From positions 496,001-560,000 of the forward strand of contig NZ_JAUHQA010000001.1 of the NCBI RefSeq assembly GCF_030418295.1: 64,000 nucleotides of DNA, given 5' to 3'. Each line of letters begins with the position of its first letter. The first letter of the stretch is position 1. Under the pieces are notes generated by a model. It did not search any database. It saw nothing but the letters and a program-made list of their open reading frames with translations, and was not told where the DNA came from. This DNA is from Demequina muriae (GTDB lineage: Bacteria; Actinomycetota; Actinomycetes; Actinomycetales; Demequinaceae). A program made the position numbers and the translations under genes. Below, in pieces: positions 1 through 64,000 of the stretch.

Positions 1-1
1 C

Positions 2-562
2 GAGATCCTCTCCGGCGACGCGCGAGACCTGGTGCTCGGTGGAGCCATCCTGTCGATCATCGCCAACCCCCTGCTGTTCGCCTGGGCCACCCGCGCCTAC
101 CGCGAGACGGAGGATGTGGTGCCCATCGCCGATGCGCCACGAGAGTACGAGGGCGAGGACCACGTGCTCGTCGTGGGATTCGGGCGCGTGGGTGCGCGGG
201 TCGCTGAGGGCCTGTGGGCACGCGGCGTCCCCACCGTCGTCGTGGACGATGACGAGCGCCGGGTCGAGACCCTACGGGAGCAGGGCCGCGAGGCGATCCT
301 GGGCAATGCCGTGCGCGCGAAGGTGCTCATGGCTGCGGGCATCGACGCCGCGACGGTCGTCATCGTCGCGATCCCCGACCCGTTGAACGCCGGCGCCATC
401 GTGTCGAAGGCCCGCGCGATGCGACCCGAGGCACGGATCATCGGCCGCGGGCACCGCGACGTGGACGTTGAGTACCTGACGGAGATGGGCGCCGACCGCG
501 TCATCGTGGGCGTGCACGAGACGGCTGACCTCATGGTCGCGGAGGCGGACTCCCGGGCCTAG
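2..562 (+). CDS. CPA2 cation/proton antiporter, C-terminal part (partial)
   Basis: The gene is cut by the left window edge; the frame is open from base 2 and ends at TAG 560-562 (186 aa visible). The first residues (LVLGGAILSIIANPLLF) look like the last membrane helix of a YbaL/KefB-type CPA2 antiporter. They are followed by a RCK/TrkA-N Rossmann domain with the nucleotide-binding GFGRVG motif and an acidic VVDDD strand end. In this family the RCK domain senses NAD(H) and gates K+ or Na+/H+ exchange at the membrane. The GTG at 32 is internal to the membrane domain and is not the true start. Which cation it carries cannot be told from this fragment. It converges on the small gene at 594-737. 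Confidence 0.85.
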   Translation, partial: EILSGDARDLVLGGAILSIIANPLLFAWATRAYRETEDVVPIADAPREYEGEDHVLVVGFGRVGARVAEGLWARGVPTVVVDDDERRVETLREQGREAILGNAVRAKVLMAAGIDAATVVIVAIPDPLNAGAIVSKARAMRPEARIIGRGHRDVDVEYLTEMGADRVIVGVHETADLMVAEADSRA

Positions 563-593
563 CCCCCCGGGTGGCGGCTGGTCTCTGAGGCCC

Positions 594-737
594 TCAGTGC
601 GACTTCCGGGCGAGCCTCCACATGGTCCAGTTGATGCGCATGAAGCGGAAGAACTGGAACACGGGGTTGCGCCGGCGCCGCAGCTCCTGCGGCGTGGGAA
701 GCGGCGCCTGGGCGATGCGCTCGTTGGTGGTATCCAT
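594..737 (-). CDS. 47-aa basic small protein co-transcribed with the SQR-like gene
   Basis: A short reading frame begins with ATG at 737, with a strong AAGGAGG Shine-Dalgarno just upstream that overlaps the stop of the preceding oxidoreductase gene (11-nt gap). It ends with TGA at 594-596. The 47-residue product has an N-terminal TNERIAQAPLPTPQEL segment, an RRRRNP turn and a hydrophobic/basic tail (FQFFRFMRINWTMWRLARK). The tail could be an amphipathic or membrane-surface helix. The tight coupling suggests it works with the flavoprotein, perhaps as a membrane anchor or small subunit. That role is inference; I do not recognise the family by name. Confidence 0.7.
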   Translation of the reverse strand: MDTTNERIAQAPLPTPQELRRRRNPVFQFFRFMRINWTMWRLARKSH

Positions 738-748
738 GGCGTGCCTCC

Positions 749-2209
749 TTACTCGGGGATCCAGGTCCAGCCTGGCTTGACCTTGGCCTTGTAGATGAAC
801 AGCGTGTGCAGCAGCCGCTTCACCCAGTGACCGGCGAGGCCGATCTCCCCGAACGTCTCCTTGAGGTTGCGGCCCGTCTCCGGATACTTCTCCCAGTCGG
901 GGACCACGGGGCTCATGGTCATCGCGGCGGCGGTGCCGGAGCGCATGCCCGTGCCCGCCGAGGCCACGCATGCGGCCGCCATCTCGGCCATCGACGCCGC
1001 ATGGGTCGGGACCGTAGCGCCCTTGAGGATCATGTCCGCGATGGAGAACGCGACGACCTTGCCGATGGTCCCCGACGGCATGCCGGTTCGGGGCGGACTC
1101 GGCGCCACTGCCAGGCCCTCCGGCGTGGCACGGGGCCTCGAGATCTGGTGGGGCGGGGCGAACGCGATGCCCACCGCGAAGCAGTTCGGGTACGTGGGGT
1201 TCTGGTACGTACGGGGCCAGTCCTTCGCGGTCCACTCCTCGAACGGCCGCTTGGCGTAGTCGGCGTCGACCTTCATGAAGCCGGATGGCGCGAACACGGT
1301 GTCGGTGATGTCCTCGCCCGCGCGGTCGTAGGCCTTCCAGTCGGCGCCCTTGAAGGGCGGAAGCAGCATCGCGAAGTCATACGGCAGGTCGTTGTGCGAA
1401 CCGTCGAGCTGGTCGTAGTGGATGACGCCCGGTTCGATGCTCGTGACGGCGGCGCCCGTGACCGCCTTGACGCCGCGCTCGCGGTACAGCGACTCGGTCC
1501 ACAGCTGGCTCGTGGTCCGGAAGCCGTTCTGCTCGAACTGCATCCCGCCCACGCCGAAGTCGCCCAGCTCGTTCTCATTGGTCAGATAGACGAGCTCGAC
1601 GCGATCGCGAACGCCCGCCTCGCGCAGCTCGTGCTCGACGTTGAAGGTGTACTCGAAGGCCGCTCCTTCGCAGGTGCACGTGCCGTGACCGACGCCGATG
1701 ACTACGCGCTTGTCCTCGCCGTTCTTGCAGGCGGCGATGACCTGCTGCAGCTTGACGTGCGCGTCTTCGGCATGGGCTGGGGTGCACACCGACACGGTGT
1801 TGCCCTCGTCCGGACCCAGTCCAGGCGTGGCGCCGAAGTTGAGTTTGGGGCCTGTGGCGTTGATGAGGTAGTCGTAGCGGATCTTGTCGACCTCGCCCGC
1901 CTTCTCGGCAGAGGTGAGTTCGACCTCGACAGCAGGACGGTCGTCCTCCGCATCGCCCTCGGGCCACAGCGCGAAGGCCTTCGCCTGGACGAATCTGATG
2001 CCGTGCTTGGCATAGATCGGGGCCAAGGGGAACACGACATCTTGGGGAGACATCCGTCCGACGCCCACCCAGATGTTGGAGGGGATCCAGTTGTACTTGG
2101 CGTTCGGGGAAACGACCACCACCTCGTGGGCCTTGCCGAGACGCTTCTTCAGATACAGGGCTGCGGTGTGACCCGAGACTCCCGCACCCAGAACCACGAC
2201 ACGAGCCAT
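749..2209 (-). CDS. Sulfide:quinone oxidoreductase-like FAD flavoprotein
   Basis: This 486-aa protein starts with a beta strand and dinucleotide fold (VVVLGAGVSGHTAAL). It fits the SQR / flavocytochrome-c sulfide dehydrogenase family. Enzymes of this type oxidise sulfide and pass electrons to quinone at the inner face of the membrane. Cysteines lie in GHGTCTCEGAAF (about residue 175) and in NPTYPNCFAVG (about 350), the kind of pair used in SQR redox chemistry. The C-terminal tail (HTLFIYKAKVKPGW) is hydrophobic and basic, as in membrane-associated members. The ATG at 2209 has GAAGAAGGTGATC upstream. The 47-aa gene follows in the same operon. A related NADH-dehydrogenase-like flavoprotein is the alternative; substrate assignment is moderate. 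Confidence 0.75.
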   Translation of the reverse strand: MARVVVLGAGVSGHTAALYLKKRLGKAHEVVVVSPNAKYNWIPSNIWVGVGRMSPQDVVFPLAPIYAKHGIRFVQAKAFALWPEGDAEDDRPAVEVELTSAEKAGEVDKIRYDYLINATGPKLNFGATPGLGPDEGNTVSVCTPAHAEDAHVKLQQVIAACKNGEDKRVVIGVGHGTCTCEGAAFEYTFNVEHELREAGVRDRVELVYLTNENELGDFGVGGMQFEQNGFRTTSQLWTESLYRERGVKAVTGAAVTSIEPGVIHYDQLDGSHNDLPYDFAMLLPPFKGADWKAYDRAGEDITDTVFAPSGFMKVDADYAKRPFEEWTAKDWPRTYQNPTYPNCFAVGIAFAPPHQISRPRATPEGLAVAPSPPRTGMPSGTIGKVVAFSIADMILKGATVPTHAASMAEMAAACVASAGTGMRSGTAAAMTMSPVVPDWEKYPETGRNLKETFGEIGLAGHWVKRLLHTLFIYKAKVKPGWTWIPE

Positions 2210-2365
2210 GCTCGATCACCTTCTTCGCTGATCACGGCGCGGAACGCCACGACATAGTTCCGGTATACGCCCCTGGGCGCCGCACATGGGGGGACCGAAG
2301 TCCCGCCAGGGGTGCGCGCGCTCGCTGGGGACGGCCCGGAGGGGTGCGAAGGGCCGATGCGGGGT

Positions 2366-2761
2366 CTAGCCGCGGGCGGTCGACTTCGAGTCGCGTCGCT
2401 CCTTGAGCCACCACAGCGGCAACAGCAGGGTGGCGATCGCCGTGACGAGCCACACGATGAGGGTGCCGATCACCCACGTGGTGACGCCGGTGATCTCCAG
2501 CCCGTCGCCCACCAGCGTCGCGATGAGCAGTGCGACGAAGGTCGACACCAGCCCCACGCCACCCGTGAAAGCGTTGGCGTAGCGCATCGACATCTTCAGG
2601 ATGAACGGCGACAGGATCGACTGGGCGATCGCGAAGATCACCACCACGGTGACGAACCCGGACACGGTGATCTCGAAGTCGTCGAGGAGCAGGGATGCGA
2701 CCCAGAGCCCGAGGGCAGAGGACGCGACGAAGATCAGCACACGGATCAGAAATCGGATCAT
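2366..2761 (-). CDS. Phage-holin-family / four-TM small membrane protein
   Basis: The product is about 131 aa and almost entirely hydrophobic. It has four predicted helices, the first near FLIRVLIFVASSALGLWVA and the last near WLVTAIATLLLPLWWL, and a basic tail (KERRDSKSTARG). It resembles the actinobacterial phage-holin-family (superfamily IV) proteins, chromosomal genes of unknown role. The start is uncertain: ATG at 2761, or GTG at 2770, which sits closer to the AGGAG upstream. The frame stays open to 2842, but that would run into the PadR promoter. It is transcribed away from the divergent PadR gene. Confidence 0.7.
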   Translation of the reverse strand: MIRFLIRVLIFVASSALGLWVASLLLDDFEITVSGFVTVVVIFAIAQSILSPFILKMSMRYANAFTGGVGLVSTFVALLIATLVGDGLEITGVTTWVIGTLIVWLVTAIATLLLPLWWLKERRDSKSTARG

Positions 2762-2842
2762 GATCGGCACGCTACTCCTGAGCAGGTCCCTGCGCGCGAC
2801 GAACGGGGCACTCCGGACCCTCGTGGCGCGATCGTTAGACAA

Positions 2843-2860
2843 TAGTGTGCGTCACACAGT
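2843..2860. promoter_or_regulatory. Imperfect dyad, candidate PadR operator
   Basis: The stretch tagtgtgcgtcacacagt is an imperfect inverted repeat (GTGTG-cgt-CACAC core) ending 13 bases before the padR-like ATG at 2873. PadR regulators commonly bind such dyads over their own promoters, so autoregulation is likely. This is a sequence-based prediction only. Confidence 0.45.
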
Positions 2861-2872
2861 ATCGTGTGGTGC

Positions 2873-3211
2873 ATGCTCGATTCTGCGCTCGTCGCCGCAC
2901 ACCGCCAAGAACTGCGCCGTGGCACGTCGTCACTCGCGTGCCTCGCACTGCTCGCGAGCGCGCCCGACTACGGCTATCACCTGATCGAGAGGCTTGCGGC
3001 GCTCGGGCTCGACGTCGAGGCCAACACGCTGTACCCGTTGCTGCGCCGCCTGGAGAAGCAGGGCCTCCTCACCTTCGAGTGGGACACGACCCAGGCACGC
3101 CCGCGAAAGACCTATCGCACCTCCCCCGCCGGCGAGGAGCTCATCGCCGTGCTTCGCCAGGACTGGGCATCCCTCACGGCCGCCCTCGATCAGACCGGAG
3201 AGCACTCATGA
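2873..3211 (+). CDS. PadR-family transcriptional regulator
   Basis: The protein has 112 aa and the PadR winged-helix signature: YGYHLIERLAALGLDVEANTLYPLLRRLEKQGLL, then the wing segment with RPRKTYRTSPAG, then a short helical dimerisation tail. I place the start at ATG 2873; no Shine-Dalgarno precedes it and a TATCGT-like hexamer lies 7 nt upstream, so it is probably leaderless. The stop overlaps the next start (ATGA at 3208-3211). A regulator translationally coupled to a membrane protein is the common PadR-DUF1700/permease-prefix arrangement. A candidate operator is just upstream. Confidence 0.9.
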   Translation: MLDSALVAAHRQELRRGTSSLACLALLASAPDYGYHLIERLAALGLDVEANTLYPLLRRLEKQGLLTFEWDTTQARPRKTYRTSPAGEELIAVLRQDWASLTAALDQTGEHS

Positions 3212-4179
3212 CCCTCACCGACCGCTACGTCGCCGCCACCCTGTCGCGCACGCCCGCCGCCCAACGCGGCGACGTCGAGGCGGATCTCCGCGCGGCGATC
3301 GCCGATGCCATCGAGGCGCGCCTCGAGGCTGGCGAGTTCGCGGACTCAACCGACCCCGCATCGGCCGCCGAGACCGCAGTCCTGAACGCGATGGGCGACC
3401 CCGAGGCGCTCGCGGCCACGTATGCCGACAGGCCCCTCCATCTCATCGGGCCGCGCCTGTACCTCCAGTGGAAGCGCCTCACGGTGCTGCTGCTATCCAT
3501 CGTCGTGCCCATCGTCGCCGTCGTCGTCGGCATCGCGACGGCCATCGACGATGAGTCCGCTGCGACCGTCGTCGGCACCGCGCTCGAAGCGGCGTGGACC
3601 ACCGCGATCATGATCGGCTTCTGGGTGACGGTGGTCTTCGCTGTGCTTGATCGTGCCAGCCAGAAGGAGATCGAGGAGATGACGACGCCCTGGACGGTCG
3701 AGCGCATGCCCACCGTCCCCGAGGCGCACGTGAGCTGGTCCGACACGGTGGGATCGTCCGTCGCCCTGGCCGTGACGGCGGCGCTGATCATCTGGCAGCA
3801 GTACGGGCTGTGGTGGGGCGCGAGCGCGGGCCAGCCGATCATCAATCCCGAGCTCTGGGCATTCACTCTCCCAGCACTGCTCGCGCTGATGGTCATCGAG
3901 CTGGTCACCGTGATCGCACGTCACGCACGCGGGCACTGGACCATGCGCGACTGGTGGGTCTCGCTCGCGCTCAACGTCGCGACGGCAGCGCTGCTCGCAC
4001 CGTCGATGCTCGGGGGTACGTTCCTCAACACGGACCGATTCGACGAGCTCGGATGGCCCGATGAAGCCTCGCCCCTCTCGCTCGAACAATTCCAGACGGT
4101 GCTCTGGATCAGCGTGCTCGTCGTGGTCGTCGCTGACATCGTGACCGGCTGGCGACGGGCACGGCACGCGCCTCGATGA
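3208..4179 (+). CDS. Permease-prefix/DUF1700-like membrane protein paired with PadR
   Basis: A 323-aa protein whose first 75 residues form a soluble helical domain (LTDRYVAATLSRTPAAQRGDVEADL, then NAMGDPEALAATYADRP), like the permease-prefix/DUF1700 region found next to PadR regulators. About six to seven hydrophobic segments follow from residue 90 to the end. It overlaps the PadR gene by four bases, so the two are one operon. The family function is not established; envelope-stress or transport roles have been proposed for relatives. No catalytic motif is visible. Confidence 0.75.
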   Translation: MTLTDRYVAATLSRTPAAQRGDVEADLRAAIADAIEARLEAGEFADSTDPASAAETAVLNAMGDPEALAATYADRPLHLIGPRLYLQWKRLTVLLLSIVVPIVAVVVGIATAIDDESAATVVGTALEAAWTTAIMIGFWVTVVFAVLDRASQKEIEEMTTPWTVERMPTVPEAHVSWSDTVGSSVALAVTAALIIWQQYGLWWGASAGQPIINPELWAFTLPALLALMVIELVTVIARHARGHWTMRDWWVSLALNVATAALLAPSMLGGTFLNTDRFDELGWPDEASPLSLEQFQTVLWISVLVVVVADIVTGWRRARHAPR

Positions 4180-4195
4180 GCGGGAGCGCGGAGCG

Positions 4196-4612
4196 CTACT
4201 CCATCCCGCGCGTGACCCGGTTCCACGCGTTGACCAGCGCGACCGTCTCGACCACGGCGCCGAGCTGCTTCCTCGTGAAGAACTGGCCGGCCTCGTCGCG
4301 AGCGGCGGGCTCGAGCCCGCGCGGGTAGTCGGTGAGAATCTCGGCGAACCGCAGCGCGGCGGCGTCCCCCTCGCTCACCAGATCCTCCCGCATCAGCATG
4401 ACGGGGCGCGCGAGAGCGGCAATCAGCTCGGGGCGCTCGCCCATGGCCGCGAGCTGCTCCGAATGCAGGCGCACGCTGAAGGTGCAGCCGTTGATGTGCG
4501 AGCAGCGGAGCCGGATCATCTCCCGCAGGCGCGGCTTGAGCTCGCTGCCCGCCGTCGCGTCGAAGCCCTCGAGGGACCTGAGGAACTCGGCACTGACCTT
4601 CGCGACACTCAC
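4196..4612 (-). CDS. AhpD-like carboxymuconolactone decarboxylase-family protein, second Cys replaced
   Basis: The protein resembles the AhpD/CMD fold of alkylhydroperoxidase-like proteins: SELKPRLREMIRLRCSHINGC, then RLHSEQLAAMGE, then helices ending VVETVALVNAWNRV. AhpD enzymes use a CxxC pair in NGCxYCxxxH. Here the motif reads NGCTFSVRLH, so the second cysteine is Ser, although an extra Cys sits five residues upstream (RCSHINGC). Classic peroxidase chemistry is therefore doubtful. The start is ambiguous: GTG 4612 gives 138 aa and GTG 4636 is the alternative. The open frame runs further to 4786, but that part is arginine-rich and probably not coding. Confidence 0.75.
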   Translation of the reverse strand: MSVAKVSAEFLRSLEGFDATAGSELKPRLREMIRLRCSHINGCTFSVRLHSEQLAAMGERPELIAALARPVMLMREDLVSEGDAAALRFAEILTDYPRGLEPAARDEAGQFFTRKQLGAVVETVALVNAWNRVTRGME

Positions 4613-4815
4613 GACGGCGACGCTACCAACCTGCACCGACACGGCGCCACCGTCCCTGGTGATCCTCCGGCGCCTCGGAGGACGCCGACCAATCCGGCGC
4701 CCCTCCGCGTGCGAACCTCGGTCACAGTCGCGGCGCCGTGCCTCTTTCTGAGCGGCGGCACGGCGCGGCGATGGTCCGAGATCCACTGCATCGATGCTTC
4801 GATGGGGGAGCCTAG

Positions 4816-5481
4816 ATGAACGCCGCCGTCCGCCCCGAACGGAGGTCGCCCATGGAGCGACGCCACCTGCACGCCGTCAGCGACGACGTGCCCCGCGTGT
4901 CGCGCCACGAGCCGGACGCCTCTGCCGCTCAGCGGCTGGACGACCTGCTGGTGGCGTCGGGCCGAGGCTCGGCTCAGGCGTTCGAGGGGGTGTACGCCGC
5001 GATGGCGACGCCGGTGTACCGGCTGGCACTGCGGATCGTGCGGGACCCTGGCATGGCCGAGGACATCGCTCAGGAGGCGTTGGTCGAGGCGTGGCGCAAG
5101 GCTCCGGAGTTCCAGCCCGGCCGCGGCAGCGCCAAGACGTGGATGCTCACGATCGCGCATCGGCGTGCCGTTGATCGTGTGCGCCGCGAGCAGCGCCAGC
5201 GTCAGCAGATGGAGGCCGAGGCCGCCGTCGCTGAACGCGAGGAGATGCCTGCGGACCAGGACACCGTGGTGGAGGTCGACTTCCGACGTTGGCAGTCGGA
5301 GCGAGTGCGAGGAGCGCTCGACACGCTGACGGACATTCAGCGGGAGGCGATCGAGCTCGCCTACTACGGCGGATGCACCCAGACAGAAGTGGCGGCACGG
5401 CTCGGAGTGCCGCTCGGCACCACGAAGACCCGAATACGAGACGGTATGAAACGGCTACGCGACGCATTGGAGGAGGGATAG
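4816..5481 (+). CDS. sigK: ECF sigma factor, SigK type
   Basis: A 221-aa ECF sigma factor. Region 2 holds LALRIVRDPGMAEDIAQEA and WMLTIAHRRAVDRVRREQ; region 4 holds LTDIQREAIELAYYGGCTQ and a helix-turn-helix with VPLGTTKTRIRDGM. The AHRRAVDRVR and ELAYYGG motifs and the adjacent RskA gene place it in the SigK (ECF19-like) group. Such factors redirect RNA polymerase when the membrane anti-sigma is cleaved. ATG 4816 has GGGGGAG upstream; ATG 4852 (209 aa) also has a good GGAGG, so the start is uncertain. Its stop overlaps the ribosome site of rskA. Confidence 0.9.
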   Translation: MNAAVRPERRSPMERRHLHAVSDDVPRVSRHEPDASAAQRLDDLLVASGRGSAQAFEGVYAAMATPVYRLALRIVRDPGMAEDIAQEALVEAWRKAPEFQPGRGSAKTWMLTIAHRRAVDRVRREQRQRQQMEAEAAVAEREEMPADQDTVVEVDFRRWQSERVRGALDTLTDIQREAIELAYYGGCTQTEVAARLGVPLGTTKTRIRDGMKRLRDALEEG

Positions 5482-5483
5482 CC

Positions 5484-6245
5484 ATGGATCTGCACGAGAT
5501 GGTCGGCGCCTACGCCCTCCACGCCCTTGACGACGACGAGACTCGCCGCTTCGAGGAGCACCTTGCCCACTGCGACGAGTGCCAGTCGGAGCTCGCCAGC
5601 CTCGACGGCACGCTCGACGCCCTCGCCGAGCCCGGCGACGACGCGTCGACGGTCGCTCCCGCAAGCCTGCACGGCTCAGTGTTCGACGAGATCGCCCGCA
5701 CCGCCCAGGTGCCGGTATCCGAGGACGCCGCTGCGCCCGAATCGACGACGACGCCAGACTCCCCCGCTGCGCCCGCGTCGCTCGACGCGGCCCGCGCATC
5801 GGCCGATCGCCGTCGCCGCCGCATCGGCCCGCGGCTGCTGGTCGCCGCCGCTGGCGTGCTGGCCGTGGTGGCCGTGGGCATCGGGTTCATCGCGAGCGGC
5901 GCCGACGAACGCGCCCTCGCGGAGGAGGCCGAGCGCGTGCGCACGGCCGATGACTCGATCGAGTATGCCCTCGGACTGGGCGCCGCGACCCTGCACGTGT
6001 CCCAGGCAGAGGGCGGAGTCGCACTCATCGGCGACACCCCCGACCTTCCCGACGGCGAGACCTACCAGGTGTGGGTGGTGCCGGCGGATGGCTCGGCCCC
6101 CGTGCCCGGTCCTGTGCTCGGCGACGGTGAACTCGCCCTGGCGTGGATCACGGACCTGGACGGCGCCGCCGCGGTCGCGGTGAGCGTGGAGCCCGAGGGC
6201 GGGTCGACGACGCCGACGGAAGTCGTGACAGCCGTCGAGCTCTAA
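5484..6245 (+). CDS. rskA: Anti-sigma-K factor RskA
   Basis: A 253-aa single-pass membrane anti-sigma factor. The N-terminal zinc-finger-like ASD has MVGAYALHALDDDE and HLAHCDECQSEL (His and two Cys). A long linker rich in Ala, Pro and Ser precedes one membrane helix near residue 115 (LLVAAAGVLAVVAVGIGFI). The extracytoplasmic RskA domain carries the hallmark YQVWVVPADG. It holds SigK inactive until regulated proteolysis releases the sigma factor. The ATG at 5484 follows GGAGGG that overlaps the end of sigK, two bases after its stop, so the pair is co-translated. Confidence 0.92.
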   Translation: MDLHEMVGAYALHALDDDETRRFEEHLAHCDECQSELASLDGTLDALAEPGDDASTVAPASLHGSVFDEIARTAQVPVSEDAAAPESTTTPDSPAAPASLDAARASADRRRRRIGPRLLVAAAGVLAVVAVGIGFIASGADERALAEEAERVRTADDSIEYALGLGAATLHVSQAEGGVALIGDTPDLPDGETYQVWVVPADGSAPVPGPVLGDGELALAWITDLDGAAAVAVSVEPEGGSTTPTEVVTAVEL

Positions 6246-6391
6246 CCGCACGCCCTTCCCCGCCTTAGCGTCCCAGTGGTCGGTGCTTGTCGCGATTCGG
6301 AGGTCCGTGATTCCTGGCGGACGCTGAGCGTCGCTGGCGCCCGCAGACTGCTGTGCCCGCGCATCGGCCGCGTTCTGAAAGAATGGCCCCC

Positions 6392-9169
6392 ATGACTGCG
6401 CGTATCCCAGAGAAGGCCACCGTCGACGGACTCGAAGACCGCTGGAACGAGGCCTGGGAGTCGCAGGGCACGTACCGGTTCGACGAGACCAAGGACCGCG
6501 AGCAGATCTACTCGATCGACACCCCTCCCCCCACTGTCTCCGGCTCGCTGCACGTGGGCCACGTGTTCTCGTACACCCACACCGACGTGATCGCCCGCTA
6601 CCAGCGCATGTGCGGCCGCGAGGTGTTCTACCCGATGGGCTGGGACGACAACGGGCTGCCCACCGAGCGCCGCGTGCAGAACTACTTCGGCGTCCGATGC
6701 GACCCGACCCTCCCGTACGAGCCCGGCTTCGAGCCCCCGCACGTGGGCGGCGAAGGCAAGTCGATCAAGGCCGCCGACCAGCAGCCCGTCTCCCGTCGCA
6801 ACTTCGTCGAGCTGTGCGAGCGGCTCACCGAGGAGGACGAGAAGCAGTTCGAGGCGTTGTGGCGTCACCTCGGGCTCTCGGTGGACTGGTCGCGGACCTA
6901 CCAGACCATCGAGCCCGATGCGCAGGCCGTCGCCCAGCAGGCGTTCCTCCGGTCGCTGGCTCGCGGCGAGGCGTACCAGGCGGAGGCCCCCACGCTGTGG
7001 GACGTGACGTTCCGGACCGCGGTCGCGCAGGCCGAGCTCGAGGACCGCGAGCGCCCCGGCGCCTACCACCGCGTCGCCTTCGAGCCCGCGGCGGACACGG
7101 AGGAGGCCACCGGCTCCTACGACTCCGTGTGGATCGAGACCACCCGCCCCGAGCTGCTGCCCGCATGCGTGGCCCTCGTGGCGCACCCCGACGACGAGCG
7201 CTACCAGCCGCTGTTCGGCAAGCACGTGCGCACGCCGCTCTTTGGCGTCGAGGTGCCCGTCGTGGCGCATCGGCTGGCCTCGCCCGAGAAGGGCTCCGGC
7301 ATCGCGATGATCTGTACGTTCGGTGACGTCACCGACGTGATCTGGTGGCGCGAACTCGACCTGCCGATGCGCTCGGTGCTGGGACGCGACGGACGGTTCG
7401 CGGCCGATGCACCGGCAGGCGTGGACTCGCCAGCTGCGGTGGCGGCGTACGCGGAGCTGGCGGGCAAGACGGTGTTCTCGGCTCAGCAGCGCGTCGTGGA
7501 GATGCTGCGCGAGGCGGACGTCATCGATGGCGACCCGCGCCCGGTGTCGCACCCCGTGAAGTTCTACGAGAAGGGCGACAAGCCGCTCGAGATCGTGACC
7601 TCGCGCCAGTGGTACATCGCCAACGGCGGTCGCGATGCCGAGCTGCGCGGCTTGCTGCTGGAGCGTGGCGCCGAGCTGGACTTCGTGCCTGCGCACATGG
7701 GCAAGAGGTACGAGAACTGGGTCAACGGCCTCACCGGCGACTGGCTGATCTCGCGCCAGCGGTTCTTCGGCGTGCCGATCCCCGTGTGGTACCCGCTCGA
7801 CGAGGCCGGCGAGCCCGTGTGGGACCAGCGCATTGTGCCGGCCGAGGACACCCTGCCCGTGGACCCGTCCGTGGACGCTGCGCCGGGGTTCACCGAGGAC
7901 CAGCGGGACCAGCCCGGCGGCTTCGTGGGCGAGATGGACATCATGGACACGTGGGCGACGTCGTCGCTGACGCCGCAGATCGTGGGCGGGTGGCGCACCG
8001 ACCCCGCGCTCTTCGCGAAGGTCTTCCCGATGGACCTGCGTCCCCAGGGCCAGGACATCATTCGCACCTGGCTGTTCTCGACCGTGGTGCGCTCCCACCT
8101 GGAGCACGGCACGCTGCCGTGGAAGCACGCCGCGATCTCCGGCTGGATCCTCGACCCCGACCGCAAGAAGATGTCGAAGTCCAAGGGCAACGTCGTCACG
8201 CCGATGGGCCTGCTCGAGACCCACGGGTCCGACGCGGTGCGCTACTGGGCGGCATCGGCTCGCCTGGGCACCGATGCGGCCTTCGACGAGGGCCAGATGA
8301 AGGTGGGCCGTCGCCTCGCGATGAAGGTGCTGAACGCCTCGAAGTTCGTCCTCGGTGCGACCGGCATCGCCACAGCGGCCGACGAGTCGCTCGAGGAGGG
8401 TCTGCGGGCGACCGCTCACGTGACCGGCGGGGTGCTGGGCGGTTCCGAATCTGCGCACTCGCTCGTCACGCAGCCGCTGGACCGTGCGCTCCTGGCCGGG
8501 CTCGCCGACGTCGTGGACAAGGCCGGCGCCGCGCTCGAGGCGTACGACCACACGCGTGCTCTGGAGCTCACGGAGTCGCTCTTCTGGACCTTCTGCGACG
8601 ACTACGTGGAGTTGGTGAAGACGCGCGCGTACGACGGCGCGGCACCCGGCGAGGCGATCGACCCGTTCGCGGAGTGCTCGCCCGAGGCCGCATCGGCCCG
8701 TGCCGCGCTGACCATCGCGCTGGAGACGTTCCTGCGCCTGTTCGCGCCGGTGCTGCCGTTCGCGACCGAAGAGGTGTGGTCATGGTTCCGGCCCGAGACC
8801 GTGCACCGCGCCCCGTGGCCCACGTCCGAGACGCTGCGTGCCGTCGCCGGCGACGCGCCAAACGCGACCCTCGTGGACGCCGCAGGCGCCGCCCTCGCGA
8901 CGCTGCGCAAGATCAAATCCGAGGCGAAGGTCTCTCAGCGCACCGAGCTGGTATCGGTGGATCTGCTGGTGCCTGAGGCGAAGGTCGCTGCGGTGTTCGC
9001 GGCGAAGGCCGACGTGATGGCGGCTGGCCGCGTGCGCGCGCTGCAGATCGTGGACGCGGAAGCGGCGCTGGACCCGGGTGTCGACGGCGAGGGACCCGAG
9101 GACGGTTCCGGCGCGTCGATCGCGGACACGTCGGTGATGCGCACGGAGAACGTGGTCTTCGCCGACTAG
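6392..9169 (+). CDS. valS: Valyl-tRNA synthetase
   Basis: A class I aminoacyl-tRNA synthetase of 925 aa that charges tRNA-Val. The HIGH-type motif is visible as PPPTVSGSLHVGH and the second signature as KKMSKSKGN. Between them lie the CP1 editing region (for example VWIETTRPELLPACVALV) and DDNGLPTERRVQNYF. It belongs to the ValS subtype with the GLPTERRVQ stretch. The anticodon-binding helical domain follows (about residues 680-850). I chose ATG 6392 (MTARIPEK); ATG 6383 is possible. There is no clear Shine-Dalgarno and an AAGAAT hexamer sits 7-8 nt upstream. A GCATCGGCC copy lies at 6361-6369. Confidence 0.97.
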   Translation: MTARIPEKATVDGLEDRWNEAWESQGTYRFDETKDREQIYSIDTPPPTVSGSLHVGHVFSYTHTDVIARYQRMCGREVFYPMGWDDNGLPTERRVQNYFGVRCDPTLPYEPGFEPPHVGGEGKSIKAADQQPVSRRNFVELCERLTEEDEKQFEALWRHLGLSVDWSRTYQTIEPDAQAVAQQAFLRSLARGEAYQAEAPTLWDVTFRTAVAQAELEDRERPGAYHRVAFEPAADTEEATGSYDSVWIETTRPELLPACVALVAHPDDERYQPLFGKHVRTPLFGVEVPVVAHRLASPEKGSGIAMICTFGDVTDVIWWRELDLPMRSVLGRDGRFAADAPAGVDSPAAVAAYAELAGKTVFSAQQRVVEMLREADVIDGDPRPVSHPVKFYEKGDKPLEIVTSRQWYIANGGRDAELRGLLLERGAELDFVPAHMGKRYENWVNGLTGDWLISRQRFFGVPIPVWYPLDEAGEPVWDQRIVPAEDTLPVDPSVDAAPGFTEDQRDQPGGFVGEMDIMDTWATSSLTPQIVGGWRTDPALFAKVFPMDLRPQGQDIIRTWLFSTVVRSHLEHGTLPWKHAAISGWILDPDRKKMSKSKGNVVTPMGLLETHGSDAVRYWAASARLGTDAAFDEGQMKVGRRLAMKVLNASKFVLGATGIATAADESLEEGLRATAHVTGGVLGGSESAHSLVTQPLDRALLAGLADVVDKAGAALEAYDHTRALELTESLFWTFCDDYVELVKTRAYDGAAPGEAIDPFAECSPEAASARAALTIALETFLRLFAPVLPFATEEVWSWFRPETVHRAPWPTSETLRAVAGDAPNATLVDAAGAALATLRKIKSEAKVSQRTELVSVDLLVPEAKVAAVFAAKADVMAAGRVRALQIVDAEAALDPGVDGEGPEDGSGASIADTSVMRTENVVFAD

Positions 9170-9173
9170 TTCT

Positions 9174-9197
9174 CCTGTCCGGCACTCATTGTCGCCT
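9174..9197 (+). repeat. 24-bp inverted repeat, left copy
   Basis: The sequence cctgtccggcactcattgtcgcct is the exact reverse complement of 10308-10331. The pair frames the DUF559 gene at 9227-10159. A degenerate second copy (cctatccggcgctcatgg) begins at about 9214. Confidence 0.9.
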
Positions 9198-9226
9198 CTG
9201 GGCCGTCCCGACCTCCTATCCGGCGC

Positions 9227-10159
9227 TCATGGACGTTTAGCGCGCGCATCGAGGGCGGCGCGGACGGTTCGACGGCACCACTCCGGACGTTCCACCACGT
9301 CGCGATAGCTGAGCCGAATCGTCAGAATGCCGATCGACGCCAACGCCGCGTCGCGGCGCAAGTCGCGCACGCGTCGCGGGCTGGAGTCGTGGAACTGGCT
9401 TCCATCGAGTTCGATCACGGTTCGCGTGTTCGTGTCATAGAGGTCCGCCCGATATCGCACACCATCGACGTCGAGCACGTGTTGCGGCAACAGCTGTGCG
9501 AACTCCGTGGTGTTGAAGACTCGACGCATCCCCTCAGCCTCGAGCCAAGACTCAGCGCCAGCGGCGACGGCGTCGAGCAGGCGCAAGAAGTCCTTGCGTC
9601 CTCGCACCCGCGGCACGATTTCTACTGCATCGCGAAGGTCCTCGGGGCTCACCACTCCCGCGCGGAGAGGGTGAAAGAGTGCTTCTCCACGTCTGGAGAC
9701 GGGAAGGTCGCCGAACGCTTGGACTGCCGCTATCGGCGGCGCTACCGTGGCCATGCGGTGACGCTTCTCGGTCGGTAGCGAATACGAGACATGACGGACT
9801 CGCACCCACCGGGGAGCGCGAACGTGGTCATGCGCGCCGATGCACAGGTCGACCCGGGCCGGCGGCTCGGGCCAGGCTCCCCAGAGGTACAGCGCGGAGG
9901 TTCCGCCTAGCGCCGTCGTCACACCGGGCCACGCTAGGACTGCGTCGGCGCGTGCCTGGAAGGAACCCTGATGCTCTGCAGCGACGTAGGAGTCGTACAA
10001 GAGCCGCACGAGTTGGCCGCGAGCGAGCGCACCCCGCACCGCACGAGGCGACGACATCGAAACCAGCTCAGCGAATGTGAACGCACGTGGATCTTGTCGA
10101 ACGAGATCGAGGAAGTCGGTACTGGCATCGGCCCGTGGCACAACTCTGAGCGTTCGCAT
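9227..10159 (-). CDS. DUF559-type endonuclease-like protein with winged-helix N-terminus
   Basis: The 310-aa protein has an N-terminal AbiEi-antitoxin-like helical/winged segment (RGALARGQLVRLLYDSYVA). The middle carries GGTSALYLWGAWPEPPARVDL. The C-terminal domain is of DUF559/Vsr-like PD-(D/E)XK type: YRADLYDTNTRTVIELDG, SQFH, then RRDAALASIGILTIRLSYRDV. The Asp in YRADLYD and the E-x-D in IELDG are the likely metal ligands. Such proteins are common singletons in actinobacteria, often near defence genes; their biochemistry is unproven. Here it stands alone between valS and clpX and is framed by the 24-bp inverted repeat, which suggests it arrived as a cassette. Confidence 0.8.
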   Translation of the reverse strand: MRTLRVVPRADASTDFLDLVRQDPRAFTFAELVSMSSPRAVRGALARGQLVRLLYDSYVAAEHQGSFQARADAVLAWPGVTTALGGTSALYLWGAWPEPPARVDLCIGAHDHVRAPRWVRVRHVSYSLPTEKRHRMATVAPPIAAVQAFGDLPVSRRGEALFHPLRAGVVSPEDLRDAVEIVPRVRGRKDFLRLLDAVAAGAESWLEAEGMRRVFNTTEFAQLLPQHVLDVDGVRYRADLYDTNTRTVIELDGSQFHDSSPRRVRDLRRDAALASIGILTIRLSYRDVVERPEWCRRTVRAALDARAKRP

Positions 10160-10307
10160 GGGACCACGAGTACCTGGACTGCGGTGGCATGGAGCGTCGA
10201 TCCTCCGCTGGTCTGTGGAACCAGGCCGTAGCGTCGCCGACGGGGACAGCCGCTACGACTCCAGTGAGACGTCAACCAGCGCCGGACAGGGCGCCAATGT
10301 GCTCCAT

Positions 10308-10331
10308 AGGCGACAATGAGTGCCGGACAGG
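10308..10331 (+). repeat. 24-bp inverted repeat, right copy
   Basis: The sequence aggcgacaatgagtgccggacagg pairs perfectly with 9174-9197. A related copy (agcgccggacagggcgcc) lies just upstream near 10278-10295. It falls immediately downstream of clpX (stop at 10333-10335, minus strand). Confidence 0.9.
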
Positions 10332-10332
10332 G

Positions 10333-11595
<1,263 letters not shown>

Positions 11596-11808
11596 CAAGG
11601 CCTCCTTCTGGCCGTGGCCATCTTCGTCCAGGCTACCCACGCTGTCCGACACGTGCCGGGCGACTCGCCGCCCCGCGCGTTCGCCCTCGGCTCACCGCGC
11701 CTGCCGGCACCCGGCCGATGCGGTCGCGAGGGGGGCGAAGCAGCCTCACCTAGGGTTCGCATCGGCCGGGCTGACGGATGGGTGCGCGGCCACTGGCCCG
11801 GACGACGA

Positions 11809-11840
11809 ACGGCCGCCCCCGACGAATCGGGGGCGGCCGT
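11809..11840 (-). terminator. Hairpin terminator after clpP2
   Basis: A perfect 14-bp stem (acggccgcccccga with tcgggggcggccgt) closes a CGAA tetraloop. It lies 24 bases past the clpP2 stop codon on the minus strand. It lacks a long T run, as is usual in high-GC actinobacteria. Confidence 0.75.
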
Positions 11841-11863
11841 CAGTGCGCGGTCAGAAGCCGCGA

Positions 11864-12670
11864 CTACTTGGTCTGGTCCGGCTTGGCGTCGGGCTCCGAG
11901 GAGCCGCCGTCCTTCTTGCCAGCGTCCTTGGCGGCGCCGTCCTTGGCCGACCCGAGCACGGGGGCCGAGGCACGGTCATCCGGAGCCACCGTGTCGACGC
12001 CCTTGCGGGACTCGAGCACCTGGTCCACGAGGCCGTAGTCCTTGGCGGCCTGGGCCGAGAGGAAGCGGTCGCGCTCGATGTCGTCGCGGATCTTCTCCTC
12101 GGTCTGGCCGGTGTGCTTGGCGAGCGTGTACTCGAGCCACTCGCGCATGCGGACCATCTCTTCGGCGTAGATCTCGATGTCCGAGGCCTGCGCGCGGGCA
12201 CCGCCCTCGATGCGCGGCTGGTGGATCATCACGCGGGCGTTCGGCAGCGCGAGACGCTTGCCGGGCTGGCCCGCCGCCAGCAACACGGCAGCCGCGGAGG
12301 CGGCCTGGCCGAGGCACACGGTCTGCACCTGCGGCTTGATGTACTGCATGGTGTCGTAGATCGCGGTGAGCGCGGTCTGCGAGCCTCCGGGCGAGTTGAT
12401 GTACAGCGTGATGTCGCGGTCAGGGTCCTGGGACTCGAGCACGAGCAGCTGCGCCATCACGTCGTCCGCCGAGGCGTCGTCGATCTGCACGCCGAGGAAG
12501 ATGATGCGGTCCTCGAACAGCTTCGCGTACGGGTCCTGGCGCTTGAAGCCGTAGGCCGTGCGCTCCTCGAAGGAGGGCAAGATGTACCGCGAACTGGGGC
12601 CCGCGGGGGCCGAGCCGCCGTAGCCGCCGGTGCGTCCAGCAGCCTGAATGGCCTGGGTGATGTCGCTCAC
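11864..12670 (-). CDS. clpP2: ATP-dependent Clp protease proteolytic subunit ClpP2
   Basis: A 268-aa ClpP serine peptidase. The nucleophile Ser lies in [14 protein letters not shown], the His in MIHQPRIEG and the Asp region in [18 protein letters not shown]; the INSPGG oxyanion loop is intact. The N-terminal [16 protein letters not shown] matches the actinobacterial ClpP2 type. A charged C-terminal tail of about 40 residues ([16 protein letters not shown]) extends beyond the usual length. The GTG start at 12670 overlaps the clpP1 stop (GTGA), so ClpP1 and ClpP2, which form a mixed tetradecamer in this phylum, are translationally coupled. Confidence 0.97.
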
Positions 12671-13284
12671 GCGTTGCCTCCCTGAGACTCGTCGCCGGCA
12701 TCGGCCGCGTGCATGATCACCTTGTCGACGAAGCCGTACTCGAGGGCCTCCTCGGCGGTGAACCAGCGGTCGCGGTCCGCGTCCTTGGTGATCTGCTCGA
12801 CCGACTTGCCGGTCTGCTCGGCGGTCAGCTCGGAGAGCACCTTCTTCATGTGCATGATCAGCTCGGCGCCGATGCGCACATCCGTCGTGGTGCCGTAGAT
12901 GCCGCCCGAGGGCTGGTGCATCAACACCCGCGTGTGCGGGGTCGCGAAGCGCTTGCCCGGGGCGCCGGACGAGAGCAGGAACTGCCCCATCGAGGCCGCC
13001 ATGCCCATCGCCACGGTGGCGACGTCGGGCTTGATGTACTTCATCGTGTCGTAGATCGCCATGCCCGCGGTGATCGAGCCGCCGGGGCTGTTGATGTACA
13101 GGTAGATGTCCTTGTCCGGGTCCTCCGCGGCGAGCAGCATGAGCTGTGCGCAGATGGCGTTCGCGTTGTCGTCGCGCACCTCATCGCCCAGCCAGATGAT
13201 GCGCTCGCGCAGCAGCCGGTTGAAGATCGAGTCGTTGAGACCCATGCCTCCGCCGTCGCCGCGTGCCGTGATCGTGTCGCTCAC
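12667..13284 (-). CDS. clpP1: ATP-dependent Clp protease proteolytic subunit ClpP1
   Basis: A 205-aa ClpP. It has [38 protein letters not shown], the Ser in [15 protein letters not shown], the His in LMHQPSGG and the Asp in [14 protein letters not shown]. The last motif and overall length match ClpP1 of mycobacteria. I place the start at GTG 13284 (VSDTITARG), with GAGAGGA 6 nt upstream; the frame stays open upstream but without coding character. It is the first gene of the clpP1-clpP2 operon. Confidence 0.96.
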
Positions 13285-13508
13285 GTTCGTCCTCTCGTCC
13301 TGTGGTCTTGCGTCAAACCTAACGGCGACGCACGCGCATCCATGCCAGTTCCCCCTGGTTTTCGCTACGGGGTGAACGGCCGATGCGGGTGCCGGGGCCC
13401 AGTCGTCCTCCCCGCCGGGAAGGGCCGGCACCAGGCGCGTGGCGGGTGCCGCGGGGGCGCCTCAGGACTACGCTCGTCGGTGGACGATCACCAGACCAGG
13501 GAGCACCC

Positions 13509-13985
13509 ATGAGCACCACGCCCGACGACCCGTTCGCCCGCAGCTCCGAGAACGGCGGCGCGCAGCACTCGGCACCGCAGCCGGAGGCCTGGGGCGAGCC
13601 CGCTCCGCAGGCGCCCCAGTACGCCCAGCCGCAGTACGCCCAGCAGCCGCAGTACGCCCAGCCCGGCTACGACCAGGGCCAGTATCAGCAGGGGTACCCG
13701 CTGCCCTACGCCGGCCCGAACCCGCGCCAGGCCAAGAACTGGATGGGCATCGTCGCCCTGGTGGCGTCGCTCTCGACGATCGTCACCGGCATCGGCTGCA
13801 TCGCCGGCATCATCTTCGGTCACCTCAGCCTGAACGCCGTCAAGAAGGGTGAGGCCGACAACCGCGGCCTGGGCCTGGCGGGGCTCATCACGGGGTATGT
13901 GTTCCTCGCGCTGGGGCTGCTCGCGATCGTCGCGTACGTCATCTTCGTCGGCGCGTTCCTCGTGGCGGGAAGCTCCACCTACTGA
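13509..13985 (+). CDS. DUF4190 membrane protein with PQYAQ repeats (copy 1)
   Basis: The first 75 residues of this 158-aa protein are low-complexity Pro/Gln/Tyr, including PQYAQPQYAQQPQYAQ. A DUF4190 domain with two membrane helices follows (MGIVALVASLSTIVTGIGCI and GLAGLITGYVFLALGLLAIV), joined by the conserved IFGHLSLNAVKKGEADNRG loop. The role of DUF4190 proteins is unknown; the disordered cytoplasmic head may bind partners. The ATG at 13509 has an AGGGAG upstream. The neighbouring gene at 14104 is a clear paralogue. The pair sits on the opposite strand inside the tig-clpP block. Confidence 0.85.
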   Translation: MSTTPDDPFARSSENGGAQHSAPQPEAWGEPAPQAPQYAQPQYAQQPQYAQPGYDQGQYQQGYPLPYAGPNPRQAKNWMGIVALVASLSTIVTGIGCIAGIIFGHLSLNAVKKGEADNRGLGLAGLITGYVFLALGLLAIVAYVIFVGAFLVAGSSTY

Positions 13986-14103
13986 CCCCCTCCGGGTCAA
14001 CCCTCACGTCTGGGGCTGATATCTCAGGCGCTCGGCCGATGCGGTCGCCGGGCGCCAGGCCTACGCTCATCTGGGAGGGATCACGAGACCCAAGGAGCAT
14101 CCC

Positions 14104-14652
14104 ATGAGCACCACACCAGACGACCCCATGCAGCAGCCGCCTCAGGACAGCACAGTGCCTCAGGACAACGGGGCGCCGCAGCCGGGTCAGCAGCAGCCGC
14201 AGTACGCACAGCCCGCCTACGGGCAGCCCCAGTACGCCCAACCCCAGTACGCCCAACCCCAGTACGCCCAGCCCTACGGCACGGGCCCCTCGATGGCGCC
14301 GACCGGTCCTCGTCCCGAGACCGCGAAGAACTGGATGAACATCACCTCGCTGGTGCTCGCCATCATCGGCCTGTTCACCTGGGTCACCGCGATCGGCGGC
14401 GTGATCCTGGGCCACATGGGCCGCAGCGCCGCGCGGAAGGGCGAAGCGGACAACGGCGGGTTCGGGCTCGCCGGCCTGATCATCAGCTATGTGGTGCTCG
14501 TGCTGGGCGTTGCCGGCATCATCGCGCTCATCGCGTTCTTCGGCTGGCTCGGCTCCGAGTGCGGCGGCGACAACCCCGCGGACTGGTGCACCAGCTCGAA
14601 CACCTCGATCGAGATCCAGGCCGTCGGCAGACCTGCTGGCCTGACCGCCTGA
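14104..14652 (+). CDS. DUF4190 membrane protein with PQYAQ repeats (copy 2)
   Basis: A 182-aa paralogue of the gene at 13509, with the same MSTTPDDP start and a Gln/Pro/Tyr head containing four PQYAQ units. It has two membrane helices (WMNITSLVLAIIGLFTWV and GLAGLIISYVVLVLGVAGI) around ILGHMGRSAARKGEADNGG. The C-terminal tail is extended and has two cysteines (ECGGDNPADWC) that could form a disulfide outside the membrane. ATG 14104 follows AAGGAGCATCCC. The gene ends before a strong bidirectional terminator. Confidence 0.85.
   Translation: MSTTPDDPMQQPPQDSTVPQDNGAPQPGQQQPQYAQPAYGQPQYAQPQYAQPQYAQPYGTGPSMAPTGPRPETAKNWMNITSLVLAIIGLFTWVTAIGGVILGHMGRSAARKGEADNGGFGLAGLIISYVVLVLGVAGIIALIAFFGWLGSECGGDNPADWCTSSNTSIEIQAVGRPAGLTA
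14227..14271 (+). repeat. 15-bp tandem repeat encoding QPQYA
   Basis: Three near-identical copies of ccccagtacgcccaa lie head to tail inside the DUF4190 gene. They code for the repeated PQYAQ unit and could vary in number by slippage. Confidence 0.85.
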
Positions 14653-14726
14653 CCCGGCCCGCGCATCGGCCGGATGCACGCTGACAGCGTCAGCTCACTG
14701 CAGACAGCCGCGCATTCCGCACAGCA

Positions 14727-14775
14727 AAGAGCCCGGGCGACCATGCCTTGAATTCAGGTGGTCGCCCGGGCTCTT
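14727..14775. terminator. Bidirectional terminator between DUF4190 gene and tig
   Basis: A perfect 17-bp stem (aagagcccgggcgacca with tggtcgcccgggctctt) encloses a 15-nt loop. It lies between convergent genes and can serve both; flanking A and T runs are short. Confidence 0.88.
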
Positions 14776-14791
14776 GTGCGCGAACTGACGA

Positions 14792-16147
14792 TTACTTGTC
14801 GTCGCCCGCAGCGTCCTGAACGGCGGCTGCGACAGCGGCCTCGTCGATGTCGTCATCCTTCTTCTCATCCTCGAGCGAGCCGATCACCGCGGACAGGTCG
14901 ACGGCGTTGCCGGCGGTGTCCTTGATGGTGGCGCGGCGCAGGGCGAAGGCGGTGGCCTTGGAACGGGCCACCTCGGCGACGATCGCGGGGATCTGGCCGG
15001 ACTTCTCCACCTGCTGGATGAACTCGTTCGGGTCCATGTTGTACTGACGCGACGCGTTCAGCAGGTAGTCGAGGAGCTCGTTCTGCTCGACCTCGATCTC
15101 GAGGTCCTCGGCGAGCTGGTCGAGGAGGATCTGCGCGCGCAGCGCGTTGTGCGCCTCCTCGGTGACCTCGGCGCGGTGCTCGTCGTCCTCGAGGCGGTTC
15201 TCGTTCTCGAGGTGCGTGTGGACCTCGTTCTCGATGACCTTCTTGGGGAGCTCGAAGTCGGTGGCGTCCTTGAGGGCGTCGATGAGCTTCTCGCGAGCCT
15301 CGACGGCCTGGTTGTTCGCCTTGATGCGACCGGCCTGCTCGCGCAGGTCCGCCTTCAGCTCGTCCACGGTGTCGAACTCGGAGGCGAGCTGAGCGAAGTC
15401 GTCGTCCACCTCGGGGAGCTCGCGCTCCTTGACGGCGGTGACCTTGACGGTGATCTGCGCCTTCTCGCCGGCGTTGTCGCCAGCGGCGAGCGGCGCCTCG
15501 AACGTGGTCTCCTCGTCGGCCGACAGGCCGATCAGGGCGTCGTCCAGGCCCTCGAGCATGTTGCCCGCACCGACCTGGTAGGACGTGCCCTGCACGTTGT
15601 CGACGTCGGCGCCGTTGAGCTTGGCGGCCAGATCGATGGTGACGTAGTCGTTGTCGGCCACGGGGCGGTCGACCGTCTTGAGCGAGCCGAAGCGCTCGCG
15701 CAGCTGGTCCAGGCGCTCCTGCACGTCCTCGTCAGAGACCTCGACGGGCTCGACCTCGACGGTGATGTCCTCTGCCTTGGGCAGCTCGACCTCGGGGCGG
15801 ATCTCCACCGTGGCGGTGAACTCCAGGCTGTCGTCGCCGTCCTCGGCGCCGGGCACCTTGGTGACCTCGACCTCGGGCTGGCCGAACGGACGGATGCCCT
15901 GCTCCTCGACCGCGGCCGAGTACCAGCCGGGCAGGCCGTCGTTGACGGCGTGCTCGATGACGGCACCCTTGCCCACGCGCTGCTCGAGGATCTTCGGCGG
16001 CACCTTGCCCTTGCGGAAGCCGGGGATCTGCACCTGCTCGCCGATGTGCTGGTAGGCGTGGTCGAGCGAGGGCTTGATGTCCTCTTCGGTCAGGTTGACC
16101 GTCAGCTTGACGGTCGTGGCGTCGATCTTCTCGATGGCGCTGGTCAC
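14792..16147 (-). CDS. tig: Trigger factor, ribosome-bound chaperone
   Basis: A 451-aa chaperone and peptidyl-prolyl isomerase that binds nascent chains. The N-terminal ribosome-binding signature is IPGFRKGKVPPKILEQRVG. The central FKBP-type domain includes DNDYVTIDLAAKLNG and the C-terminal helical arms include TEEAHNALRAQILLDQLAEDL. It has an acidic tail (DEKKDDDIDEAA). The start is GTG 16147 (VTSAIEKIDATTVKL), with AGGAG 7 nt upstream. It lies upstream of clpP1 in the same direction, as in other actinobacteria, but the two DUF4190 genes on the other strand lie between them. Confidence 0.97.
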   Translation of the reverse strand: MTSAIEKIDATTVKLTVNLTEEDIKPSLDHAYQHIGEQVQIPGFRKGKVPPKILEQRVGKGAVIEHAVNDGLPGWYSAAVEEQGIRPFGQPEVEVTKVPGAEDGDDSLEFTATVEIRPEVELPKAEDITVEVEPVEVSDEDVQERLDQLRERFGSLKTVDRPVADNDYVTIDLAAKLNGADVDNVQGTSYQVGAGNMLEGLDDALIGLSADEETTFEAPLAAGDNAGEKAQITVKVTAVKERELPEVDDDFAQLASEFDTVDELKADLREQAGRIKANNQAVEAREKLIDALKDATDFELPKKVIENEVHTHLENENRLEDDEHRAEVTEEAHNALRAQILLDQLAEDLEIEVEQNELLDYLLNASRQYNMDPNEFIQQVEKSGQIPAIVAEVARSKATAFALRRATIKDTAGNAVDLSAVIGSLEDEKKDDDIDEAAVAAAVQDAAGDDK

Positions 16148-16398
16148 GAATGTGCTCCTGTGAATGGGGGTGATGGCCTCGCCGTATGCGGGCATACCGC
16201 AGTCGGGCAACCCATCGAGTCTAGTCGCGATGCACGCTCGCGCCCAAACGGGTTCGCTCTGGGCGATGAGGCGGCCGATGCGCGGGCGGAGGATGGAGCG
16301 CCGATGCGCGGGCGGCGCTGCGACCTAGGTCCCGCGGGCGGGGCGCGGCCGCACGGTTGACTGGAGGAGACCCATCCACCCCTGGCGGAAGGACTGTC

Positions 16399-18984
16399 GT
16401 GGCTGCCCTGTTCGCGCGGACGCCCCGCGACGCCTCGGGGCCGGGGGAAGACGATGCCGCGTCACTTCGCGCGATGCCCTCCCCCCACTCGCGGCCGACC
16501 GACGACGTGCTGACCGCTCTCGACGTGGACGCCGGCGTGGGTCTCACCGAGGAGGAGGCGCGCCGACGCCGCGAGCGCATCGGCCGCAACGAGATCGCCG
16601 ACGACGGCGGCACCCCGTGGTGGGTGCTGCTCTGGAGGCAGATCGCCCAGGCCGTCATCGTGCTGCTGCTCGGCGCCGCCGTCGTGGGCCTGTTCGTCGG
16701 CGAGGTGGTGGAGGCGATCGCGATCCTCATCGCGCTGATCGTCAACGTCGCGGTCGGATTTGGCACCGAGTTCAAGGCCGCCAAGTCCATGGAGGCCCTC
16801 AAGAACCTGCTGCGCACCGTCGCCGAGGTCGAGCGGGACGATAGGCGCGAGGAGGTCGACGCCGCAGACCTGGTTCCCGGCGACATCGTGGGAATCGAGT
16901 CCGGCGAGCAGGTGCCCGCCGACCTGCGCATCATCGACGCCGAGGGGCTGCAGATCGACGAGGCCGGACTCACAGGCGAATCCGCATCCGTCACCAAGGA
17001 CCCCTCGCCCGTCGACTCGAGCACCCCGCTCGCCGAGCGCACGTGCATGGCCTACATGGGCACCACCGTGCTCGCGGGCCGCGGGCGCGGCGTGGTGGTC
17101 GCCACCGGAGCGCGCACCGAGATGGGTCGCATCGCGGAGCTCACCTCGTCGGCCGAGCAGACCCAGGCGCCGCTCCAGGCGGGGCTCAACCACCTGTCGA
17201 GCCGGCTGGCGATCGGCGTGGTCATCGGCTCCATCGTGCTGTTCCTCCTCGGGTGGTGGCGCGGCAACGACGTCACGGAGATGGTCGAGATCGCGGTGGC
17301 GCTCGCCATCGCCGTGGTTCCGGAAGGACTGCCGGCCGTCGCGACGCTCACCATGGCGGTGGGCATGCGCCGCATGGCTCAAGGCAACGCCCTGGTGCGC
17401 AGGCTGCCGGCGGTGGAGACGCTCGGCTCCACCACGGTGGTGTGCACCGACAAGACGGGAACGCTCACCCGCAACGAGATGACCGTCGTCGAGACGCATG
17501 TCGCGGAAGGCGCCGAGGACGACCACCTGTGGCACGCATCGGCCCTGTGCAATGACGCGGACATCGATCAGGAGGGCGATCCGGTGGGCGACCCCACCGA
17601 GGTGGCGCTGCTCGAGGCCGCAGGCAAGGCGGGACTCGACTGGAGGGGCCTGCGGGAGGCCTCCGCGAGGGACGACGAGGTCCCTTTCGATTCAGCGAGC
17701 AAGCGCATGGCGGTGGTGGTCGACGGGATCGTTCACGCGAAGGGCGCACCCGAGGTCATCCTTCACCCCGCGCGCGATCAGGCCCTTGCTCACGCGGCCC
17801 AGACGTGGGCGACCCAGGGTCTGCGCACCTTGGCCTTCGCCCGTGGTGAGGCGTCAGGCGACGGGGACGAGCTGTTCGAAGGCCTGCGGGCCGTAGGCGT
17901 GGTCGGGATGCACGACCCGCCGCGCACCCAGGCCAGCGCCGCCGTCGAGGCGCTGCACGGCGCCGGGGTGCGCGTGGTGATGATCACCGGCGACCGTCCG
18001 GACACCGCGACCGCGATCGGCCGGCAGTTGGGCTTTCGCACCGAGCGCGCCCTCACCGGCGCCGAGCTCGCCGAGATGGACCCGGACGAGCTCAGCGCGC
18101 TCCTGCAGGGCGACGCGATCTTCGCGCGCGTTGCGCCCGAGCACAAGCTGCGGATCATCGAGGCGCTGCAGGCCCAGGGAGAGGTGGTGGCGGTCACGGG
18201 GGACGGCGTCAACGATGCCCCGGCGCTCCGTCAGGCCGACGTCGGGGTCGCGATGGGGTCGGGCACCGACGTCGCCAAGGACGCGGCCGACGTGGTGCTG
18301 CTCGACGACCAGTTCGGCACCATCGAGCTCGCAGTCCAGGAGGGGCGGCGGATCTTCACGAACATCCGTCGGTTCGGGCAGTACCTGTTCTCGTGGCACG
18401 TCGCCGAGGTCGCCGTCATCACCGTCGCCGTGCTCGCGGGGTGGCCCGCTCCCCTGGCCGGGCTGATGATCCTGTGGAACAACCTCGTCATCGACGTGGT
18501 GCCGTCGTTCGCGCTGGCGCTCGAGCCGAGTCGCACCGACGTCATGAAGGAGCCGCCACGGGACCCGCGCGAGCCGGTGATCTCCCGCGCGGTCCTGCGC
18601 CGCATCGCGCTCCACGGACTGCTGGTCGCGGCTACGGGGTTCGCCGCGTACGGGGCCGCGCACCTGTGGCTGGACCTCAGCAACGCGCAGGCTCAGAGCA
18701 TCACGTTCCTGACCATGTCCCTCGCGCAGACTCTCGCCGTCTACAACGCCCGCTCCGAGTCGGGGTCCGGGTTCCGGGGCGCGCGTCGGAACCGGTGGCT
18801 GTGGGCCGCGCTCGCGGTCGTGGGGACGCTGACGATGGCCGCGATGACGTTCCCGCCGCTGCGCGACGTCCTGGGCCTCGCCGCGATCCCTGGCGTGGCA
18901 TGGCTGGTCGCGCTGGTCCTGGCGCTGGTGCCGCTCGTGGCGGTCCAGACCACCCGGGCGGTGCGGTCAGCGCTCGCGCGCTGA
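16399..18984 (+). CDS. P2-type cation-transporting ATPase (Ca2+-type)
   Basis: An 861-aa P-type ATPase. The actuator-domain motif is GLTGESASV, the phosphorylation site is CTDKTGTLTRNE, and the hinge is TGDGVNDAPALRQADVGVAMG. Membrane segment 4 has VVPEGLPAVATLTMAVG and segment 6 has NNLVIDVVPSFALALEP, keeping the Asn and Asp ligands expected in Ca2+/Mn2+-type pumps. GTG 16399 (VAALFARTPRD), with GGAAGGA upstream, is preferred; an in-frame TTG at 16357 gives a longer form. It converges on the surface-protein gene with a gap of only 10 bases. Ion specificity is inferred. Confidence 0.88.
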   Translation: MAALFARTPRDASGPGEDDAASLRAMPSPHSRPTDDVLTALDVDAGVGLTEEEARRRRERIGRNEIADDGGTPWWVLLWRQIAQAVIVLLLGAAVVGLFVGEVVEAIAILIALIVNVAVGFGTEFKAAKSMEALKNLLRTVAEVERDDRREEVDAADLVPGDIVGIESGEQVPADLRIIDAEGLQIDEAGLTGESASVTKDPSPVDSSTPLAERTCMAYMGTTVLAGRGRGVVVATGARTEMGRIAELTSSAEQTQAPLQAGLNHLSSRLAIGVVIGSIVLFLLGWWRGNDVTEMVEIAVALAIAVVPEGLPAVATLTMAVGMRRMAQGNALVRRLPAVETLGSTTVVCTDKTGTLTRNEMTVVETHVAEGAEDDHLWHASALCNDADIDQEGDPVGDPTEVALLEAAGKAGLDWRGLREASARDDEVPFDSASKRMAVVVDGIVHAKGAPEVILHPARDQALAHAAQTWATQGLRTLAFARGEASGDGDELFEGLRAVGVVGMHDPPRTQASAAVEALHGAGVRVVMITGDRPDTATAIGRQLGFRTERALTGAELAEMDPDELSALLQGDAIFARVAPEHKLRIIEALQAQGEVVAVTGDGVNDAPALRQADVGVAMGSGTDVAKDAADVVLLDDQFGTIELAVQEGRRIFTNIRRFGQYLFSWHVAEVAVITVAVLAGWPAPLAGLMILWNNLVIDVVPSFALALEPSRTDVMKEPPRDPREPVISRAVLRRIALHGLLVAATGFAAYGAAHLWLDLSNAQAQSITFLTMSLAQTLAVYNARSESGSGFRGARRNRWLWAALAVVGTLTMAAMTFPPLRDVLGLAAIPGVAWLVALVLALVPLVAVQTTRAVRSALAR

Positions 18985-18994
18985 CCGCTGGCCG

Positions 18995-20539
18995 TCAGAC
19001 GCGGCGGCGTGCCGCAGCAGTCACGAGGCCCGTTCCGAGCAGGAGCAGAGCCGATGCGGCCGCGGCCTGAGCGGCGTGCTCGGGGCGCATTCCGGTGTCC
19101 GCGAGCACTTCCTCGGGTCCGTTGTCGTCGGCGGTCTCCACGACCGGTGCGGCGATGACCTCGACCGTGACCGATGCGGTCACGCCGGTCTCGAGGTGCG
19201 TCGCGGTGATCACGTGCGGCGAGGCGGTGGGGAAGGACACGGTGTGGCCGTCCACCACGTCGCTCTCGACGTCCGAACTGAGCACTGCCTCGTCCTCGGT
19301 GAGCACGACGGGGTTGCCGAACTCATCGGCCCCCGTCACAACGAAGTCGAGCGAGCCGCCCTCGTCGACGGTGGTCTCCCCCGCCGCGATGTCGATCTCG
19401 ACGACCGGTCCTGCCGTCACCGTGATGACGAGATCCAGCGTGGCGGGCTCGCCCACGCCGTTGTCGGCAGCGAGCGTCACGGCGAAGTCTCCGACAGCGC
19501 CGGTGGACGCCCCCGTGATCTCGCCGGTGGCGCCGTCGAGAGCCATGCCGTCGGGCAGGTCGCCTGCGGCCAGCGTCACCTCGGTCGCGGCTGGGAAGCC
19601 CGCGTCGAACGACGGCGTGTAGGTGAAGTCCACACCGGCACGTGCCTGAGCGGTCGCGTCGCCGCTGAGCGTCGCGGACTCCGTCACACGGACCTTGTAC
19701 TCCACGGGCACCGAGTCGCCCTCCTCGTTCGTCGCGATCGCGGTGAAGGCGAAGTCGCCACGCTCGGTCGGGGTGCCGGAGATCTCTCCGGTCGTCTGGT
19801 TCAGCTCCACGCCAGCGGGCAGCGCGCCTTCGGTGATGGCGAACGAGTCAGCGGCCGGGCTGAGTGGCTCGAGCGGGATCGAGGCCGAGCTCGCCTCGCC
19901 GAGGAGCATGTCGTCGAACAAGGCGTCGGCGAGGACAGGTGCCGGCGCGATCTCAAGGTCGAGGGTCGCACTGTAGTAGCACAGCGGATCCCCACCCGTG
20001 GTGTCCTGAACCCTGAGGGTCCAGGTGCCCAGCGTGCTGTCGCCGTCGAAGGTGGACAGCGGCTGCGCGGGGCGGAACGTTCCGGACTCCGGCACTCCGG
20101 CGTTGGTGCTGCCGACCATGGTGGCAGCGCTGTCGTCAAGAACGATCACGACGCGACCCGGCGAGCTCGAGTAGTCGGGATACTGGCCGGTCCCGGTCTC
20201 CACGCCGTCCCATGGCCTCACCAGGCTGATGCCAGTCCCGCCCGGAGACGTGAGACCGATGGAGATCTCGTTCGAGAAGGCGCTTCCGGTTGCCGGCGCT
20301 GAGCACTGGCCGTCGGTCTTGTGGAAGTCGAGGGTGACCACCACGTTCTCGACCCGCCCAGCCGTGGTGACGTCGAACGTGCGCCACGCGGTATCCGAGT
20401 CGATCTGGAGCGGCGAGCCCGTGAGGTCGTCGGTGATCGACTCCGACGCCGCGTGCGCGGCAGGCGCGAGAGCGACCAGAGCGAGGGCGGCGAGGCCGGC
20501 GGTGAGCAGGGACGAGAGTGCGCGGGGAGTGGAGGTCAC
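18995..20539 (-). CDS. Sortase-anchored surface protein with P/Homo-B-like and Ig-like domains
   Basis: A 514-aa exported protein. The signal peptide is LSSLLTAGLAALALVALAPAAHA. A region resembling the P/Homo-B domain of proprotein convertases follows (GRVENVVVTLDF to STLGTWTLRVQDTTGG), but there is no protease domain. Two putative-Ig (He_PIG) modules follow (ALPAGVELNQTTGEISGTP and DLPDGMALDGATGEITGAS), then a third Ig-like region. The C-terminus has LADTG, a hydrophobic helix and RRRV, the LAxTG signal of actinobacterial class E sortases. The GTG start at 20539 is preceded by TATAGT six bases upstream, so the mRNA is probably leaderless. Confidence 0.85.
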   Translation of the reverse strand: MTSTPRALSSLLTAGLAALALVALAPAAHAASESITDDLTGSPLQIDSDTAWRTFDVTTAGRVENVVVTLDFHKTDGQCSAPATGSAFSNEISIGLTSPGGTGISLVRPWDGVETGTGQYPDYSSSPGRVVIVLDDSAATMVGSTNAGVPESGTFRPAQPLSTFDGDSTLGTWTLRVQDTTGGDPLCYYSATLDLEIAPAPVLADALFDDMLLGEASSASIPLEPLSPAADSFAITEGALPAGVELNQTTGEISGTPTERGDFAFTAIATNEEGDSVPVEYKVRVTESATLSGDATAQARAGVDFTYTPSFDAGFPAATEVTLAAGDLPDGMALDGATGEITGASTGAVGDFAVTLAADNGVGEPATLDLVITVTAGPVVEIDIAAGETTVDEGGSLDFVVTGADEFGNPVVLTEDEAVLSSDVESDVVDGHTVSFPTASPHVITATHLETGVTASVTVEVIAAPVVETADDNGPEEVLADTGMRPEHAAQAAAASALLLLGTGLVTAAARRRV

Positions 20540-20646
20540 GGGGCGACTATAGCGGACGGAATCCTCCGATTCGCCATGTGCCAGGGATGACCGTGACATT
20601 GGACCGAAGTGTCCGGTATATCCCCGCGCTCGCCGGGGGTTCCGGA

Positions 20647-23346
20647 CTACATCCGTCTCACTCCCCGGCGTCGCCAGAGCGCCTTCTCCGCTTCGACGGC
20701 GAGGAACTTGGCGATGGCCAGGCCGATGATCACAGCCCAGGAGGCCCACCCGAGCGCCTCGCTGGCGAAGACCTTCTGCAGAGGCGGCGCGTAGGTGAAC
20801 GCCACCTGCAGTGCGATGAGGACACCGGTCACGACCAGGGCGACGCGGTTGCCCGTGAAGGCCCGGCGATTGAGAGCAGACGCGGTGAAATGCCGGACGT
20901 TGAACAGGTACAGGATCTCGGCGAACACGAGCACGTTGACCGCCGTGGTCCGCGCCACCTCGATCGAGCCGCCCCGCGAGAGCTCCCACTCGAACGCCGC
21001 CAACGTGATGAGAGCCATCACGAAGCTCACGTACGCGATCCGGATGCCGAGCGGCCGAGTGATCAATGGCTCCGTGGGGGCGCGCGGCGACTGCCGCATC
21101 ACTCCGGGCTCGGGAGGCTCGAAGGCCAGCGCCAGCGCGAGGGTCACTGCGGTGACCATGTTGACCCACAGGATCTGCCCGACGGTGACGGGCATGGTCC
21201 GCGCGAGGAGCAGCGCCACCAGGATCAACCCGGCCTCGCCGCCGTTCGTGGGCAGGATGAACAGGAGTGACTTCTTGATGTTGTCGAAGACCACGCGTCC
21301 CTGCTTGACCGCGCTCGCGATGGTGGCGAAGTTGTCGTCAGTCAGGACCAGATCGGAGGCCTCTCGCGCAGCGTCCGTGCCGCGGTGCCCCATCGCCACA
21401 CCGATGTCCGCCGCCTTGAGCGCTGGGGCGTCGTTGACGCCGTCACCGGTCATCGCGACGTAGTGGCCGCGCGCCTGGAGGGCGGCCATCAGCCGCATCT
21501 TGTGCTCAGGGCTCGCGCGTCCGATCACGTCGTTCTCGTCGACGGCGGCCCGCAGCGATTCGTCGTCCATCGCCTCGATGGCGTCCCCCGTGAGCACTCC
21601 CTCGGACTGCAGGCCGAGCTCCCGGCCGATCGCTTCAGCGGTGGCCCCATGGTCTCCGGTGATCATCTTGACGGTGATGCCCGCTGCCTGGCATTCGGCG
21701 ACCGCCGCGACCGCCTCGGGACGGGGTGGGTCCAGGAGGCCGACCATCCCGATCAGATCAAATCTCGGCAGGTGCTCGAGGTCGAGGGAGTCGGTCTCGG
21801 GCCCCACCTCGGCCGTGGCCAAGGCCAGCACCCGCTCACCCTCAGCGGCAGCGCGGACGATGCGATCGTGCCACTCGTCGTTCCCCGCCAGGCCGCACAT
21901 GGCGAGCACGCGCTCCGGCGCGCCCTTCAGCACCATGAAGGAGTGCCCTCGGTGGTCGTGATGAAGCGTGGCCATGAACCGGTTCTCTGACTCGAAGGGC
22001 ACGTGGTCCACGCGGGGGAAGTCAGCAGCCACCTCGTGCCGTTCCAGGCCCGCCTTCATCGCCAACGTCACGAGCGCGCCCTCGGTCGGGTCGCCGACCA
22101 CGCTCCACGAATCGTCGTCACCGTGGTGAAGCACCGCGTCGTTGCACAGCAGCCCGGCGGTGGCCAGGCGCAGCAGCACCGGGCACTCCGACGGGTCCAC
22201 GGCGCCGTGCGCATCGGCGAGTCCGCCGTCGGGCGCATAGCCGACGCCGCTGCACGTGAGCTCGCTCTCGGGAAGCAGGACGCGCACCACGGTCATTTCA
22301 TTGCGGGTGAGCGTGCCCGTCTTGTCCGAGCAGATCACGGTGACCGAGCCGAGCGTCTCCACGGCGGGGAGTCGTCGCACGATGGCGCGCTCGCCCGCCA
22401 TGGCACGGGTCCCGATCGCCAGCACAATCGTGATGATCGCCGGCAGGCCCTCGGGGATGGCGGCGACCCCCAGTCCGACGACGACGAGGAAGGCCTCGAG
22501 GACGCTGTGACCGCCCACCCCCCATGCGAAGGCGAACGCCAGTGCTCCGACGATCAGGATGAACCCGGTGATCTGGCGGGCGAACTGGTCGATCCGCGTG
22601 GTCAACGGCGTCGCCAGCGATGTGGTCTCGCTGACCATCGCTCCGATCTGCCCCACCTCGGTTCCGGCACCGGTCGCGATCACGACGCCGCGGGCCTGCC
22701 CGTGGACGACGAGCGTGCCCGAGTAGGCCATGCAGGTACGGTCGCCGATGCTCGCGTCGACCGGGGCGGGACCGATGTCCTTCTCCACGGGCATCGACTC
22801 TCCGGTCAGAGCGGACTCGTCCACGCGGAGGCCGTGCTCGCGTAGCAGGCGGAGATCCACGGCCACACGGTCGCCGGCCTCCAGCAGCACGATGTCGCCG
22901 GGGACGAGCTCCCCGGACTCGACTCGGTGGCGGCTTCCTTCCCGCACCACCGTGGCATGGCTGGCGAGCATGGCCCGCACGGCGTCGAGGGCATTCTCGG
23001 CCTTGCCCTCCTGGACGTATCCGATGATCGCGTTGATCACGACCACACCGAAGATCACTGCGGAGTCGAGGTGGTGCTGCAGCACGCCCGTGACCGTGCC
23101 GGCGACCAGGAGCACCAGTATCAGCGGGTTGTTGAACTGCGCGATCGCGCGGACGAATGGGCCACGCCGGCGCGCCTCCGGGATCGTGTTGGGGCCGTAC
23201 TGCTCCAGGCGCCGACGAGACTCGTCGAACTCGAGGCCAGCCGTGGCATCGGTCTGCCACGCCTCCAGCGCCTGATCCGCGGTCCGGGCGTGCCATGCGA
23301 CGGCAGGCATCTCTGTCGACGATGCGGGAGCGGCGGTGCTCGGCAT
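20647..23346 (-). CDS. P-type cation-transporting ATPase (CtpF-like)
   Basis: An 899-aa P-type ATPase with ALTGESMPVEKD, the phosphorylation site CSDKTGTLTRNE and TGDGVNDAPALKAADIGVAMG. Membrane segment 4 reads AAIPEGLPAIITIVLAIG; segment 6 reads NMVTAVTLALALAFEP, lacking the Asp of classic Ca2+ pumps, as in mycobacterial CtpF-type pumps. The N-terminal cation-ATPase domain has WHARTADQALEAWQTD. It differs from the pump at 16399 and the two are not recent duplicates. ATG 23346 has AAGGGG upstream; the substrate is uncertain. Confidence 0.88.
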   Translation of the reverse strand: MPSTAAPASSTEMPAVAWHARTADQALEAWQTDATAGLEFDESRRRLEQYGPNTIPEARRRGPFVRAIAQFNNPLILVLLVAGTVTGVLQHHLDSAVIFGVVVINAIIGYVQEGKAENALDAVRAMLASHATVVREGSRHRVESGELVPGDIVLLEAGDRVAVDLRLLREHGLRVDESALTGESMPVEKDIGPAPVDASIGDRTCMAYSGTLVVHGQARGVVIATGAGTEVGQIGAMVSETTSLATPLTTRIDQFARQITGFILIVGALAFAFAWGVGGHSVLEAFLVVVGLGVAAIPEGLPAIITIVLAIGTRAMAGERAIVRRLPAVETLGSVTVICSDKTGTLTRNEMTVVRVLLPESELTCSGVGYAPDGGLADAHGAVDPSECPVLLRLATAGLLCNDAVLHHGDDDSWSVVGDPTEGALVTLAMKAGLERHEVAADFPRVDHVPFESENRFMATLHHDHRGHSFMVLKGAPERVLAMCGLAGNDEWHDRIVRAAAEGERVLALATAEVGPETDSLDLEHLPRFDLIGMVGLLDPPRPEAVAAVAECQAAGITVKMITGDHGATAEAIGRELGLQSEGVLTGDAIEAMDDESLRAAVDENDVIGRASPEHKMRLMAALQARGHYVAMTGDGVNDAPALKAADIGVAMGHRGTDAAREASDLVLTDDNFATIASAVKQGRVVFDNIKKSLLFILPTNGGEAGLILVALLLARTMPVTVGQILWVNMVTAVTLALALAFEPPEPGVMRQSPRAPTEPLITRPLGIRIAYVSFVMALITLAAFEWELSRGGSIEVARTTAVNVLVFAEILYLFNVRHFTASALNRRAFTGNRVALVVTGVLIALQVAFTYAPPLQKVFASEALGWASWAVIIGLAIAKFLAVEAEKALWRRRGVRRM

Positions 23347-23485
23347 GGCTCAGACCCCTTCGATGCGCCTCGGCGCCGGGACCAGTGCGAACAGGGCTCG
23401 TCTCTCGATCGTACGGTGGCTCGCGAGACCACCACTAGGCACATGGGCCCATCCCAGTCATGGGCGGTGCGGAGGAGTGGCTCAT

Positions 23486-23788
23486 CGAGACGCGGTGCGG
23501 CTCGGGCTCGTGGAGGACCGCACCAGTGTCATGGCAGGCCGACTCATCAGGTGGCAGTGGCCGGACGGTGGGTGGTACTGCGACAAGGCCCCCCGAGCAG
23601 GGAGTGCGTCGTCCCAGGAGTCGCCGAATCCCGCACGTGACCTGTGGGGGTGCGGGCAAGCCCGTGGCTATCGGCCAGCCATGGATGCCGCCCAGAGGGT
23701 GGCCGACCTGGTGCTCGCTCGGAGGCTGCTGTGGCACGACGGCAACGGCACGCTGATCACACCGCACCGGGGCGAGGACGCGGGCTAG
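23486..23788 (+). pseudogene. Remnant of a prenyltransferase/squalene-cyclase-like repeat protein
   Basis: The frame ending at TAG 23786-23788 contains LIRWQWPDGGWYCDKAPRAG, SSQES, and MDAAQRVADLVLARRLLWHDGNG. This resembles the QWPDGGWNCDK / RRLL repeats of cyclase-like hypothetical proteins of actinobacteria as I remember them. Only about 100 residues remain; no good start lies upstream and the expected C-terminal YPxxWHYD part is absent. I read it as a decayed gene fragment filling the gap between the ATPase and the S4 gene. Homology is from memory and unverified. Confidence 0.45.
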
Positions 23789-23797
23789 CATGGCGGC

Positions 23798-24025
23798 ATG
23801 GCAGCCCCCGATCAAGTCCCCAACGTTCCCGTCGGAGGCGACGGCATCCGCCTGGGCCAGTTCCTGCAGCTCGCGGGGCTGGTCGACTCTGGCGGAGAGG
23901 CCAAGGAGGCGATCCGCTCCGGCACGGTTCGCGTGAACGATGAGGTCGATGACCGCCGCGGACACCAGCTCCAGGTGGGCGACGTCGTCAGGGTGGGTGG
24001 CCGCGCGGCCCGCGTCAGCGCGTAG
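23798..24025 (+). CDS. S4 RNA-binding domain protein (YaaA/RlbA-like)
   Basis: A 75-aa stand-alone S4 domain: IRLGQFLQLAGLVDSGGEAK, then EAIRSGTVRVNDEVDDRRGHQL and VGDVVRVG. Small proteins of this type bind structured RNA, such as rRNA; the exact target is unknown. The ATG at 23798 has no Shine-Dalgarno but TAGCAT six bases upstream, fitting a leaderless transcript. The distal attachment repeat begins 36 bases after its stop. Confidence 0.88.
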   Translation: MAAPDQVPNVPVGGDGIRLGQFLQLAGLVDSGGEAKEAIRSGTVRVNDEVDDRRGHQLQVGDVVRVGGRAARVSA

Positions 24026-24060
24026 CGATCGGGGCGCGCTACCTGCGCCGGCCATCCCAC

Positions 24061-24101
24061 ACGTCGGGGTGACAGGATTTGAACCTGCGACCCTCTGCTC
24101 C
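24061..24101 (+). repeat. Distal attachment-site copy (41-bp direct repeat of tRNA-Pro 3' end)
   Basis: Bases 24061-24101 are identical to 27531-27571, which are the 3' end of tRNA-Pro plus three flanking bases. Beyond 24101 the tRNA sequence is lost. This is the signature left when a tyrosine-integrase element inserts into a tRNA 3' end. Confidence 0.9.
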
Positions 24102-24265
24102 TGCCGAGGCACTTCATGGTGGATCTCAACAGGTCACGCTAGACCATTAACACTGTCATTTAGCAGGTGAGACGGTGATCGCCATGTTCACACCACATCA
24201 CTCTGGATCACAGCCGTTTCTGGTGGCATGTCCCCAACGCTGCACCGACTCGAAGGACCACGCGC

Positions 24266-24628
24266 TTAGTCGCAGTCGTCGCAGAGGCCCGTGGCCGGAA
24301 GCGTGTAGCCACACGTGGGGCACGCCTGGGCGGCGGGCCTCTCGCGCGTTGCCTTTCGACCACTAAGTTCACGCACGGCTCGATGGCGAGCCGTGAGCTG
24401 AGGCACCGCATCGGTCGGGACATCGGGCGCGAAGCGCCGGTAGCACGCGAGTCGGTCTTCAGCGGCGGCAACTTCGCGTTCGTGATCGTCGTCGATGCTG
24501 CTCACCCGTGTGTGGGTAATGTAGCCAGGTCCCACTCGCCCGTCATTTGCGCGAACGACCAGCGATGTGAGCGGCGGGAGGCCAGTCTGAGCGGTCTCCC
24601 GTTGAATCGGCCGCAGGAATGTCGGCAA
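24266..24628 (-). pseudogene. Zinc-ribbon hypothetical protein, probably 5'-truncated by an IS
   Basis: The minus-strand frame has 120 codons, with coding-like content: PPLTSLVVRANDGRVGPGYI, DDDHEREVAAAEDRLACYRRF and a C-terminal zinc ribbon (ACPTCGYTLPATGLCDDC). The only upstream initiator is TTG 24628, five bases from the edge of the IS element, and there is no ribosome site. The insertion has therefore probably removed the natural start. I do not recognise a function; similar Cys-tailed proteins occur on actinobacterial plasmids and prophages (general impression). Confidence 0.5.
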
Positions 24629-24633
24629 GAAGT

Positions 24634-25925
24634 TGGGACTGCCGAGGGTTGAGGTGATTCCTGACTCGCGGTAACGAGGGTCGCTGCTGGAAGGATGTTC
24701 CTCATGCCAGAAGCGTTTCCGAAGGAGTCCAGGGAGGACGTGCTCAGGGTTGCCCGCAACCGGGGACCGGACACGTCGGTCGAGCAGATCGCGAGAGATT
24801 TCGGGATCTCGTCAACGTGTCTGCAGCGGTGGATCAAGCAGGAGGCGGTTGATGAGGGCCGTGGGGTCGGCGTGAGCACTGATCAGTCTGCTGAGAGCAG
24901 TGAACTGCGTCGCCAGAACCGGTTGCTCGAGCAATAAGACGAGGTGCTTCGGCGCACGGCAGCGTATCTCTCGCAGGCCAACCTCAAGCTCAGTGGTTCC
25001 CCAAAATGATGTACCTGCTCGTCCGCGAGCGGGCCGCGCAGAGGGCGCCCGTGAGGGTGCCGGTCGCGGTGACGTGCCGGGTGCTGAAGATCGCCAAGCA
25101 GCCCTACTACCGGTGGCTCAAGGACCCTGTGTCGGACCGGGACTGGGTGGATGCTCACCTGGCCAACGCAGCGTTCGCCATCCATCACGACGACCCGGCG
25201 TTCGGATACCGGTTCATCGCTGACGAGCTCGCTGACGGTGGCTTCACGGCGTCGGAGCGCGGGGCGTGGCGGGGTGCTCTGAGCATGCCATCACGTCGAT
25301 CATCCAGCGCAAGCGTCGTGGGAAGACCGGCAGGGTCGGTCCACCGGTGCACGACGACCTCGTGCAGCGGGCGTTCAATTCGGACGAGCCTGATCGGTTG
25401 TGGCTGACGGAAATCACGGAACATTGGACCGGCACTGGCAAGTTCTATCTCTGTGCCGTCAACGACGTGTTCTCCAACCGGATCGTGGGCTACTCGATCG
25501 ACGCGCGCATGACGTCCGACCTTGCCGTCAACGCCCTCAGGACGGCGGTCCAGCGACGCCGCCCGGCCGGTCCTGTGACAGTGCGTTCGGACCGTGGGAG
25601 CCAGTATCGATCGCGCAAATACCAGCACGAACTCAACCGCCACGGCCTCGTCGGATCCATGGGCCGCGTCGGTGCCGCGGGCGACAGTGCCGCCATGGAA
25701 TCCTTCTTCGCACTACCGCAGAAGAACGTCCTGAACAGCCAGTCGTGGGCCACCCGCGAGCAACTGCGCACCGCGATGGTGACCTGGATCGAACGGACAT
25801 ATCACCGCCGTCGACGACAGCGCGCCCTAGACCGATTGGCGCCCATTGAGTTTGAGACCACCATGGCGCCATAGGTCGCCCACGCGGCCCAACCTACCGA
25901 GTCACCAAGACCCTCAGCAGTCCCA
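24634..25925 (+). mobile_element. Degenerate IS3-family insertion sequence
   Basis: The element is framed by imperfect 24-bp terminal inverted repeats: TGGGACTGCcGAGGGTtgaGGTGA at 24634-24657, and the complement of TGGGACTGCtGAGGGTcttGGTGA at 25902-25925 (20 of 24 match). They begin with TG and end with CA, as is typical for IS3. No target-site duplication is obvious. Inside are OrfA/OrfB-type transposase frames, both damaged. Confidence 0.8.
24704..25874 (+). pseudogene. IS3-family transposase (OrfA/OrfB), inactivated
   Basis: OrfA (24704-24937) has the helix-turn-helix VEQIARDFGISSTCLQRWIK and the leucine-zipper start LRRQNRLLEQ. It stops at TAA where relatives continue with E-x-EVLRR; the lost text (DEVLRRTAAYLSQANLKL) can still be read after the stop. 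OrfB starts near 25006 (VPVAVTCRVLKIAKQPYYRW), loses frame near 25270, and resumes with CSEHAITSIIQRKRRGK to end at 25874. In the DDE triad the first Asp is Glu (WLTEITEHW); the second (VRSDRGSQY) and the Glu (AAMESFF) remain. Three lesions make transposition unlikely. Confidence 0.85.
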
Positions 25926-26052
25926 ACCAAGAGAACCGCCATCGCGGGGTGCTCTTTACGTGCTGGCAGCAGGGCGGGTAGGTTCTGGCTAGCGGCTTTC
26001 AGTGGTCCGCGATCCGCGAGGAACACAACAACAACCTGGAGAGACGATCTTC

Positions 26053-26931
26053 ATGCTGCACACTAGACGAGCGCTCCGCCGCGTCATCGTGTTTACGGCT
26101 CTGGCGACTGTAGGGAGCATCAGCCTCGCGGCTTGCAGCACAGGCTCCGCGACCGACGAGCCAACGTCTCCTCCGCCTACGCCAACCTCCCGGCCGAGCG
26201 CGACATCTGAGCCAAGGACATCCCCTGCTGCTACACAACAATCGTTCGAGCATGCTTTCTCAGGGGAGATTGATTACGACCAACTCGCCGACCCAGGGTG
26301 GGAAAGTCTGGACCAGAGCGAAAGGGATCTCCGCTGCGACGCGTTCTTTGCGGCCAACATAGAAGACGAGATCGCACTGGATCCACGTACCGATGCGGCC
26401 ATCGTGGCGGAGTGGTTCAAGAATCGCATCCAGGTCGTGAACGACCTCGTGAAAGACACGTCTGAAGAGCGGAGCGAAACAGCTGCCTTGAATATCGCAG
26501 ACTGTCTCACCGGCCACTATTTCTCACGGGAAGCCAACGAGAAGCCGCAGGGAAACGATTACCTCAAAGGGGATATTTCAATTGTTGCAGAATACAAAGA
26601 AGACCCCGGAGCAAACGTAGAGTATATTGACCCTTCTAGAATTACTCGCCACGGCACTGGAACCTTCCCAGCCTTCAACGAAGATCACCAATACCCCTAC
26701 GCAGCACTCTCGATCGAAGGGTACACATCTAGCGAGAGTTTTCCTCAGTTGGTAGTACAATACTTCCAGTGGGTAGAGCACAACAACACTTTTCGCCTGA
26801 TGATTCACGATAGGCTAGATATAAGTGACTCCGATCCTTATTTTGGTGAAGAGGTTGTCGTCGTGGACCCTGTTCGTGAAGGTGCCCCCACTGCAGAGCC
26901 GCCCTTCAGTGGGCCGTTCGTGCTCGGCTGA
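26053..26931 (+). CDS. Island-borne lipoprotein of unknown function
   Basis: A 292-aa lipoprotein. It has an RRALRRVIVF start, a hydrophobic signal and a lipobox SLAAC (Cys about residue 24), then a Ser/Thr/Pro linker and a soluble domain with no motif I recognise (WESLDQSERDLRCDAF, RLMIHDRLDI). Two further cysteines (LRCDAF, ADCLTG) could pair. It lies between the IS and the tRNA-Pro site; its base composition and codon use (ATT, AGA, TTA-type codons) differ from the flanking chromosome, so it was probably acquired. ATG 26053 has GGAGAG about 8 nt upstream. Confidence 0.75.
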   Translation: MLHTRRALRRVIVFTALATVGSISLAACSTGSATDEPTSPPPTPTSRPSATSEPRTSPAATQQSFEHAFSGEIDYDQLADPGWESLDQSERDLRCDAFFAANIEDEIALDPRTDAAIVAEWFKNRIQVVNDLVKDTSEERSETAALNIADCLTGHYFSREANEKPQGNDYLKGDISIVAEYKEDPGANVEYIDPSRITRHGTGTFPAFNEDHQYPYAALSIEGYTSSESFPQLVVQYFQWVEHNNTFRLMIHDRLDISDSDPYFGEEVVVVDPVREGAPTAEPPFSGPFVLG

Positions 26932-27530
26932 CTTTCAGAATCGGGAGAACAACCCTGCCTCCCATTTAGCAGCATATGCAGTCGCGCTTCACACCGTGCA
27001 TGTCGCCAGGTTGGCATCGAGGAGGTCGGCAGTCTCTTCTGGGCTTCTCGCTCTCTCGAGGAGCAACCGCACTAGTCTCGACTAGTCTCGACGCCTCATG
27101 GACGTGCTCCCTGTTCAGCTGCCGCTTGCCACGCACGGCACGCCCGTCAAGTACGAGGACCGCCGCCGCTGACCAAGGCCGGTCCTCCTCGTACTTGCCC
27201 CACAACAGCGGTGCTTGGCGCGCCCTCGCCATGGGCTTCTCGTACCCGTAGTAGATCTACTCGCGGATCGCTTGGGTCCGCGCACGTTCGACTGGAGCAA
27301 GTTCAGGCGGGATCGCGAGAAACGCCTCCGCGAGGCGGGCGACGCACCCTGCCTGGGTCACTCGCAGGCGCACAACGGAGTCCATCCGGTCATCATTCCA
27401 GTGCTCGTGGACGGGCCCGTTCGTCGCGCTCTACGACAGTGCGAACTATCGGGCCGCACACGGGCAACTACAGTCCGACGTCCCCAACCGCACGCATGTG
27501 GCACCTCGAGGAGGGCGAAACTCCTGACAA
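26932..27530. other. About 600 bases of island without a convincing gene
   Basis: Short frames exist on both strands, the best on the minus strand at 26966-27232 (WGKYEEDRPWSAAAVLVLDG, RAVRGKRQLN), but none has a good ribosome site or a familiar motif. A small tandem repeat actagtctcg x2 lies near 27070-27090. It may be the decayed remains of an island gene. Confidence 0.4.
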
Positions 27531-27571
27531 ACGTCGGGGTGACAGGATTTGAACCTGCGACCCTCTGCTCC
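27531..27571 (+). repeat. Proximal attachment-site copy (41-bp direct repeat)
   Basis: Identical to 24061-24101 and overlapping the 3' half of the intact tRNA-Pro gene. Confidence 0.9.
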
Positions 27572-27607
27572 CAAAGCAGATGCGCTACCAAGCTGCGCTA
27601 CACCCCG
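27534..27607 (-). tRNA. tRNA-Pro (anticodon TGG)
   Basis: On the minus strand the gene folds as a full cloverleaf. The acceptor arm is CGGGGTG/CACCCCG with discriminator A; the anticodon loop TTTGGGA gives anticodon TGG; the T arm contains GGTTCAAATCC. No CCA is encoded. Its 3' end is the integration target of the adjacent island. Confidence 0.96.
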
Positions 27608-27706
27608 TCCGCGCGTCGCCACAGCGCGCGCGGTACCCGCATCGGCCGGGCTCGGCTACTCTAGTACGCGCCGGGAAGACGGGCTCGCGCCCCTCGCACC
27701 GGTGAC

Positions 27707-27780
27707 GCGGGTGTAGCTCAATGGTAGAGCCTCAGTCTTCCAAACTGATGGTGCGGGTTCGATTCCCGTCACCCGCTCCA
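27707..27780 (+). tRNA. tRNA-Gly (anticodon TCC)
   Basis: The acceptor stem is GCGGGTG/CACCCGC with discriminator T and an encoded CCA. The anticodon loop CTTCCAA gives anticodon TCC, and the T arm has GGTTCGATTCC. Confidence 0.96.
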
Positions 27781-27835
27781 TTTGCTTAGGCGTCAGTAGG
27801 TGCCGGACAGCACTCCACCATCGCGCAGAGCCGAC

Positions 27836-27853
27836 CATGAGTGCCGGACAAGG
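27836..27853 (+). repeat. Copy of dispersed GAGTGCCGGACA repeat
   Basis: The sequence catgagtgccggacaagg matches the core of the 24-bp repeats at 9174 and 10308. A partial copy (ggtgccggacag) lies at about 27799-27810. Both are between tRNA-Gly and the end of the DUF1761 gene. Confidence 0.75.
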
Positions 27854-27861
27854 GGTGCGGG

Positions 27862-28281
27862 CTAGAGGAACAGCCCGATGATGAGGCCCGAGACCGCGAG
27901 CGCCAGCGTGTCGTGCGCCGTGTCGATCCAGGTGGCCACCGGGCCCCGGATCGCGAAGCCGTCGTGCAGCAGGTGCGCCCCACCACGGAACGCGAAGCCG
28001 AGCACCCCGCCCGTCACTGCGGCGCCCCACCAGCTGTCCACTCCGAGGGCGACCAGCAGCACCGCGAGCAACAGCAGCCCGAGCACGTTGCCCACCACCA
28101 TCTGACCGAACGCGAGCCCCATCCTCGCGTCCTTCATCTGCTCGTCGGTGAACCCGACCGCTCGCTGCCACGGCCGGAAGAAGCCTTGCGGCGAGTACCA
28201 GAAGAACCCCAGAGCGAACGTCGCGACGAACGCCAGCAGGACTCCCAGCCATGGGATCCCGTCAATGCTGAACCACTCCAT
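27862..28281 (-). CDS. DUF1761 membrane protein
   Basis: A 139-aa protein with four hydrophobic segments. Its DUF1761 hallmarks are ATFALGFFWYSPQGFFRPWQ near the N-terminus and GFAFRGGAHLLHDGFAIRG before the last helices. The biochemical role is unknown. ATG 28281 is preceded by GAGGAGGGTGAC, a strong ribosome site. It is followed by the tRNA-Gly region and repeat copies. Confidence 0.85.
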   Translation of the reverse strand: MEWFSIDGIPWLGVLLAFVATFALGFFWYSPQGFFRPWQRAVGFTDEQMKDARMGLAFGQMVVGNVLGLLLLAVLLVALGVDSWWGAAVTGGVLGFAFRGGAHLLHDGFAIRGPVATWIDTAHDTLALAVSGLIIGLFL

Positions 28282-28341
28282 GTCACCCTCCTCGCGGGAC
28301 GGACCCGCTGCCGTCGCGACGCTCTGATGCGCCGCCGAGCC

Positions 28342-28812
28342 CTAGGTACGCCCGAGAGCCTCCGCCGCTCGTGCGATGTCGTCGAGGTCCCGGGTCAGCG
28401 CCTTCTCTGAGGCCTTGCGTCCCAGCGCTCCGAACAGCGCCCACGCCAGCCGCTGGCCAAGCGAAGGGTTCACGGTCTCGCCGGTGAACGCCACGCTGAG
28501 GAGCGTTCCGAGCCCGCGCGGCTCACACGTGAACACCGTGGAGTAGCGAGTGCCACTCGACTCGGCTTCGATAGTGGTCGACCGGGGTGCATCGACCGCT
28601 GCCACCCACATCTCCTCGGACGCCTCTTTGCCGAGCATCCGACGAGTCTCGCGCCACCGCACGCCCACGTCGTAGCCCTCGCCCTCGAGACGCTCGATCG
28701 AGATCACGCCCGAGAGCACCTCGGCCGCGCCGTCGATGTCCGTGATGACGCCCCAGACCTCGCGGGGGTCCGCCTTGATCTCCCGCTGCGCGAGCACTGT
28801 CGACACTGCCAT
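28342..28812 (-). CDS. SRPBCC-family lipid/ligand-binding-fold protein
   Basis: A 156-aa protein with the START/SRPBCC plan: an N-terminal strand (VLAQREIKADPREVWGVITD), antiparallel strands with GYDVGVRWRETRRM, and a long C-terminal helix (LGRKASEKALTRDLDDIARA). Such polyketide-cyclase-like proteins bind hydrophobic ligands in a cavity; no specific substrate is evident. ATG 28812 has AAAGGAG upstream. Confidence 0.82.
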   Translation of the reverse strand: MAVSTVLAQREIKADPREVWGVITDIDGAAEVLSGVISIERLEGEGYDVGVRWRETRRMLGKEASEEMWVAAVDAPRSTTIEAESSGTRYSTVFTCEPRGLGTLLSVAFTGETVNPSLGQRLAWALFGALGRKASEKALTRDLDDIARAAEALGRT

Positions 28813-28893
28813 GGTTCCGCTCCTTTGCCGCCTGCGCGGCTCGGTTTCACCCTAGACCCCGCCCGCTGCGCCGTCCTCCCGAGCCCGCGGTTC

Positions 28894-28923
28894 TTGCTCC
28901 CGCCCGCGCATCGGCGCTACTCT
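28894..28923 (+). promoter_or_regulatory. Predicted promoter of the cysteine leader-cysK operon
   Basis: A -35-like TTGCTC (28894-28899) and a -10-like TACTCT (28918-28923) are separated by 18 bases. Transcription would start near 28930, giving a short leader with an AAAGG ribosome site at 28941-28945. The spacer contains a near-match (gcgcatcggcg) to the over-represented motif. Confidence 0.5.
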
Positions 28924-28953
28924 GGCAGACGTCCGCACAGAAAGGTCAGCGAG

Positions 28954-29046
28954 ATGAGCACCGAGAACAGCGCCTACGCGCCGTTCTCGCCTGCCCCGCT
29001 GATGTGTGCGACCCTCCGCAGCTGCATGTGCTGCTGCTGTCTGTAG
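28954..29046 (+). CDS. Polycysteine leader peptide upstream of cysK
   Basis: A 30-codon frame begins at ATG 28954, eight bases after AAAGG, and ends at TAG 29044-29046. The product ends in a cysteine run, [12 protein letters not shown], after a neutral N-terminus with one more Cys. cysK begins 133 bases downstream on the same strand. In mycobacteria, polycysteine short ORFs upstream of sulfur genes act as cysteine-responsive attenuators: ribosomes stall on Cys codons when cysteine is scarce. Location and composition support the same role here, which is inference. Small hairpins follow at 29060-29076 and 29143-29155. Confidence 0.8.
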
Positions 29047-29059
29047 AGCGCTAGCGCGC

Positions 29060-29155
29060 GCCCGCCACGAGCGGGCTCGATGCACGCCAGCGCTCGCCCC
29101 GGTATCGAATCCCGATGCACTCCTGTTGTTCTCACCGGACACGCCCTCTCAGGGC
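29060..29155 (+). promoter_or_regulatory. Hairpins between the leader peptide and cysK
   Basis: A 6-bp stem, gcccgc-cacga-gcgggc, lies at 29060-29076, 14 bases past the leader stop. A second stem, gccct-ctc-agggc, lies at 29143-29155, 25 bases before the cysK start. They could take part in attenuation or in hiding the AAGGAAG site of cysK. No classical U-run terminator is present. Confidence 0.35.
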
Positions 29156-29179
29156 CTCATCACCGAAGGAAGACCACTC

Positions 29180-30115
29180 ATGGCAAGGATTTTCGAGGAC
29201 GCTACGGCCCTCATCGGCAACACTCCCCTGGTCAAGATCAACGCTCTCGCCGAAGGCGCCGGCGCGACCGTGCTCGGCAAGCTCGAGTTCTACAACCCCG
29301 CGAACTCCGTGAAGGACCGCCTGGGCGTCGCGATCGTCGACGCCGCTGAGAAGTCGGGCGACCTCCAGCCGGGCGGCACCATCGTCGAGGCGACCTCGGG
29401 CAACACCGGCATCGCGCTCGCGATGGTCGGCGCCGCTCGCGGCTACCACGTCGTGCTGGCGATGCCCGAGACGATGTCGAAGGAGCGCCGCGCGCTGCTG
29501 CGGGCCTTCGGAGCCGAGCTCATCCTCACCCCTGGACCCGAGGGAATGAAGGGCGCCGTCGAGGCGGCGAACAAGATCGCCGAGGAGCGTCCCGGCTCGG
29601 TGCTCGCGCGGCAGTTCGCCAACGAGGCCAACCCCGAGATCCACCGCCGCACCACGGCCGAGGAGATCTGGAACGACACCGACGGCGAAGTCGACATCGT
29701 CGTCGCCGGCATCGGCACCGGTGGCACCATCACCGGCGTGGGCGAGGTCCTGAAGGCACGCAAGCCCAGCATCCAGATCATCGCGGTGGAGCCGGCCGAG
29801 AGCCCCATCCTGAACGGCGGCGAGCCCGGCCCGCACAAGATCCAGGGCATCGGCGCGAACTTCGTGCCCGAGATCCTCAACACCGAGATCTACGATGAGG
29901 TCATCGACGTCGACTCCGAGACCTCGGTGGCGACCGCCCGTGCCGCGGCTCGCAAGGAGGGCCTCCTGGTGGGCATCTCCTCGGGTGCGGCGCTGCACGC
30001 GGCCATCGAGGTCGCCAAGCGTCCCGAGAACGCCGGCAAGACCATCGTCACCATCATCCCGTCGTTCGGCGAGCGGTACCTCTCCTCGGTGCTCTACGCC
30101 GACCTGATGGACTGA
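29180..30115 (+). CDS. cysK: Cysteine synthase (O-acetylserine sulfhydrylase)
   Basis: A 311-aa PLP enzyme that makes cysteine from O-acetylserine and sulfide. The PLP lysine is in [11 protein letters not shown], the substrate loop is TSGNTGIAL and the phosphate-binding loop is [10 protein letters not shown]. Length and motifs are typical of CysK. ATG 29180 follows AAGGAAG. It is preceded by the polycysteine leader and followed at 25 bases by cysE, so both biosynthetic steps lie under the same likely control. Confidence 0.97.
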
Positions 30116-30140
30116 CCGAGCACGAGAGGCCCGTCCCCGT

Positions 30141-30806
30141 ATGTCTGACCACCCTGGATTCTTGAGCCTCGCGCTCGAGGACATCCGCACCGCCATGAGA
30201 CGCGACCCTGCGGCGCGCTCGTGGATCGTCATCGCGTTGTCGTATCAGGGGGTCCACGCCATCTGGCACCACCGTGCCGCTCACTGGTTGTGGAATCACG
30301 GTCTGCGCACCTACGGTCGGCTCTGGTCTCAGCACGCCCGCCGTCGCACCGGGATCGAGATCCATCCCGGTGCGACGCTGGGGCGTCGCGTCTTCATCGA
30401 CCACGGCATGGGCGTGGTGATCGGCGAGACCGCCGTGGTCGGCAACGACGTGCTGCTCTTCCACGGCGTGACGCTCGGCGGCACCACCATGAGCCCTGGC
30501 AAGCGCCACCCCACCGTCGGCGACCGGGTGGTCATCGGCGCAGGCGCCAAGGTCCTCGGGCCGGTGCACATCGGCTGCGATGCGCGGATCGGCGCGAATG
30601 CCGTGCTGGTCAAGGACGTCCCCGATGGGGCGACCGCGGTGGGCATCCCGGCGAAGATCCGCGAGCACCCCAGCTCGCGTGAAGCGGGCACCGCAGCGTC
30701 GTCGATCGACGCGGGTGATTCGTACCGGCACCCGGACCCGGATGCCCTGCCGGAGGGCGCCGTCTCGCATCATGAGCAGCGCGAACCGGCGATGTATTAC
30801 ATCTAG
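30141..30806 (+). CDS. cysE: Serine O-acetyltransferase
   Basis: A 221-aa EpsC-type serine acetyltransferase. A short helical N-terminus ([20 protein letters not shown]) precedes a left-handed beta-helix with [39 protein letters not shown] and [13 protein letters not shown]. It supplies O-acetylserine to CysK. The last residues are MYYI; in CysE the C-terminal Ile inserts into the CysK active site to form the cysteine synthase complex, and that Ile is kept here after a long tail. It lies in an operon with cysK and is followed by a terminator cluster. Confidence 0.96.
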
Positions 30807-30911
30807 TCGCGGAAATTTCTTCGCGCGCCTCTGTCGCGAGCCTCGCGAAAGCGCTAGCCTGACAGAAGTTTCAGACAACCTAGACCTGGCGTGCCCCTCA
30901 GCCGCGCCACG

Positions 30912-30950
30912 GACGACGGGCCCCTCGCATATGGCGGGGGGCCCGTTGTC
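30912..30950 (+). terminator. Terminator hairpin 1 after cysE
   Basis: The stem gacgacgggcccctcgc pairs with gcggggggcccgttgtc around a short loop (atatg), with two mismatches. It lies 105 bases past cysE. Confidence 0.6.
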
Positions 30951-30987
30951 ACGTCTGGACCTGCGCCCCACGCGGCCGGACATGACA

Positions 30988-31017
30988 ACGGGCCCCCGCC
31001 GTGCGGCGAGGGCCCGT
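30988..31017. terminator. Terminator hairpin 2 between cysE and dps
   Basis: The stem acgggcccccgcc pairs with ggcgagggcccgt around gtgc. A third small stem (gagtccc/gggactc) follows at 31018-31042. Its left arm can also pair with the right arm of hairpin 1, giving an alternative fold. It can serve the convergent dps gene. Confidence 0.6.
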
Positions 31018-31099
31018 GAGTCCCGAGGGGGGTCGGGGACTCGTCCCGGGAGGGGACAGTGTCAGCGCCGTGAACCGAACCCGGTCACGACTGGCGCCA

Positions 31100-31579
31100 T
31101 CAGGAGGCGAAGGCCCGGAGCATCCAGGCCGTCTCCTCGTGGAAGTCGAGGCGCCCGTTGTAGAGGTCTGCGGTCGCGCCGTCGCCGGCCTCGTCCGCGG
31201 CCTCCGACAGGGGCCGGATCGCCGCGGCGATGGCCTCGTGGTCGCGCTGCAGGTTCTTCACCATGGTCATGGCGTCGGACGCGGGCTCGTGGTCCTTGAG
31301 AGTCGCGAGCTCGAGCATCTCCGCCATCGAGCCAGGCGCCTCCACGCCGAGCGCACGCATGCGCTCCGCAAGGTCATCTGCCGCGAGGAAGAGTGCGTTG
31401 TACTGCTCTTCGAGCATGAGGTGCAGCGAGCGGAAGTGAGGTCCCGTGACGTTCCAGTGGTAGCCCTGGGTCTTCAGGTACAGGGTGAACGTGTCGGCCA
31501 GCGCCTGCCCGAGTCCTGCATTGATGGACTTGAGGTCCTCTTCCTTGATACCGATGTCGGGACTTGACTTGGTCGCCAT
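31100..31579 (-). CDS. dps: Dps-family DNA-binding ferritin-like protein
   Basis: A 159-aa protein of the Dps miniferritin family, which stores iron and shields DNA in starvation or oxidative stress. The ferroxidase signature is present: YLKTQGYHWNVTGPHFRSLH then LEEQYNALFLAADDLAERMRALG, including the His, Asp and Glu positions. It forms a dodecamer in the cytoplasm. The start is ATG 31579 (MATKSSPDIG) with AAGGAGA upstream. It converges on the cysE terminators. Confidence 0.94.
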   Translation of the reverse strand: MATKSSPDIGIKEEDLKSINAGLGQALADTFTLYLKTQGYHWNVTGPHFRSLHLMLEEQYNALFLAADDLAERMRALGVEAPGSMAEMLELATLKDHEPASDAMTMVKNLQRDHEAIAAAIRPLSEAADEAGDGATADLYNGRLDFHEETAWMLRAFAS

Positions 31580-31696
31580 TGCTGTCTCCTTCACGTCTGT
31601 TCCTCTGAGGTCGGACACCCAGGTAACGAGCCGTCCCTGTGGGCCATTCCCACACCGATTTCGGGAATGTCCGGCGTGCCGGTACGTTCCGGAGGT

Positions 31697-32206
31697 ATGA
31701 GCATCAAGTTGCCCGGACAGCCGTCAGGCGAGGCCTGCCCCACCCCAGGATCCGCTGGCTCCACGCACGCACTCGACGACGACGCGCTGGTGGATCTGCT
31801 GGCTGGCGCGCGAACCGTCGCCGTCGTCGGCGCATCGCCGAACGACCACCGCACCAGCTACTCGATCGCCGCGTGGCTCATGACGCGCACGCCGTTCGAG
31901 GTCTACCTCGTCAACCCGATGGCCGAAGGCCAGGAGATCCGCGGCCACGGCTTCTACTCGTCGCTCGCCGAGCTGCCCGTGGTCCCTGACATCGTGGACG
32001 TGTTCCGGCGCTCCGAGCACGTGCCTCCCGTGGCGGACGACGCGATCGCCGTGGGTGCGCGCGCACTGTGGATGCAGCTCGGCGTCGCCCACGCGGAGTC
32101 GGCAGCGCTCGCGCGCGATGCCGGACTCGATGTCGTCGAGAACCGCTGCATCAAGGTGGAGTACGAGCGCCTCCGCGACGCCGTGGAGCAGGCCGCAGCC
32201 GAGTAG
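31697..32206 (+). CDS. CoA-binding Rossmann-fold protein, YccU family
   Basis: A 169-aa YccU-like protein. The CoA-binding Rossmann motif is TVAVVGASPNDHRTSYSIA, followed by YLVNPMAEGQEIRG, DIVDVFRRSEHVPPVADDAI, GARALWMQLGV and a final DVVENRCIKVEYERL. The family binds CoA; its role is unclear. ATG 31697 has GGAGG only one base away, so the start may instead be the ATG at 31667, or the transcript may be leaderless from TACGTT. Confidence 0.85.
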   Translation: MSIKLPGQPSGEACPTPGSAGSTHALDDDALVDLLAGARTVAVVGASPNDHRTSYSIAAWLMTRTPFEVYLVNPMAEGQEIRGHGFYSSLAELPVVPDIVDVFRRSEHVPPVADDAIAVGARALWMQLGVAHAESAALARDAGLDVVENRCIKVEYERLRDAVEQAAAE

Positions 32207-32283
32207 CAGGTCCGCTCCCAGCCGCACTGAACCTCGCCCCGCTGCGCGAGCGCAAAGTCGCCGTCTGGTGCCACAATCGTGGC

Positions 32284-33555
32284 GTGACCACACCTCAGGG
32301 CTATCACGCCCTCTCCGTTGACCATTCCCGTGCCGCCGAGGTCCTGCACGTCGACGCCTTCGCCTTCGCGTTCACGGTCCCGGAGAAGGACGCCGGGTTC
32401 ATCCACGACATCCTGCCGTGGGACCGCACGCGGGCGATCGAGGTCGTCGATCCGCTGCGCGGGCGCGTCGGCACGCTTGCCGCGGTCCACGCGTCGTTCG
32501 CGTTCAAGACGCGAGTGCCGGGCGGCCGCGAGGTGGCGACCGCAGGTCTCAGCTGGGTGGGCGTCCACCCCGGACATCGCCGCCGCGGGCTGCTGCGCGC
32601 GATGATCCACGACCACTTCTCCCGGTCCCTGGCTCGCGGCGAGGTCATCTCGACACTGTTCGCTGCGGAGACCCAGATCTACCAGCGGTTCGGCTACGGC
32701 CTGGCGGCGACCGAGGCACGCGTCCAGCTGGGCCGAGGCGTCGACATCCGCCCGCTCGAGGGCTCGGACGCTCTCTCGGTCGAGATCGACTCCGCTTCTC
32801 TCGAGCGCCACGGCGACGAGATCCGCTCGATCCAGTCGCGCATGGCCCGGCCCGGCACCGTCACGACTCTCGCACCGCAGACCTTGGCCGACATCCTCAT
32901 GGACCTCGAGATCGACCGCGAGGGCGGCGAGGAGCTGCGGATCGCGGTCGTGCGCGATGGCGCGGACCCCGTCGCATGGGCGCTGTTCCAGCGCAAGGGC
33001 GACTGGGGAGACTCCGGACCCGACGGCAAGGTCAGGGTGCGGGCGTGGGGCGCGCTCGACGCGGCGTCCACCGTGCGCCTCTGGGGGGTGCTCGTCGACT
33101 TCGACCTGATGGCGACCACCTACGCGGGCAAGTTCGCGCTCGACGACCCGCTCCTCCTCCGCCTCAAGGACATCCGCTCGGCGAAGGTCGCAGTGGCCGA
33201 CAATCTGTGGGTCCGCATCCTCGACGTCGCCGAGGCGCTGCAGGCGCGCGGATACGCCGCAGAATGCGATGTCACGATCCATCTCGAGGACGCGTTCCTG
33301 CCGCTCAACGCTGGCGTGTGGAGGATCCACGTGGCCAGCGGCGAGGCGCGCGTCACACGGGACGACGGCGCGGACCCGGCCAGCGCGGACCTCCGGATCG
33401 ACATCCAGGAGCTGGGGGCCGCGTACCTGGGCGGCACCACCATCACGGAGCTGCTGCGCGCGGGGCTCGTCGACGAGCGCACTCCCGGCACTGCGGCAGA
33501 GCTGTCCCGAGCGATGGCCTCGGACATCAAGCCCGTCGCGAACTTCGGGTTCTAG
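32284..33555 (+). CDS. Eis-like GNAT acetyltransferase with sterol-carrier-like C-domain (copy 1)
   Basis: A 423-aa Eis-family protein: an N-terminal GNAT domain with the acetyl-CoA loop VGVHPGHRRRGLLRAM, a second GNAT-like domain, and a C-terminal SCP2-like domain (AFLPLNAGVWRIHVASGEA). Eis enzymes acetylate amines, including aminoglycosides and other amines, as hexamers. The C-terminal carboxylate catalytic residue is seen as the final Phe (VANFGF). GTG 32284 has no Shine-Dalgarno; CACAAT lies six bases upstream, so it is probably leaderless. A paralogue follows 90 bases later; substrate unknown. Confidence 0.88.
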   Translation: MTTPQGYHALSVDHSRAAEVLHVDAFAFAFTVPEKDAGFIHDILPWDRTRAIEVVDPLRGRVGTLAAVHASFAFKTRVPGGREVATAGLSWVGVHPGHRRRGLLRAMIHDHFSRSLARGEVISTLFAAETQIYQRFGYGLAATEARVQLGRGVDIRPLEGSDALSVEIDSASLERHGDEIRSIQSRMARPGTVTTLAPQTLADILMDLEIDREGGEELRIAVVRDGADPVAWALFQRKGDWGDSGPDGKVRVRAWGALDAASTVRLWGVLVDFDLMATTYAGKFALDDPLLLRLKDIRSAKVAVADNLWVRILDVAEALQARGYAAECDVTIHLEDAFLPLNAGVWRIHVASGEARVTRDDGADPASADLRIDIQELGAAYLGGTTITELLRAGLVDERTPGTAAELSRAMASDIKPVANFGF

Positions 33556-33645
33556 CGACCATGCGCCCCGACCTTCGCCTCGCTCGCAGACAGTGCGTGG
33601 GCGTCAGGGTTTGGGGCCCGAGCAGAAACCTGGAACCCTAGGGGC

Positions 33646-34908
33646 ATGAAGAAGGCAGAGGGTTACCAGTCCATCACCGTCCCCGAGGCGCGACTCGACG
33701 AGTTCTTCCAGGTGGTCCAGTGGGCCTTCGTGGGCGAGTGGCTCATCGAGGACCGGCAGGACTACATCGACGCTCTGCCCGTGGAGCGGGCCCGCGGCCT
33801 CGAGGTCACGGACGAGCGTCGCGGCGCCGTCGGCGAGATCGCTGCCGTGCACGCGAGCTTCGGCACCGAGATGATCACCCCCGGAGGCCGTCGTGTCAGC
33901 GCGGCGGGACTGTCCTGGCTGGGCGTCCACCCGTCGCACCGCCGTCGGGGCCTGATGACCGAGATGATGCACGACCACTTCCGTCGGTGCCTCGAGCGCG
34001 GTGAGGCAGTGAGCACGCTGTACGCGATGGAGGCGGAGATCTACGCCCGCTTCGGATACGGCATGGGCGCGCAGACGGTCAAGGCGTCGATCCCGCGCGG
34101 CCCTCGCATGTGGAAGGTCGAAGGCGCCGACGAGCTCACGGTGCGACTCGAGCGTGCGGACTTCGATGCCCATGACCAGTTGGTCGCAGACCTGCAGGCC
34201 AAGCTCACCCGTCCTGGCACGATCCTCAATCCCGTGGGCTCCGGCCGCAACGCGCGCTTCACGGACCCGCTCGGCAACCGCAAGGGCATGGAGAAGTGGC
34301 GCATCGCCATCGTCGAGGACCGCGGCGAGCCCGTCGCCTACGCGTTCTTCCGCCGCAAGGCCGATTCTGACATCGGCATCCACGACGGGATCTGCCAGGT
34401 GCGCGAGCACGGTGCGCTCACTCCCGCCGCCTCGCAGCGACTGTGGGAGACGCTGACCGACTTCGACCTCGTCGAGACCACCTACACCGAGAATCTCGCC
34501 ACCGACGATCCCCTGCTGCATCAGCTCAAGGACGCCCGCGGGGCTCGCTCCAAGGTGATCGACAACCTGTGGGTGCGCCTGCTCGACGTCCCGACGGCGC
34601 TCCAGTCACGCGAGTACTTCCACGACTGCGACGTGACCGTGGGGCTCACCGACAAGCACGTCCCCGACAACGCTGGCACATGGCGCATCGTCGTCCGCGA
34701 CGGAGAGGCCACCGTCACCCGCGCCGAGGGCGCAGTGGCAGACCTGACCATGGACGTGCGCCACCTGTCCACCGTCTACTTGGGCGGCACCAGCGTCGAG
34801 TCGCTCGCCGCCGCCGGCCAGGTGCTCGAGCACACTCCTGGCCAGGCCCGCGAACTTGCAGTCGCGATGATGTCGCCTGTCGCTCCCCTGGCGAACTGGG
34901 ACTTCTAG
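33646..34908 (+). CDS. Eis-like GNAT acetyltransferase with sterol-carrier-like C-domain (copy 2)
   Basis: A 420-aa paralogue of the preceding gene with the same three-domain plan: GNAT loop LGVHPSHRRRGLMTEMMHDH, second GNAT-like domain, and an SCP2-like end (VPDNAGTWRIVVRDGEA) with terminal ANWDF. The copies are diverged, so the duplication is old. ATG 33646 lacks a spaced Shine-Dalgarno. A long hairpin follows at 34931 and separates it from the convergent rpiB gene. Substrate is not predictable. Confidence 0.88.
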   Translation: MKKAEGYQSITVPEARLDEFFQVVQWAFVGEWLIEDRQDYIDALPVERARGLEVTDERRGAVGEIAAVHASFGTEMITPGGRRVSAAGLSWLGVHPSHRRRGLMTEMMHDHFRRCLERGEAVSTLYAMEAEIYARFGYGMGAQTVKASIPRGPRMWKVEGADELTVRLERADFDAHDQLVADLQAKLTRPGTILNPVGSGRNARFTDPLGNRKGMEKWRIAIVEDRGEPVAYAFFRRKADSDIGIHDGICQVREHGALTPAASQRLWETLTDFDLVETTYTENLATDDPLLHQLKDARGARSKVIDNLWVRLLDVPTALQSREYFHDCDVTVGLTDKHVPDNAGTWRIVVRDGEATVTRAEGAVADLTMDVRHLSTVYLGGTSVESLAAAGQVLEHTPGQARELAVAMMSPVAPLANWDF

Positions 34909-34930
34909 CGACAGCGCCGCGCGCGAGAGA

Positions 34931-34975
34931 GGGACATGAGTGCGGGATTCCGCGTGAATCCAGCACTCATGTCCC
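34931..34975. terminator. 45-nt near-perfect hairpin between convergent genes
   Basis: The arms gggacatgagtgc-g-ggattc and gaatcc-a-gcactcatgtccc pair as 13+6 bp with one mismatch around a CGCGT loop. It can terminate both the Eis gene and rpiB. The outer arm contains the CATGAGTGC start of the dispersed repeat family. Confidence 0.8.
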
Positions 34976-35019
34976 GCCAGGACAGCACTGGAGCGGCAGC
35001 GGCCGCGTAAGTCAGAGGC

Positions 35020-35469
35020 TCAGCGCCGCTTCTCGTACGACGTCATCGCGTCGATGCGGCGCTGGTGACGAGCGTCGCCGCTGAACGGCTCGGCCACGAA
35101 GGCATCCGCGATCGCCGTGGCGTCCTCGAGCGAGTGCATGCGACCGCCGATGGACCCCACCTGCGCATCGTTGTGCTGGCGCGCGAGCCGCGCGGTCTCC
35201 TCCGACCAGATGAGCGCGGCACGGATGCCCGTCACCCGGTTGGCGGCGAGCTGCTCGCCATTGCCCGAGCCACCGATGACGATCCCCAGTGATCCCGGCT
35301 CGTCGCGCACGCCCTCGGCGGCGGAGATGCAGAACGCCGGATAGTCGTCCTGAGCGTCGTACTCCTCGGCACCGTGGTCCACCACGTCGTGGCCAGCGGC
35401 ATCGAAATGGGCCTTGAGGTGCTGCTTGAGCTCGAACCCGGCGTGATCGGCGGCGATATGGATGCGCAT
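35020..35469 (-). CDS. rpiB: Ribose-5-phosphate isomerase B
   Basis: A 149-aa LacAB/RpiB-family sugar isomerase of the pentose phosphate pathway. It has IHIAADHAGFELKQHLKAH at the start, GGSGNGEQLAANRV with the catalytic Glu of the actinobacterial type, and ALIWSEETARLARQHNDAQ. ATG 35469 lacks a Shine-Dalgarno; CAGGAT lies six bases upstream, so it is likely leaderless. It shares an upstream region with the divergent M13 peptidase gene, which contains a GCATCGGCC copy at 35566. Confidence 0.94.
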   Translation of the reverse strand: MRIHIAADHAGFELKQHLKAHFDAAGHDVVDHGAEEYDAQDDYPAFCISAAEGVRDEPGSLGIVIGGSGNGEQLAANRVTGIRAALIWSEETARLARQHNDAQVGSIGGRMHSLEDATAIADAFVAEPFSGDARHQRRIDAMTSYEKRR

Positions 35470-35591
35470 GGGACCATCCTGCCAGGCCCGCCCGCCAGCG
35501 CGCGCTCCGCAGCCCCGCAGCGCCCCCGACGCGACCTCGCCGACAGCGAAACCGTCCCAGCCCGCGCATCGGCCCCCCATAGGGTGAGGAC

Positions 35592-37529
35592 ATGGCACTT
35601 CATTCCGGCATCGACCAGTCCGAGTTCTCCCCCACCGTGCGTCCGCAGGACGACTTCTTCCGCTACGTGAGCGGCCCCTGGGCGGAGTCGCACGTCATCC
35701 CGGACGACCGCGCCGCTGACGGCAGCTTCTACACGCTGCGCGACGAGGCGGAGAAGCACACCCGCGCAATCATCGAGGCGGCGGATCCCGAGTCGCAGAT
35801 CGGCGGGCTGTACGCGAGCTTCATGGACGTCGAGCGCGCCAACGCCTTGGGCACCACGCCGCTCGAGGAGGACTTCGTGGCGATCGCCGATGCGCAGGAT
35901 CGCGCCGCGCTCGCCGTCACCATGGGTGCGCTGCAGCGCACCGGGGTGGGCGGCGCCGTCGGCTACTACGTGTTCGCGGACAAGAACGACCCCGACAAGA
36001 ACGTGGTCTACCTGTCCCAGTACGGGCTCGGCCTCCCCGACGAGGCGTACTACCGCGAGGATGCTCACGCGGAGACCCGCGAGAAGTACGTCGCACACAT
36101 CGACCGCATGGCGGCCCTCACCGGCGTGGGCTTCACCGGAGAAGGCATCATGGCGCTCGAGACGGCGCTCGCGAGCCACCACTGGGACAACGTCAAGACG
36201 CGCGAGGCCGAGCTCACGCACAACCCCACCACGCTGGACCGGCTCGTCGCCGAGGCGCCCGGCTTCGACTGGCGGGCGTGGGCCGACGCGATCCACCTTC
36301 CTGAGGCCGCGCACGACCTGCTGATCGCCGGCGAGCCGAGCTTCTTCGAGGCTTTCGCGCAGCTGTGGGCGGAGACGGCCATCGCCGACTGGCAGTCGTA
36401 CCTGCGCTGGCGCGTGGTGAACTCCCGTGCCCCGTACCTGACGGAGGAGATCTCCCAGGCGAACTTCTCGTTCTACGGCACGGTGCTCTCGGGAGCCACG
36501 CAGCAGCGGGAGCGCTGGAAGCGCGGCGTGGGCTTCGTCGAGGCCGTGGCGGGCGAGCTGGTGGGCCAGGAGTACGTGAAGGAGCACTTCCCGCCCACCC
36601 ACAAGGCGCATATGGATCGCCTGGTCGCGAACCTCATCGAGGCGTACCGGCAGTCCATCACCCAGCTCGACTGGATGACGCCGTCGACCAAGCAGCGCGC
36701 CCTCGATAAGCTCGCGCAGTTCACGCCCAAGATCGGCTACCCCGAGAAGTGGCGCGACTTCACCGGCCTGGAGGTGTCGCCTCACGACCTGGTGGGCAAC
36801 ATGCGCGCCTCGTCGAGGTTCGATGAGGACTGGGAGTGGTCCAAGATCGGCAAGCCGGTGGACCGCTCCGAGTGGCTGATGACGCCGCAGACGGTCAACG
36901 CCTACTACCTGCCGCTCGCTAACGAGATCGCTTTCCCGGCCGCGATCCTGCAGCCCCCGTTCTTCCACCCGGACGCGGACGACGCGGTCAACTACGGCGG
37001 CATCGGCTCCGTGATCGGCCACGAGATCGGCCACGGCTTCGACGACCAGGGCTCCAAGTACGACGGTCGCGGCAAGCTCGAGGACTGGTGGACCGAGGCC
37101 GACCGTGCCGCCTTCATGGAGCGCGCCAACCGACTCATCGACCAGTACAACGGCTACTCGCCGAAGCAGCTGAGCGACGAGCACGTGGTCAACGGCGCGC
37201 TCACCGTGGGCGAGAATATCGGTGACCTGGCGGGCGTCGAGATCGCGCTCAAGGCCTACGAGATCTCGCTCGGCCACCCCATCGCCGAGGCCCCCGAGGT
37301 GGACGGGCTCACCGCGACCCAGCGCTTCTTCATCGGATACGCCCTGACCGAGCGCATGGTCGCTCGCGACGAGTCGCTGGTCACGCGCCTGGCGATGGAC
37401 CCCCACTCGCCCAGCGAGTTCCGCGTGAACGGCATCGTCCGCAACGTGGGCGCGTGGTACGAGGCCTTCGAGGTCACCGAGGAGGACGAGCTGTGGCTCG
37501 ACCCCGAGGCGCGCGTGAGCATCTGGTAG
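35592..37529 (+). CDS. M13-family (neprilysin/PepO-like) zinc metallopeptidase
   Basis: A 645-aa M13 peptidase. The zinc site is HEIGHGFDDQGSKYD (HExxH), the third ligand lies in NIGDLAGVEIAL (ENxxD-type), and substrate binding is by NAYYLPLANEIAFPAAILQ. It has no signal peptide, so it probably acts in the cytoplasm on oligopeptides. ATG 35592 has TAGGGT six bases upstream, suggesting a leaderless mRNA. It precedes the Cys-rich small gene, which has its own likely promoter. Confidence 0.93.
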   Translation: MALHSGIDQSEFSPTVRPQDDFFRYVSGPWAESHVIPDDRAADGSFYTLRDEAEKHTRAIIEAADPESQIGGLYASFMDVERANALGTTPLEEDFVAIADAQDRAALAVTMGALQRTGVGGAVGYYVFADKNDPDKNVVYLSQYGLGLPDEAYYREDAHAETREKYVAHIDRMAALTGVGFTGEGIMALETALASHHWDNVKTREAELTHNPTTLDRLVAEAPGFDWRAWADAIHLPEAAHDLLIAGEPSFFEAFAQLWAETAIADWQSYLRWRVVNSRAPYLTEEISQANFSFYGTVLSGATQQRERWKRGVGFVEAVAGELVGQEYVKEHFPPTHKAHMDRLVANLIEAYRQSITQLDWMTPSTKQRALDKLAQFTPKIGYPEKWRDFTGLEVSPHDLVGNMRASSRFDEDWEWSKIGKPVDRSEWLMTPQTVNAYYLPLANEIAFPAAILQPPFFHPDADDAVNYGGIGSVIGHEIGHGFDDQGSKYDGRGKLEDWWTEADRAAFMERANRLIDQYNGYSPKQLSDEHVVNGALTVGENIGDLAGVEIALKAYEISLGHPIAEAPEVDGLTATQRFFIGYALTERMVARDESLVTRLAMDPHSPSEFRVNGIVRNVGAWYEAFEVTEEDELWLDPEARVSIW

Positions 37530-37595
37530 TCCGCACGGGGTTACCCTGGAGTCAGGCCCCGCTGTGGGGCTGTCGCCCACCTCTAGGAGGCACGC

Positions 37596-37700
37596 ATGGC
37601 TGAGAAGCAGAGCATCGACCTGATCGACAAGGGCGCTGAGACGCCCGCCGCCGAGAACACCGGCGGATGCTGCGGCGGCAGCTGCGGCTGCGGCAACTAG
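37596..37700 (+). CDS. 34-aa Cys/Gly-rich small protein
   Basis: A short frame begins at ATG 37596 after a strong AGGAGG six bases upstream and ends at TAG 37698-37700. The product has an acidic/polar N-terminus (MAEKQSIDLIDKGAETPAAE) and ends GGCCGGSCGCGN, four cysteines among glycines. A TACCCT -10-like hexamer lies at 37542 and a strong terminator follows at 37723, so the gene looks like a single transcription unit. Possible roles are metal binding, a redox peptide or a precursor of a modified peptide. No maturation genes are adjacent, and I do not recognise the family. Confidence 0.75.
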   Translation: MAEKQSIDLIDKGAETPAAENTGGCCGGSCGCGN

Positions 37701-37722
37701 TCGACCCAACAGTTCTAGACGG

Positions 37723-37758
37723 ACGGCGGGATCGGGCCTACGGGCCCGGTCCCGCCGT
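37723..37758 (+). terminator. Terminator of the Cys-rich small gene
   Basis: The stem acggcgggatcgggcc pairs with gggcccggtcccgccgt (one bulge) around a 3-nt loop and is followed by ttcgctttcc. It lies 22 bases past the stop. The rest of the gap to 37965 holds an imperfect dyad (cactgacctcc/ggagctcagtg at about 37807-37830), two GGCCGATGC copies and no gene. Confidence 0.85.
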
Positions 37759-37965
37759 TTCGCTTTCCCCACCCGGCCGATGTTCGGCTCGGCCTGCGGT
37801 CTCCCCACTGACCTCCCGCGCGGAGCTCAGTGAGGAAGACACACCTGCAGCTTCCGCACTGACCAATCTCGCCACCGTCAGTCCGGACGTCACAGCCGCG
37901 CGGCCGATGCGCTTGCCTGGGTCAGGCCAGGGCGCACGGCCGATGCGGGCGGCGGGCCGATGGCG

Positions 37966-38775
37966 TCACGCGCGCATCGGCACGCGGTAGCGCTGCGCCA
38001 CCTGGCAGCGGAACGGATCGCCATCGAGATAGACCTCGCGTGGATGCCCCGACGGGCGGCAGGGTCCTCGTGAAGCGGCGGCACGCACCGCGTCGAACGA
38101 ACGCAGAATGGTCGGGAACTGCACTTCGCCGAGGGGAACGTCGACAAAGAACTCGGATCCCGCGGGTTCGACACCGTCGGCGACTGCCCGGTCCGCCACC
38201 GGCACGCGTACTTCCACCGGCCCATCCGACTCCCAGCCGACCTCGCCGTGGTACACCACCACGAGTGGTTGGCTGCGGTCGACGGCCTGACCTGCGCGTT
38301 GTGCCATCGCGCGCGCCGTCTCCTCGATGTGTGCGGGCAGCTCGGCAGCGGTCGTATGCAGCGTGCGGGCCACGAAGGCCCGCTCGGCCACCTCCCGGCT
38401 GAACACCTCCACGCCGACGTCCGCCATCGGTGGCGACTCGGCGCCGAGCGCGATCGCGACGTTGTCCAAGAGCGCGAGGTTGCGCTCGTGACCGTGGATG
38501 GTCTCCGCCCGGTACTCGGCGATCACGGCGCTGCGATCGCCATCGTCGGCGTCGAGGACCGCACCGATCCGATCCAGTGGCATTCCCGCTCGTCGCAGCA
38601 GCGCGATGGAACGCGCGCGCTCCGCTTGCGCCTCCCGGTAGTACCGGTACCCCGTGTACTCGTCCACGAGGTCGGGCAGGAGCAGCCCTCGCCGTTCGTA
38701 CAGGCGCAACGCCTTCGCAGACAGCCACGTCAGTCGACTGAACTCTCCGATGGACAGTCGTGAGGAGGTGGTCAC
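37966..38775 (-). CDS. MerR-family regulator with GyrI-like effector domain (BmrR type)
   Basis: A 269-aa regulator: MerR winged helix (LSIGEFSRLTWLSAKALRLYERRGLL, DEYTGYRYY), a coiled-coil dimerisation helix, and a GyrI-like ligand domain from about residue 120 (VFSREVAERAFVARTLHTT to the end). BmrR-type regulators sense lipophilic cations and drugs. The GTG start at 38775 overlaps the stop of the GyrI-like gene (GTGA), so they are coupled. A CATACT hexamer seven bases upstream hints at a second, leaderless transcript. Confidence 0.9.
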   Translation of the reverse strand: MTTSSRLSIGEFSRLTWLSAKALRLYERRGLLLPDLVDEYTGYRYYREAQAERARSIALLRRAGMPLDRIGAVLDADDGDRSAVIAEYRAETIHGHERNLALLDNVAIALGAESPPMADVGVEVFSREVAERAFVARTLHTTAAELPAHIEETARAMAQRAGQAVDRSQPLVVVYHGEVGWESDGPVEVRVPVADRAVADGVEPAGSEFFVDVPLGEVQFPTILRSFDAVRAAASRGPCRPSGHPREVYLDGDPFRCQVAQRYRVPMRA

Positions 38776-39263
38776 CTCAACAAGTATGTGACTTCGATCG
38801 CCCACTTGCTGCGATCGGGCTCGGACTCCGGGTCCGTGAGGAACTGCTCGGTGCGCGCATGCCAGTGAATGCCGTCGGCGCGCTCGTCGATCGCGAGGTC
38901 GAGACCGTGCTCTCCCGCCCATGTCCACATCTCCGCGTGCACGCGGTCCAGGATGTCCGGGCCACCCTCCGGGCGAGCGACGAGGTAGCGGCCGGCCGGG
39001 ATCTCTCCGGTCTCGAAGCCGTCGCCGATCTCCATGCATGCAGAGACCGGCACCGAGACCGTCAGATCCATCGGCTCGGTCGCCGTCCGCAGCCGCCGGT
39101 ACTGGTAGATCGGGCCTCCGAGGGGGATGCCCCCGGCTTCCGCGAGAGCCGCATAGATCGTGGGCACGTGGGCATTGACGCGGCCCCAGTGCGCCAGCTC
39201 GCCGGTCGTGGAGACGCCCACCCAGGGACGCGCCGCACGCTCTTCGACAGTGAAATCAGTCAT
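38772..39263 (-). CDS. GyrI-like small-molecule-binding protein
   Basis: A 163-aa single GyrI/SOUL-like effector-binding domain: FTVEERAARPWVGVSTTGEL, then PIYQYRRLRTATEPMDLTVS, IGDGFETGEIPAGRYLVA and a final KWAIEVTYLL. Such domains bind small drugs, and stand-alone versions may sequester or hydrolyse them. It is the first gene of a two-gene operon with the MerR regulator, which has its own similar domain. ATG 39263 has GGAAG upstream. Confidence 0.88.
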   Translation of the reverse strand: MTDFTVEERAARPWVGVSTTGELAHWGRVNAHVPTIYAALAEAGGIPLGGPIYQYRRLRTATEPMDLTVSVPVSACMEIGDGFETGEIPAGRYLVARPEGGPDILDRVHAEMWTWAGEHGLDLAIDERADGIHWHARTEQFLTDPESEPDRSKWAIEVTYLLR

Positions 39264-39381
39264 GGTCTTCCTTTCGTGCACCATCCGCCTCTCGGAGGTG
39301 TCACGCACCAGCACACCGCTTCACCCAGGGGCAAGGTCAAGGCACGGCCCATGGCCGATGCGCGTGCGTGGGTCGCGCCCG

Positions 39382-41280
39382 TCAGTCGCGCTGCTCGGCC
39401 TTGAGCCGGGCGAACAGACCCCCCGCAGCGGTGAGCTCAGCCGCGGTGCCGGACTCCACGATGCGGCCGCCGTCGACCACGTGGATCACGTCCGCATCGG
39501 CGATCGTGGACAGCCGATGCGCGACCACCAGGGTCGTACGCCCCTCGGCGGCACGGTCGAGCGCCACCTGGACGATGCGCTCGCTCACGGTGTCGAGCGC
39601 GCTGGTCGCCTCATCGAGGAGCAGCACGGGCGGGTCCTTGAGGAGCACGCGCGCGATCGCGATGCGCTGCTTCTCACCGCCGGACAGCCGGTATCCCCTC
39701 TCCCCCACGACCGTGTCGTAGCCGTGCTCGAACCGCTGGATCTGGTCGTGGATGTTGGCGTCGCGGCAGGCGGCGATGAGGTCGTCGTCGCTGGCATCGG
39801 GCTTGGCGTAGCGCAGGTTCTCCGCGATCGTCGCGTGGAACAGATAGGTCTCCTGGCTGACCACGCCGATCTTCTCGACGATCGACTCGTGGGTCAGCTC
39901 CCGCACGTCCGCTCCCGCGAACAGCACCGCCCCCGAGCTCGCCTCGTGGAGCCGCGCCGCCAAGTACACCACCGTGGTCTTGCCCGCTCCTGAAGGCCCC
40001 ACGAACGCCACCGTCTGCCCCGGCTCGGCGACGAACGACACGCCATCCAGGGTGGGGACCGCATCGGCCGCCGCGTCGGGGTACCGGAAGGTGACGTCAC
40101 GGAACTCGACCCTGCCCACCGGGCCGGGAGCCTCGGCGGCGTCCCGCGCATCGGGCGCATCCACGATCGCGGGCGTCAGGTCCAGGTACTCGAAGATGCG
40201 GGCGAACAGCGCGCGCGACGTCTGCACCTCGAGGGCGACGCGCATGAGCGCCATCAGCGGGAACAGCAGGCGCGCCTGAATCGCGGTGAACGCGACCACG
40301 GTGCCGGCCGTGATGGCGGGCTCGACGCCCTGGTCGTTCGCACGGGCGATCAGCAGGCCCGACGCCAGGTAGATGACCGCCGGGACGGAGCTCATGATCA
40401 CGGTCACGACGCCGAAGAACCACTGGCCCGACATCGACAGCCGCACCTGCAGGCCGATCTGGTTCGCGTTCTCCGCGCCGTAGCGCCCGGACTCGAGCCG
40501 CTGCCGGTTGTAAACCTTGGACAGCAGGATGCCGCTCACGGACAGCGTCTCCTGAGTGATCGCCGTCATCTCCGACAGCGACTCCTGCGTGCTGGACGCG
40601 AGCCGCGCACGCACCTGGCCCACGCGGCGCTGCACCAGCACCAGCGCGGGCATGAGCACCACCGCGATCAGCGTGAGCCGCCAATCGAGCAGGATCATCG
40701 CCACGAGCGACGCGAGCACGGTCACCGAGTTGCCGACGATGCTCGAGATGAACGTGGTGAGCACCCCGGAGACGCCGCCCACGTCATTCTGGAGCCGGGA
40801 CTGGATCACGCCGGTCTTGGTGCGCGTGAAGAACGCGAGATCCATCGACTGCAGCTTGTCGAACAGGCGCATGCGCAGGTCGCCGGTGACCTTGTTGCCG
40901 ACCGACGCGGTCACATAGGTCTGCCACACCCCGAGCACCGCTACCCCTAAGAAGATCGCGATGACGAGCGCCACGAGTTCGATCAAGAGAGTGATCTGGG
41001 GCCCGCCGGCCGGGAACAGCGCATCGTCGAAGATGCGCTCGACGATGAGGGGCGGGATGACGCCGGCCGATGCGGTGGTCACCACGAGCGCGGCCGTGAG
41101 AATCAGCTGGCGCCGGTACGGGGCGAAGAGCGCGCCCACGCGGCGCCACAGATCGGGGATGTCAGGTGCATCCGCGTTCGCGGCCCGCTGCGCGGACTCG
41201 TCGCGACCGGCCGTCCCGCGGCTGTGACCGGCACCGCCCATCGCGGCACGGCGCGATCCGGGGGGTGCGGGCAGGCTCAT
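39382..41280 (-). CDS. ABC exporter half-transporter (fused permease-ATPase)
   Basis: A 632-aa type IV ABC exporter half. Six membrane helices span residues 50-330 (LILTAALVVTTASAGVIPPL is the first). The ATPase has Walker A GPSGAGKTT, Q-loop VSQETYLFH, signature LSGGEKQRIAIAR, Walker B VLLLDEATSALD and switch VAHRLST. It should work as a homodimer exporting lipids or drugs; the substrate is unknown. ATG 41280 lacks a Shine-Dalgarno and has TACGCT seven bases upstream. The promoter region is shared with the divergent CDP-alcohol gene. Confidence 0.93.
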   Translation of the reverse strand: MSLPAPPGSRRAAMGGAGHSRGTAGRDESAQRAANADAPDIPDLWRRVGALFAPYRRQLILTAALVVTTASAGVIPPLIVERIFDDALFPAGGPQITLLIELVALVIAIFLGVAVLGVWQTYVTASVGNKVTGDLRMRLFDKLQSMDLAFFTRTKTGVIQSRLQNDVGGVSGVLTTFISSIVGNSVTVLASLVAMILLDWRLTLIAVVLMPALVLVQRRVGQVRARLASSTQESLSEMTAITQETLSVSGILLSKVYNRQRLESGRYGAENANQIGLQVRLSMSGQWFFGVVTVIMSSVPAVIYLASGLLIARANDQGVEPAITAGTVVAFTAIQARLLFPLMALMRVALEVQTSRALFARIFEYLDLTPAIVDAPDARDAAEAPGPVGRVEFRDVTFRYPDAAADAVPTLDGVSFVAEPGQTVAFVGPSGAGKTTVVYLAARLHEASSGAVLFAGADVRELTHESIVEKIGVVSQETYLFHATIAENLRYAKPDASDDDLIAACRDANIHDQIQRFEHGYDTVVGERGYRLSGGEKQRIAIARVLLKDPPVLLLDEATSALDTVSERIVQVALDRAAEGRTTLVVAHRLSTIADADVIHVVDGGRIVESGTAAELTAAGGLFARLKAEQRD

Positions 41281-41388
41281 AGTCGCCAGCGTAATGCGCA
41301 CCGCGTCGTGGTCAGCGCTGGTGCACGCGGGTCCAGCGTGCTACCACGCCCCCGCAACCAGGGGGGATAACGTCTCATGACGGGTTTC

Positions 41389-41417
41389 TTAACTTTGGGT
41401 GAACCCCCTGCTAAAAT
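41389..41417 (+). promoter_or_regulatory. Predicted promoter of the CDP-alcohol phosphotransferase gene
   Basis: A -35-like TTAACT (41389-41394) and a -10 TAAAAT (41412-41417) are separated by 17 bases, in an AT-rich patch unusual for this DNA. The ATG at 41424 is six bases past the -10, implying a leaderless transcript. Confidence 0.65.
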
Positions 41418-41423
41418 TGTCGG

Positions 41424-42293
41424 ATGGCCATCCACACTCCGGTGCACGACAGCGGGTACCTCTTCGGCGAGGGCTCCGTCCGCCTGCACCCGCGACGCGT
41501 CGTGGATCCCGCACGCATCGATGTGCCGCTCGACAAGATTCGAGAGATCGGCCAGCCCCCGGCGATCCGCGGACGTGCGATGGCCGAGCACTGGAGCGCA
41601 TCGCTCTACTGGCGCAAGGTGTCGCCGCGTCTCACCCGGCGGTTCCTCGCCGCCGGCCTGAGCGCCGATGCCGTCACCGTGGGCGTGATCCTCACCGGCT
41701 GGATGGCCGCGCTGTCGCTGCTCATCCCGTCGATTGCGGGTCCGCTCCTGGCGGCCGTGTTCGCTCAGACGCAGATGCTCGTCGACGCCTCCGACGGCGA
41801 GGTCGCGCGGGTGCGCGGCACGTCGGGACCGCGCGGCGTCTTCCTCGACAAGATCGCGCACTACACGACCGAAGGTCTCATCCCGATCACGCTCGGGGCC
41901 TCCGTGGCGATCTCCATGGGCGACGTGCTTCCCCTGGCACTCGGCGCCCTGCTCGGGTCGATGGTGCTGATGAACAAGCTCCTCAACGACGCCGTTCACG
42001 TCGCCCGCGGCGCGGTGGGCATGCCGAACGTTCCTGACTCCCATGAGGCTCGCGAGATCGGGCGCCCGATGCTCCGCCTCGCTCGCAAGGCCTTCAACCT
42101 GGTGCCGCTGCACCGCGTGTATCACTCCGTCGAGATGACGCACCTGATCCTCATCGCCGCGCTCGTGCAGACTGTGGTGGGCGCTCCCGTGCTGTGGTGG
42201 ACGCTCATCGCGCTCGTGGCGATCACGCCGTTCGTGCTCGCGGGACACTTCGTCGCGATCATGGCGTCGCCCAAGCTCCGCCCCATTCGCTGA
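41424..42293 (+). CDS. CDP-alcohol phosphatidyltransferase-family membrane enzyme
   Basis: A 289-aa membrane enzyme of the family that transfers a phosphoalcohol from a CDP-linked donor. The signature begins DASDGEVARVRG and continues with GVFLDKIAHY. In most relatives the pattern is DxxDGxxAR...GxxxDxxxD; here the fourth Asp, the proposed catalytic base, is His (LDKIAH). The soluble N-terminus of about 70 residues precedes about six helices. Predicted roles are phospholipid or polar-head synthesis, but the altered residue leaves activity open. The promoter at 41389 makes it leaderless. Confidence 0.83.
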   Translation: MAIHTPVHDSGYLFGEGSVRLHPRRVVDPARIDVPLDKIREIGQPPAIRGRAMAEHWSASLYWRKVSPRLTRRFLAAGLSADAVTVGVILTGWMAALSLLIPSIAGPLLAAVFAQTQMLVDASDGEVARVRGTSGPRGVFLDKIAHYTTEGLIPITLGASVAISMGDVLPLALGALLGSMVLMNKLLNDAVHVARGAVGMPNVPDSHEAREIGRPMLRLARKAFNLVPLHRVYHSVEMTHLILIAALVQTVVGAPVLWWTLIALVAITPFVLAGHFVAIMASPKLRPIR

Positions 42294-42345
42294 GCTTCGC
42301 CGCGCTGCCCGCGCGCTCATGCCGCGGGCTCCCTAGGGTGGGCGC

Positions 42346-43341
42346 ATGACTCCCGATCCTGAGAACGGCTCCCCCGCGCCCAGCCATACCGCCGAAGGAC
42401 GAGACGCTGTCGAGCGCCCGCCGGCCCACGGCGAGCCGGCGCGCCCGCTTCCCGCCGCATCGGCCGTCCTCGCGGGCGTGGCGTCCGCCGCGCTCGGGCT
42501 GGCGCCGTGGCTCGTCACGGGCATGACGCTTCCCCTCCAGAACATCTGGGAGACGGACACGCTCCCCGAGGAGATGCCGCTCGCGCTGCTGCCGCTCAGC
42601 CAGTACTACCTGGTCGCATCGGTCGCGATGGTCGTGATGGGCTCCGCCTTCGCCGGTGCGCTCGCACGACTCGCCGCGAGCATCGGTCGCCCGGTCCGCC
42701 TCTGGCTGGTGGGTGCGGGGGCGGCCGCCGTGCAGGTGGTCGCGCTCGTCCAGACTGCGGCGGTGCTGCAAGGCGGGCTCGAGGATTCAACCCGGGCACT
42801 CGTGTACCTCCTCGGCATGATCGCGGGAGTGAGCGTCGGGATCGTCGTGGGACTGCTCGTGATGACCGGCCTCGCGCGCGCAGGCACGGCAGGCACCACG
42901 GTGGCGATCACGTTCGCGGCTCTCGCTCTCGCGCAGTGGCTGCCGACCCTGATCCAGCCCATCGGCGCGATGCCCTCGTACGACACCCCGCAGCTGGTCT
43001 ACGACACCGTGCGGTGGCTGCCCGTGCTCATCGTCGCCGTGGCCGTCGGATGGTGCGGGGTGATGACGGTCAGACGCGCGCTGGCGAGCGTCGTATCGCT
43101 CCTGGCGCTGTGGATCGTGCCCGCCGTCGTCGTCGCCTTCACCTACGCCGTGGGCAGCCGGATCTACCTGCAGGACCCCTCCGAGCTCATTCCGGCGGGC
43201 ACGCACGTGTTCCGCAGCGCTCTGACCTCAGCGGGGACCCCTCAGCACATGCTCGTGGCCGTCGTCGTCGCGATCATGGTGGGGATCGTGCTGGTCGCCG
43301 CGCGGAGCATGCGCGACACCCCCGCCCCCGGGGCCGACTGA
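42346..43341 (+). CDS. Multi-pass membrane protein of unknown function
   Basis: A 331-aa protein. After a Pro/Glu-rich N-terminus of about 35 residues it has about seven hydrophobic segments, for example ASAVLAGVASAALGLAPWLV, YYLVASVAMVVMGSAFAGAL and MLVAVVVAIMVGIVLVAA at the end. I recognise no family or motif. ATG 42346 has TAGGGT six bases upstream and no Shine-Dalgarno. It stands alone between the CDP-alcohol enzyme and the pentapeptide gene. Confidence 0.75.
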   Translation: MTPDPENGSPAPSHTAEGRDAVERPPAHGEPARPLPAASAVLAGVASAALGLAPWLVTGMTLPLQNIWETDTLPEEMPLALLPLSQYYLVASVAMVVMGSAFAGALARLAASIGRPVRLWLVGAGAAAVQVVALVQTAAVLQGGLEDSTRALVYLLGMIAGVSVGIVVGLLVMTGLARAGTAGTTVAITFAALALAQWLPTLIQPIGAMPSYDTPQLVYDTVRWLPVLIVAVAVGWCGVMTVRRALASVVSLLALWIVPAVVVAFTYAVGSRIYLQDPSELIPAGTHVFRSALTSAGTPQHMLVAVVVAIMVGIVLVAARSMRDTPAPGAD

Positions 43342-43391
43342 GCGTCCGCGCCACGCTGCCGGGCCTCGTCGACTCGACCTACAGTGACGTC

Positions 43392-44051
43392 ATGGCCCTC
43401 GAGATCACCCCGCCCCGCCTCGAACCCGTGGAGCTCCCCCCTCTGACCCGCGCCGATACCTACGACCTCGACGAAGGACCGCGCTTCGACGCGCTCGACG
43501 TCAGCGGGCTGGACTTCGACACCCGCGACCTGACCGACTCCTCGTTCACGGAGTGCGACCTGAGCCGCACCCATCTCGGCGAGGCGACGCTGACGGGCGT
43601 CACGCTCACCGACTGCAGGGCCGATGCGGTGGCTGCCGCGTCACTCAACGCGCCCTCGAGCAGGTGGCGCCGCTGCGAGATCACACGCTCGCGCATCGGC
43701 GCCGCGGAGCTGCACAGCGGCGAGTGGTCGGAGTCCGTCGTCACGGGGAGCAAGTTCGGCTACCTGAACCTTCGGGGGACGCGGCTCACGGACGTGGTGT
43801 TCGAGGACTGCGTGGTCGACGACCTCGACCTGATGGACGCCGAGCTGGTGCGGGGAGCGTTCCGTGGCTGCACCGTCCAGACCCTCACGGTCCGCCGGGC
43901 ACGCATGACCCACGTGGACCTGCGCGGACTGGACTTCGCCGGCCTCGACGACGTCGAGGGCATGCGCGGAGCAGCGATCTCAGCGCAGCAGCTCATCGAC
44001 GTGGCGCCGCTGCTCGCCGCTCACCAGGGGATCCTCGTCGACGAGACGTGA
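43392..44051 (+). CDS. Pentapeptide-repeat protein
   Basis: A 219-aa protein with A(D/N)LXX-type repeats from about residue 35 (LDVSGLDFDTRDLTDSSFTE, CDLSRTHLGEATLTGV, FGYLNLRGTRLTDVVFEDC, THVDLRGLDFAGLD), which fold as a quadrilateral beta-helix. Some such proteins mimic DNA and protect gyrase; most have no known role. The ATG at 43392 has TACAGT six bases upstream and no Shine-Dalgarno, so it is likely leaderless. The C-terminal helix (AAISAQQLIDVAPLLAAHQG) is typical of the family. Confidence 0.88.
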   Translation: MALEITPPRLEPVELPPLTRADTYDLDEGPRFDALDVSGLDFDTRDLTDSSFTECDLSRTHLGEATLTGVTLTDCRADAVAAASLNAPSSRWRRCEITRSRIGAAELHSGEWSESVVTGSKFGYLNLRGTRLTDVVFEDCVVDDLDLMDAELVRGAFRGCTVQTLTVRRARMTHVDLRGLDFAGLDDVEGMRGAAISAQQLIDVAPLLAAHQGILVDET

Positions 44052-44093
44052 GCCCTGGGCGCGCGCCCATGCGGGGCCTGGGATGATGGCGGC

Positions 44094-44591
44094 ATGTCCG
44101 CCGCGCCCCACGTCGCCTTCTACGAGCCCCGCATCCCCGAGAACACGGGTGCCGCGATCCGACTCTCGGCGGTGACGGGCTCGCACCTGCACCTCATCGA
44201 ACCGCTGGGCTTCGACCTGTCCGAACCCAAGCTGCGACGGGCCGGGCTGGACTATCACGACCTCGCGACGGTGACCGTCCACCCCGACTTCGATGCGCTG
44301 CTGGACGCGATGCCCTCGTCACGGGTGTTCGCCTTCACCGCGCACGCCACCACGATCTACTCCGACCTCGAGTACCGGCCCGACGACGTGCTGCTGTTCG
44401 GCCCCGAGCCCACCGGCCTGCCAGAAGAGGCCATGGCGCATGCCAGGGTCACGGACCGCGTGAGGATCCCGATGCTGCCCGGTAGGCGATCGCTGAACCT
44501 GTCCAACTCGGCTGCGTTGGTGACGTACGAGGCGTGGCGCCAGGCGGGGTTCGCCGTCGCGACCGCACCGACCGAAGGAGACCTGTCATGA
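44094..44591 (+). CDS. trmL: tRNA (cytidine(34)-2'-O)-methyltransferase, SPOUT family
   Basis: A 165-aa SPOUT methyltransferase that modifies the wobble base of tRNA-Leu. Signature parts are IPENTGAAIRLSAVTGSHLH, LRRAGLDYHDL, LLFGPEPTGLP and the knotted C-terminus RIPMLPGRRSLNLSNSAAL. Length is typical. The stop overlaps the next start (ATGA), so it is coupled to the spermidine-synthase-like gene. There is no clear ribosome site; GATGAT lies six bases before ATG 44094. Confidence 0.93.
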   Translation: MSAAPHVAFYEPRIPENTGAAIRLSAVTGSHLHLIEPLGFDLSEPKLRRAGLDYHDLATVTVHPDFDALLDAMPSSRVFAFTAHATTIYSDLEYRPDDVLLFGPEPTGLPEEAMAHARVTDRVRIPMLPGRRSLNLSNSAALVTYEAWRQAGFAVATAPTEGDLS

Positions 44592-45307
44592 GCGCACGCT
44601 TCGAGGAACTGGGGTGGGGCCCGACACCCATCGGCGAGGTGAGCCTGCGCCGGCGGCTCGACCCTGTCACGCGCGTCGACGTGTTCGAGGTCAAGCTGGG
44701 CGACGAATGGCTGATGTCCAGCCAGTTCACCGTCGCCGAAGAGGCGCTCGCTCACCACGGTCTCGCTCGGCTCGGTGACCGGCCCGTGGACGTCGTCGTG
44801 GGCGGCCTCGGGCTCGGCTACACCGCCGCGAGCGCTCTCGAGCATGCCGCCGTGCGCGACCTGGCCGTGGTCGAGCTGCTGGAGCCGGTCATCGAGTGGC
44901 ACGAGAAAGGATTGGTCCCCCTGGGACCGGTGCTGACGGCCGATGCGCGGTGCGCCTTCGTGCAGGGCGACTTCTTCGCGATGAGTCACGAGGGCGGCTA
45001 CGACCCCGCGGCGCCGGGTCGCACCTTCGACGCGGTGCTGCTGGACATCGACCATTCGCCGCGACACCTTCTCGACGACGGCAGCGCCGGGTTCTACGGG
45101 CTGGAGGGCATGCGCGCCGTCGCCTCGCGGATCGCCCCCGGGGGCGTCTACGCGATGTGGTCCAACGACCCGCCGGACGCCGACTACGTCGCGATCCTCG
45201 AGCAGGTGTTCGTGGACGTGGAGGCCGAGGTCATCACCTTCCCGAACCCGCTGCAGGGCCGCGACGCCACCGCGACGGTCTACCTGGCGTCGACGCCGAG
45301 CGAGTAG
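44588..45307 (+). CDS. Spermidine-synthase-like methyltransferase-fold protein
   Basis: A 239-aa Rossmann-fold protein of the spermidine synthase/SAM-methyltransferase superfamily. Its glycine-rich loop is VDVVVGGLGLGYTAASALEH, followed by an acidic position (VVELLEPVIEWHE), FVQGDFFAM and DAVLLDIDHSPRHLL. The full polyamine-binding set is not evident, so its substrate is open. It overlaps trmL by four bases, suggesting joint expression. Confidence 0.82.
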   Translation: MSARFEELGWGPTPIGEVSLRRRLDPVTRVDVFEVKLGDEWLMSSQFTVAEEALAHHGLARLGDRPVDVVVGGLGLGYTAASALEHAAVRDLAVVELLEPVIEWHEKGLVPLGPVLTADARCAFVQGDFFAMSHEGGYDPAAPGRTFDAVLLDIDHSPRHLLDDGSAGFYGLEGMRAVASRIAPGGVYAMWSNDPPDADYVAILEQVFVDVEAEVITFPNPLQGRDATATVYLASTPSE

Positions 45308-45324
45308 CGCGCCCGCCGGGGGCC

Positions 45325-45825
45325 TCAGCTGCGGGCGTGCCGGCGCAGCTTCTTGAGTGCCCAGTCGTCATGGCTGGACGTGTTGGAGACGCAGTAGGCG
45401 CCCAGCGAGGTCGATCCCGTCCATGGATAGAACTTCTTGGTGAACAGTTCGTCGTCGGTGTGGGACTCGATCATCGCGACCACGTCGTCATAGGACTCTC
45501 GATACAGGTCGAGCGCCTGCGCCAGGCTGGTGCCCACGTGCTTGTCCCGGAGGGCCACGTTCATGGGCGCGTAGGAGTTCCAACGGTAGCCGTCGGGGAG
45601 GAACGACGCCCCGTCGCCATGAGTGTTCGCGTGCTCCCACGCGAGCAGCAGCAGGTGCCACTCGTGGAGGTGGACGAGGACGTCGCGCACGTTGCGATCC
45701 CGGTCGTCGAAGACGAACTCAGCGTCGCGCTTGTGGGGCGGCAGGGCGTCGATCAGGTCGAGAACCCGCCGTCTGCTGGCCTTGCACTCCTTCAGCAGCC
45801 CGTGCTTGGTCGTTGGCCTTGCCAT
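45325..45825 (-). CDS. ClbS/DfsB-family four-helix bundle protein
   Basis: A 166-aa DinB-like helical protein: MARPTTKHGLLKECKASRRR, RNVRDVLVHLHEWHLLLLAW, then FLPDGYRWNSYAPMN and a late PWTGSTSLGAYCVSNTSSHDD. The His-rich positions match the ClbS/DfsB family; ClbS hydrolyses the colibactin cyclopropane in Escherichia coli. In actinobacteria these are orphan genes of unknown use. The start is ATG 45825; upstream frame extension lacks coding features. Confidence 0.85.
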   Translation of the reverse strand: MARPTTKHGLLKECKASRRRVLDLIDALPPHKRDAEFVFDDRDRNVRDVLVHLHEWHLLLLAWEHANTHGDGASFLPDGYRWNSYAPMNVALRDKHVGTSLAQALDLYRESYDDVVAMIESHTDDELFTKKFYPWTGSTSLGAYCVSNTSSHDDWALKKLRRHARS

Positions 45826-45970
45826 CACGCACACCCCCAGTGGTCGATACGGGGACGTGTCCTCACCATCCTGGCACCGCGCGAAGCGCCTGCCAAGAGG
45901 CGGTGTGCTGCGACAGCAGTACCCGTGGCCCAGTCCCGCCACAGCGTTCGAAGGCCCCGCACTCGAAAGT

Positions 45971-46612
45971 TCAGCGCTCGAAGGTGAGGTGGACGACGCC
46001 GCTCTCGGCCGTCTCCGTCGTGACGGTGTACCCGGACTCGAGGCCACGCAGGTCGTCCCACAGCCGAATGCCGCGGCCGAGCAGGATCGGCGTGATTCCC
46101 ACGTGCAGTCGATCCACCAGGCCGGCCTTGAGGAACTCGCGAGCCACGGTCGCGCCGCCTCCCACCCGGACGTCTTTGCCCTGCGCCGCGTCGATCGCGA
46201 GCGCGAGCGCATCGGCCGGAGTGGCCGAGAGGAAGTGAAAGGTCGTTCCGCCCTTCATCTCGAGGGTGGAGCGTTCGGAGTGCGTGAGCACGAAGACGGG
46301 GAACCCGAACGGCGGCTCCTCACCCCACCAGCCGCGCCACTCGGGATCATTCGGGTGAGCGTGCAGCCCGAACATGCCCGCGCCCATGATCTCGGCGCCG
46401 ACCTCCGCGAAGTACTCCTGGGCGTACCGGTCGTCGACGCCCGTGGTGCCTCTGCCCTCCGTCTCCTGGAACACGCGAGCGCGGACGGTGCGGGTCGCGA
46501 CGTAGGGAGCGACCAGCCGCCACCAGTCCTTGCCGATGGGATCGTCTGGCGTGCCATCGGTCGTCGTGGCGAAGCCGTCCAGCGAGATGTTGAGATCGAT
46601 GCGCACTGCCAT
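45971..46612 (-). CDS. Dihydrofolate-reductase-like (RibD C-domain) protein
   Basis: A 213-aa protein of the DHFR-like family: RIDLNISLDGFATTTDG at the start, FPVFVLTHSER, and the NADPH-binding DVRVGGGATVAREFLKAGLVD. Stand-alone members in actinobacteria are often annotated as dihydrofolate reductase family but lack proven folate activity. ATG 46612 has GGGGGCG upstream. It sits between the ClbS-like gene and the MFS exporter, all on the minus strand, with no overlap. Confidence 0.88.
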   Translation of the reverse strand: MAVRIDLNISLDGFATTTDGTPDDPIGKDWWRLVAPYVATRTVRARVFQETEGRGTTGVDDRYAQEYFAEVGAEIMGAGMFGLHAHPNDPEWRGWWGEEPPFGFPVFVLTHSERSTLEMKGGTTFHFLSATPADALALAIDAAQGKDVRVGGGATVAREFLKAGLVDRLHVGITPILLGRGIRLWDDLRGLESGYTVTTETAESGVVHLTFER

Positions 46613-46681
46613 GGACGCCCCCTGACGAACGGAACTCTTCGCGCTCAAGCCTACTGACGCATCGGCCGCATCGCCGGGGCG

Positions 46682-48046
46682 CTACGCGACGGGGTGACGG
46701 TCGTCGTAGTCCCGGAATCGTTGTCCGTCGCGCGAGCGCCGCAGGCGCGACAGCACCGCGATGAGACCGATGATCGCGAACCCGCCGACGAGGGGCGGGC
46801 ACCACAGTGCGACGGCGGTCGCGAGGATGCCTGCGTACATGTCGCCGATGCGCGGGCCGCCGGTGACCACCACGACGAAGATGCCTTGCAGCCGGCCGCG
46901 CATCTCGTCGGGAGCGGCCTTGATGATCATGGTCTGGCGGAAGATCGCACTGACCTCGTCCGAGGCGCCCATTCCGGCCATCGCGACACCGAGCAGTACG
47001 AGCGCGGGCCAGTAGATCCCGGACCAGCCCGCCGCCGCATCGTGCTCGACGACGCTCATCAGCAGGGTGCCGGCGCCGAACAGCACCGCGAAGCCTCCGA
47101 ACACCGTGATCGCACGCGTGATCGCGATGCCGTGGCGGTGGATGTGCGCGACGGGACCGGAGAACAGGCTCACGAGGATGGTCCCCACGGCGCCTGCCGC
47201 GGTGAGGGCGCCCACGGTGAGCGCACCGCCGCCCACGATCGTCGCGCCGAGCGCGGGGAACAGCACGTAGGGACGGCCGAACGTCATCGCGACGATGTCC
47301 ACGATGAAGCTCATGCGGATGTTGGGGCTGCGCTTGAGGAAGCCCAGGCCTGCGCGCACCTGTCCCCACCCGGCCTCGACGCGCTCGCCCAGGCGCGGCA
47401 GCGAGGGGAGCATCCATACCCCCAGGAACCCGACGGTGAACAGCACGGCGTCGACGGCGAACGTCCACGGCAGGCCGATGCTCGCGGCGAGGACTCCTGC
47501 GAGGGCGGGGCCTACGGTGAGCTGGGTGCCGAAGCCGATGCCGTTCAGCGCGGTGGCTCGGGAGATCAGCTCGGGAGGGAGGATGCGTCCCACCACGGAG
47601 CCGCGGGTGGCGCCGGAGATGGTGGCGGCGACGGCATTGATGGTGGTGACCAGGTAGAACGGCCAGACGGGGGCGTGCGTGCCTGCTGGTCCAGAGCTGA
47701 GCACGGCGTCCCATGTCGACAGCGCGACCAGACCCAGCACCGAGAGCCACGCGATGAGCGAGGAGGCGATGAGCAGCCTGCGTCGGTCGAAGACGTCCGC
47801 GAGCATCCCGCCCCAGAGGCCGGCGATGATCATCGGCAGCAGCGCGATGCCCCCCACGAGGCCCACGGCGAACGTGGACTCGGTGATCTCGTAGATCTGC
47901 AGGCCCACGGCCACGATGGACATCTGCGACCCGATGCCGGCGACCACGCCGCCCACCCACAGACGCGCGAACGCGGGGCTGGCTCTCAGAGGGGCGAGGT
48001 CCACCATCCGACGACGGCGCTGCCCCGCAACGTCGGTCTGGGTCAC
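46682..48046 (-). CDS. MFS transporter (EntS-like exporter)
   Basis: A 454-aa major facilitator. The N-terminal half has LWVGGVVAGIGSQMSIVAVG, and the loop between helices 2 and 3 carries GGMLADVFDRRRLL. The long central segment and IKAAPDEMRGRLQGIFVVVV match the enterobactin-exporter/DUF894-like group. The substrate is unknown. The start is GTG 48046; TAGAAT lies six bases upstream and no Shine-Dalgarno is present, so it is leaderless. It is divergent from the GGDEF-EAL gene. Confidence 0.9.
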   Translation of the reverse strand: MTQTDVAGQRRRRMVDLAPLRASPAFARLWVGGVVAGIGSQMSIVAVGLQIYEITESTFAVGLVGGIALLPMIIAGLWGGMLADVFDRRRLLIASSLIAWLSVLGLVALSTWDAVLSSGPAGTHAPVWPFYLVTTINAVAATISGATRGSVVGRILPPELISRATALNGIGFGTQLTVGPALAGVLAASIGLPWTFAVDAVLFTVGFLGVWMLPSLPRLGERVEAGWGQVRAGLGFLKRSPNIRMSFIVDIVAMTFGRPYVLFPALGATIVGGGALTVGALTAAGAVGTILVSLFSGPVAHIHRHGIAITRAITVFGGFAVLFGAGTLLMSVVEHDAAAGWSGIYWPALVLLGVAMAGMGASDEVSAIFRQTMIIKAAPDEMRGRLQGIFVVVVTGGPRIGDMYAGILATAVALWCPPLVGGFAIIGLIAVLSRLRRSRDGQRFRDYDDRHPVA

Positions 48047-48122
48047 CGGAGCATTCTACGTTTCCGGCGCGGGCCGCACGTCGCCCTGCGCGGGGTGACG
48101 GGCGCGGCCGTGCGCGTCGACT

Positions 48123-48158
48123 AATCTGAGATTGAGGGATCCAAGAAGTCGGATCCCT
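48123..48158 (+). promoter_or_regulatory. Dyad and hairpin upstream of the c-di-GMP gene
   Basis: An 11-bp perfect dyad AATCTGAGATT (48123-48133) overlaps a TAATCT -10-like hexamer. It is followed at once by the stem agggatcc/ggatccct (48135-48158, 8-nt loop). It lies about 100 bases before the start of the GGDEF-EAL gene and could be an operator or a leader structure. Confidence 0.4.
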
Positions 48159-48252
48159 GCAGGCGCGCGCGGCGATCCCGAGCGCGATGCGTTTACCCGC
48201 CACAACGAAGGGGCGACATGCACGGCCAGTCACGCGATGACGACGGTGGAGC

Positions 48253-51249
48253 ATGACTCGCCCACTGACCGCCCTGGTGCTCACGCCCAGCCTCGGCGGA
48301 GACTTCTTCGGCAGCCTCATCCCTGGCCTGGCCAGGGAGATCGTCGCTGCCGATGGCCGCCTCATCGTCGTCGAGACCCGCCAGGAGCACTCGCCACGAG
48401 ACGAGGCAGGTGAACCGGGAGACTTCTCGATCCCGGTCGCCTGGGCCGAGGTGGACGGTCTGATCTCGATCACCACCGCCGCGGGTGCTGACCACCTGGC
48501 GCGCGCGCACGCGGCGGGCAAGCCCGTCGTCCTGCTGTCGAGCACGCAGATGGGGGATCTCGAAGCGCCGGTGGTCCGGCCGGACAACCGGCACGGGATC
48601 ATCGCAGCGGTGGAGCACCTCGTCGAGCACGGTCACACCAGGATCGGCTTCGTCGGCAATCTCGCGCAGCGCGACATCCGCGACCGCTTCGACGCCTACC
48701 GAGAGGCGCTCGGCGCCCAGGGCCTCCCGGCTGACCCCGAACTGGTCTTCGCGACGCCCTCGAACGGTGAGGTCGGCGGCACGGTGGCGGCGCCTCAAGT
48801 GCTCGCTGCGCCTCGTCGCCCCACGGCCCTGGTGGTCGGCACCGACCGCAACGCGATCGGGCTGATGAGCGCGCTCGCCGATGAGGGCGTGCGCGTCCCT
48901 CACGACATCGCCGTCGTGGCGTTCGACAACATCGCCGCCGGCACCTTCACCTCACCCGCCCTGTCCAGCGTGGATCCCCGCTTCGATGAGGTGGGCGCGC
49001 TGGCGGGCAGGCTGCTCTTGGCCCAGATCCAGGGAGAACAGGTTCCCGCCACCGCCGTCACCCCCGAGTCAGCCATCCTCATGGCACGGGAGTCCTGCGG
49101 GTGCGACCCGGACGCGCAGCGCCGGGGCGAGGCCGGCACCGATCTGGCTGCGGAGGATCAACCTCGCCTCCGCCGCCGGGCGCTGCGCGGAGCGCTCGAG
49201 AGAGAGCTGCTCACCGGCGACTCCGAGGCGGACGGCCTGGCGACTGCGGCGATCGACGCGATCGTGAACGATGCGATCACCCTGATCAACCTCGGTGACG
49301 ACGCCACGACGGCGCAGATCAAGGCGTTCACCGCGTCGCTCCAGGCGGTCACGTCGCGCCCCGACACGCTCCGTGGGGTCATGGACGCGATGCGCGACTA
49401 CGCCCAGCACGCCGGCACCTGGGTCGCGCCCGCGACCGCCGGCGCATCGCCCGTCTCCGCCCGGATCGCCGCCGTGCTGTGGAAGGCCCAGGCGAGCGCG
49501 TTCCTTCGCCAGGCGGAGCAGACGGACGTCGCGATCGTCGAGCAGTACGCCGTGGACGCCGGATTGCTCGACACGGGCGGCGCCGACCCTCGCGATCTGT
49601 CGTGGCTCGCGGGCACCAGCGTCAAGGCGGGCGCCCTGGCGCTGTGGGACGACGGACCGTCCTCGGGCCTGCTGACGATCGTGGGCGACTACGACGGTGA
49701 GGGTGACGGGCTCGGGCTCACTGGCCTGGGCACCCAGAGCGACCGCTTCCCCCCGGAAGAACTCATCGCACGCGCCTCGACGGCCGCCCGTGAGGTGTGC
49801 GTGGTGGTGCCGGTGAGCACTCGGGAGCAGGACTGGGGGCTGCTCGCCGTGGTGGTCGAGATCGACCCGACGGCCGTCCGCGACACACATCAGCACTGGG
49901 CAGCGCTGCTGTGCGCCGCCCTCGAGTCCCAGCGTCGACAGGAAGAGGTGCGAAGGAGCGCGCTGTTCGACTCCCTCACCGGGCTGCCGAACAGGCAGCT
50001 CTTCATCGAGCACCTCGACAAGGCCATCGCGCTCCATGCGCGCAACGGAACGCCCTACTCCGTCCTGTTCCTCGACCTCGACGGCTTCAAGCTCATCAAC
50101 GACTCGCTCGGGCATCAGATGGGCGACCGCGTGCTGAAGAGGGTGGCGGCCGAACTGTCGCGCACGTGTCGCGCAGCGGACACGGCGGCGCGCTTCGGAG
50201 GCGACGAGTTCGTGGTGCTGCTCGCCGACACCGATGCCGACAGCGCCATGGAGGCCGCCTCGCGGGTGCAGGCCGCGCTCGACACCGTGCCGGTCTTCGA
50301 CGGTCATGAGGTCATCACCAGAGCGAGCATCGGGATCGCGTCCAGCGAGAACGGCTACGAGAGCGCCGACGCCGTGCTGCGCGACGCTGACGCCGCCATG
50401 TACCGCGCCAAGTCGGAGGAGCCGGGGACCGTCGCCTACTTCGACGCGCCGATGCACGACAACGCTGTGCGTCGCGCCGAGCTCGCCAAGGACGTGCTGC
50501 GAGCCCTGCAGGAGGGCGAGTTCGAGGTGCACTACCAGCCGATCGTGAACCTCAGCACCGGGCTCACGGATCGCTTCGAGGCGCTCGTGCGATGGAACCA
50601 CCCCGACCGCGGACTCATCGAGCCCGGCGAGTTCCTCGCCGACATCGAAGAGACCTCCCTCATAATCGAGCTGGGCCACTGGGTGCTGGAAGAGGTGTGC
50701 CGCCAACTGGTCGAGTGGGTGCCGCAGGTCGCCAATGTCAGCATCAATGTCTCGGACAAGGAGTTCTGGAGCCAGAACCTGCTGACCCGGGTGCTCAGCA
50801 CCCTGGAGCGCTACGACCTCCCGCCGGAGCTCCTCACCCTCGAGATCACCGAAGGCGTGCTGATGCGCCGCCCGGAGATGGCGCTGCTCATCATGCGCAG
50901 GCTTCACGACGCGGGCCTCAAGCTCCACATCGACGACTTCGGCACGGGCTACTCCTCCCTCGAGACCCTCCACCGCTTCCCGCTGGAGGCGTTCAAGATC
51001 GACCGGTCGTTCATCCAGACCCTCACCAGCGCCGAGGAGAGCTCCGAGCTCATCTCCTCCCTGGTCAAGCTGGCGAAGGCGCTGGGGCTCTCGGTGGTCG
51101 CGGCCGGCGTCGAGACCGAGGCTCAGCTGTCGCTCCTGCAGGAGCTCGGGTGCGCGACCGGCCAGGGTTTCCTGTTCATGCCGGCCGTCACAGGCGAGCG
51201 GGCAGGTCAGCTGCTCGGTCGCTCTCTTCATGAGTCGGATCTGGTCTAG
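48253..51249 (+). CDS. LacI-type sensor fused to GGDEF and EAL domains (c-di-GMP enzyme)
   Basis: A 998-aa cytoplasmic protein. Residues 1-275 match the LacI/RbsB periplasmic-binding fold without a DNA-binding head (ALVLTPSLGGDFFGSLIPGL, NRHGIIAAVEHLVEHGHTRI, DIAVVAFDNIAAGTFTSPAL). A middle region of about 280 residues has a GAF-like end. A GGDEF domain follows (DSLTGLPNRQLF, RFGGDEFVVLL at about 647), then an EAL domain (FEALVRWNHP at about 775, IDDFGTGYSSL at about 893). Both catalytic signatures are intact, so synthesis and breakdown of c-di-GMP are both possible, gated by a sugar-like ligand. ATG 48253 has GGTGGAGC upstream. Confidence 0.92.
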   Translation: MTRPLTALVLTPSLGGDFFGSLIPGLAREIVAADGRLIVVETRQEHSPRDEAGEPGDFSIPVAWAEVDGLISITTAAGADHLARAHAAGKPVVLLSSTQMGDLEAPVVRPDNRHGIIAAVEHLVEHGHTRIGFVGNLAQRDIRDRFDAYREALGAQGLPADPELVFATPSNGEVGGTVAAPQVLAAPRRPTALVVGTDRNAIGLMSALADEGVRVPHDIAVVAFDNIAAGTFTSPALSSVDPRFDEVGALAGRLLLAQIQGEQVPATAVTPESAILMARESCGCDPDAQRRGEAGTDLAAEDQPRLRRRALRGALERELLTGDSEADGLATAAIDAIVNDAITLINLGDDATTAQIKAFTASLQAVTSRPDTLRGVMDAMRDYAQHAGTWVAPATAGASPVSARIAAVLWKAQASAFLRQAEQTDVAIVEQYAVDAGLLDTGGADPRDLSWLAGTSVKAGALALWDDGPSSGLLTIVGDYDGEGDGLGLTGLGTQSDRFPPEELIARASTAAREVCVVVPVSTREQDWGLLAVVVEIDPTAVRDTHQHWAALLCAALESQRRQEEVRRSALFDSLTGLPNRQLFIEHLDKAIALHARNGTPYSVLFLDLDGFKLINDSLGHQMGDRVLKRVAAELSRTCRAADTAARFGGDEFVVLLADTDADSAMEAASRVQAALDTVPVFDGHEVITRASIGIASSENGYESADAVLRDADAAMYRAKSEEPGTVAYFDAPMHDNAVRRAELAKDVLRALQEGEFEVHYQPIVNLSTGLTDRFEALVRWNHPDRGLIEPGEFLADIEETSLIIELGHWVLEEVCRQLVEWVPQVANVSINVSDKEFWSQNLLTRVLSTLERYDLPPELLTLEITEGVLMRRPEMALLIMRRLHDAGLKLHIDDFGTGYSSLETLHRFPLEAFKIDRSFIQTLTSAEESSELISSLVKLAKALGLSVVAAGVETEAQLSLLQELGCATGQGFLFMPAVTGERAGQLLGRSLHESDLV

Positions 51250-51295
51250 GGCCCATCGTCCTTCGCATGTCGGGCAGTCATGACAGAATCTGGGC

Positions 51296-53884
51296 ATGCC
51301 TGGTACGAACCTCACGCGCGCAGAGGCCGAGGCCCGCGCCGCCGTCATCTCCACCGAGACCTACGCCGTCGAGCTTGACCTCACCACCCACGAGGACACT
51401 TTCCGCTCGACGACGACCGTTCGCTTCTCCGCCACCCCTGGGGAATCGACCTTCATCGACCTGATCGCGCCCACGGTGCACCGCATCACGCTCAACGGTG
51501 CGGACCTGGATCCCGAGCAGCACTTCGCGGACAGCCGCATCGCACTGCCGGACCTTCAGGAGAGCAACGAGCTCACCGTGGTCGCCGACTGCGAGTACAT
51601 GAACACCGGCGAGGGACTGCACCGGTTCGTGGACCCCGAGGACGGCGAGGTCTACCTCTACAGCCAGTTCGAGGTCGCCGACACCCGCCGCGTCTATGCG
51701 GTGTTCGAGCAGCCCGACCTCAAGGCCGCCTTCACCTTCTCGGTGATCGCACCCGAGCACTGGCACGTGCTGTCGAACAACCCCGGCACGAAGACCGCGG
51801 TCGACGGCGAGGTCGTCATCGCCGAGAAGTCGCGTGCGAAGGCGCGCTGGGACTTCTCCGAGACCACTCGCCTCCCCTGCTACGTGACCGCGATCGTCGC
51901 GGGTCCGTACCACCGTGTCGAGGGCACCATCGAGTCCCGCAAGGGCACCATCGGCGCGGATGTGTACTGCCGCAGCGCGCTGGCGGAGTTCCTCGATGCG
52001 GACGTGATCCGGGGCGACGCTCAGGCCGGCTTCACGTTCTACGAGGACAAGTTCCAGATGGACTACCCGTTCGAGAAGTACGACCAGATCTTCGTGCCCG
52101 AGTTCAACGCCGGGGCGATGGAGAACGCGGGCTGCGTGACGTTCCTCGAGGACTACGTGTTCCGCTCCAAGGCGGCAGAGGCCCGCATCGAGCGGCGCAC
52201 CGTCACCGTGCTGCACGAGCTCGCGCACATGTGGTTCGGCGACCTGGTCACCATGAAGTGGTGGAACGACCTGTGGCTGAACGAGTCCTTCGCGGAGTAC
52301 GTCTCCACTGTCGCGACGGTCGAGACCACCAAGTGGAAGGACAACTGGGTCACGTTCAACTCGCTCGAGAAGACGTGGGCCGCGCGCCAGGACCAGCTGC
52401 CGTCAACGCACCCGATCATGGCGGACATCAGGGACCTGGAGGACGTAGAGGTCAACTTCGACGGCATCACCTATGCGAAGGGCGCGTCCGTGCTCAAGCA
52501 GCTCGCCGCATGGGTGGGACAGGACCAGTTCTTCGCTGGCGTCGCGGAGTACTTCCGCAAGCACCACCACTCCAACACCACGCTGAGCGACCTGCTGGTC
52601 GAGCTCGAGGCCACGTCCGGCCGCGACCTCGCGGCGTGGTCCGAGGTGTGGCTCCAGAAGGCCGGCATCACCACGCTGCGCCCGGAGATCGAGGTCGACA
52701 CCCACGATGACATCGCCGTGTTCGCCGTGCGCCAGGAGGTTCCGAGCGAGTGGCCCACGCAGCGGCCGCACCGCATCGGAGTCGGCGGCTACGACGTCGT
52801 CGTGTCCGAGTCGGGCGAGACCCGCCTCGAGCGCACCATGTTCGTCGAGACCGACATCAGCGGTGCACGCACCGAGATTCCCGAGCTCGTCGGCAAGCAC
52901 CGCCCGGCGCTGATTCTCGTCAACGACGGGGACCTGGCGTACGCGAAGGTGCGGCTCGATGAGCAGTCGCTCGCCACCGCGGTGGAGCACGTCAGCAGCT
53001 TTTCGGACCCACTCGCGCGTTCCATGGTGCTCACGGCGGCGTGGGACATGACCCGCGACGGCGAGATGCCCGCGCGCCAGTTCGTCGACCTCGTGCTCAG
53101 GAACATCGCGCACGAGTCCCAGTCGACCACGGTGATGGTGCTGCTGCGTCAGCTCGACACCGCCCTGTCGCTGTATGTGCACCCGGACCACGCCAAGGAG
53201 GCGTGCGAGAACGCCGCCGAGTCGCTCTGGCTGCTCGCCATCGAGTCCGAGCCGGGGTCGGACAATCAGCTTCAGTTCGTGCGCGCCTTCGCCTCACTCG
53301 CGTGCACCGACATTCAGCTGGACAACCTCCAGGGCCTGCTCGACGGCAAGCTCAGCCTGGGAGGCCTGCCGATCGACTCCGACCTCGCATGGGACCTCGT
53401 CATCGGACTCGCGATCGGCGGGCGCGTGGGCGAGTACGCGATCGAGCTGCAGCTGGCCCGGGATGCCACCGCCTCCGGCCAGCGCCGTGCCGCGCATGCC
53501 ATGGCCGCGATCGCCACGCCTGAGGGCAAGCGCAAGACGTGGGACTCGCTGGTCAACGCTGAGAAGGACATGCCGAACGCGCTGCAGTTCTCCGCCACCG
53601 CAGGGTTCATGCACGTCAGCAGCACCACGCTGCTCGAGCCGTTTGTCGACGACTACTTCGCGTCGATCCGCCGCCTCTACTCCGAGAAGACCAACGAGAT
53701 GGCCACCGGCCTGATCGAGGGCCTGTACCCGGTGCAGCTGGCCGGCCGCTACGACGGCCTTCAAGAGAAGGCCGATGCGTGGCTCGCCGAGAACGACGAC
53801 GCTCACGATGCACTCAAGCGACTGGTGATCGAAGGACGCGACGGGGTCCGGCGCGCCCTCGAGAACCAGGCCAAGGACAAATAG
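51296..53884 (+). CDS. pepN: Aminopeptidase N (M1 family), copy 1
   Basis: An 862-aa M1 zinc aminopeptidase that trims N-terminal residues from peptides in the cytoplasm. The exopeptidase motif is FNAGAMENAGCVTF, the zinc site is HELAHMWFGDLVTM and the third ligand lies in NDLWLNESFAEYV. The C-terminal ERAP1-like helical domain covers about residues 530-850. ATG 51296 has CAGAAT six bases upstream and no Shine-Dalgarno. A paralogue follows, separated by a terminator. Confidence 0.96.
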   Translation: MPGTNLTRAEAEARAAVISTETYAVELDLTTHEDTFRSTTTVRFSATPGESTFIDLIAPTVHRITLNGADLDPEQHFADSRIALPDLQESNELTVVADCEYMNTGEGLHRFVDPEDGEVYLYSQFEVADTRRVYAVFEQPDLKAAFTFSVIAPEHWHVLSNNPGTKTAVDGEVVIAEKSRAKARWDFSETTRLPCYVTAIVAGPYHRVEGTIESRKGTIGADVYCRSALAEFLDADVIRGDAQAGFTFYEDKFQMDYPFEKYDQIFVPEFNAGAMENAGCVTFLEDYVFRSKAAEARIERRTVTVLHELAHMWFGDLVTMKWWNDLWLNESFAEYVSTVATVETTKWKDNWVTFNSLEKTWAARQDQLPSTHPIMADIRDLEDVEVNFDGITYAKGASVLKQLAAWVGQDQFFAGVAEYFRKHHHSNTTLSDLLVELEATSGRDLAAWSEVWLQKAGITTLRPEIEVDTHDDIAVFAVRQEVPSEWPTQRPHRIGVGGYDVVVSESGETRLERTMFVETDISGARTEIPELVGKHRPALILVNDGDLAYAKVRLDEQSLATAVEHVSSFSDPLARSMVLTAAWDMTRDGEMPARQFVDLVLRNIAHESQSTTVMVLLRQLDTALSLYVHPDHAKEACENAAESLWLLAIESEPGSDNQLQFVRAFASLACTDIQLDNLQGLLDGKLSLGGLPIDSDLAWDLVIGLAIGGRVGEYAIELQLARDATASGQRRAAHAMAAIATPEGKRKTWDSLVNAEKDMPNALQFSATAGFMHVSSTTLLEPFVDDYFASIRRLYSEKTNEMATGLIEGLYPVQLAGRYDGLQEKADAWLAENDDAHDALKRLVIEGRDGVRRALENQAKDK

Positions 53885-53909
53885 CTCGACCCAGCAGTGA
53901 ATCGCGAAG

Positions 53910-53935
53910 GGGCGGCGGCCCGTCGGCCGCCGCCC
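53910..53935 (+). terminator. Terminator between the two pepN paralogues
   Basis: A perfect 11-bp stem (gggcggcggcc/ggccgccgccc) with loop cgtc is followed by tttcg. It lies 25 bases after the first pepN stop, so the second gene has its own promoter. Confidence 0.85.
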
Positions 53936-54018
53936 TTTCGCATGCCCCGCCCCGCCTCCACGCGGCAGCTCCCTGGGGTCGGGCGCGGGTGACGGCGGAT
54001 GCGTGAAAAACTGGCCTC

Positions 54019-56565
<2,547 letters not shown>

Positions 56566-56589
56566 GGACGGGCCGGCGGGCCTGGCGCG

Positions 56590-57984
56590 CTACTCGGTGA
56601 CGACGGCCGCGAGGGAAGAGGCACCCTGCGGGGCCACCCACAGCCGCTCACCGATCTCGGGGGCATCAGGGTGATGCCGACCGCGCGCAAAGACCACCAG
56701 GCCCATGGCCGCCCACACCACCAGCGCGCCCATCGCGGGACCGCTGAGCTGACCGGGTGATCCCGGCCACAGCAGCAACGCGATGAACCCGACTGAGCAC
56801 GCCAGACCGACCGCAGCGTAGACCCGTTCGAGCGTCACGTTCCCGATCCGGATGCTGATGAAGCACGTGTACGCGTACGCGATCGCGGCGAGCAGCGATG
56901 ACATGTCGACGATATAGTTAACCGCCTCGCGCCCCGCCCACGGCGCGATCAGGCTCACCCCCAGGATCAGGAGCACGGCCCTGTTCAATACGTGACGATC
57001 ATCGGTGTGGGCCAGCGACAACGGCAGGAACCGGTTGGACGCAAGCGACGCGATAAGACTGCTCGCGGCGAGCGTGAAGGCACTGATCCCTCCGAGGACC
57101 GCGCCCACGAGTGCCACGACCAGCAGCACGAATCCCACGGGACCCACATACTCGGTGACCGCCGCGCCGGTGGCCCAGTCATGCTCGGCGGCCTGCGCGG
57201 GCGTGAAGGCGAGCGCCGTCAGCGTGTTCATGCCCGCGTAGAGGACGCACCCGATGACGATGCCGATGACGGCCAGCCGGGTGGCGCGGTGAGGGGGATA
57301 CGCAAGGTCCCGAGCGACCTGCGCGATGACGTCGAACCCGACGAACAGGAACGGCACGATCGCGACCACCGAGGCCACGTGTGCCCAGTTGATCTGCCAG
57401 CCGTCCACGTACGTGGCGACGAACTGGTCAGTGTCGCCGAGCACCAGCATGAGCACGAACAGGATCGCGACATTGATCAGCAGGCTGGAGACCAACACGT
57501 TCTCCGTGCGTGAGCTGACCTTGAGCCCTCTCAGGTTCAACCACGCGAAGAACACCATCGTGGCGCTCGCGATCGCGATATCGGTGAGATACACCGGGTA
57601 GCCGGCCACGGTGTACAGATACACCTGCGACACGGCGTCGCCCGCGACCAGCTTGATGACCAGCACGAACGCGACTCCGTTGAGCGCGACGATGCTCGTG
57701 TACGTCAGCATCAGCGCCCAGCCCACGATGAAGCCGTGGCCGCGCCCCAGGAACCGTGCGGCGTACGCCGCCTCGCCTCCGTGATCCACGTGGCGTTCGA
57801 ACATGTGGTGGTATCCGCGCTGAATGAACATCACGGCGATGCCGCCGATGGCGAAGCCGATCGCGGTGTCGATCACGCCCGAGCCCGACAGGAACCGGGT
57901 GCCGGGCAGCACGAATGAACCCCAGCCGATGATCGCGCCGACCACGAGCGCGATGGTGTCGATACGGGACAGGCGTGGTGTCAT
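56590..57984 (-). CDS. APC-family amino-acid permease
   Basis: A 464-aa transporter with about 12 membrane helices. Helix 1 carries the APC signature VVGAIIGWGSFVLPGTRFL. Helix 6 has IVPFLFVGFDVIAQVARDL with the family's FxGFD-type motif. Relatives are often annotated as APC family permeases acting on amino acids; the substrate is unknown. The start is ATG 57984; it follows the CoA-disulfide reductase gene by 12 bases and may share its transcript. Confidence 0.88.
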   Translation of the reverse strand: MTPRLSRIDTIALVVGAIIGWGSFVLPGTRFLSGSGVIDTAIGFAIGGIAVMFIQRGYHHMFERHVDHGGEAAYAARFLGRGHGFIVGWALMLTYTSIVALNGVAFVLVIKLVAGDAVSQVYLYTVAGYPVYLTDIAIASATMVFFAWLNLRGLKVSSRTENVLVSSLLINVAILFVLMLVLGDTDQFVATYVDGWQINWAHVASVVAIVPFLFVGFDVIAQVARDLAYPPHRATRLAVIGIVIGCVLYAGMNTLTALAFTPAQAAEHDWATGAAVTEYVGPVGFVLLVVALVGAVLGGISAFTLAASSLIASLASNRFLPLSLAHTDDRHVLNRAVLLILGVSLIAPWAGREAVNYIVDMSSLLAAIAYAYTCFISIRIGNVTLERVYAAVGLACSVGFIALLLWPGSPGQLSGPAMGALVVWAAMGLVVFARGRHHPDAPEIGERLWVAPQGASSLAAVVTE

Positions 57985-57996
57985 CGTGCGCTCGCT

Positions 57997-59694
57997 CTAG
58001 TTGAAGTTGTACTCCGAGATGAGGGAGTCGCGGCCGGTGACCTGATCGGTGAAGTACTCGTGGTTGCAGAACCCCAGGAACGACCCGCCGATGTTGACGG
58101 CGTTGGGGAAGCCCAGCTGGTTGAGGGCACGCACCACGTTGTAGGAGCGCTGGCCGATGCGGCAATGGACATAGAAGGGCTCGTCGCGCGGGAACTCGTC
58201 GAGGCGCTCACGGAACTCGCTGAGCGGGATGTTCAGCGCGCCCTTGATGTGCCCCGCGGCGTACTCGTGCGGCTCGCGCACGTCGACGATGGTCGCGTCC
58301 TCCTCGACGATGAGTCGCCTGACGTCCCCGATCGTGACTTGGCTGTACACCTTGTTGAGGATGTTGAGTCCCACCAGCGCCGCATTGTTGACCACATCCT
58401 TCGCCGTCGAGTACATCGGCGAGTAGCAGAGCTCGAGGTCGCGCATGTCCTCCAGCGTGCCTCCCATCATGATGAGGGTGGCGATGACGTCGACGCGCTT
58501 GTCGACGTTGCCGGGGCCTACGGCCTGGGCTCCCAGGATGCGACCCGTCGGGACCTCGAAGAGAAGCTTGACGTGCATCGCTGCGGAGTCCGGCATGAGC
58601 CCCACCATGTCGTCACCGATGATGTACACCTTGTCGAACGACATGTTCTCGGCACGACACTCATCCTCGGTGAGCCCGGTCGACGCCGCCGTCTGCTCGA
58701 ACACGCGCACCACTGCGGAGCCGATGACGCCCGTCTGACGCTGCGACATTCCGTAGATATGGTCCGCTGCGGCCCTCGCCTGGCGTTGGGCGGGTCCGGC
58801 CATCGCGAGACGGCTGGGCTTGTGGGTCAACTGGTTGAAGACCTCGATCGCGTCTCCCACGGCGTAGATGCTGGAGTCGCTCGTGCGGTAGTGACCGTCG
58901 ACGACGATTCCCCCGGTGGTGCCGATCTGCAGCCCGGCCTCGACGGCCAGCGTGGTCTCAGGGCGCACGCCGATCGCCATCACGACCGCTTGACCCGCAT
59001 AGGAGGCTCCGGACTGCACGGTGACCGAGTCCTCGCCGACCTTGGTCAGCGCATCGTTCAGCACCAGCCGGACACCACGGTCGTGGAGCTCGCGGTGCAG
59101 CAGCTGCACGATGTCGCTGTCGAGGCGCATCATCACGCGATCACGCATCTCGACCATGGTGACCTTCTTGCCCGCCAGGACCAGATTCTCGGTCACCTCG
59201 AGCCCGATGTACCCGCCGCCGACCACCACGACGTCCGTGACATGCGGCTGGTCGATGTGCTTCTTCAGACGGTCGATGTCCACCACGTCGCGCACGGTGA
59301 AGACGTGCGGCGCGTCAGCGCCGGGAATCGTCGGGCGCAGCGGCACTGCTCCAGGCGACAGCACGAGGACGTCGTAGGCCTCGTGGTAGGAGTCCCCGGA
59401 GTCAAGGTTGGTCACCGCGATGGTCTTCGCCACGCGATCGATGCTCGTCACCTCGTTGCGGACGCGCGCCTCGATGTTGTACCGCGCGGCGAAGATCGCC
59501 GGAGTGGACAGCACCAGGGAGTCTGAGTCGGGAACGATGCCGGACAGGTGGAACGGCAGCGCGCAGTTCGAGAATGAGACGTCCCGGCCGCGATCCAGCA
59601 CCAGGATCTCGGCGCTCTCGTCCAGACGGCGGCAACGGGCGGCGACCGACATTCCGCCCGCCACTCCTCCGACGACGATGATCTTCTTGGGCAT
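57997..59694 (-). CDS. CoA-disulfide reductase with C-terminal rhodanese domain
   Basis: A 565-aa flavoprotein of the CoA-disulfide/persulfide reductase group. FAD motif: IIVVGGVAGGMSVAARCRRL; single redox Cys in SFSNCALPFHL (about residue 43); NAD motif: VVVVGGGYIGLEVTENL. A rhodanese domain occupies about residues 460-560 with active Cys in FYVHCRIGQRSYNV. Such fusions reduce CoA persulfides or polysulfides using NAD(P)H. It lies in a row with the YeeE/TsuA-type transporter gene (29-base gap), suggesting uptake and reduction of sulfane sulfur or thiosulfate. ATG 59694 has a usable A-rich upstream stretch (CGACAAGAAAGGCC). Confidence 0.92.
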   Translation of the reverse strand: MPKKIIVVGGVAGGMSVAARCRRLDESAEILVLDRGRDVSFSNCALPFHLSGIVPDSDSLVLSTPAIFAARYNIEARVRNEVTSIDRVAKTIAVTNLDSGDSYHEAYDVLVLSPGAVPLRPTIPGADAPHVFTVRDVVDIDRLKKHIDQPHVTDVVVVGGGYIGLEVTENLVLAGKKVTMVEMRDRVMMRLDSDIVQLLHRELHDRGVRLVLNDALTKVGEDSVTVQSGASYAGQAVVMAIGVRPETTLAVEAGLQIGTTGGIVVDGHYRTSDSSIYAVGDAIEVFNQLTHKPSRLAMAGPAQRQARAAADHIYGMSQRQTGVIGSAVVRVFEQTAASTGLTEDECRAENMSFDKVYIIGDDMVGLMPDSAAMHVKLLFEVPTGRILGAQAVGPGNVDKRVDVIATLIMMGGTLEDMRDLELCYSPMYSTAKDVVNNAALVGLNILNKVYSQVTIGDVRRLIVEEDATIVDVREPHEYAAGHIKGALNIPLSEFRERLDEFPRDEPFYVHCRIGQRSYNVVRALNQLGFPNAVNIGGSFLGFCNHEYFTDQVTGRDSLISEYNFN

Positions 59695-59723
59695 GATGGC
59701 CTTTCTTGTCGTCTCGAGCGCGG

Positions 59724-61076
59724 CTACACGAAGTTCTTGGGCAGCTTGTACGGATTCCTGTCGATGATGTTGACCTTGCCCGCGAAGTACTTCAGGGCGC
59801 CGAGCGCACCTGCCCACAGGGCGATGCCGAAGATCCAGCCTGAGAGCGACAGGTTGCCGATGCCCGAGTACAGCGCACCGATGTTGCAGCCGTGAGCGAG
59901 ACGCGCACCGATGCCCATCAGCAGTCCGCCGAGCATGTAGATGCTGACGTCGCGCACGTTGAAGCGCCGGTTCCAGGCGAAGCGGCTCGCGAGGAGCAGC
60001 GCCACGGCCGCCCCGAGGATGATGCCCACGTTGCGCACCCCCACCCCGGAGTTGATGATGCCGGCGTCAACGGCCTCGTTGGCCTTCGCGAACGCGGGGT
60101 GAGTGAGGTCGATGCCCACGAGGTTGAGCGCCCAGATGCCCCACTCGGCGAAGACGCCCGTGACGCCCCAGCTCTTCTTGGTGGTGACCAGGATGAACAG
60201 GAACATGAACGCCAGCAGCACGCCACCGGTGACGAAGCTCCACCGCGTGCGGATCAGCGTGTGGAACGTGCGGGCGCTGAAGAACTTGTAGGGCTCGTCG
60301 GCGGGTTGCTCGGGGAGCTCTTTCTCGTCCGCGCTCCACTCCTCGACCGCATAGAGCCCCTGCGACTTGCGCCGCTGCTCGTACCAGCGGGTGAGCCCGT
60401 AGATGGCCAGCAGGCCGGCCAGCGTGAGCGCGACCGCGCCGAGGTAGCCCAAGGAATCGGGCAGGTAGATCCGTGTGCCCCAGGTGCCGAGCGACGACTT
60501 CTCGAACTCGAACGTCATCCACACTCCGATCACGGAGCCGACGATGAACATGGGGAGTGAGAACACGACGCGCACGGCACCTTCGCCGAAGTCAGACAGC
60601 GTTCCGGAGGCACAGCCGCCCGCCATGATCATCCCGGCGCCGAACAGCAGGCCGCCGACGACGAGGCCCAGGCCGATGAAGCCGACGTTCTGGGTGCCGG
60701 GGATGACAGCGTCGCCCTCCGCCGCGACGGACGCGGCAACCGCGCCTCCCTCAGCAGCGGCCCAATGGATCCCTGCCGCGAACACCGATGCGAGAGCGAA
60801 GGTGATGACGAGGGCCTTCGTGAGGCTGCCTTCTCCCGTCATCCAGATGCGCTTCACGCCACCGGCATAGCCGAAGCGGGAGCGCGTCAGGATGTACCCC
60901 AGCGCGAGGCCGGTGATCATGAAGAGGGTGAACTGGCTGGCGCTGTCGGCGAGCGGCAGGCCGATCGCGAACGCCGCGACGAGCACCGCGAGCCCGATCC
61001 ACACTTGAGTGCTCGGCCTCACTTTGGGCAGAGGCAACATGGTGCGGTCGATGATGCCGCGGGTGGTGTTGGCCAT
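59724..61076 (-). CDS. YeeE/YedE (TsuA-like) sulfur-compound transporter
   Basis: A 450-aa membrane protein with two YeeE/YedE halves. The conserved cysteines are in MIMAGGCASGTLSDFGEG and ARLAHGCNIGALYSGIGN, the motifs of thiosulfate-uptake protein TsuA. A cytoplasmic loop of about 60 residues separates the halves (YEQRRKSQGLYAVEEWSADE). With the downstream persulfide-type enzyme it forms a sulfur uptake operon. Whether it carries thiosulfate or another sulfane donor is inferred. ATG 61076 has AAGGACG upstream. Confidence 0.9.
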   Translation of the reverse strand: MANTTRGIIDRTMLPLPKVRPSTQVWIGLAVLVAAFAIGLPLADSASQFTLFMITGLALGYILTRSRFGYAGGVKRIWMTGEGSLTKALVITFALASVFAAGIHWAAAEGGAVAASVAAEGDAVIPGTQNVGFIGLGLVVGGLLFGAGMIMAGGCASGTLSDFGEGAVRVVFSLPMFIVGSVIGVWMTFEFEKSSLGTWGTRIYLPDSLGYLGAVALTLAGLLAIYGLTRWYEQRRKSQGLYAVEEWSADEKELPEQPADEPYKFFSARTFHTLIRTRWSFVTGGVLLAFMFLFILVTTKKSWGVTGVFAEWGIWALNLVGIDLTHPAFAKANEAVDAGIINSGVGVRNVGIILGAAVALLLASRFAWNRRFNVRDVSIYMLGGLLMGIGARLAHGCNIGALYSGIGNLSLSGWIFGIALWAGALGALKYFAGKVNIIDRNPYKLPKNFV

Positions 61077-61236
61077 GGTTCACGCGTCCTTGCGTTCTGC
61101 AGTGCGCGGGATCCGGGACCCGTGAGGCCCTGAAGGGGCGCCACTGCGAACCTAGGGGCCGAATGGAGGGATGCCTGGGCCCAAGGTCCCCCCCGCGTGC
61201 CGGGGCCCGTGCGCGGCCGGCGACGCGCCCCAGCCT

Positions 61237-63369
61237 CTAGCGCCGAGCGCTCCGCACGGCCTCCAGCAGCCGCTGCAGCCGGGGGTGGTCGAACAGGTCG
61301 TCGAGCAGCACGGCCTGGCCATTCGAGTCCGCCAGCGGCACCTGCCAATTGGGGTACTCGGTGTGCGTGCCGGGGTGGTTCTGCGAGCGCCGCTCCCCCA
61401 CGGCATCGGCCAGGGACACGGCCGTGAGGAGCGCGGGCGAGTGCATGGCGAGCGTGTGGACGCCGGCGACGAGGTCGTCCTCGTTCCAGTCCTCGATCAT
61501 CCAGTCGCGCTCGCGGAGGTACGCGACGAGCGAGTCGCGCTGGCGATCGGACTCTGCCTTCTCGGCGCCGGCGTCGCCGGCCAGAAGACCGAGCCGACGC
61601 CGCACCTCGATGTGCTCGCCCGCAAGGAACGCCGCCGTGGGCGGAAGGTCGTGGACGGTGACGGAGACCAGCGCATCGGCCCGGTAGCGCTCCGGTGGCG
61701 TGGGCGAGCCGTCCGACTGCTTCTCGAACAGCGCCACGACGGTGCCGAGCAGGCCCCGGTGGTTGAGGTAGTCGGAGACCCACGGCTCGAGCGTGCCGAG
61801 GTCCTCGCCGATCACGATGGTGCCCGCACGGTGCGCCTCGAGAGCGAGGATGCCGATCATCGCATCGTGGTCGAACTGGATGTACACGCCGTCATCGGGA
61901 CCGTGGCCGTCCGGGATCCACCACTGGCGGAACAGCCCCAGGATGTGGTCGACGCGCAGCGCCCCGGCGTGACGCACGGCGGCCCGCACCACGTCGCGGA
62001 ACGGCAGGTATGCGGCGGCCTCGAGGGCGCGCGGCTGCCACGGCGGCTGCGACCAGTTCTGGCCGTGCTGGTTGTACATGTCCGGCGGGGCTCCCACGTT
62101 CATGCCCGTCGCGAGCACGCGGCCCAGCGACCAGGAGTCGGCGCCGTGCGGGTGCACGCCCACCGCGAGGTCCGTCATGATGCCGATCGACATGCCGGCC
62201 TCGACCGCATCGGCCTGCGCGCGCGCCAGCTGCTCGTCGGCGACCCACTGCAGCCACGCGTAGAACAGCACGCGCTCGCTGTTCTCCTCGCGCCACGCCT
62301 CGATGGCTGGCGAACGGGGGTTCGAGAACTCCTCCGGCCACGGCAGTCCCTTGTGCGCCTCGGAGATCGCGCACCAGGTGGCGAACTCCTCCAGGGCGGC
62401 GCCCTCGCGCAGGCAGAAGGCCTCGAAGCGGGCCTGACGGGCCGCCGACCGCGGCGCCTCGAACACCTTCTCGAGTGCCGGAGCCTTGGCACGCCACGAC
62501 GCGTCGCGGTCCAACAGGTCCACCTCGGTGTTGGCGCGGCGCGGCCGCTCGGACTCCCACTCGATGACGGCGCGCTGCTGCGACGGCACGTACGCCACCT
62601 CGGGGATGTCCTCGATGCGGATGTAGAGGGGGTTCAGGAATCGGCGCGACGTGGGCAGGTACGGGGACGGCTCCATCGGTGGCACCGGCTCGCTGGCGTG
62701 CAGCGGGTTGATGAGCATGAAGTCGGCGCCCTCGCGGATGGCCGCGAGCGCGCACAGGTCGCCCAGGTCGGCGAAGTCGCCGATGCCCCAGGAGCGCTCG
62801 GAGCGCACCGAGTACAGCTGGGCCGCGAGACCCCACGGCCGATCGCGTCGGATCTGGTCGGGAACGGAGATGCGCTCGGGGGTGACCACGACCCAGCCAC
62901 GGGCGCGCTTGCCCGTGGTGCCCGCGTGAAGCCGGTGCCACCCGAGCGGCAGGTCAGCGGGAATCTGCACGGTCGCGCGGCCCACGTCGCGGTGGTCGAT
63001 CCGTCGGGGCGGGGTGTAGACGTCGAGCTGCGCGACCTCGCGGGCCTCGCCGCTCTCGAGGACGAGGCTGGCAGTCACGGGCTCGCCATGGGGCACGTGC
63101 ACCGGGACCTGCACGCTCTGACCCTCGATCACTACGGTGATGGGCGGCACCATGCGCCGCCACGGCAGGTCCTCGAGATCCGCGAGCGAACGCTCGCACG
63201 TGTCGTCGTCGCGCGCGTCGACCCCCATGGACGCAAGCGCCGCGCGGATCGCTGCGGGCGAGCACGGCACGCGGTAGCCGTTCCACGCCGTGTAGTCGAC
63301 CGAGACCCCGCAGGCGCGCGCGAGCGCTGAGAGGGCGGGCGTGGGCAGCGGTCGGTCGGCGTCAGTCAC
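61237..63369 (-). CDS. malQ: 4-alpha-glucanotransferase (amylomaltase)
   Basis: A 710-aa GH77 disproportionating enzyme of maltodextrin/glycogen metabolism. A beta-sandwich N-terminal extension of about 150 residues typical of actinobacteria precedes the barrel. Catalytic regions: ALRVDHILGLFRQWWIP (nucleophile Asp), GTIVIGEDLGTLEPWV (acid/base Glu), TVHDLPPTAAFLAGEH (Asp). PWGLAAQLYSVRSERSWGIG opens the barrel. GTG 63369 has CAGGAT six bases upstream and no Shine-Dalgarno. Confidence 0.96.
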   Translation of the reverse strand: MTDADRPLPTPALSALARACGVSVDYTAWNGYRVPCSPAAIRAALASMGVDARDDDTCERSLADLEDLPWRRMVPPITVVIEGQSVQVPVHVPHGEPVTASLVLESGEAREVAQLDVYTPPRRIDHRDVGRATVQIPADLPLGWHRLHAGTTGKRARGWVVVTPERISVPDQIRRDRPWGLAAQLYSVRSERSWGIGDFADLGDLCALAAIREGADFMLINPLHASEPVPPMEPSPYLPTSRRFLNPLYIRIEDIPEVAYVPSQQRAVIEWESERPRRANTEVDLLDRDASWRAKAPALEKVFEAPRSAARQARFEAFCLREGAALEEFATWCAISEAHKGLPWPEEFSNPRSPAIEAWREENSERVLFYAWLQWVADEQLARAQADAVEAGMSIGIMTDLAVGVHPHGADSWSLGRVLATGMNVGAPPDMYNQHGQNWSQPPWQPRALEAAAYLPFRDVVRAAVRHAGALRVDHILGLFRQWWIPDGHGPDDGVYIQFDHDAMIGILALEAHRAGTIVIGEDLGTLEPWVSDYLNHRGLLGTVVALFEKQSDGSPTPPERYRADALVSVTVHDLPPTAAFLAGEHIEVRRRLGLLAGDAGAEKAESDRQRDSLVAYLRERDWMIEDWNEDDLVAGVHTLAMHSPALLTAVSLADAVGERRSQNHPGTHTEYPNWQVPLADSNGQAVLLDDLFDHPRLQRLLEAVRSARR

Positions 63370-63461
63370 GTGCCCATCCTGCCAGGTTGCGCCGCACGCT
63401 CGAAAGGCACAGCACGGCCGATGCGCGGACCACGGCCCGCGCGATGGTTACCCTGGGAGGC

Positions 63462-64000
63462 GTGCTGCATCTGACGACCGACCCCGACACGACGACCGCC
63501 CCTGGTGATGACCTGCCCACGGGCGAGGAACTGGGGGAATGGCTGAGCGACGTGTCACAGAACCTGATCGGCTTCGGCATCATGCTGGTAGTGGTCCTCG
63601 TCCTGTGGTTCGTGGGACGCGCCGCGATCAACGGGTTCACCCGAGCGATGGAGCGCGGGGCGCCGCTGACCGACGCCCGTGCCCGCCGGGCGCTGTCGAA
63701 GGCGCGCATCAAGCTTCCGGATCCTGACACGATCGAGGAGCGGCTGGAGGCCGAGCGGCGTCGACAGCGCGCCGGCACTCTGCGCAGGGTGCTCAAGTCC
63801 GCACTCGCTGTCGTTCTCATTCTGCTCGTGCTGATGACCGGACTGGCCGTGGTGGGCGTGCCCGTGGGGCCGATGCTCGCATCGGCCGGAATCCTCGGCG
63901 TCGCGCTCGGCTTCGGAGCCCAGTCGCTGGTCAAGGACATCCTCTCCGGCACCTTCATGCTGATGGAGGACCAGTACGGCGTGGGCGACGTGGTGGACCT
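63462..64000 (+). CDS. MscS-family mechanosensitive channel, N-terminal part (partial)
   Basis: The frame opens at GTG 63462 and runs off the window end (179 complete codons visible, no stop). One membrane helix (NLIGFGIMLVVVLVLWFVG) is followed by a charged linker (RIKLPDPDTIEERLEAERRR), a second helix pair and the pore-lining MscS signature ASAGILGVALGFGAQSLVKD, then ILSGTFMLMEDQYGVGD. MscS channels open under membrane tension to release solutes. TACCCT lies seven bases upstream of the GTG, so it is likely leaderless. It is divergent from malQ with a GGCCGATGC copy between. Confidence 0.9.
   Translation, partial: MLHLTTDPDTTTAPGDDLPTGEELGEWLSDVSQNLIGFGIMLVVVLVLWFVGRAAINGFTRAMERGAPLTDARARRALSKARIKLPDPDTIEERLEAERRRQRAGTLRRVLKSALAVVLILLVLMTGLAVVGVPVGPMLASAGILGVALGFGAQSLVKDILSGTFMLMEDQYGVGDVVD

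Follow-up and report, generated by a model that had tools for sequence, protein, structure and literature searches.

The cysK-cysE operon of Demequina muriae is preceded by a short, cysteine-rich reading frame that is probably a leader peptide: its last UGU codon would sense charged tRNA-Cys and, via a predicted hairpin on the stop codon, would allow expression of cysK-cysE during cysteine shortage. Comparison with related genomes shows conservation of the frame upstream of cysK, together with its Shine-Dalgarno (SD) site, the fixed UGU and two arms predicted to pair at the stop codon. The region lies in a stretch of 64,000 nucleotides (contig NZ_JAUHQA010000001.1, positions 496,001 to 560,000), which we call the window and to which all coordinates refer.

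The putative leader-peptide frame and its signals

The frame and cysK are located on the same strand, with 133 nt between the stop of the former and the start of the latter.

28894..28923, + strand: predicted promoter, TTGCTC (28894-28899), 18 nt, TACTCT (28918-28923); same arrangement in 40/42 Demequina leaders
28940..28945, + strand: SD sequence GAAAGG of the leader peptide, read from the sequence; SD-like site at -16 to -4 in 41/42 Demequina leaders
28954..29046, + strand: leader-peptide frame of 30 codons, from sequence and translation; counterpart in 42/42 Demequina leaders
29038..29040, + strand: TGT codon for the final Cys, penultimate sense codon of the frame and putative sensor; TGT here in 42/42 of these upstream frames
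29044-29046, + strand: stop codon TAG of the leader-peptide frame
29166..29172, + strand: SD sequence AAGGAAG of cysK, read from the sequence
29180..30115, + strand: cysK, cysteine synthase A, 311 amino acids (TIGR01139, 450.6 bits, cut-off 350.95)
30141..30806, + strand: cysE, serine O-acetyltransferase, 221 amino acids (TIGR01172, 234.7 bits, cut-off 210.65)

From its SD sequence and its conservation, the leader peptide is predicted to be translated. The transcript start is predicted near 28930, which would give the frame a 5' leader of about 24 nt. Sequence and translation agree with the initial annotation in the frame, its coordinates, its C-terminus, its SD sequence, its strand and the 133-nt gap, and the two downstream genes are indeed cysK and cysE, as both score over the cut-offs of their models. 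The annotated promoter holds in a looser form only: a scan of 28500-31500 returned no E. coli-type promoter matches, but the form TTGNNN-(16-19)-TANNNT, ending 23 to 33 nt before the frame start, is present in 40 of the 42 Demequina leaders, compared with 0.08 expected from mononucleotide shuffles. In the available excerpt of PMC8079986, promoters of Streptomyces lividans have TAnnnT as the -10 and nTGACn as the -35 element, so that the -35 element of the Demequina leaders fits the S. lividans form partially. The annotation had also set the frame apart from the leaderless mycobacterial type by its own ribosome site, and both the frequency of the SD-like site and the distance of the predicted promoter from the frame start support this.

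The closest named cysK loci are those of Demequina, with 93% identity. Shortly upstream of the cys region, two tRNA genes lie about 100 nt apart on opposite strands (27534-27607, - strand; 27707-27777, + strand). The divergent neighbor at 28342-28812 (- strand) scores below threshold against the model of the Rv0910 toxin family (29.3 bits, cut-off 100), and its product is, by eye, probably an SRPBCC-fold protein. Farther away, two open reading frames at 24695-25874 (+ strand) resemble, by eye, the two frames of an IS3-type transposase, and the adjoining frames 32068-33555 and 33646-34908 (+ strand) encode similar N-acetyltransferase-like proteins (Eis-like, by eye), apparently a tandem duplication.

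Conservation of the cysteine codons within Demequina

A cysK gene was found at E <= 1e-100 in 43 of the 44 genomes of the genus, in one of these as a partial gene, and we compared the 42 leaders that have an intact cysK start (30 + 12 loci). Every one of them contains a Cys-rich frame ending in TAG, with the stop 111 to 206 nt upstream of cysK. The frames encode 25 to 42 residues (starts chosen automatically) with 3 to 9 Cys, and position -2 is Cys in all 42 peptides. Pairwise identity amounts to 80% in the last four residues and to only 20% in residues -24 to -9. The initial annotation had named a lack of conservation of the Cys run in close relatives as the result that would speak against it; the run is kept in 42/42 leaders, while the rest of the peptide is variable.

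The Cys frame in front of cysK is, judged by these sequence comparisons, not due to chance. An ATG frame of 15 to 50 codons with at least four Cys in its last 10 residues is found in 38/42 leaders and in 0/4200 mononucleotide shuffles. Runs of four Cys codons number 23 in this genome, compared with 27 for a reversed control pattern. Three of these 23 runs sit in ATG frames of at most 50 codons, and only the frame 28954-29046 has its run at the frame end, one codon before the stop.

Codon choice adds to this picture. TGT makes up 67 of the 270 Cys codons of the Demequina frames and 8 of the 92 in 34 long open reading frames of the window, and yet the last Cys codon is TGT in every Demequina frame. 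The base after it is always C in the aligned rows, where the next codon encodes Leu, Arg, Pro or Gln. Neither this constant C (29038-29041 for the codon and the C in the window) nor the silent third-base T is explained by the peptide.

A predicted hairpin on the stop codon

The comparison added an element that was absent from the initial annotation, a predicted hairpin (stem 1) that begins within the UAG stop codon, the G of which forms the first pair.

29046..29095, + strand: stem 1, arms 29046-29055 GAGCGCUAGC and 29086-29095 GCCAGCGCUC with one A-C mismatch, predicted from folding energy and covariation
29096..29165, + strand: C-rich, G-poor stretch from stem 1 to the cysK ribosome site, 29 C and 15 G of 70 by base counts
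29102..29118, + strand: small hairpin GUAUCG/CGAUGC, the second in the leader, retained in many Demequina with changes in its pairs (alignments read by eye)

When the Demequina leaders were aligned from 15 nt before the stop to cysK, the bases around the stop were invariant (CTGTC-NN-TAGAGCG), as was a second block, GCTC, that ends 45 to 64 nt downstream. RNAalifold, applied to the unfitted alignment of the 42 leaders, predicted one helix of 8 pairs joining these two blocks. The arms are complementary in 42/42 Demequina, with at most one mismatch among the first seven pairs. Over the element as a whole the spacing of the arms varies, with hairpins of 27 to 78 nt. In free folds of the 42 whole leaders the mean probability of stem 1 was 0.87, including three leaders that scored 0 because the script missed an arm. 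Stem 1 of the window has a folding energy of -31.3 kcal/mol and a z score of -3.26, with 2 of 200 shuffles equally good; the 42 Demequina hairpins have medians of -31.3 kcal/mol and -3.66 (38 below -2), and 35 other members have a median z score of -3.58 (34 below -2). A search of the leader against Rfam gave nothing over the gathering score, the best match there having an E value of 3.8 and lying far below its own gathering score.

Within Demequina alone covariation is slight: two-sided changes occur in only 2 of the 8 pairs, with a covariation term of -0.18. In Cellulomonadaceae and other relatives the arms covary; they change together to GAGCGUC/GACGCUC and to GAGCAUUG/CAAUGCUC. Over 54 diverse rows, 96.2% of the stem-1 cells pair, compared with 90.8 +- 0.5 in shuffles, the cells changed on both sides number 26 compared with 5.9 +- 2.0, and the covariation score is 0.215 compared with 0.115 +- 0.010; slid partners pair in only 27 to 51%. 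An alignment of 52 rows, with Cellulomonadaceae added, gave a weaker signal (93.6% paired versus 91.4 +- 0.3; score 0.091 versus 0.066 +- 0.005) and no excess of pair types (7 versus 7.0 in shuffles). Since many rows end at arms picked for their complementarity, these statistics lean towards pairing, and related rows inflate such counts.

Distribution outside Demequina

We searched with two covariance models, R1 from 52 sequences and R2 from 54 diverse rows. In the genus, R1 matched 43 of 44 genomes at E < 1e-9 and the remaining one at 0.03; in the order it matched 79 of 396 genomes at E <= 0.01, belonging to 17 of 109 genera. R2 likewise matched 79 of 396 genomes of the order, in 18 of 109 genera. 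In the class, 3 of 394 genomes matched R2, none of them both new and real: the window's own genome, one already found in the order, and a locus without cysK or the motif (L197).

Thirty model matches outside Demequina were inspected. In 27 of them the match stands before cysK and behind a frame that ends in Cys, then Leu, Arg or Pro, then TAG; we traced the frame backwards from the TAG that the model had matched, and for several frames the start is GTG or can be placed at more than one codon. The other three (L192, L194 and L201) have neither cysK nor a Cys frame and are false matches. Among named cysK loci, those in which the motif CTGTC-NN-TAG precedes the gene include loci of Cellulomonas, Actinotalea, Isoptericola, Promicromonospora, Oerskovia enterophila and Antribacter. 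Outside Demequina, the constancy of TGT is partly by construction, as the models and the text search contain TGT.

The number of Cys codons is less constant than the position of the last one. One frame has a single Cys (L181) and two have two (L180 and L188), and the last Cys is always at the same place, which fits a sensor that consists of the last codon. The initial annotation had read the frame as a cysteine sensor in a further actinobacterial lineage. Conservation supports this part of its reading. The role of sensor, however, probably falls to the last Cys codon and not to the poly-Cys run, given that the frames of some relatives contain no more than one or two Cys codons.

Of 72 non-Demequina cysK loci, 23 are preceded by a short frame whose last seven residues include two or more Cys. 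Twenty-one of these belong to Cellulomonas, Actinotalea, Oerskovia, Isoptericola and allied genera, and the other two (L065 and L075) look like chance. The remaining 49 loci, including those of Agromyces, Cryobacterium, Janibacter and Tessaracoccus, have no frame that passes this filter, which misses single-Cys frames such as that of a Promicromonospora locus with the motif (L019). In Cellulosimicrobium the frames end in TGA and the arms are altered, and one Oerskovia locus ends in TGC-CGC-TAG; these loci and L019 were left out of the models. In the genome of D. muriae itself we found one R1 match and one qualifying frame among the runs of four Cys codons, and no such Cys frame in 14 kb around two genes of the PAPS-reductase family.

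RNA downstream of stem 1

Neither the window nor the high-GC members have a U-tract after stem 1. The tail is mostly GCCCC: of the 308 cells that make up its positions 2 to 5 in all 77 sequences, 262 hold C and 22 hold T. This tail of C instead of U makes plain intrinsic termination unlikely in the high-GC members. The three loci of 56 to 60% GC, which come from two genera that hold only 2 and 1 genomes, have five U in a row in one case (UUUUUC; L193, 56% GC), three in another (GUUUCC; L187, 57% GC) and none in the third (CAUACC; L195, 60% GC). One of these two genera has a second, weak model match (L210, E 0.09).

Behind stem 1, the excess of C over G, (C-G)/length, is 0.189 +- 0.056 in the 42 Demequina leaders (range, 0.04 to 0.31; window, 0.20). 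For comparison, 21 other upstream stretches taken from the window average 0.015 +- 0.081; one of them, at 0.29, exceeds the leader mean. Such C-rich, G-poor RNA is what would be expected of a Rho site. In many Demequina, the second hairpin is followed by a GCGUU- or GUGUU-like box (29102-29127 for hairpin and box). Consensus folding with the 5' arm of stem 1 blocked gave only a weak pairing of the 3' arm with this box; because we did not recognize the box by eye in other families, we do not claim a conserved antiterminator.

Proposed mechanism and alternative explanations

The footprint of a ribosome extends to 15 nt beyond the first P-site base. With this edge assumed, a ribosome that has the last UGU in its A site would cover five bases of the 5' arm and lower the median stability of the hairpin from -31.3 to -18.8 kcal/mol, whereas a ribosome one codon earlier would lower it only to -27.8 kcal/mol. 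By this predicted drop, the last Cys codon stands out from the others. The hairpin would also be held open by a ribosome at the stop codon (-15.2 kcal/mol), which implies that closing of stem 1 needs ribosome release. We therefore propose the following sequence of events. With enough cysteine, the ribosome would finish the frame and leave, stem 1 would close, and transcription would stop before cysK, probably with help, e.g., from Rho acting on the C-rich stretch behind stem 1. When cysteine is short, the ribosome would wait at the UGU and cover about half of the 5' arm, stem 1 would stay open, and RNA polymerase would read on into cysK and cysE.

The closest described mechanism is translational attenuation, in which the same cysteine sensor would act on a leader structure that masks the cysK ribosome site as long as cysteine is abundant, and stalling would free the site. 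The cysteine genes of M. smegmatis are indeed referred to as regulated by translation attenuation in the available excerpt of PMC13236596. However, exposure of the cysK ribosome site did not change consistently among three modeled states of the 42 Demequina leaders, namely, ribosome-free, occupied at the Cys codons and occupied at the stop: in these thermodynamic predictions the mean unpaired probability of the SD sequence was 0.55 in the ribosome-free state and 0.57 when the Cys codons were occupied. Moreover, 70 nt separate the end of stem 1 from the cysK SD sequence in the window, and relatives differ widely in this distance. Since the SD sequence is no more open under a stalled ribosome and stem 1 is that far away, hiding of the site is not supported, and we regard translational attenuation as unlikely. 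Together with the C-rich tail that has no U-tract, this leads us to prefer premature termination with a helper, a choice that the sequences support with moderate confidence. A helper such as Rho is probably needed because most members have no U-tract; how Rho and the hairpin would cooperate is a link that the proposal does not explain. Stem 1 might instead be a pause or processing signal that slows RNA polymerase for the ribosome to catch up, or that sets the stability of the RNA, with the real switch elsewhere in the leader. A stable hairpin without a U-tract would suit such a role, as would the second hairpin and the GCGUU box that, by eye, are kept in Demequina. Yet no second structure that could be the switch was recognized by eye outside Demequina, and stem 1 begins just where a stalled ribosome would interfere, so that we consider this role rather improbable.

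Two further explanations do without a cysteine sensor. The Cys-rich C-terminus kept in all 42 Demequina leaders could belong to a functional peptide, e.g., a metal-binding one, made from the cysK operon, but the number of Cys falls from as many as 9 to as few as 3 in Demequina and down to 1 in a relative, their spacing is not kept, and the body of the peptide is as divergent as described above (20% identity in residues -24 to -9). In fact, the peptide is less constant than the silent third base of its last Cys codon and the bases that follow the stop, which makes a peptide function very improbable. Hardly more credible is a DNA operator for a repressor of cysK, formed by the palindrome AGCGCT that occurs in both arms in the window and in most Demequina: the spacing of the arms varies with the length of the hairpins (27 to 78 nt), the arms change together in relatives, and the left arm keeps its place at the frame's stop codon.

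Premature termination governed by the last UGU thus remains our preferred reading. As a more tentative extension, possible rather than probable, the poly-Cys run might merely slow the approach of the ribosome, and the element might be a two-state attenuator without an antiterminator that occurs across Demequina, the Cellulomonadaceae and neighboring families; in high-GC genomes, a U-tract terminator would then have become a GCCCC-tailed, helper-dependent (Rho-type) stop.

Relation to known attenuators

In mycobacteria, several cysteine loci of one genome are under poly-Cys frames, and the downstream ribosome site is hidden by structure unless a ribosome stalls. The function of these leaderless frames was reportedly shown by Canestrari et al. 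in 2020. This later study of mycobacterial Cys frames is cited in PMC13236596 and PMC9094748, as their available excerpts show, and the excerpt of Shell et al. 2015 (PMC4633059) describes conserved Cys-rich leaderless frames in mycobacteria, with ribosome profiling in M. smegmatis. The Demequina element shares with this type a short Cys-rich frame that comes first in a cysteine operon and the proposed stall on Cys shortage (PMC4633059, same excerpt). In contrast, the Demequina frame has an SD sequence and a predicted 5' leader, no hiding of the downstream ribosome site is predicted, and one locus was found in this genome instead of several.

Seliverstov et al. 2005 (PMC1262725), in the portion available, describe short frames that precede cysteine genes in Mycobacterium and P. 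acnes and cbs in B. longum and that have runs of Cys codons close to their stop; they report no obvious terminator but polypyrimidine motifs, and propose Rho as one idea. The Demequina element shares with these candidates the Cys runs near the stop in front of cysteine genes and the absence of an obvious terminator. The mycobacterial leaders are described there as having no conserved hairpin that could be a terminator, whereas the Demequina element has a covarying hairpin that starts in the stop codon. The terms cysK and cysE occur 0 times in that paper, and Demequina and Cellulomonadaceae are not mentioned in the portion available. A candidate of another kind is the S. lividans metL leader before metNIQ, which the excerpt of PMC8079986 calls methionine-dependent; it ends in ARCMCRRMCAF, and its three Cys codons near the stop suggest that it could be a cysteine leader.

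In the trp and ilvB attenuators of Actinobacteria, as in the Demequina element, a hairpin closely follows the regulatory codons and would be disturbed by a ribosome stalled there. The Demequina element differs from them in having no identified antiterminator, no U-tract in its high-GC members and a hairpin that overlaps the stop codon. In tnaC, a ribosome stalled at the stop directly shields a Rho site. C-rich untranslated RNA between the leader stop and the structural gene is common to tnaC-type Rho-dependent attenuators and Demequina, but in Demequina this stretch lies beyond the hairpin.

As modeled here, the Demequina element has the traits of a leader attenuator, namely, a Cys-codon frame before biosynthetic genes and a structure placed for a stalled ribosome. 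Cys leader peptides are already known in Actinobacteria; new here are the lineage, the leadered start and the stop-codon hairpin, and because these three differ from the known cases, we regard the element as a new form of Cys leader. The literature that we searched, a scope outside which most subscription journals fall, contained no report of it in Demequina or Cellulomonas. To our knowledge, cysteine attenuation has been shown only in mycobacteria, and other actinobacterial cases are predictions without a recognized RNA structure, whereas the Demequina case provides a covarying structure outside mycobacteria. Its sensing codon and its switch would lie within about 20 nt of each other. The element offers a way to test how attenuation can work in high-GC actinobacteria in the absence of U-tract terminators, which PMC1262725 had pointed out as a gap in 2005.
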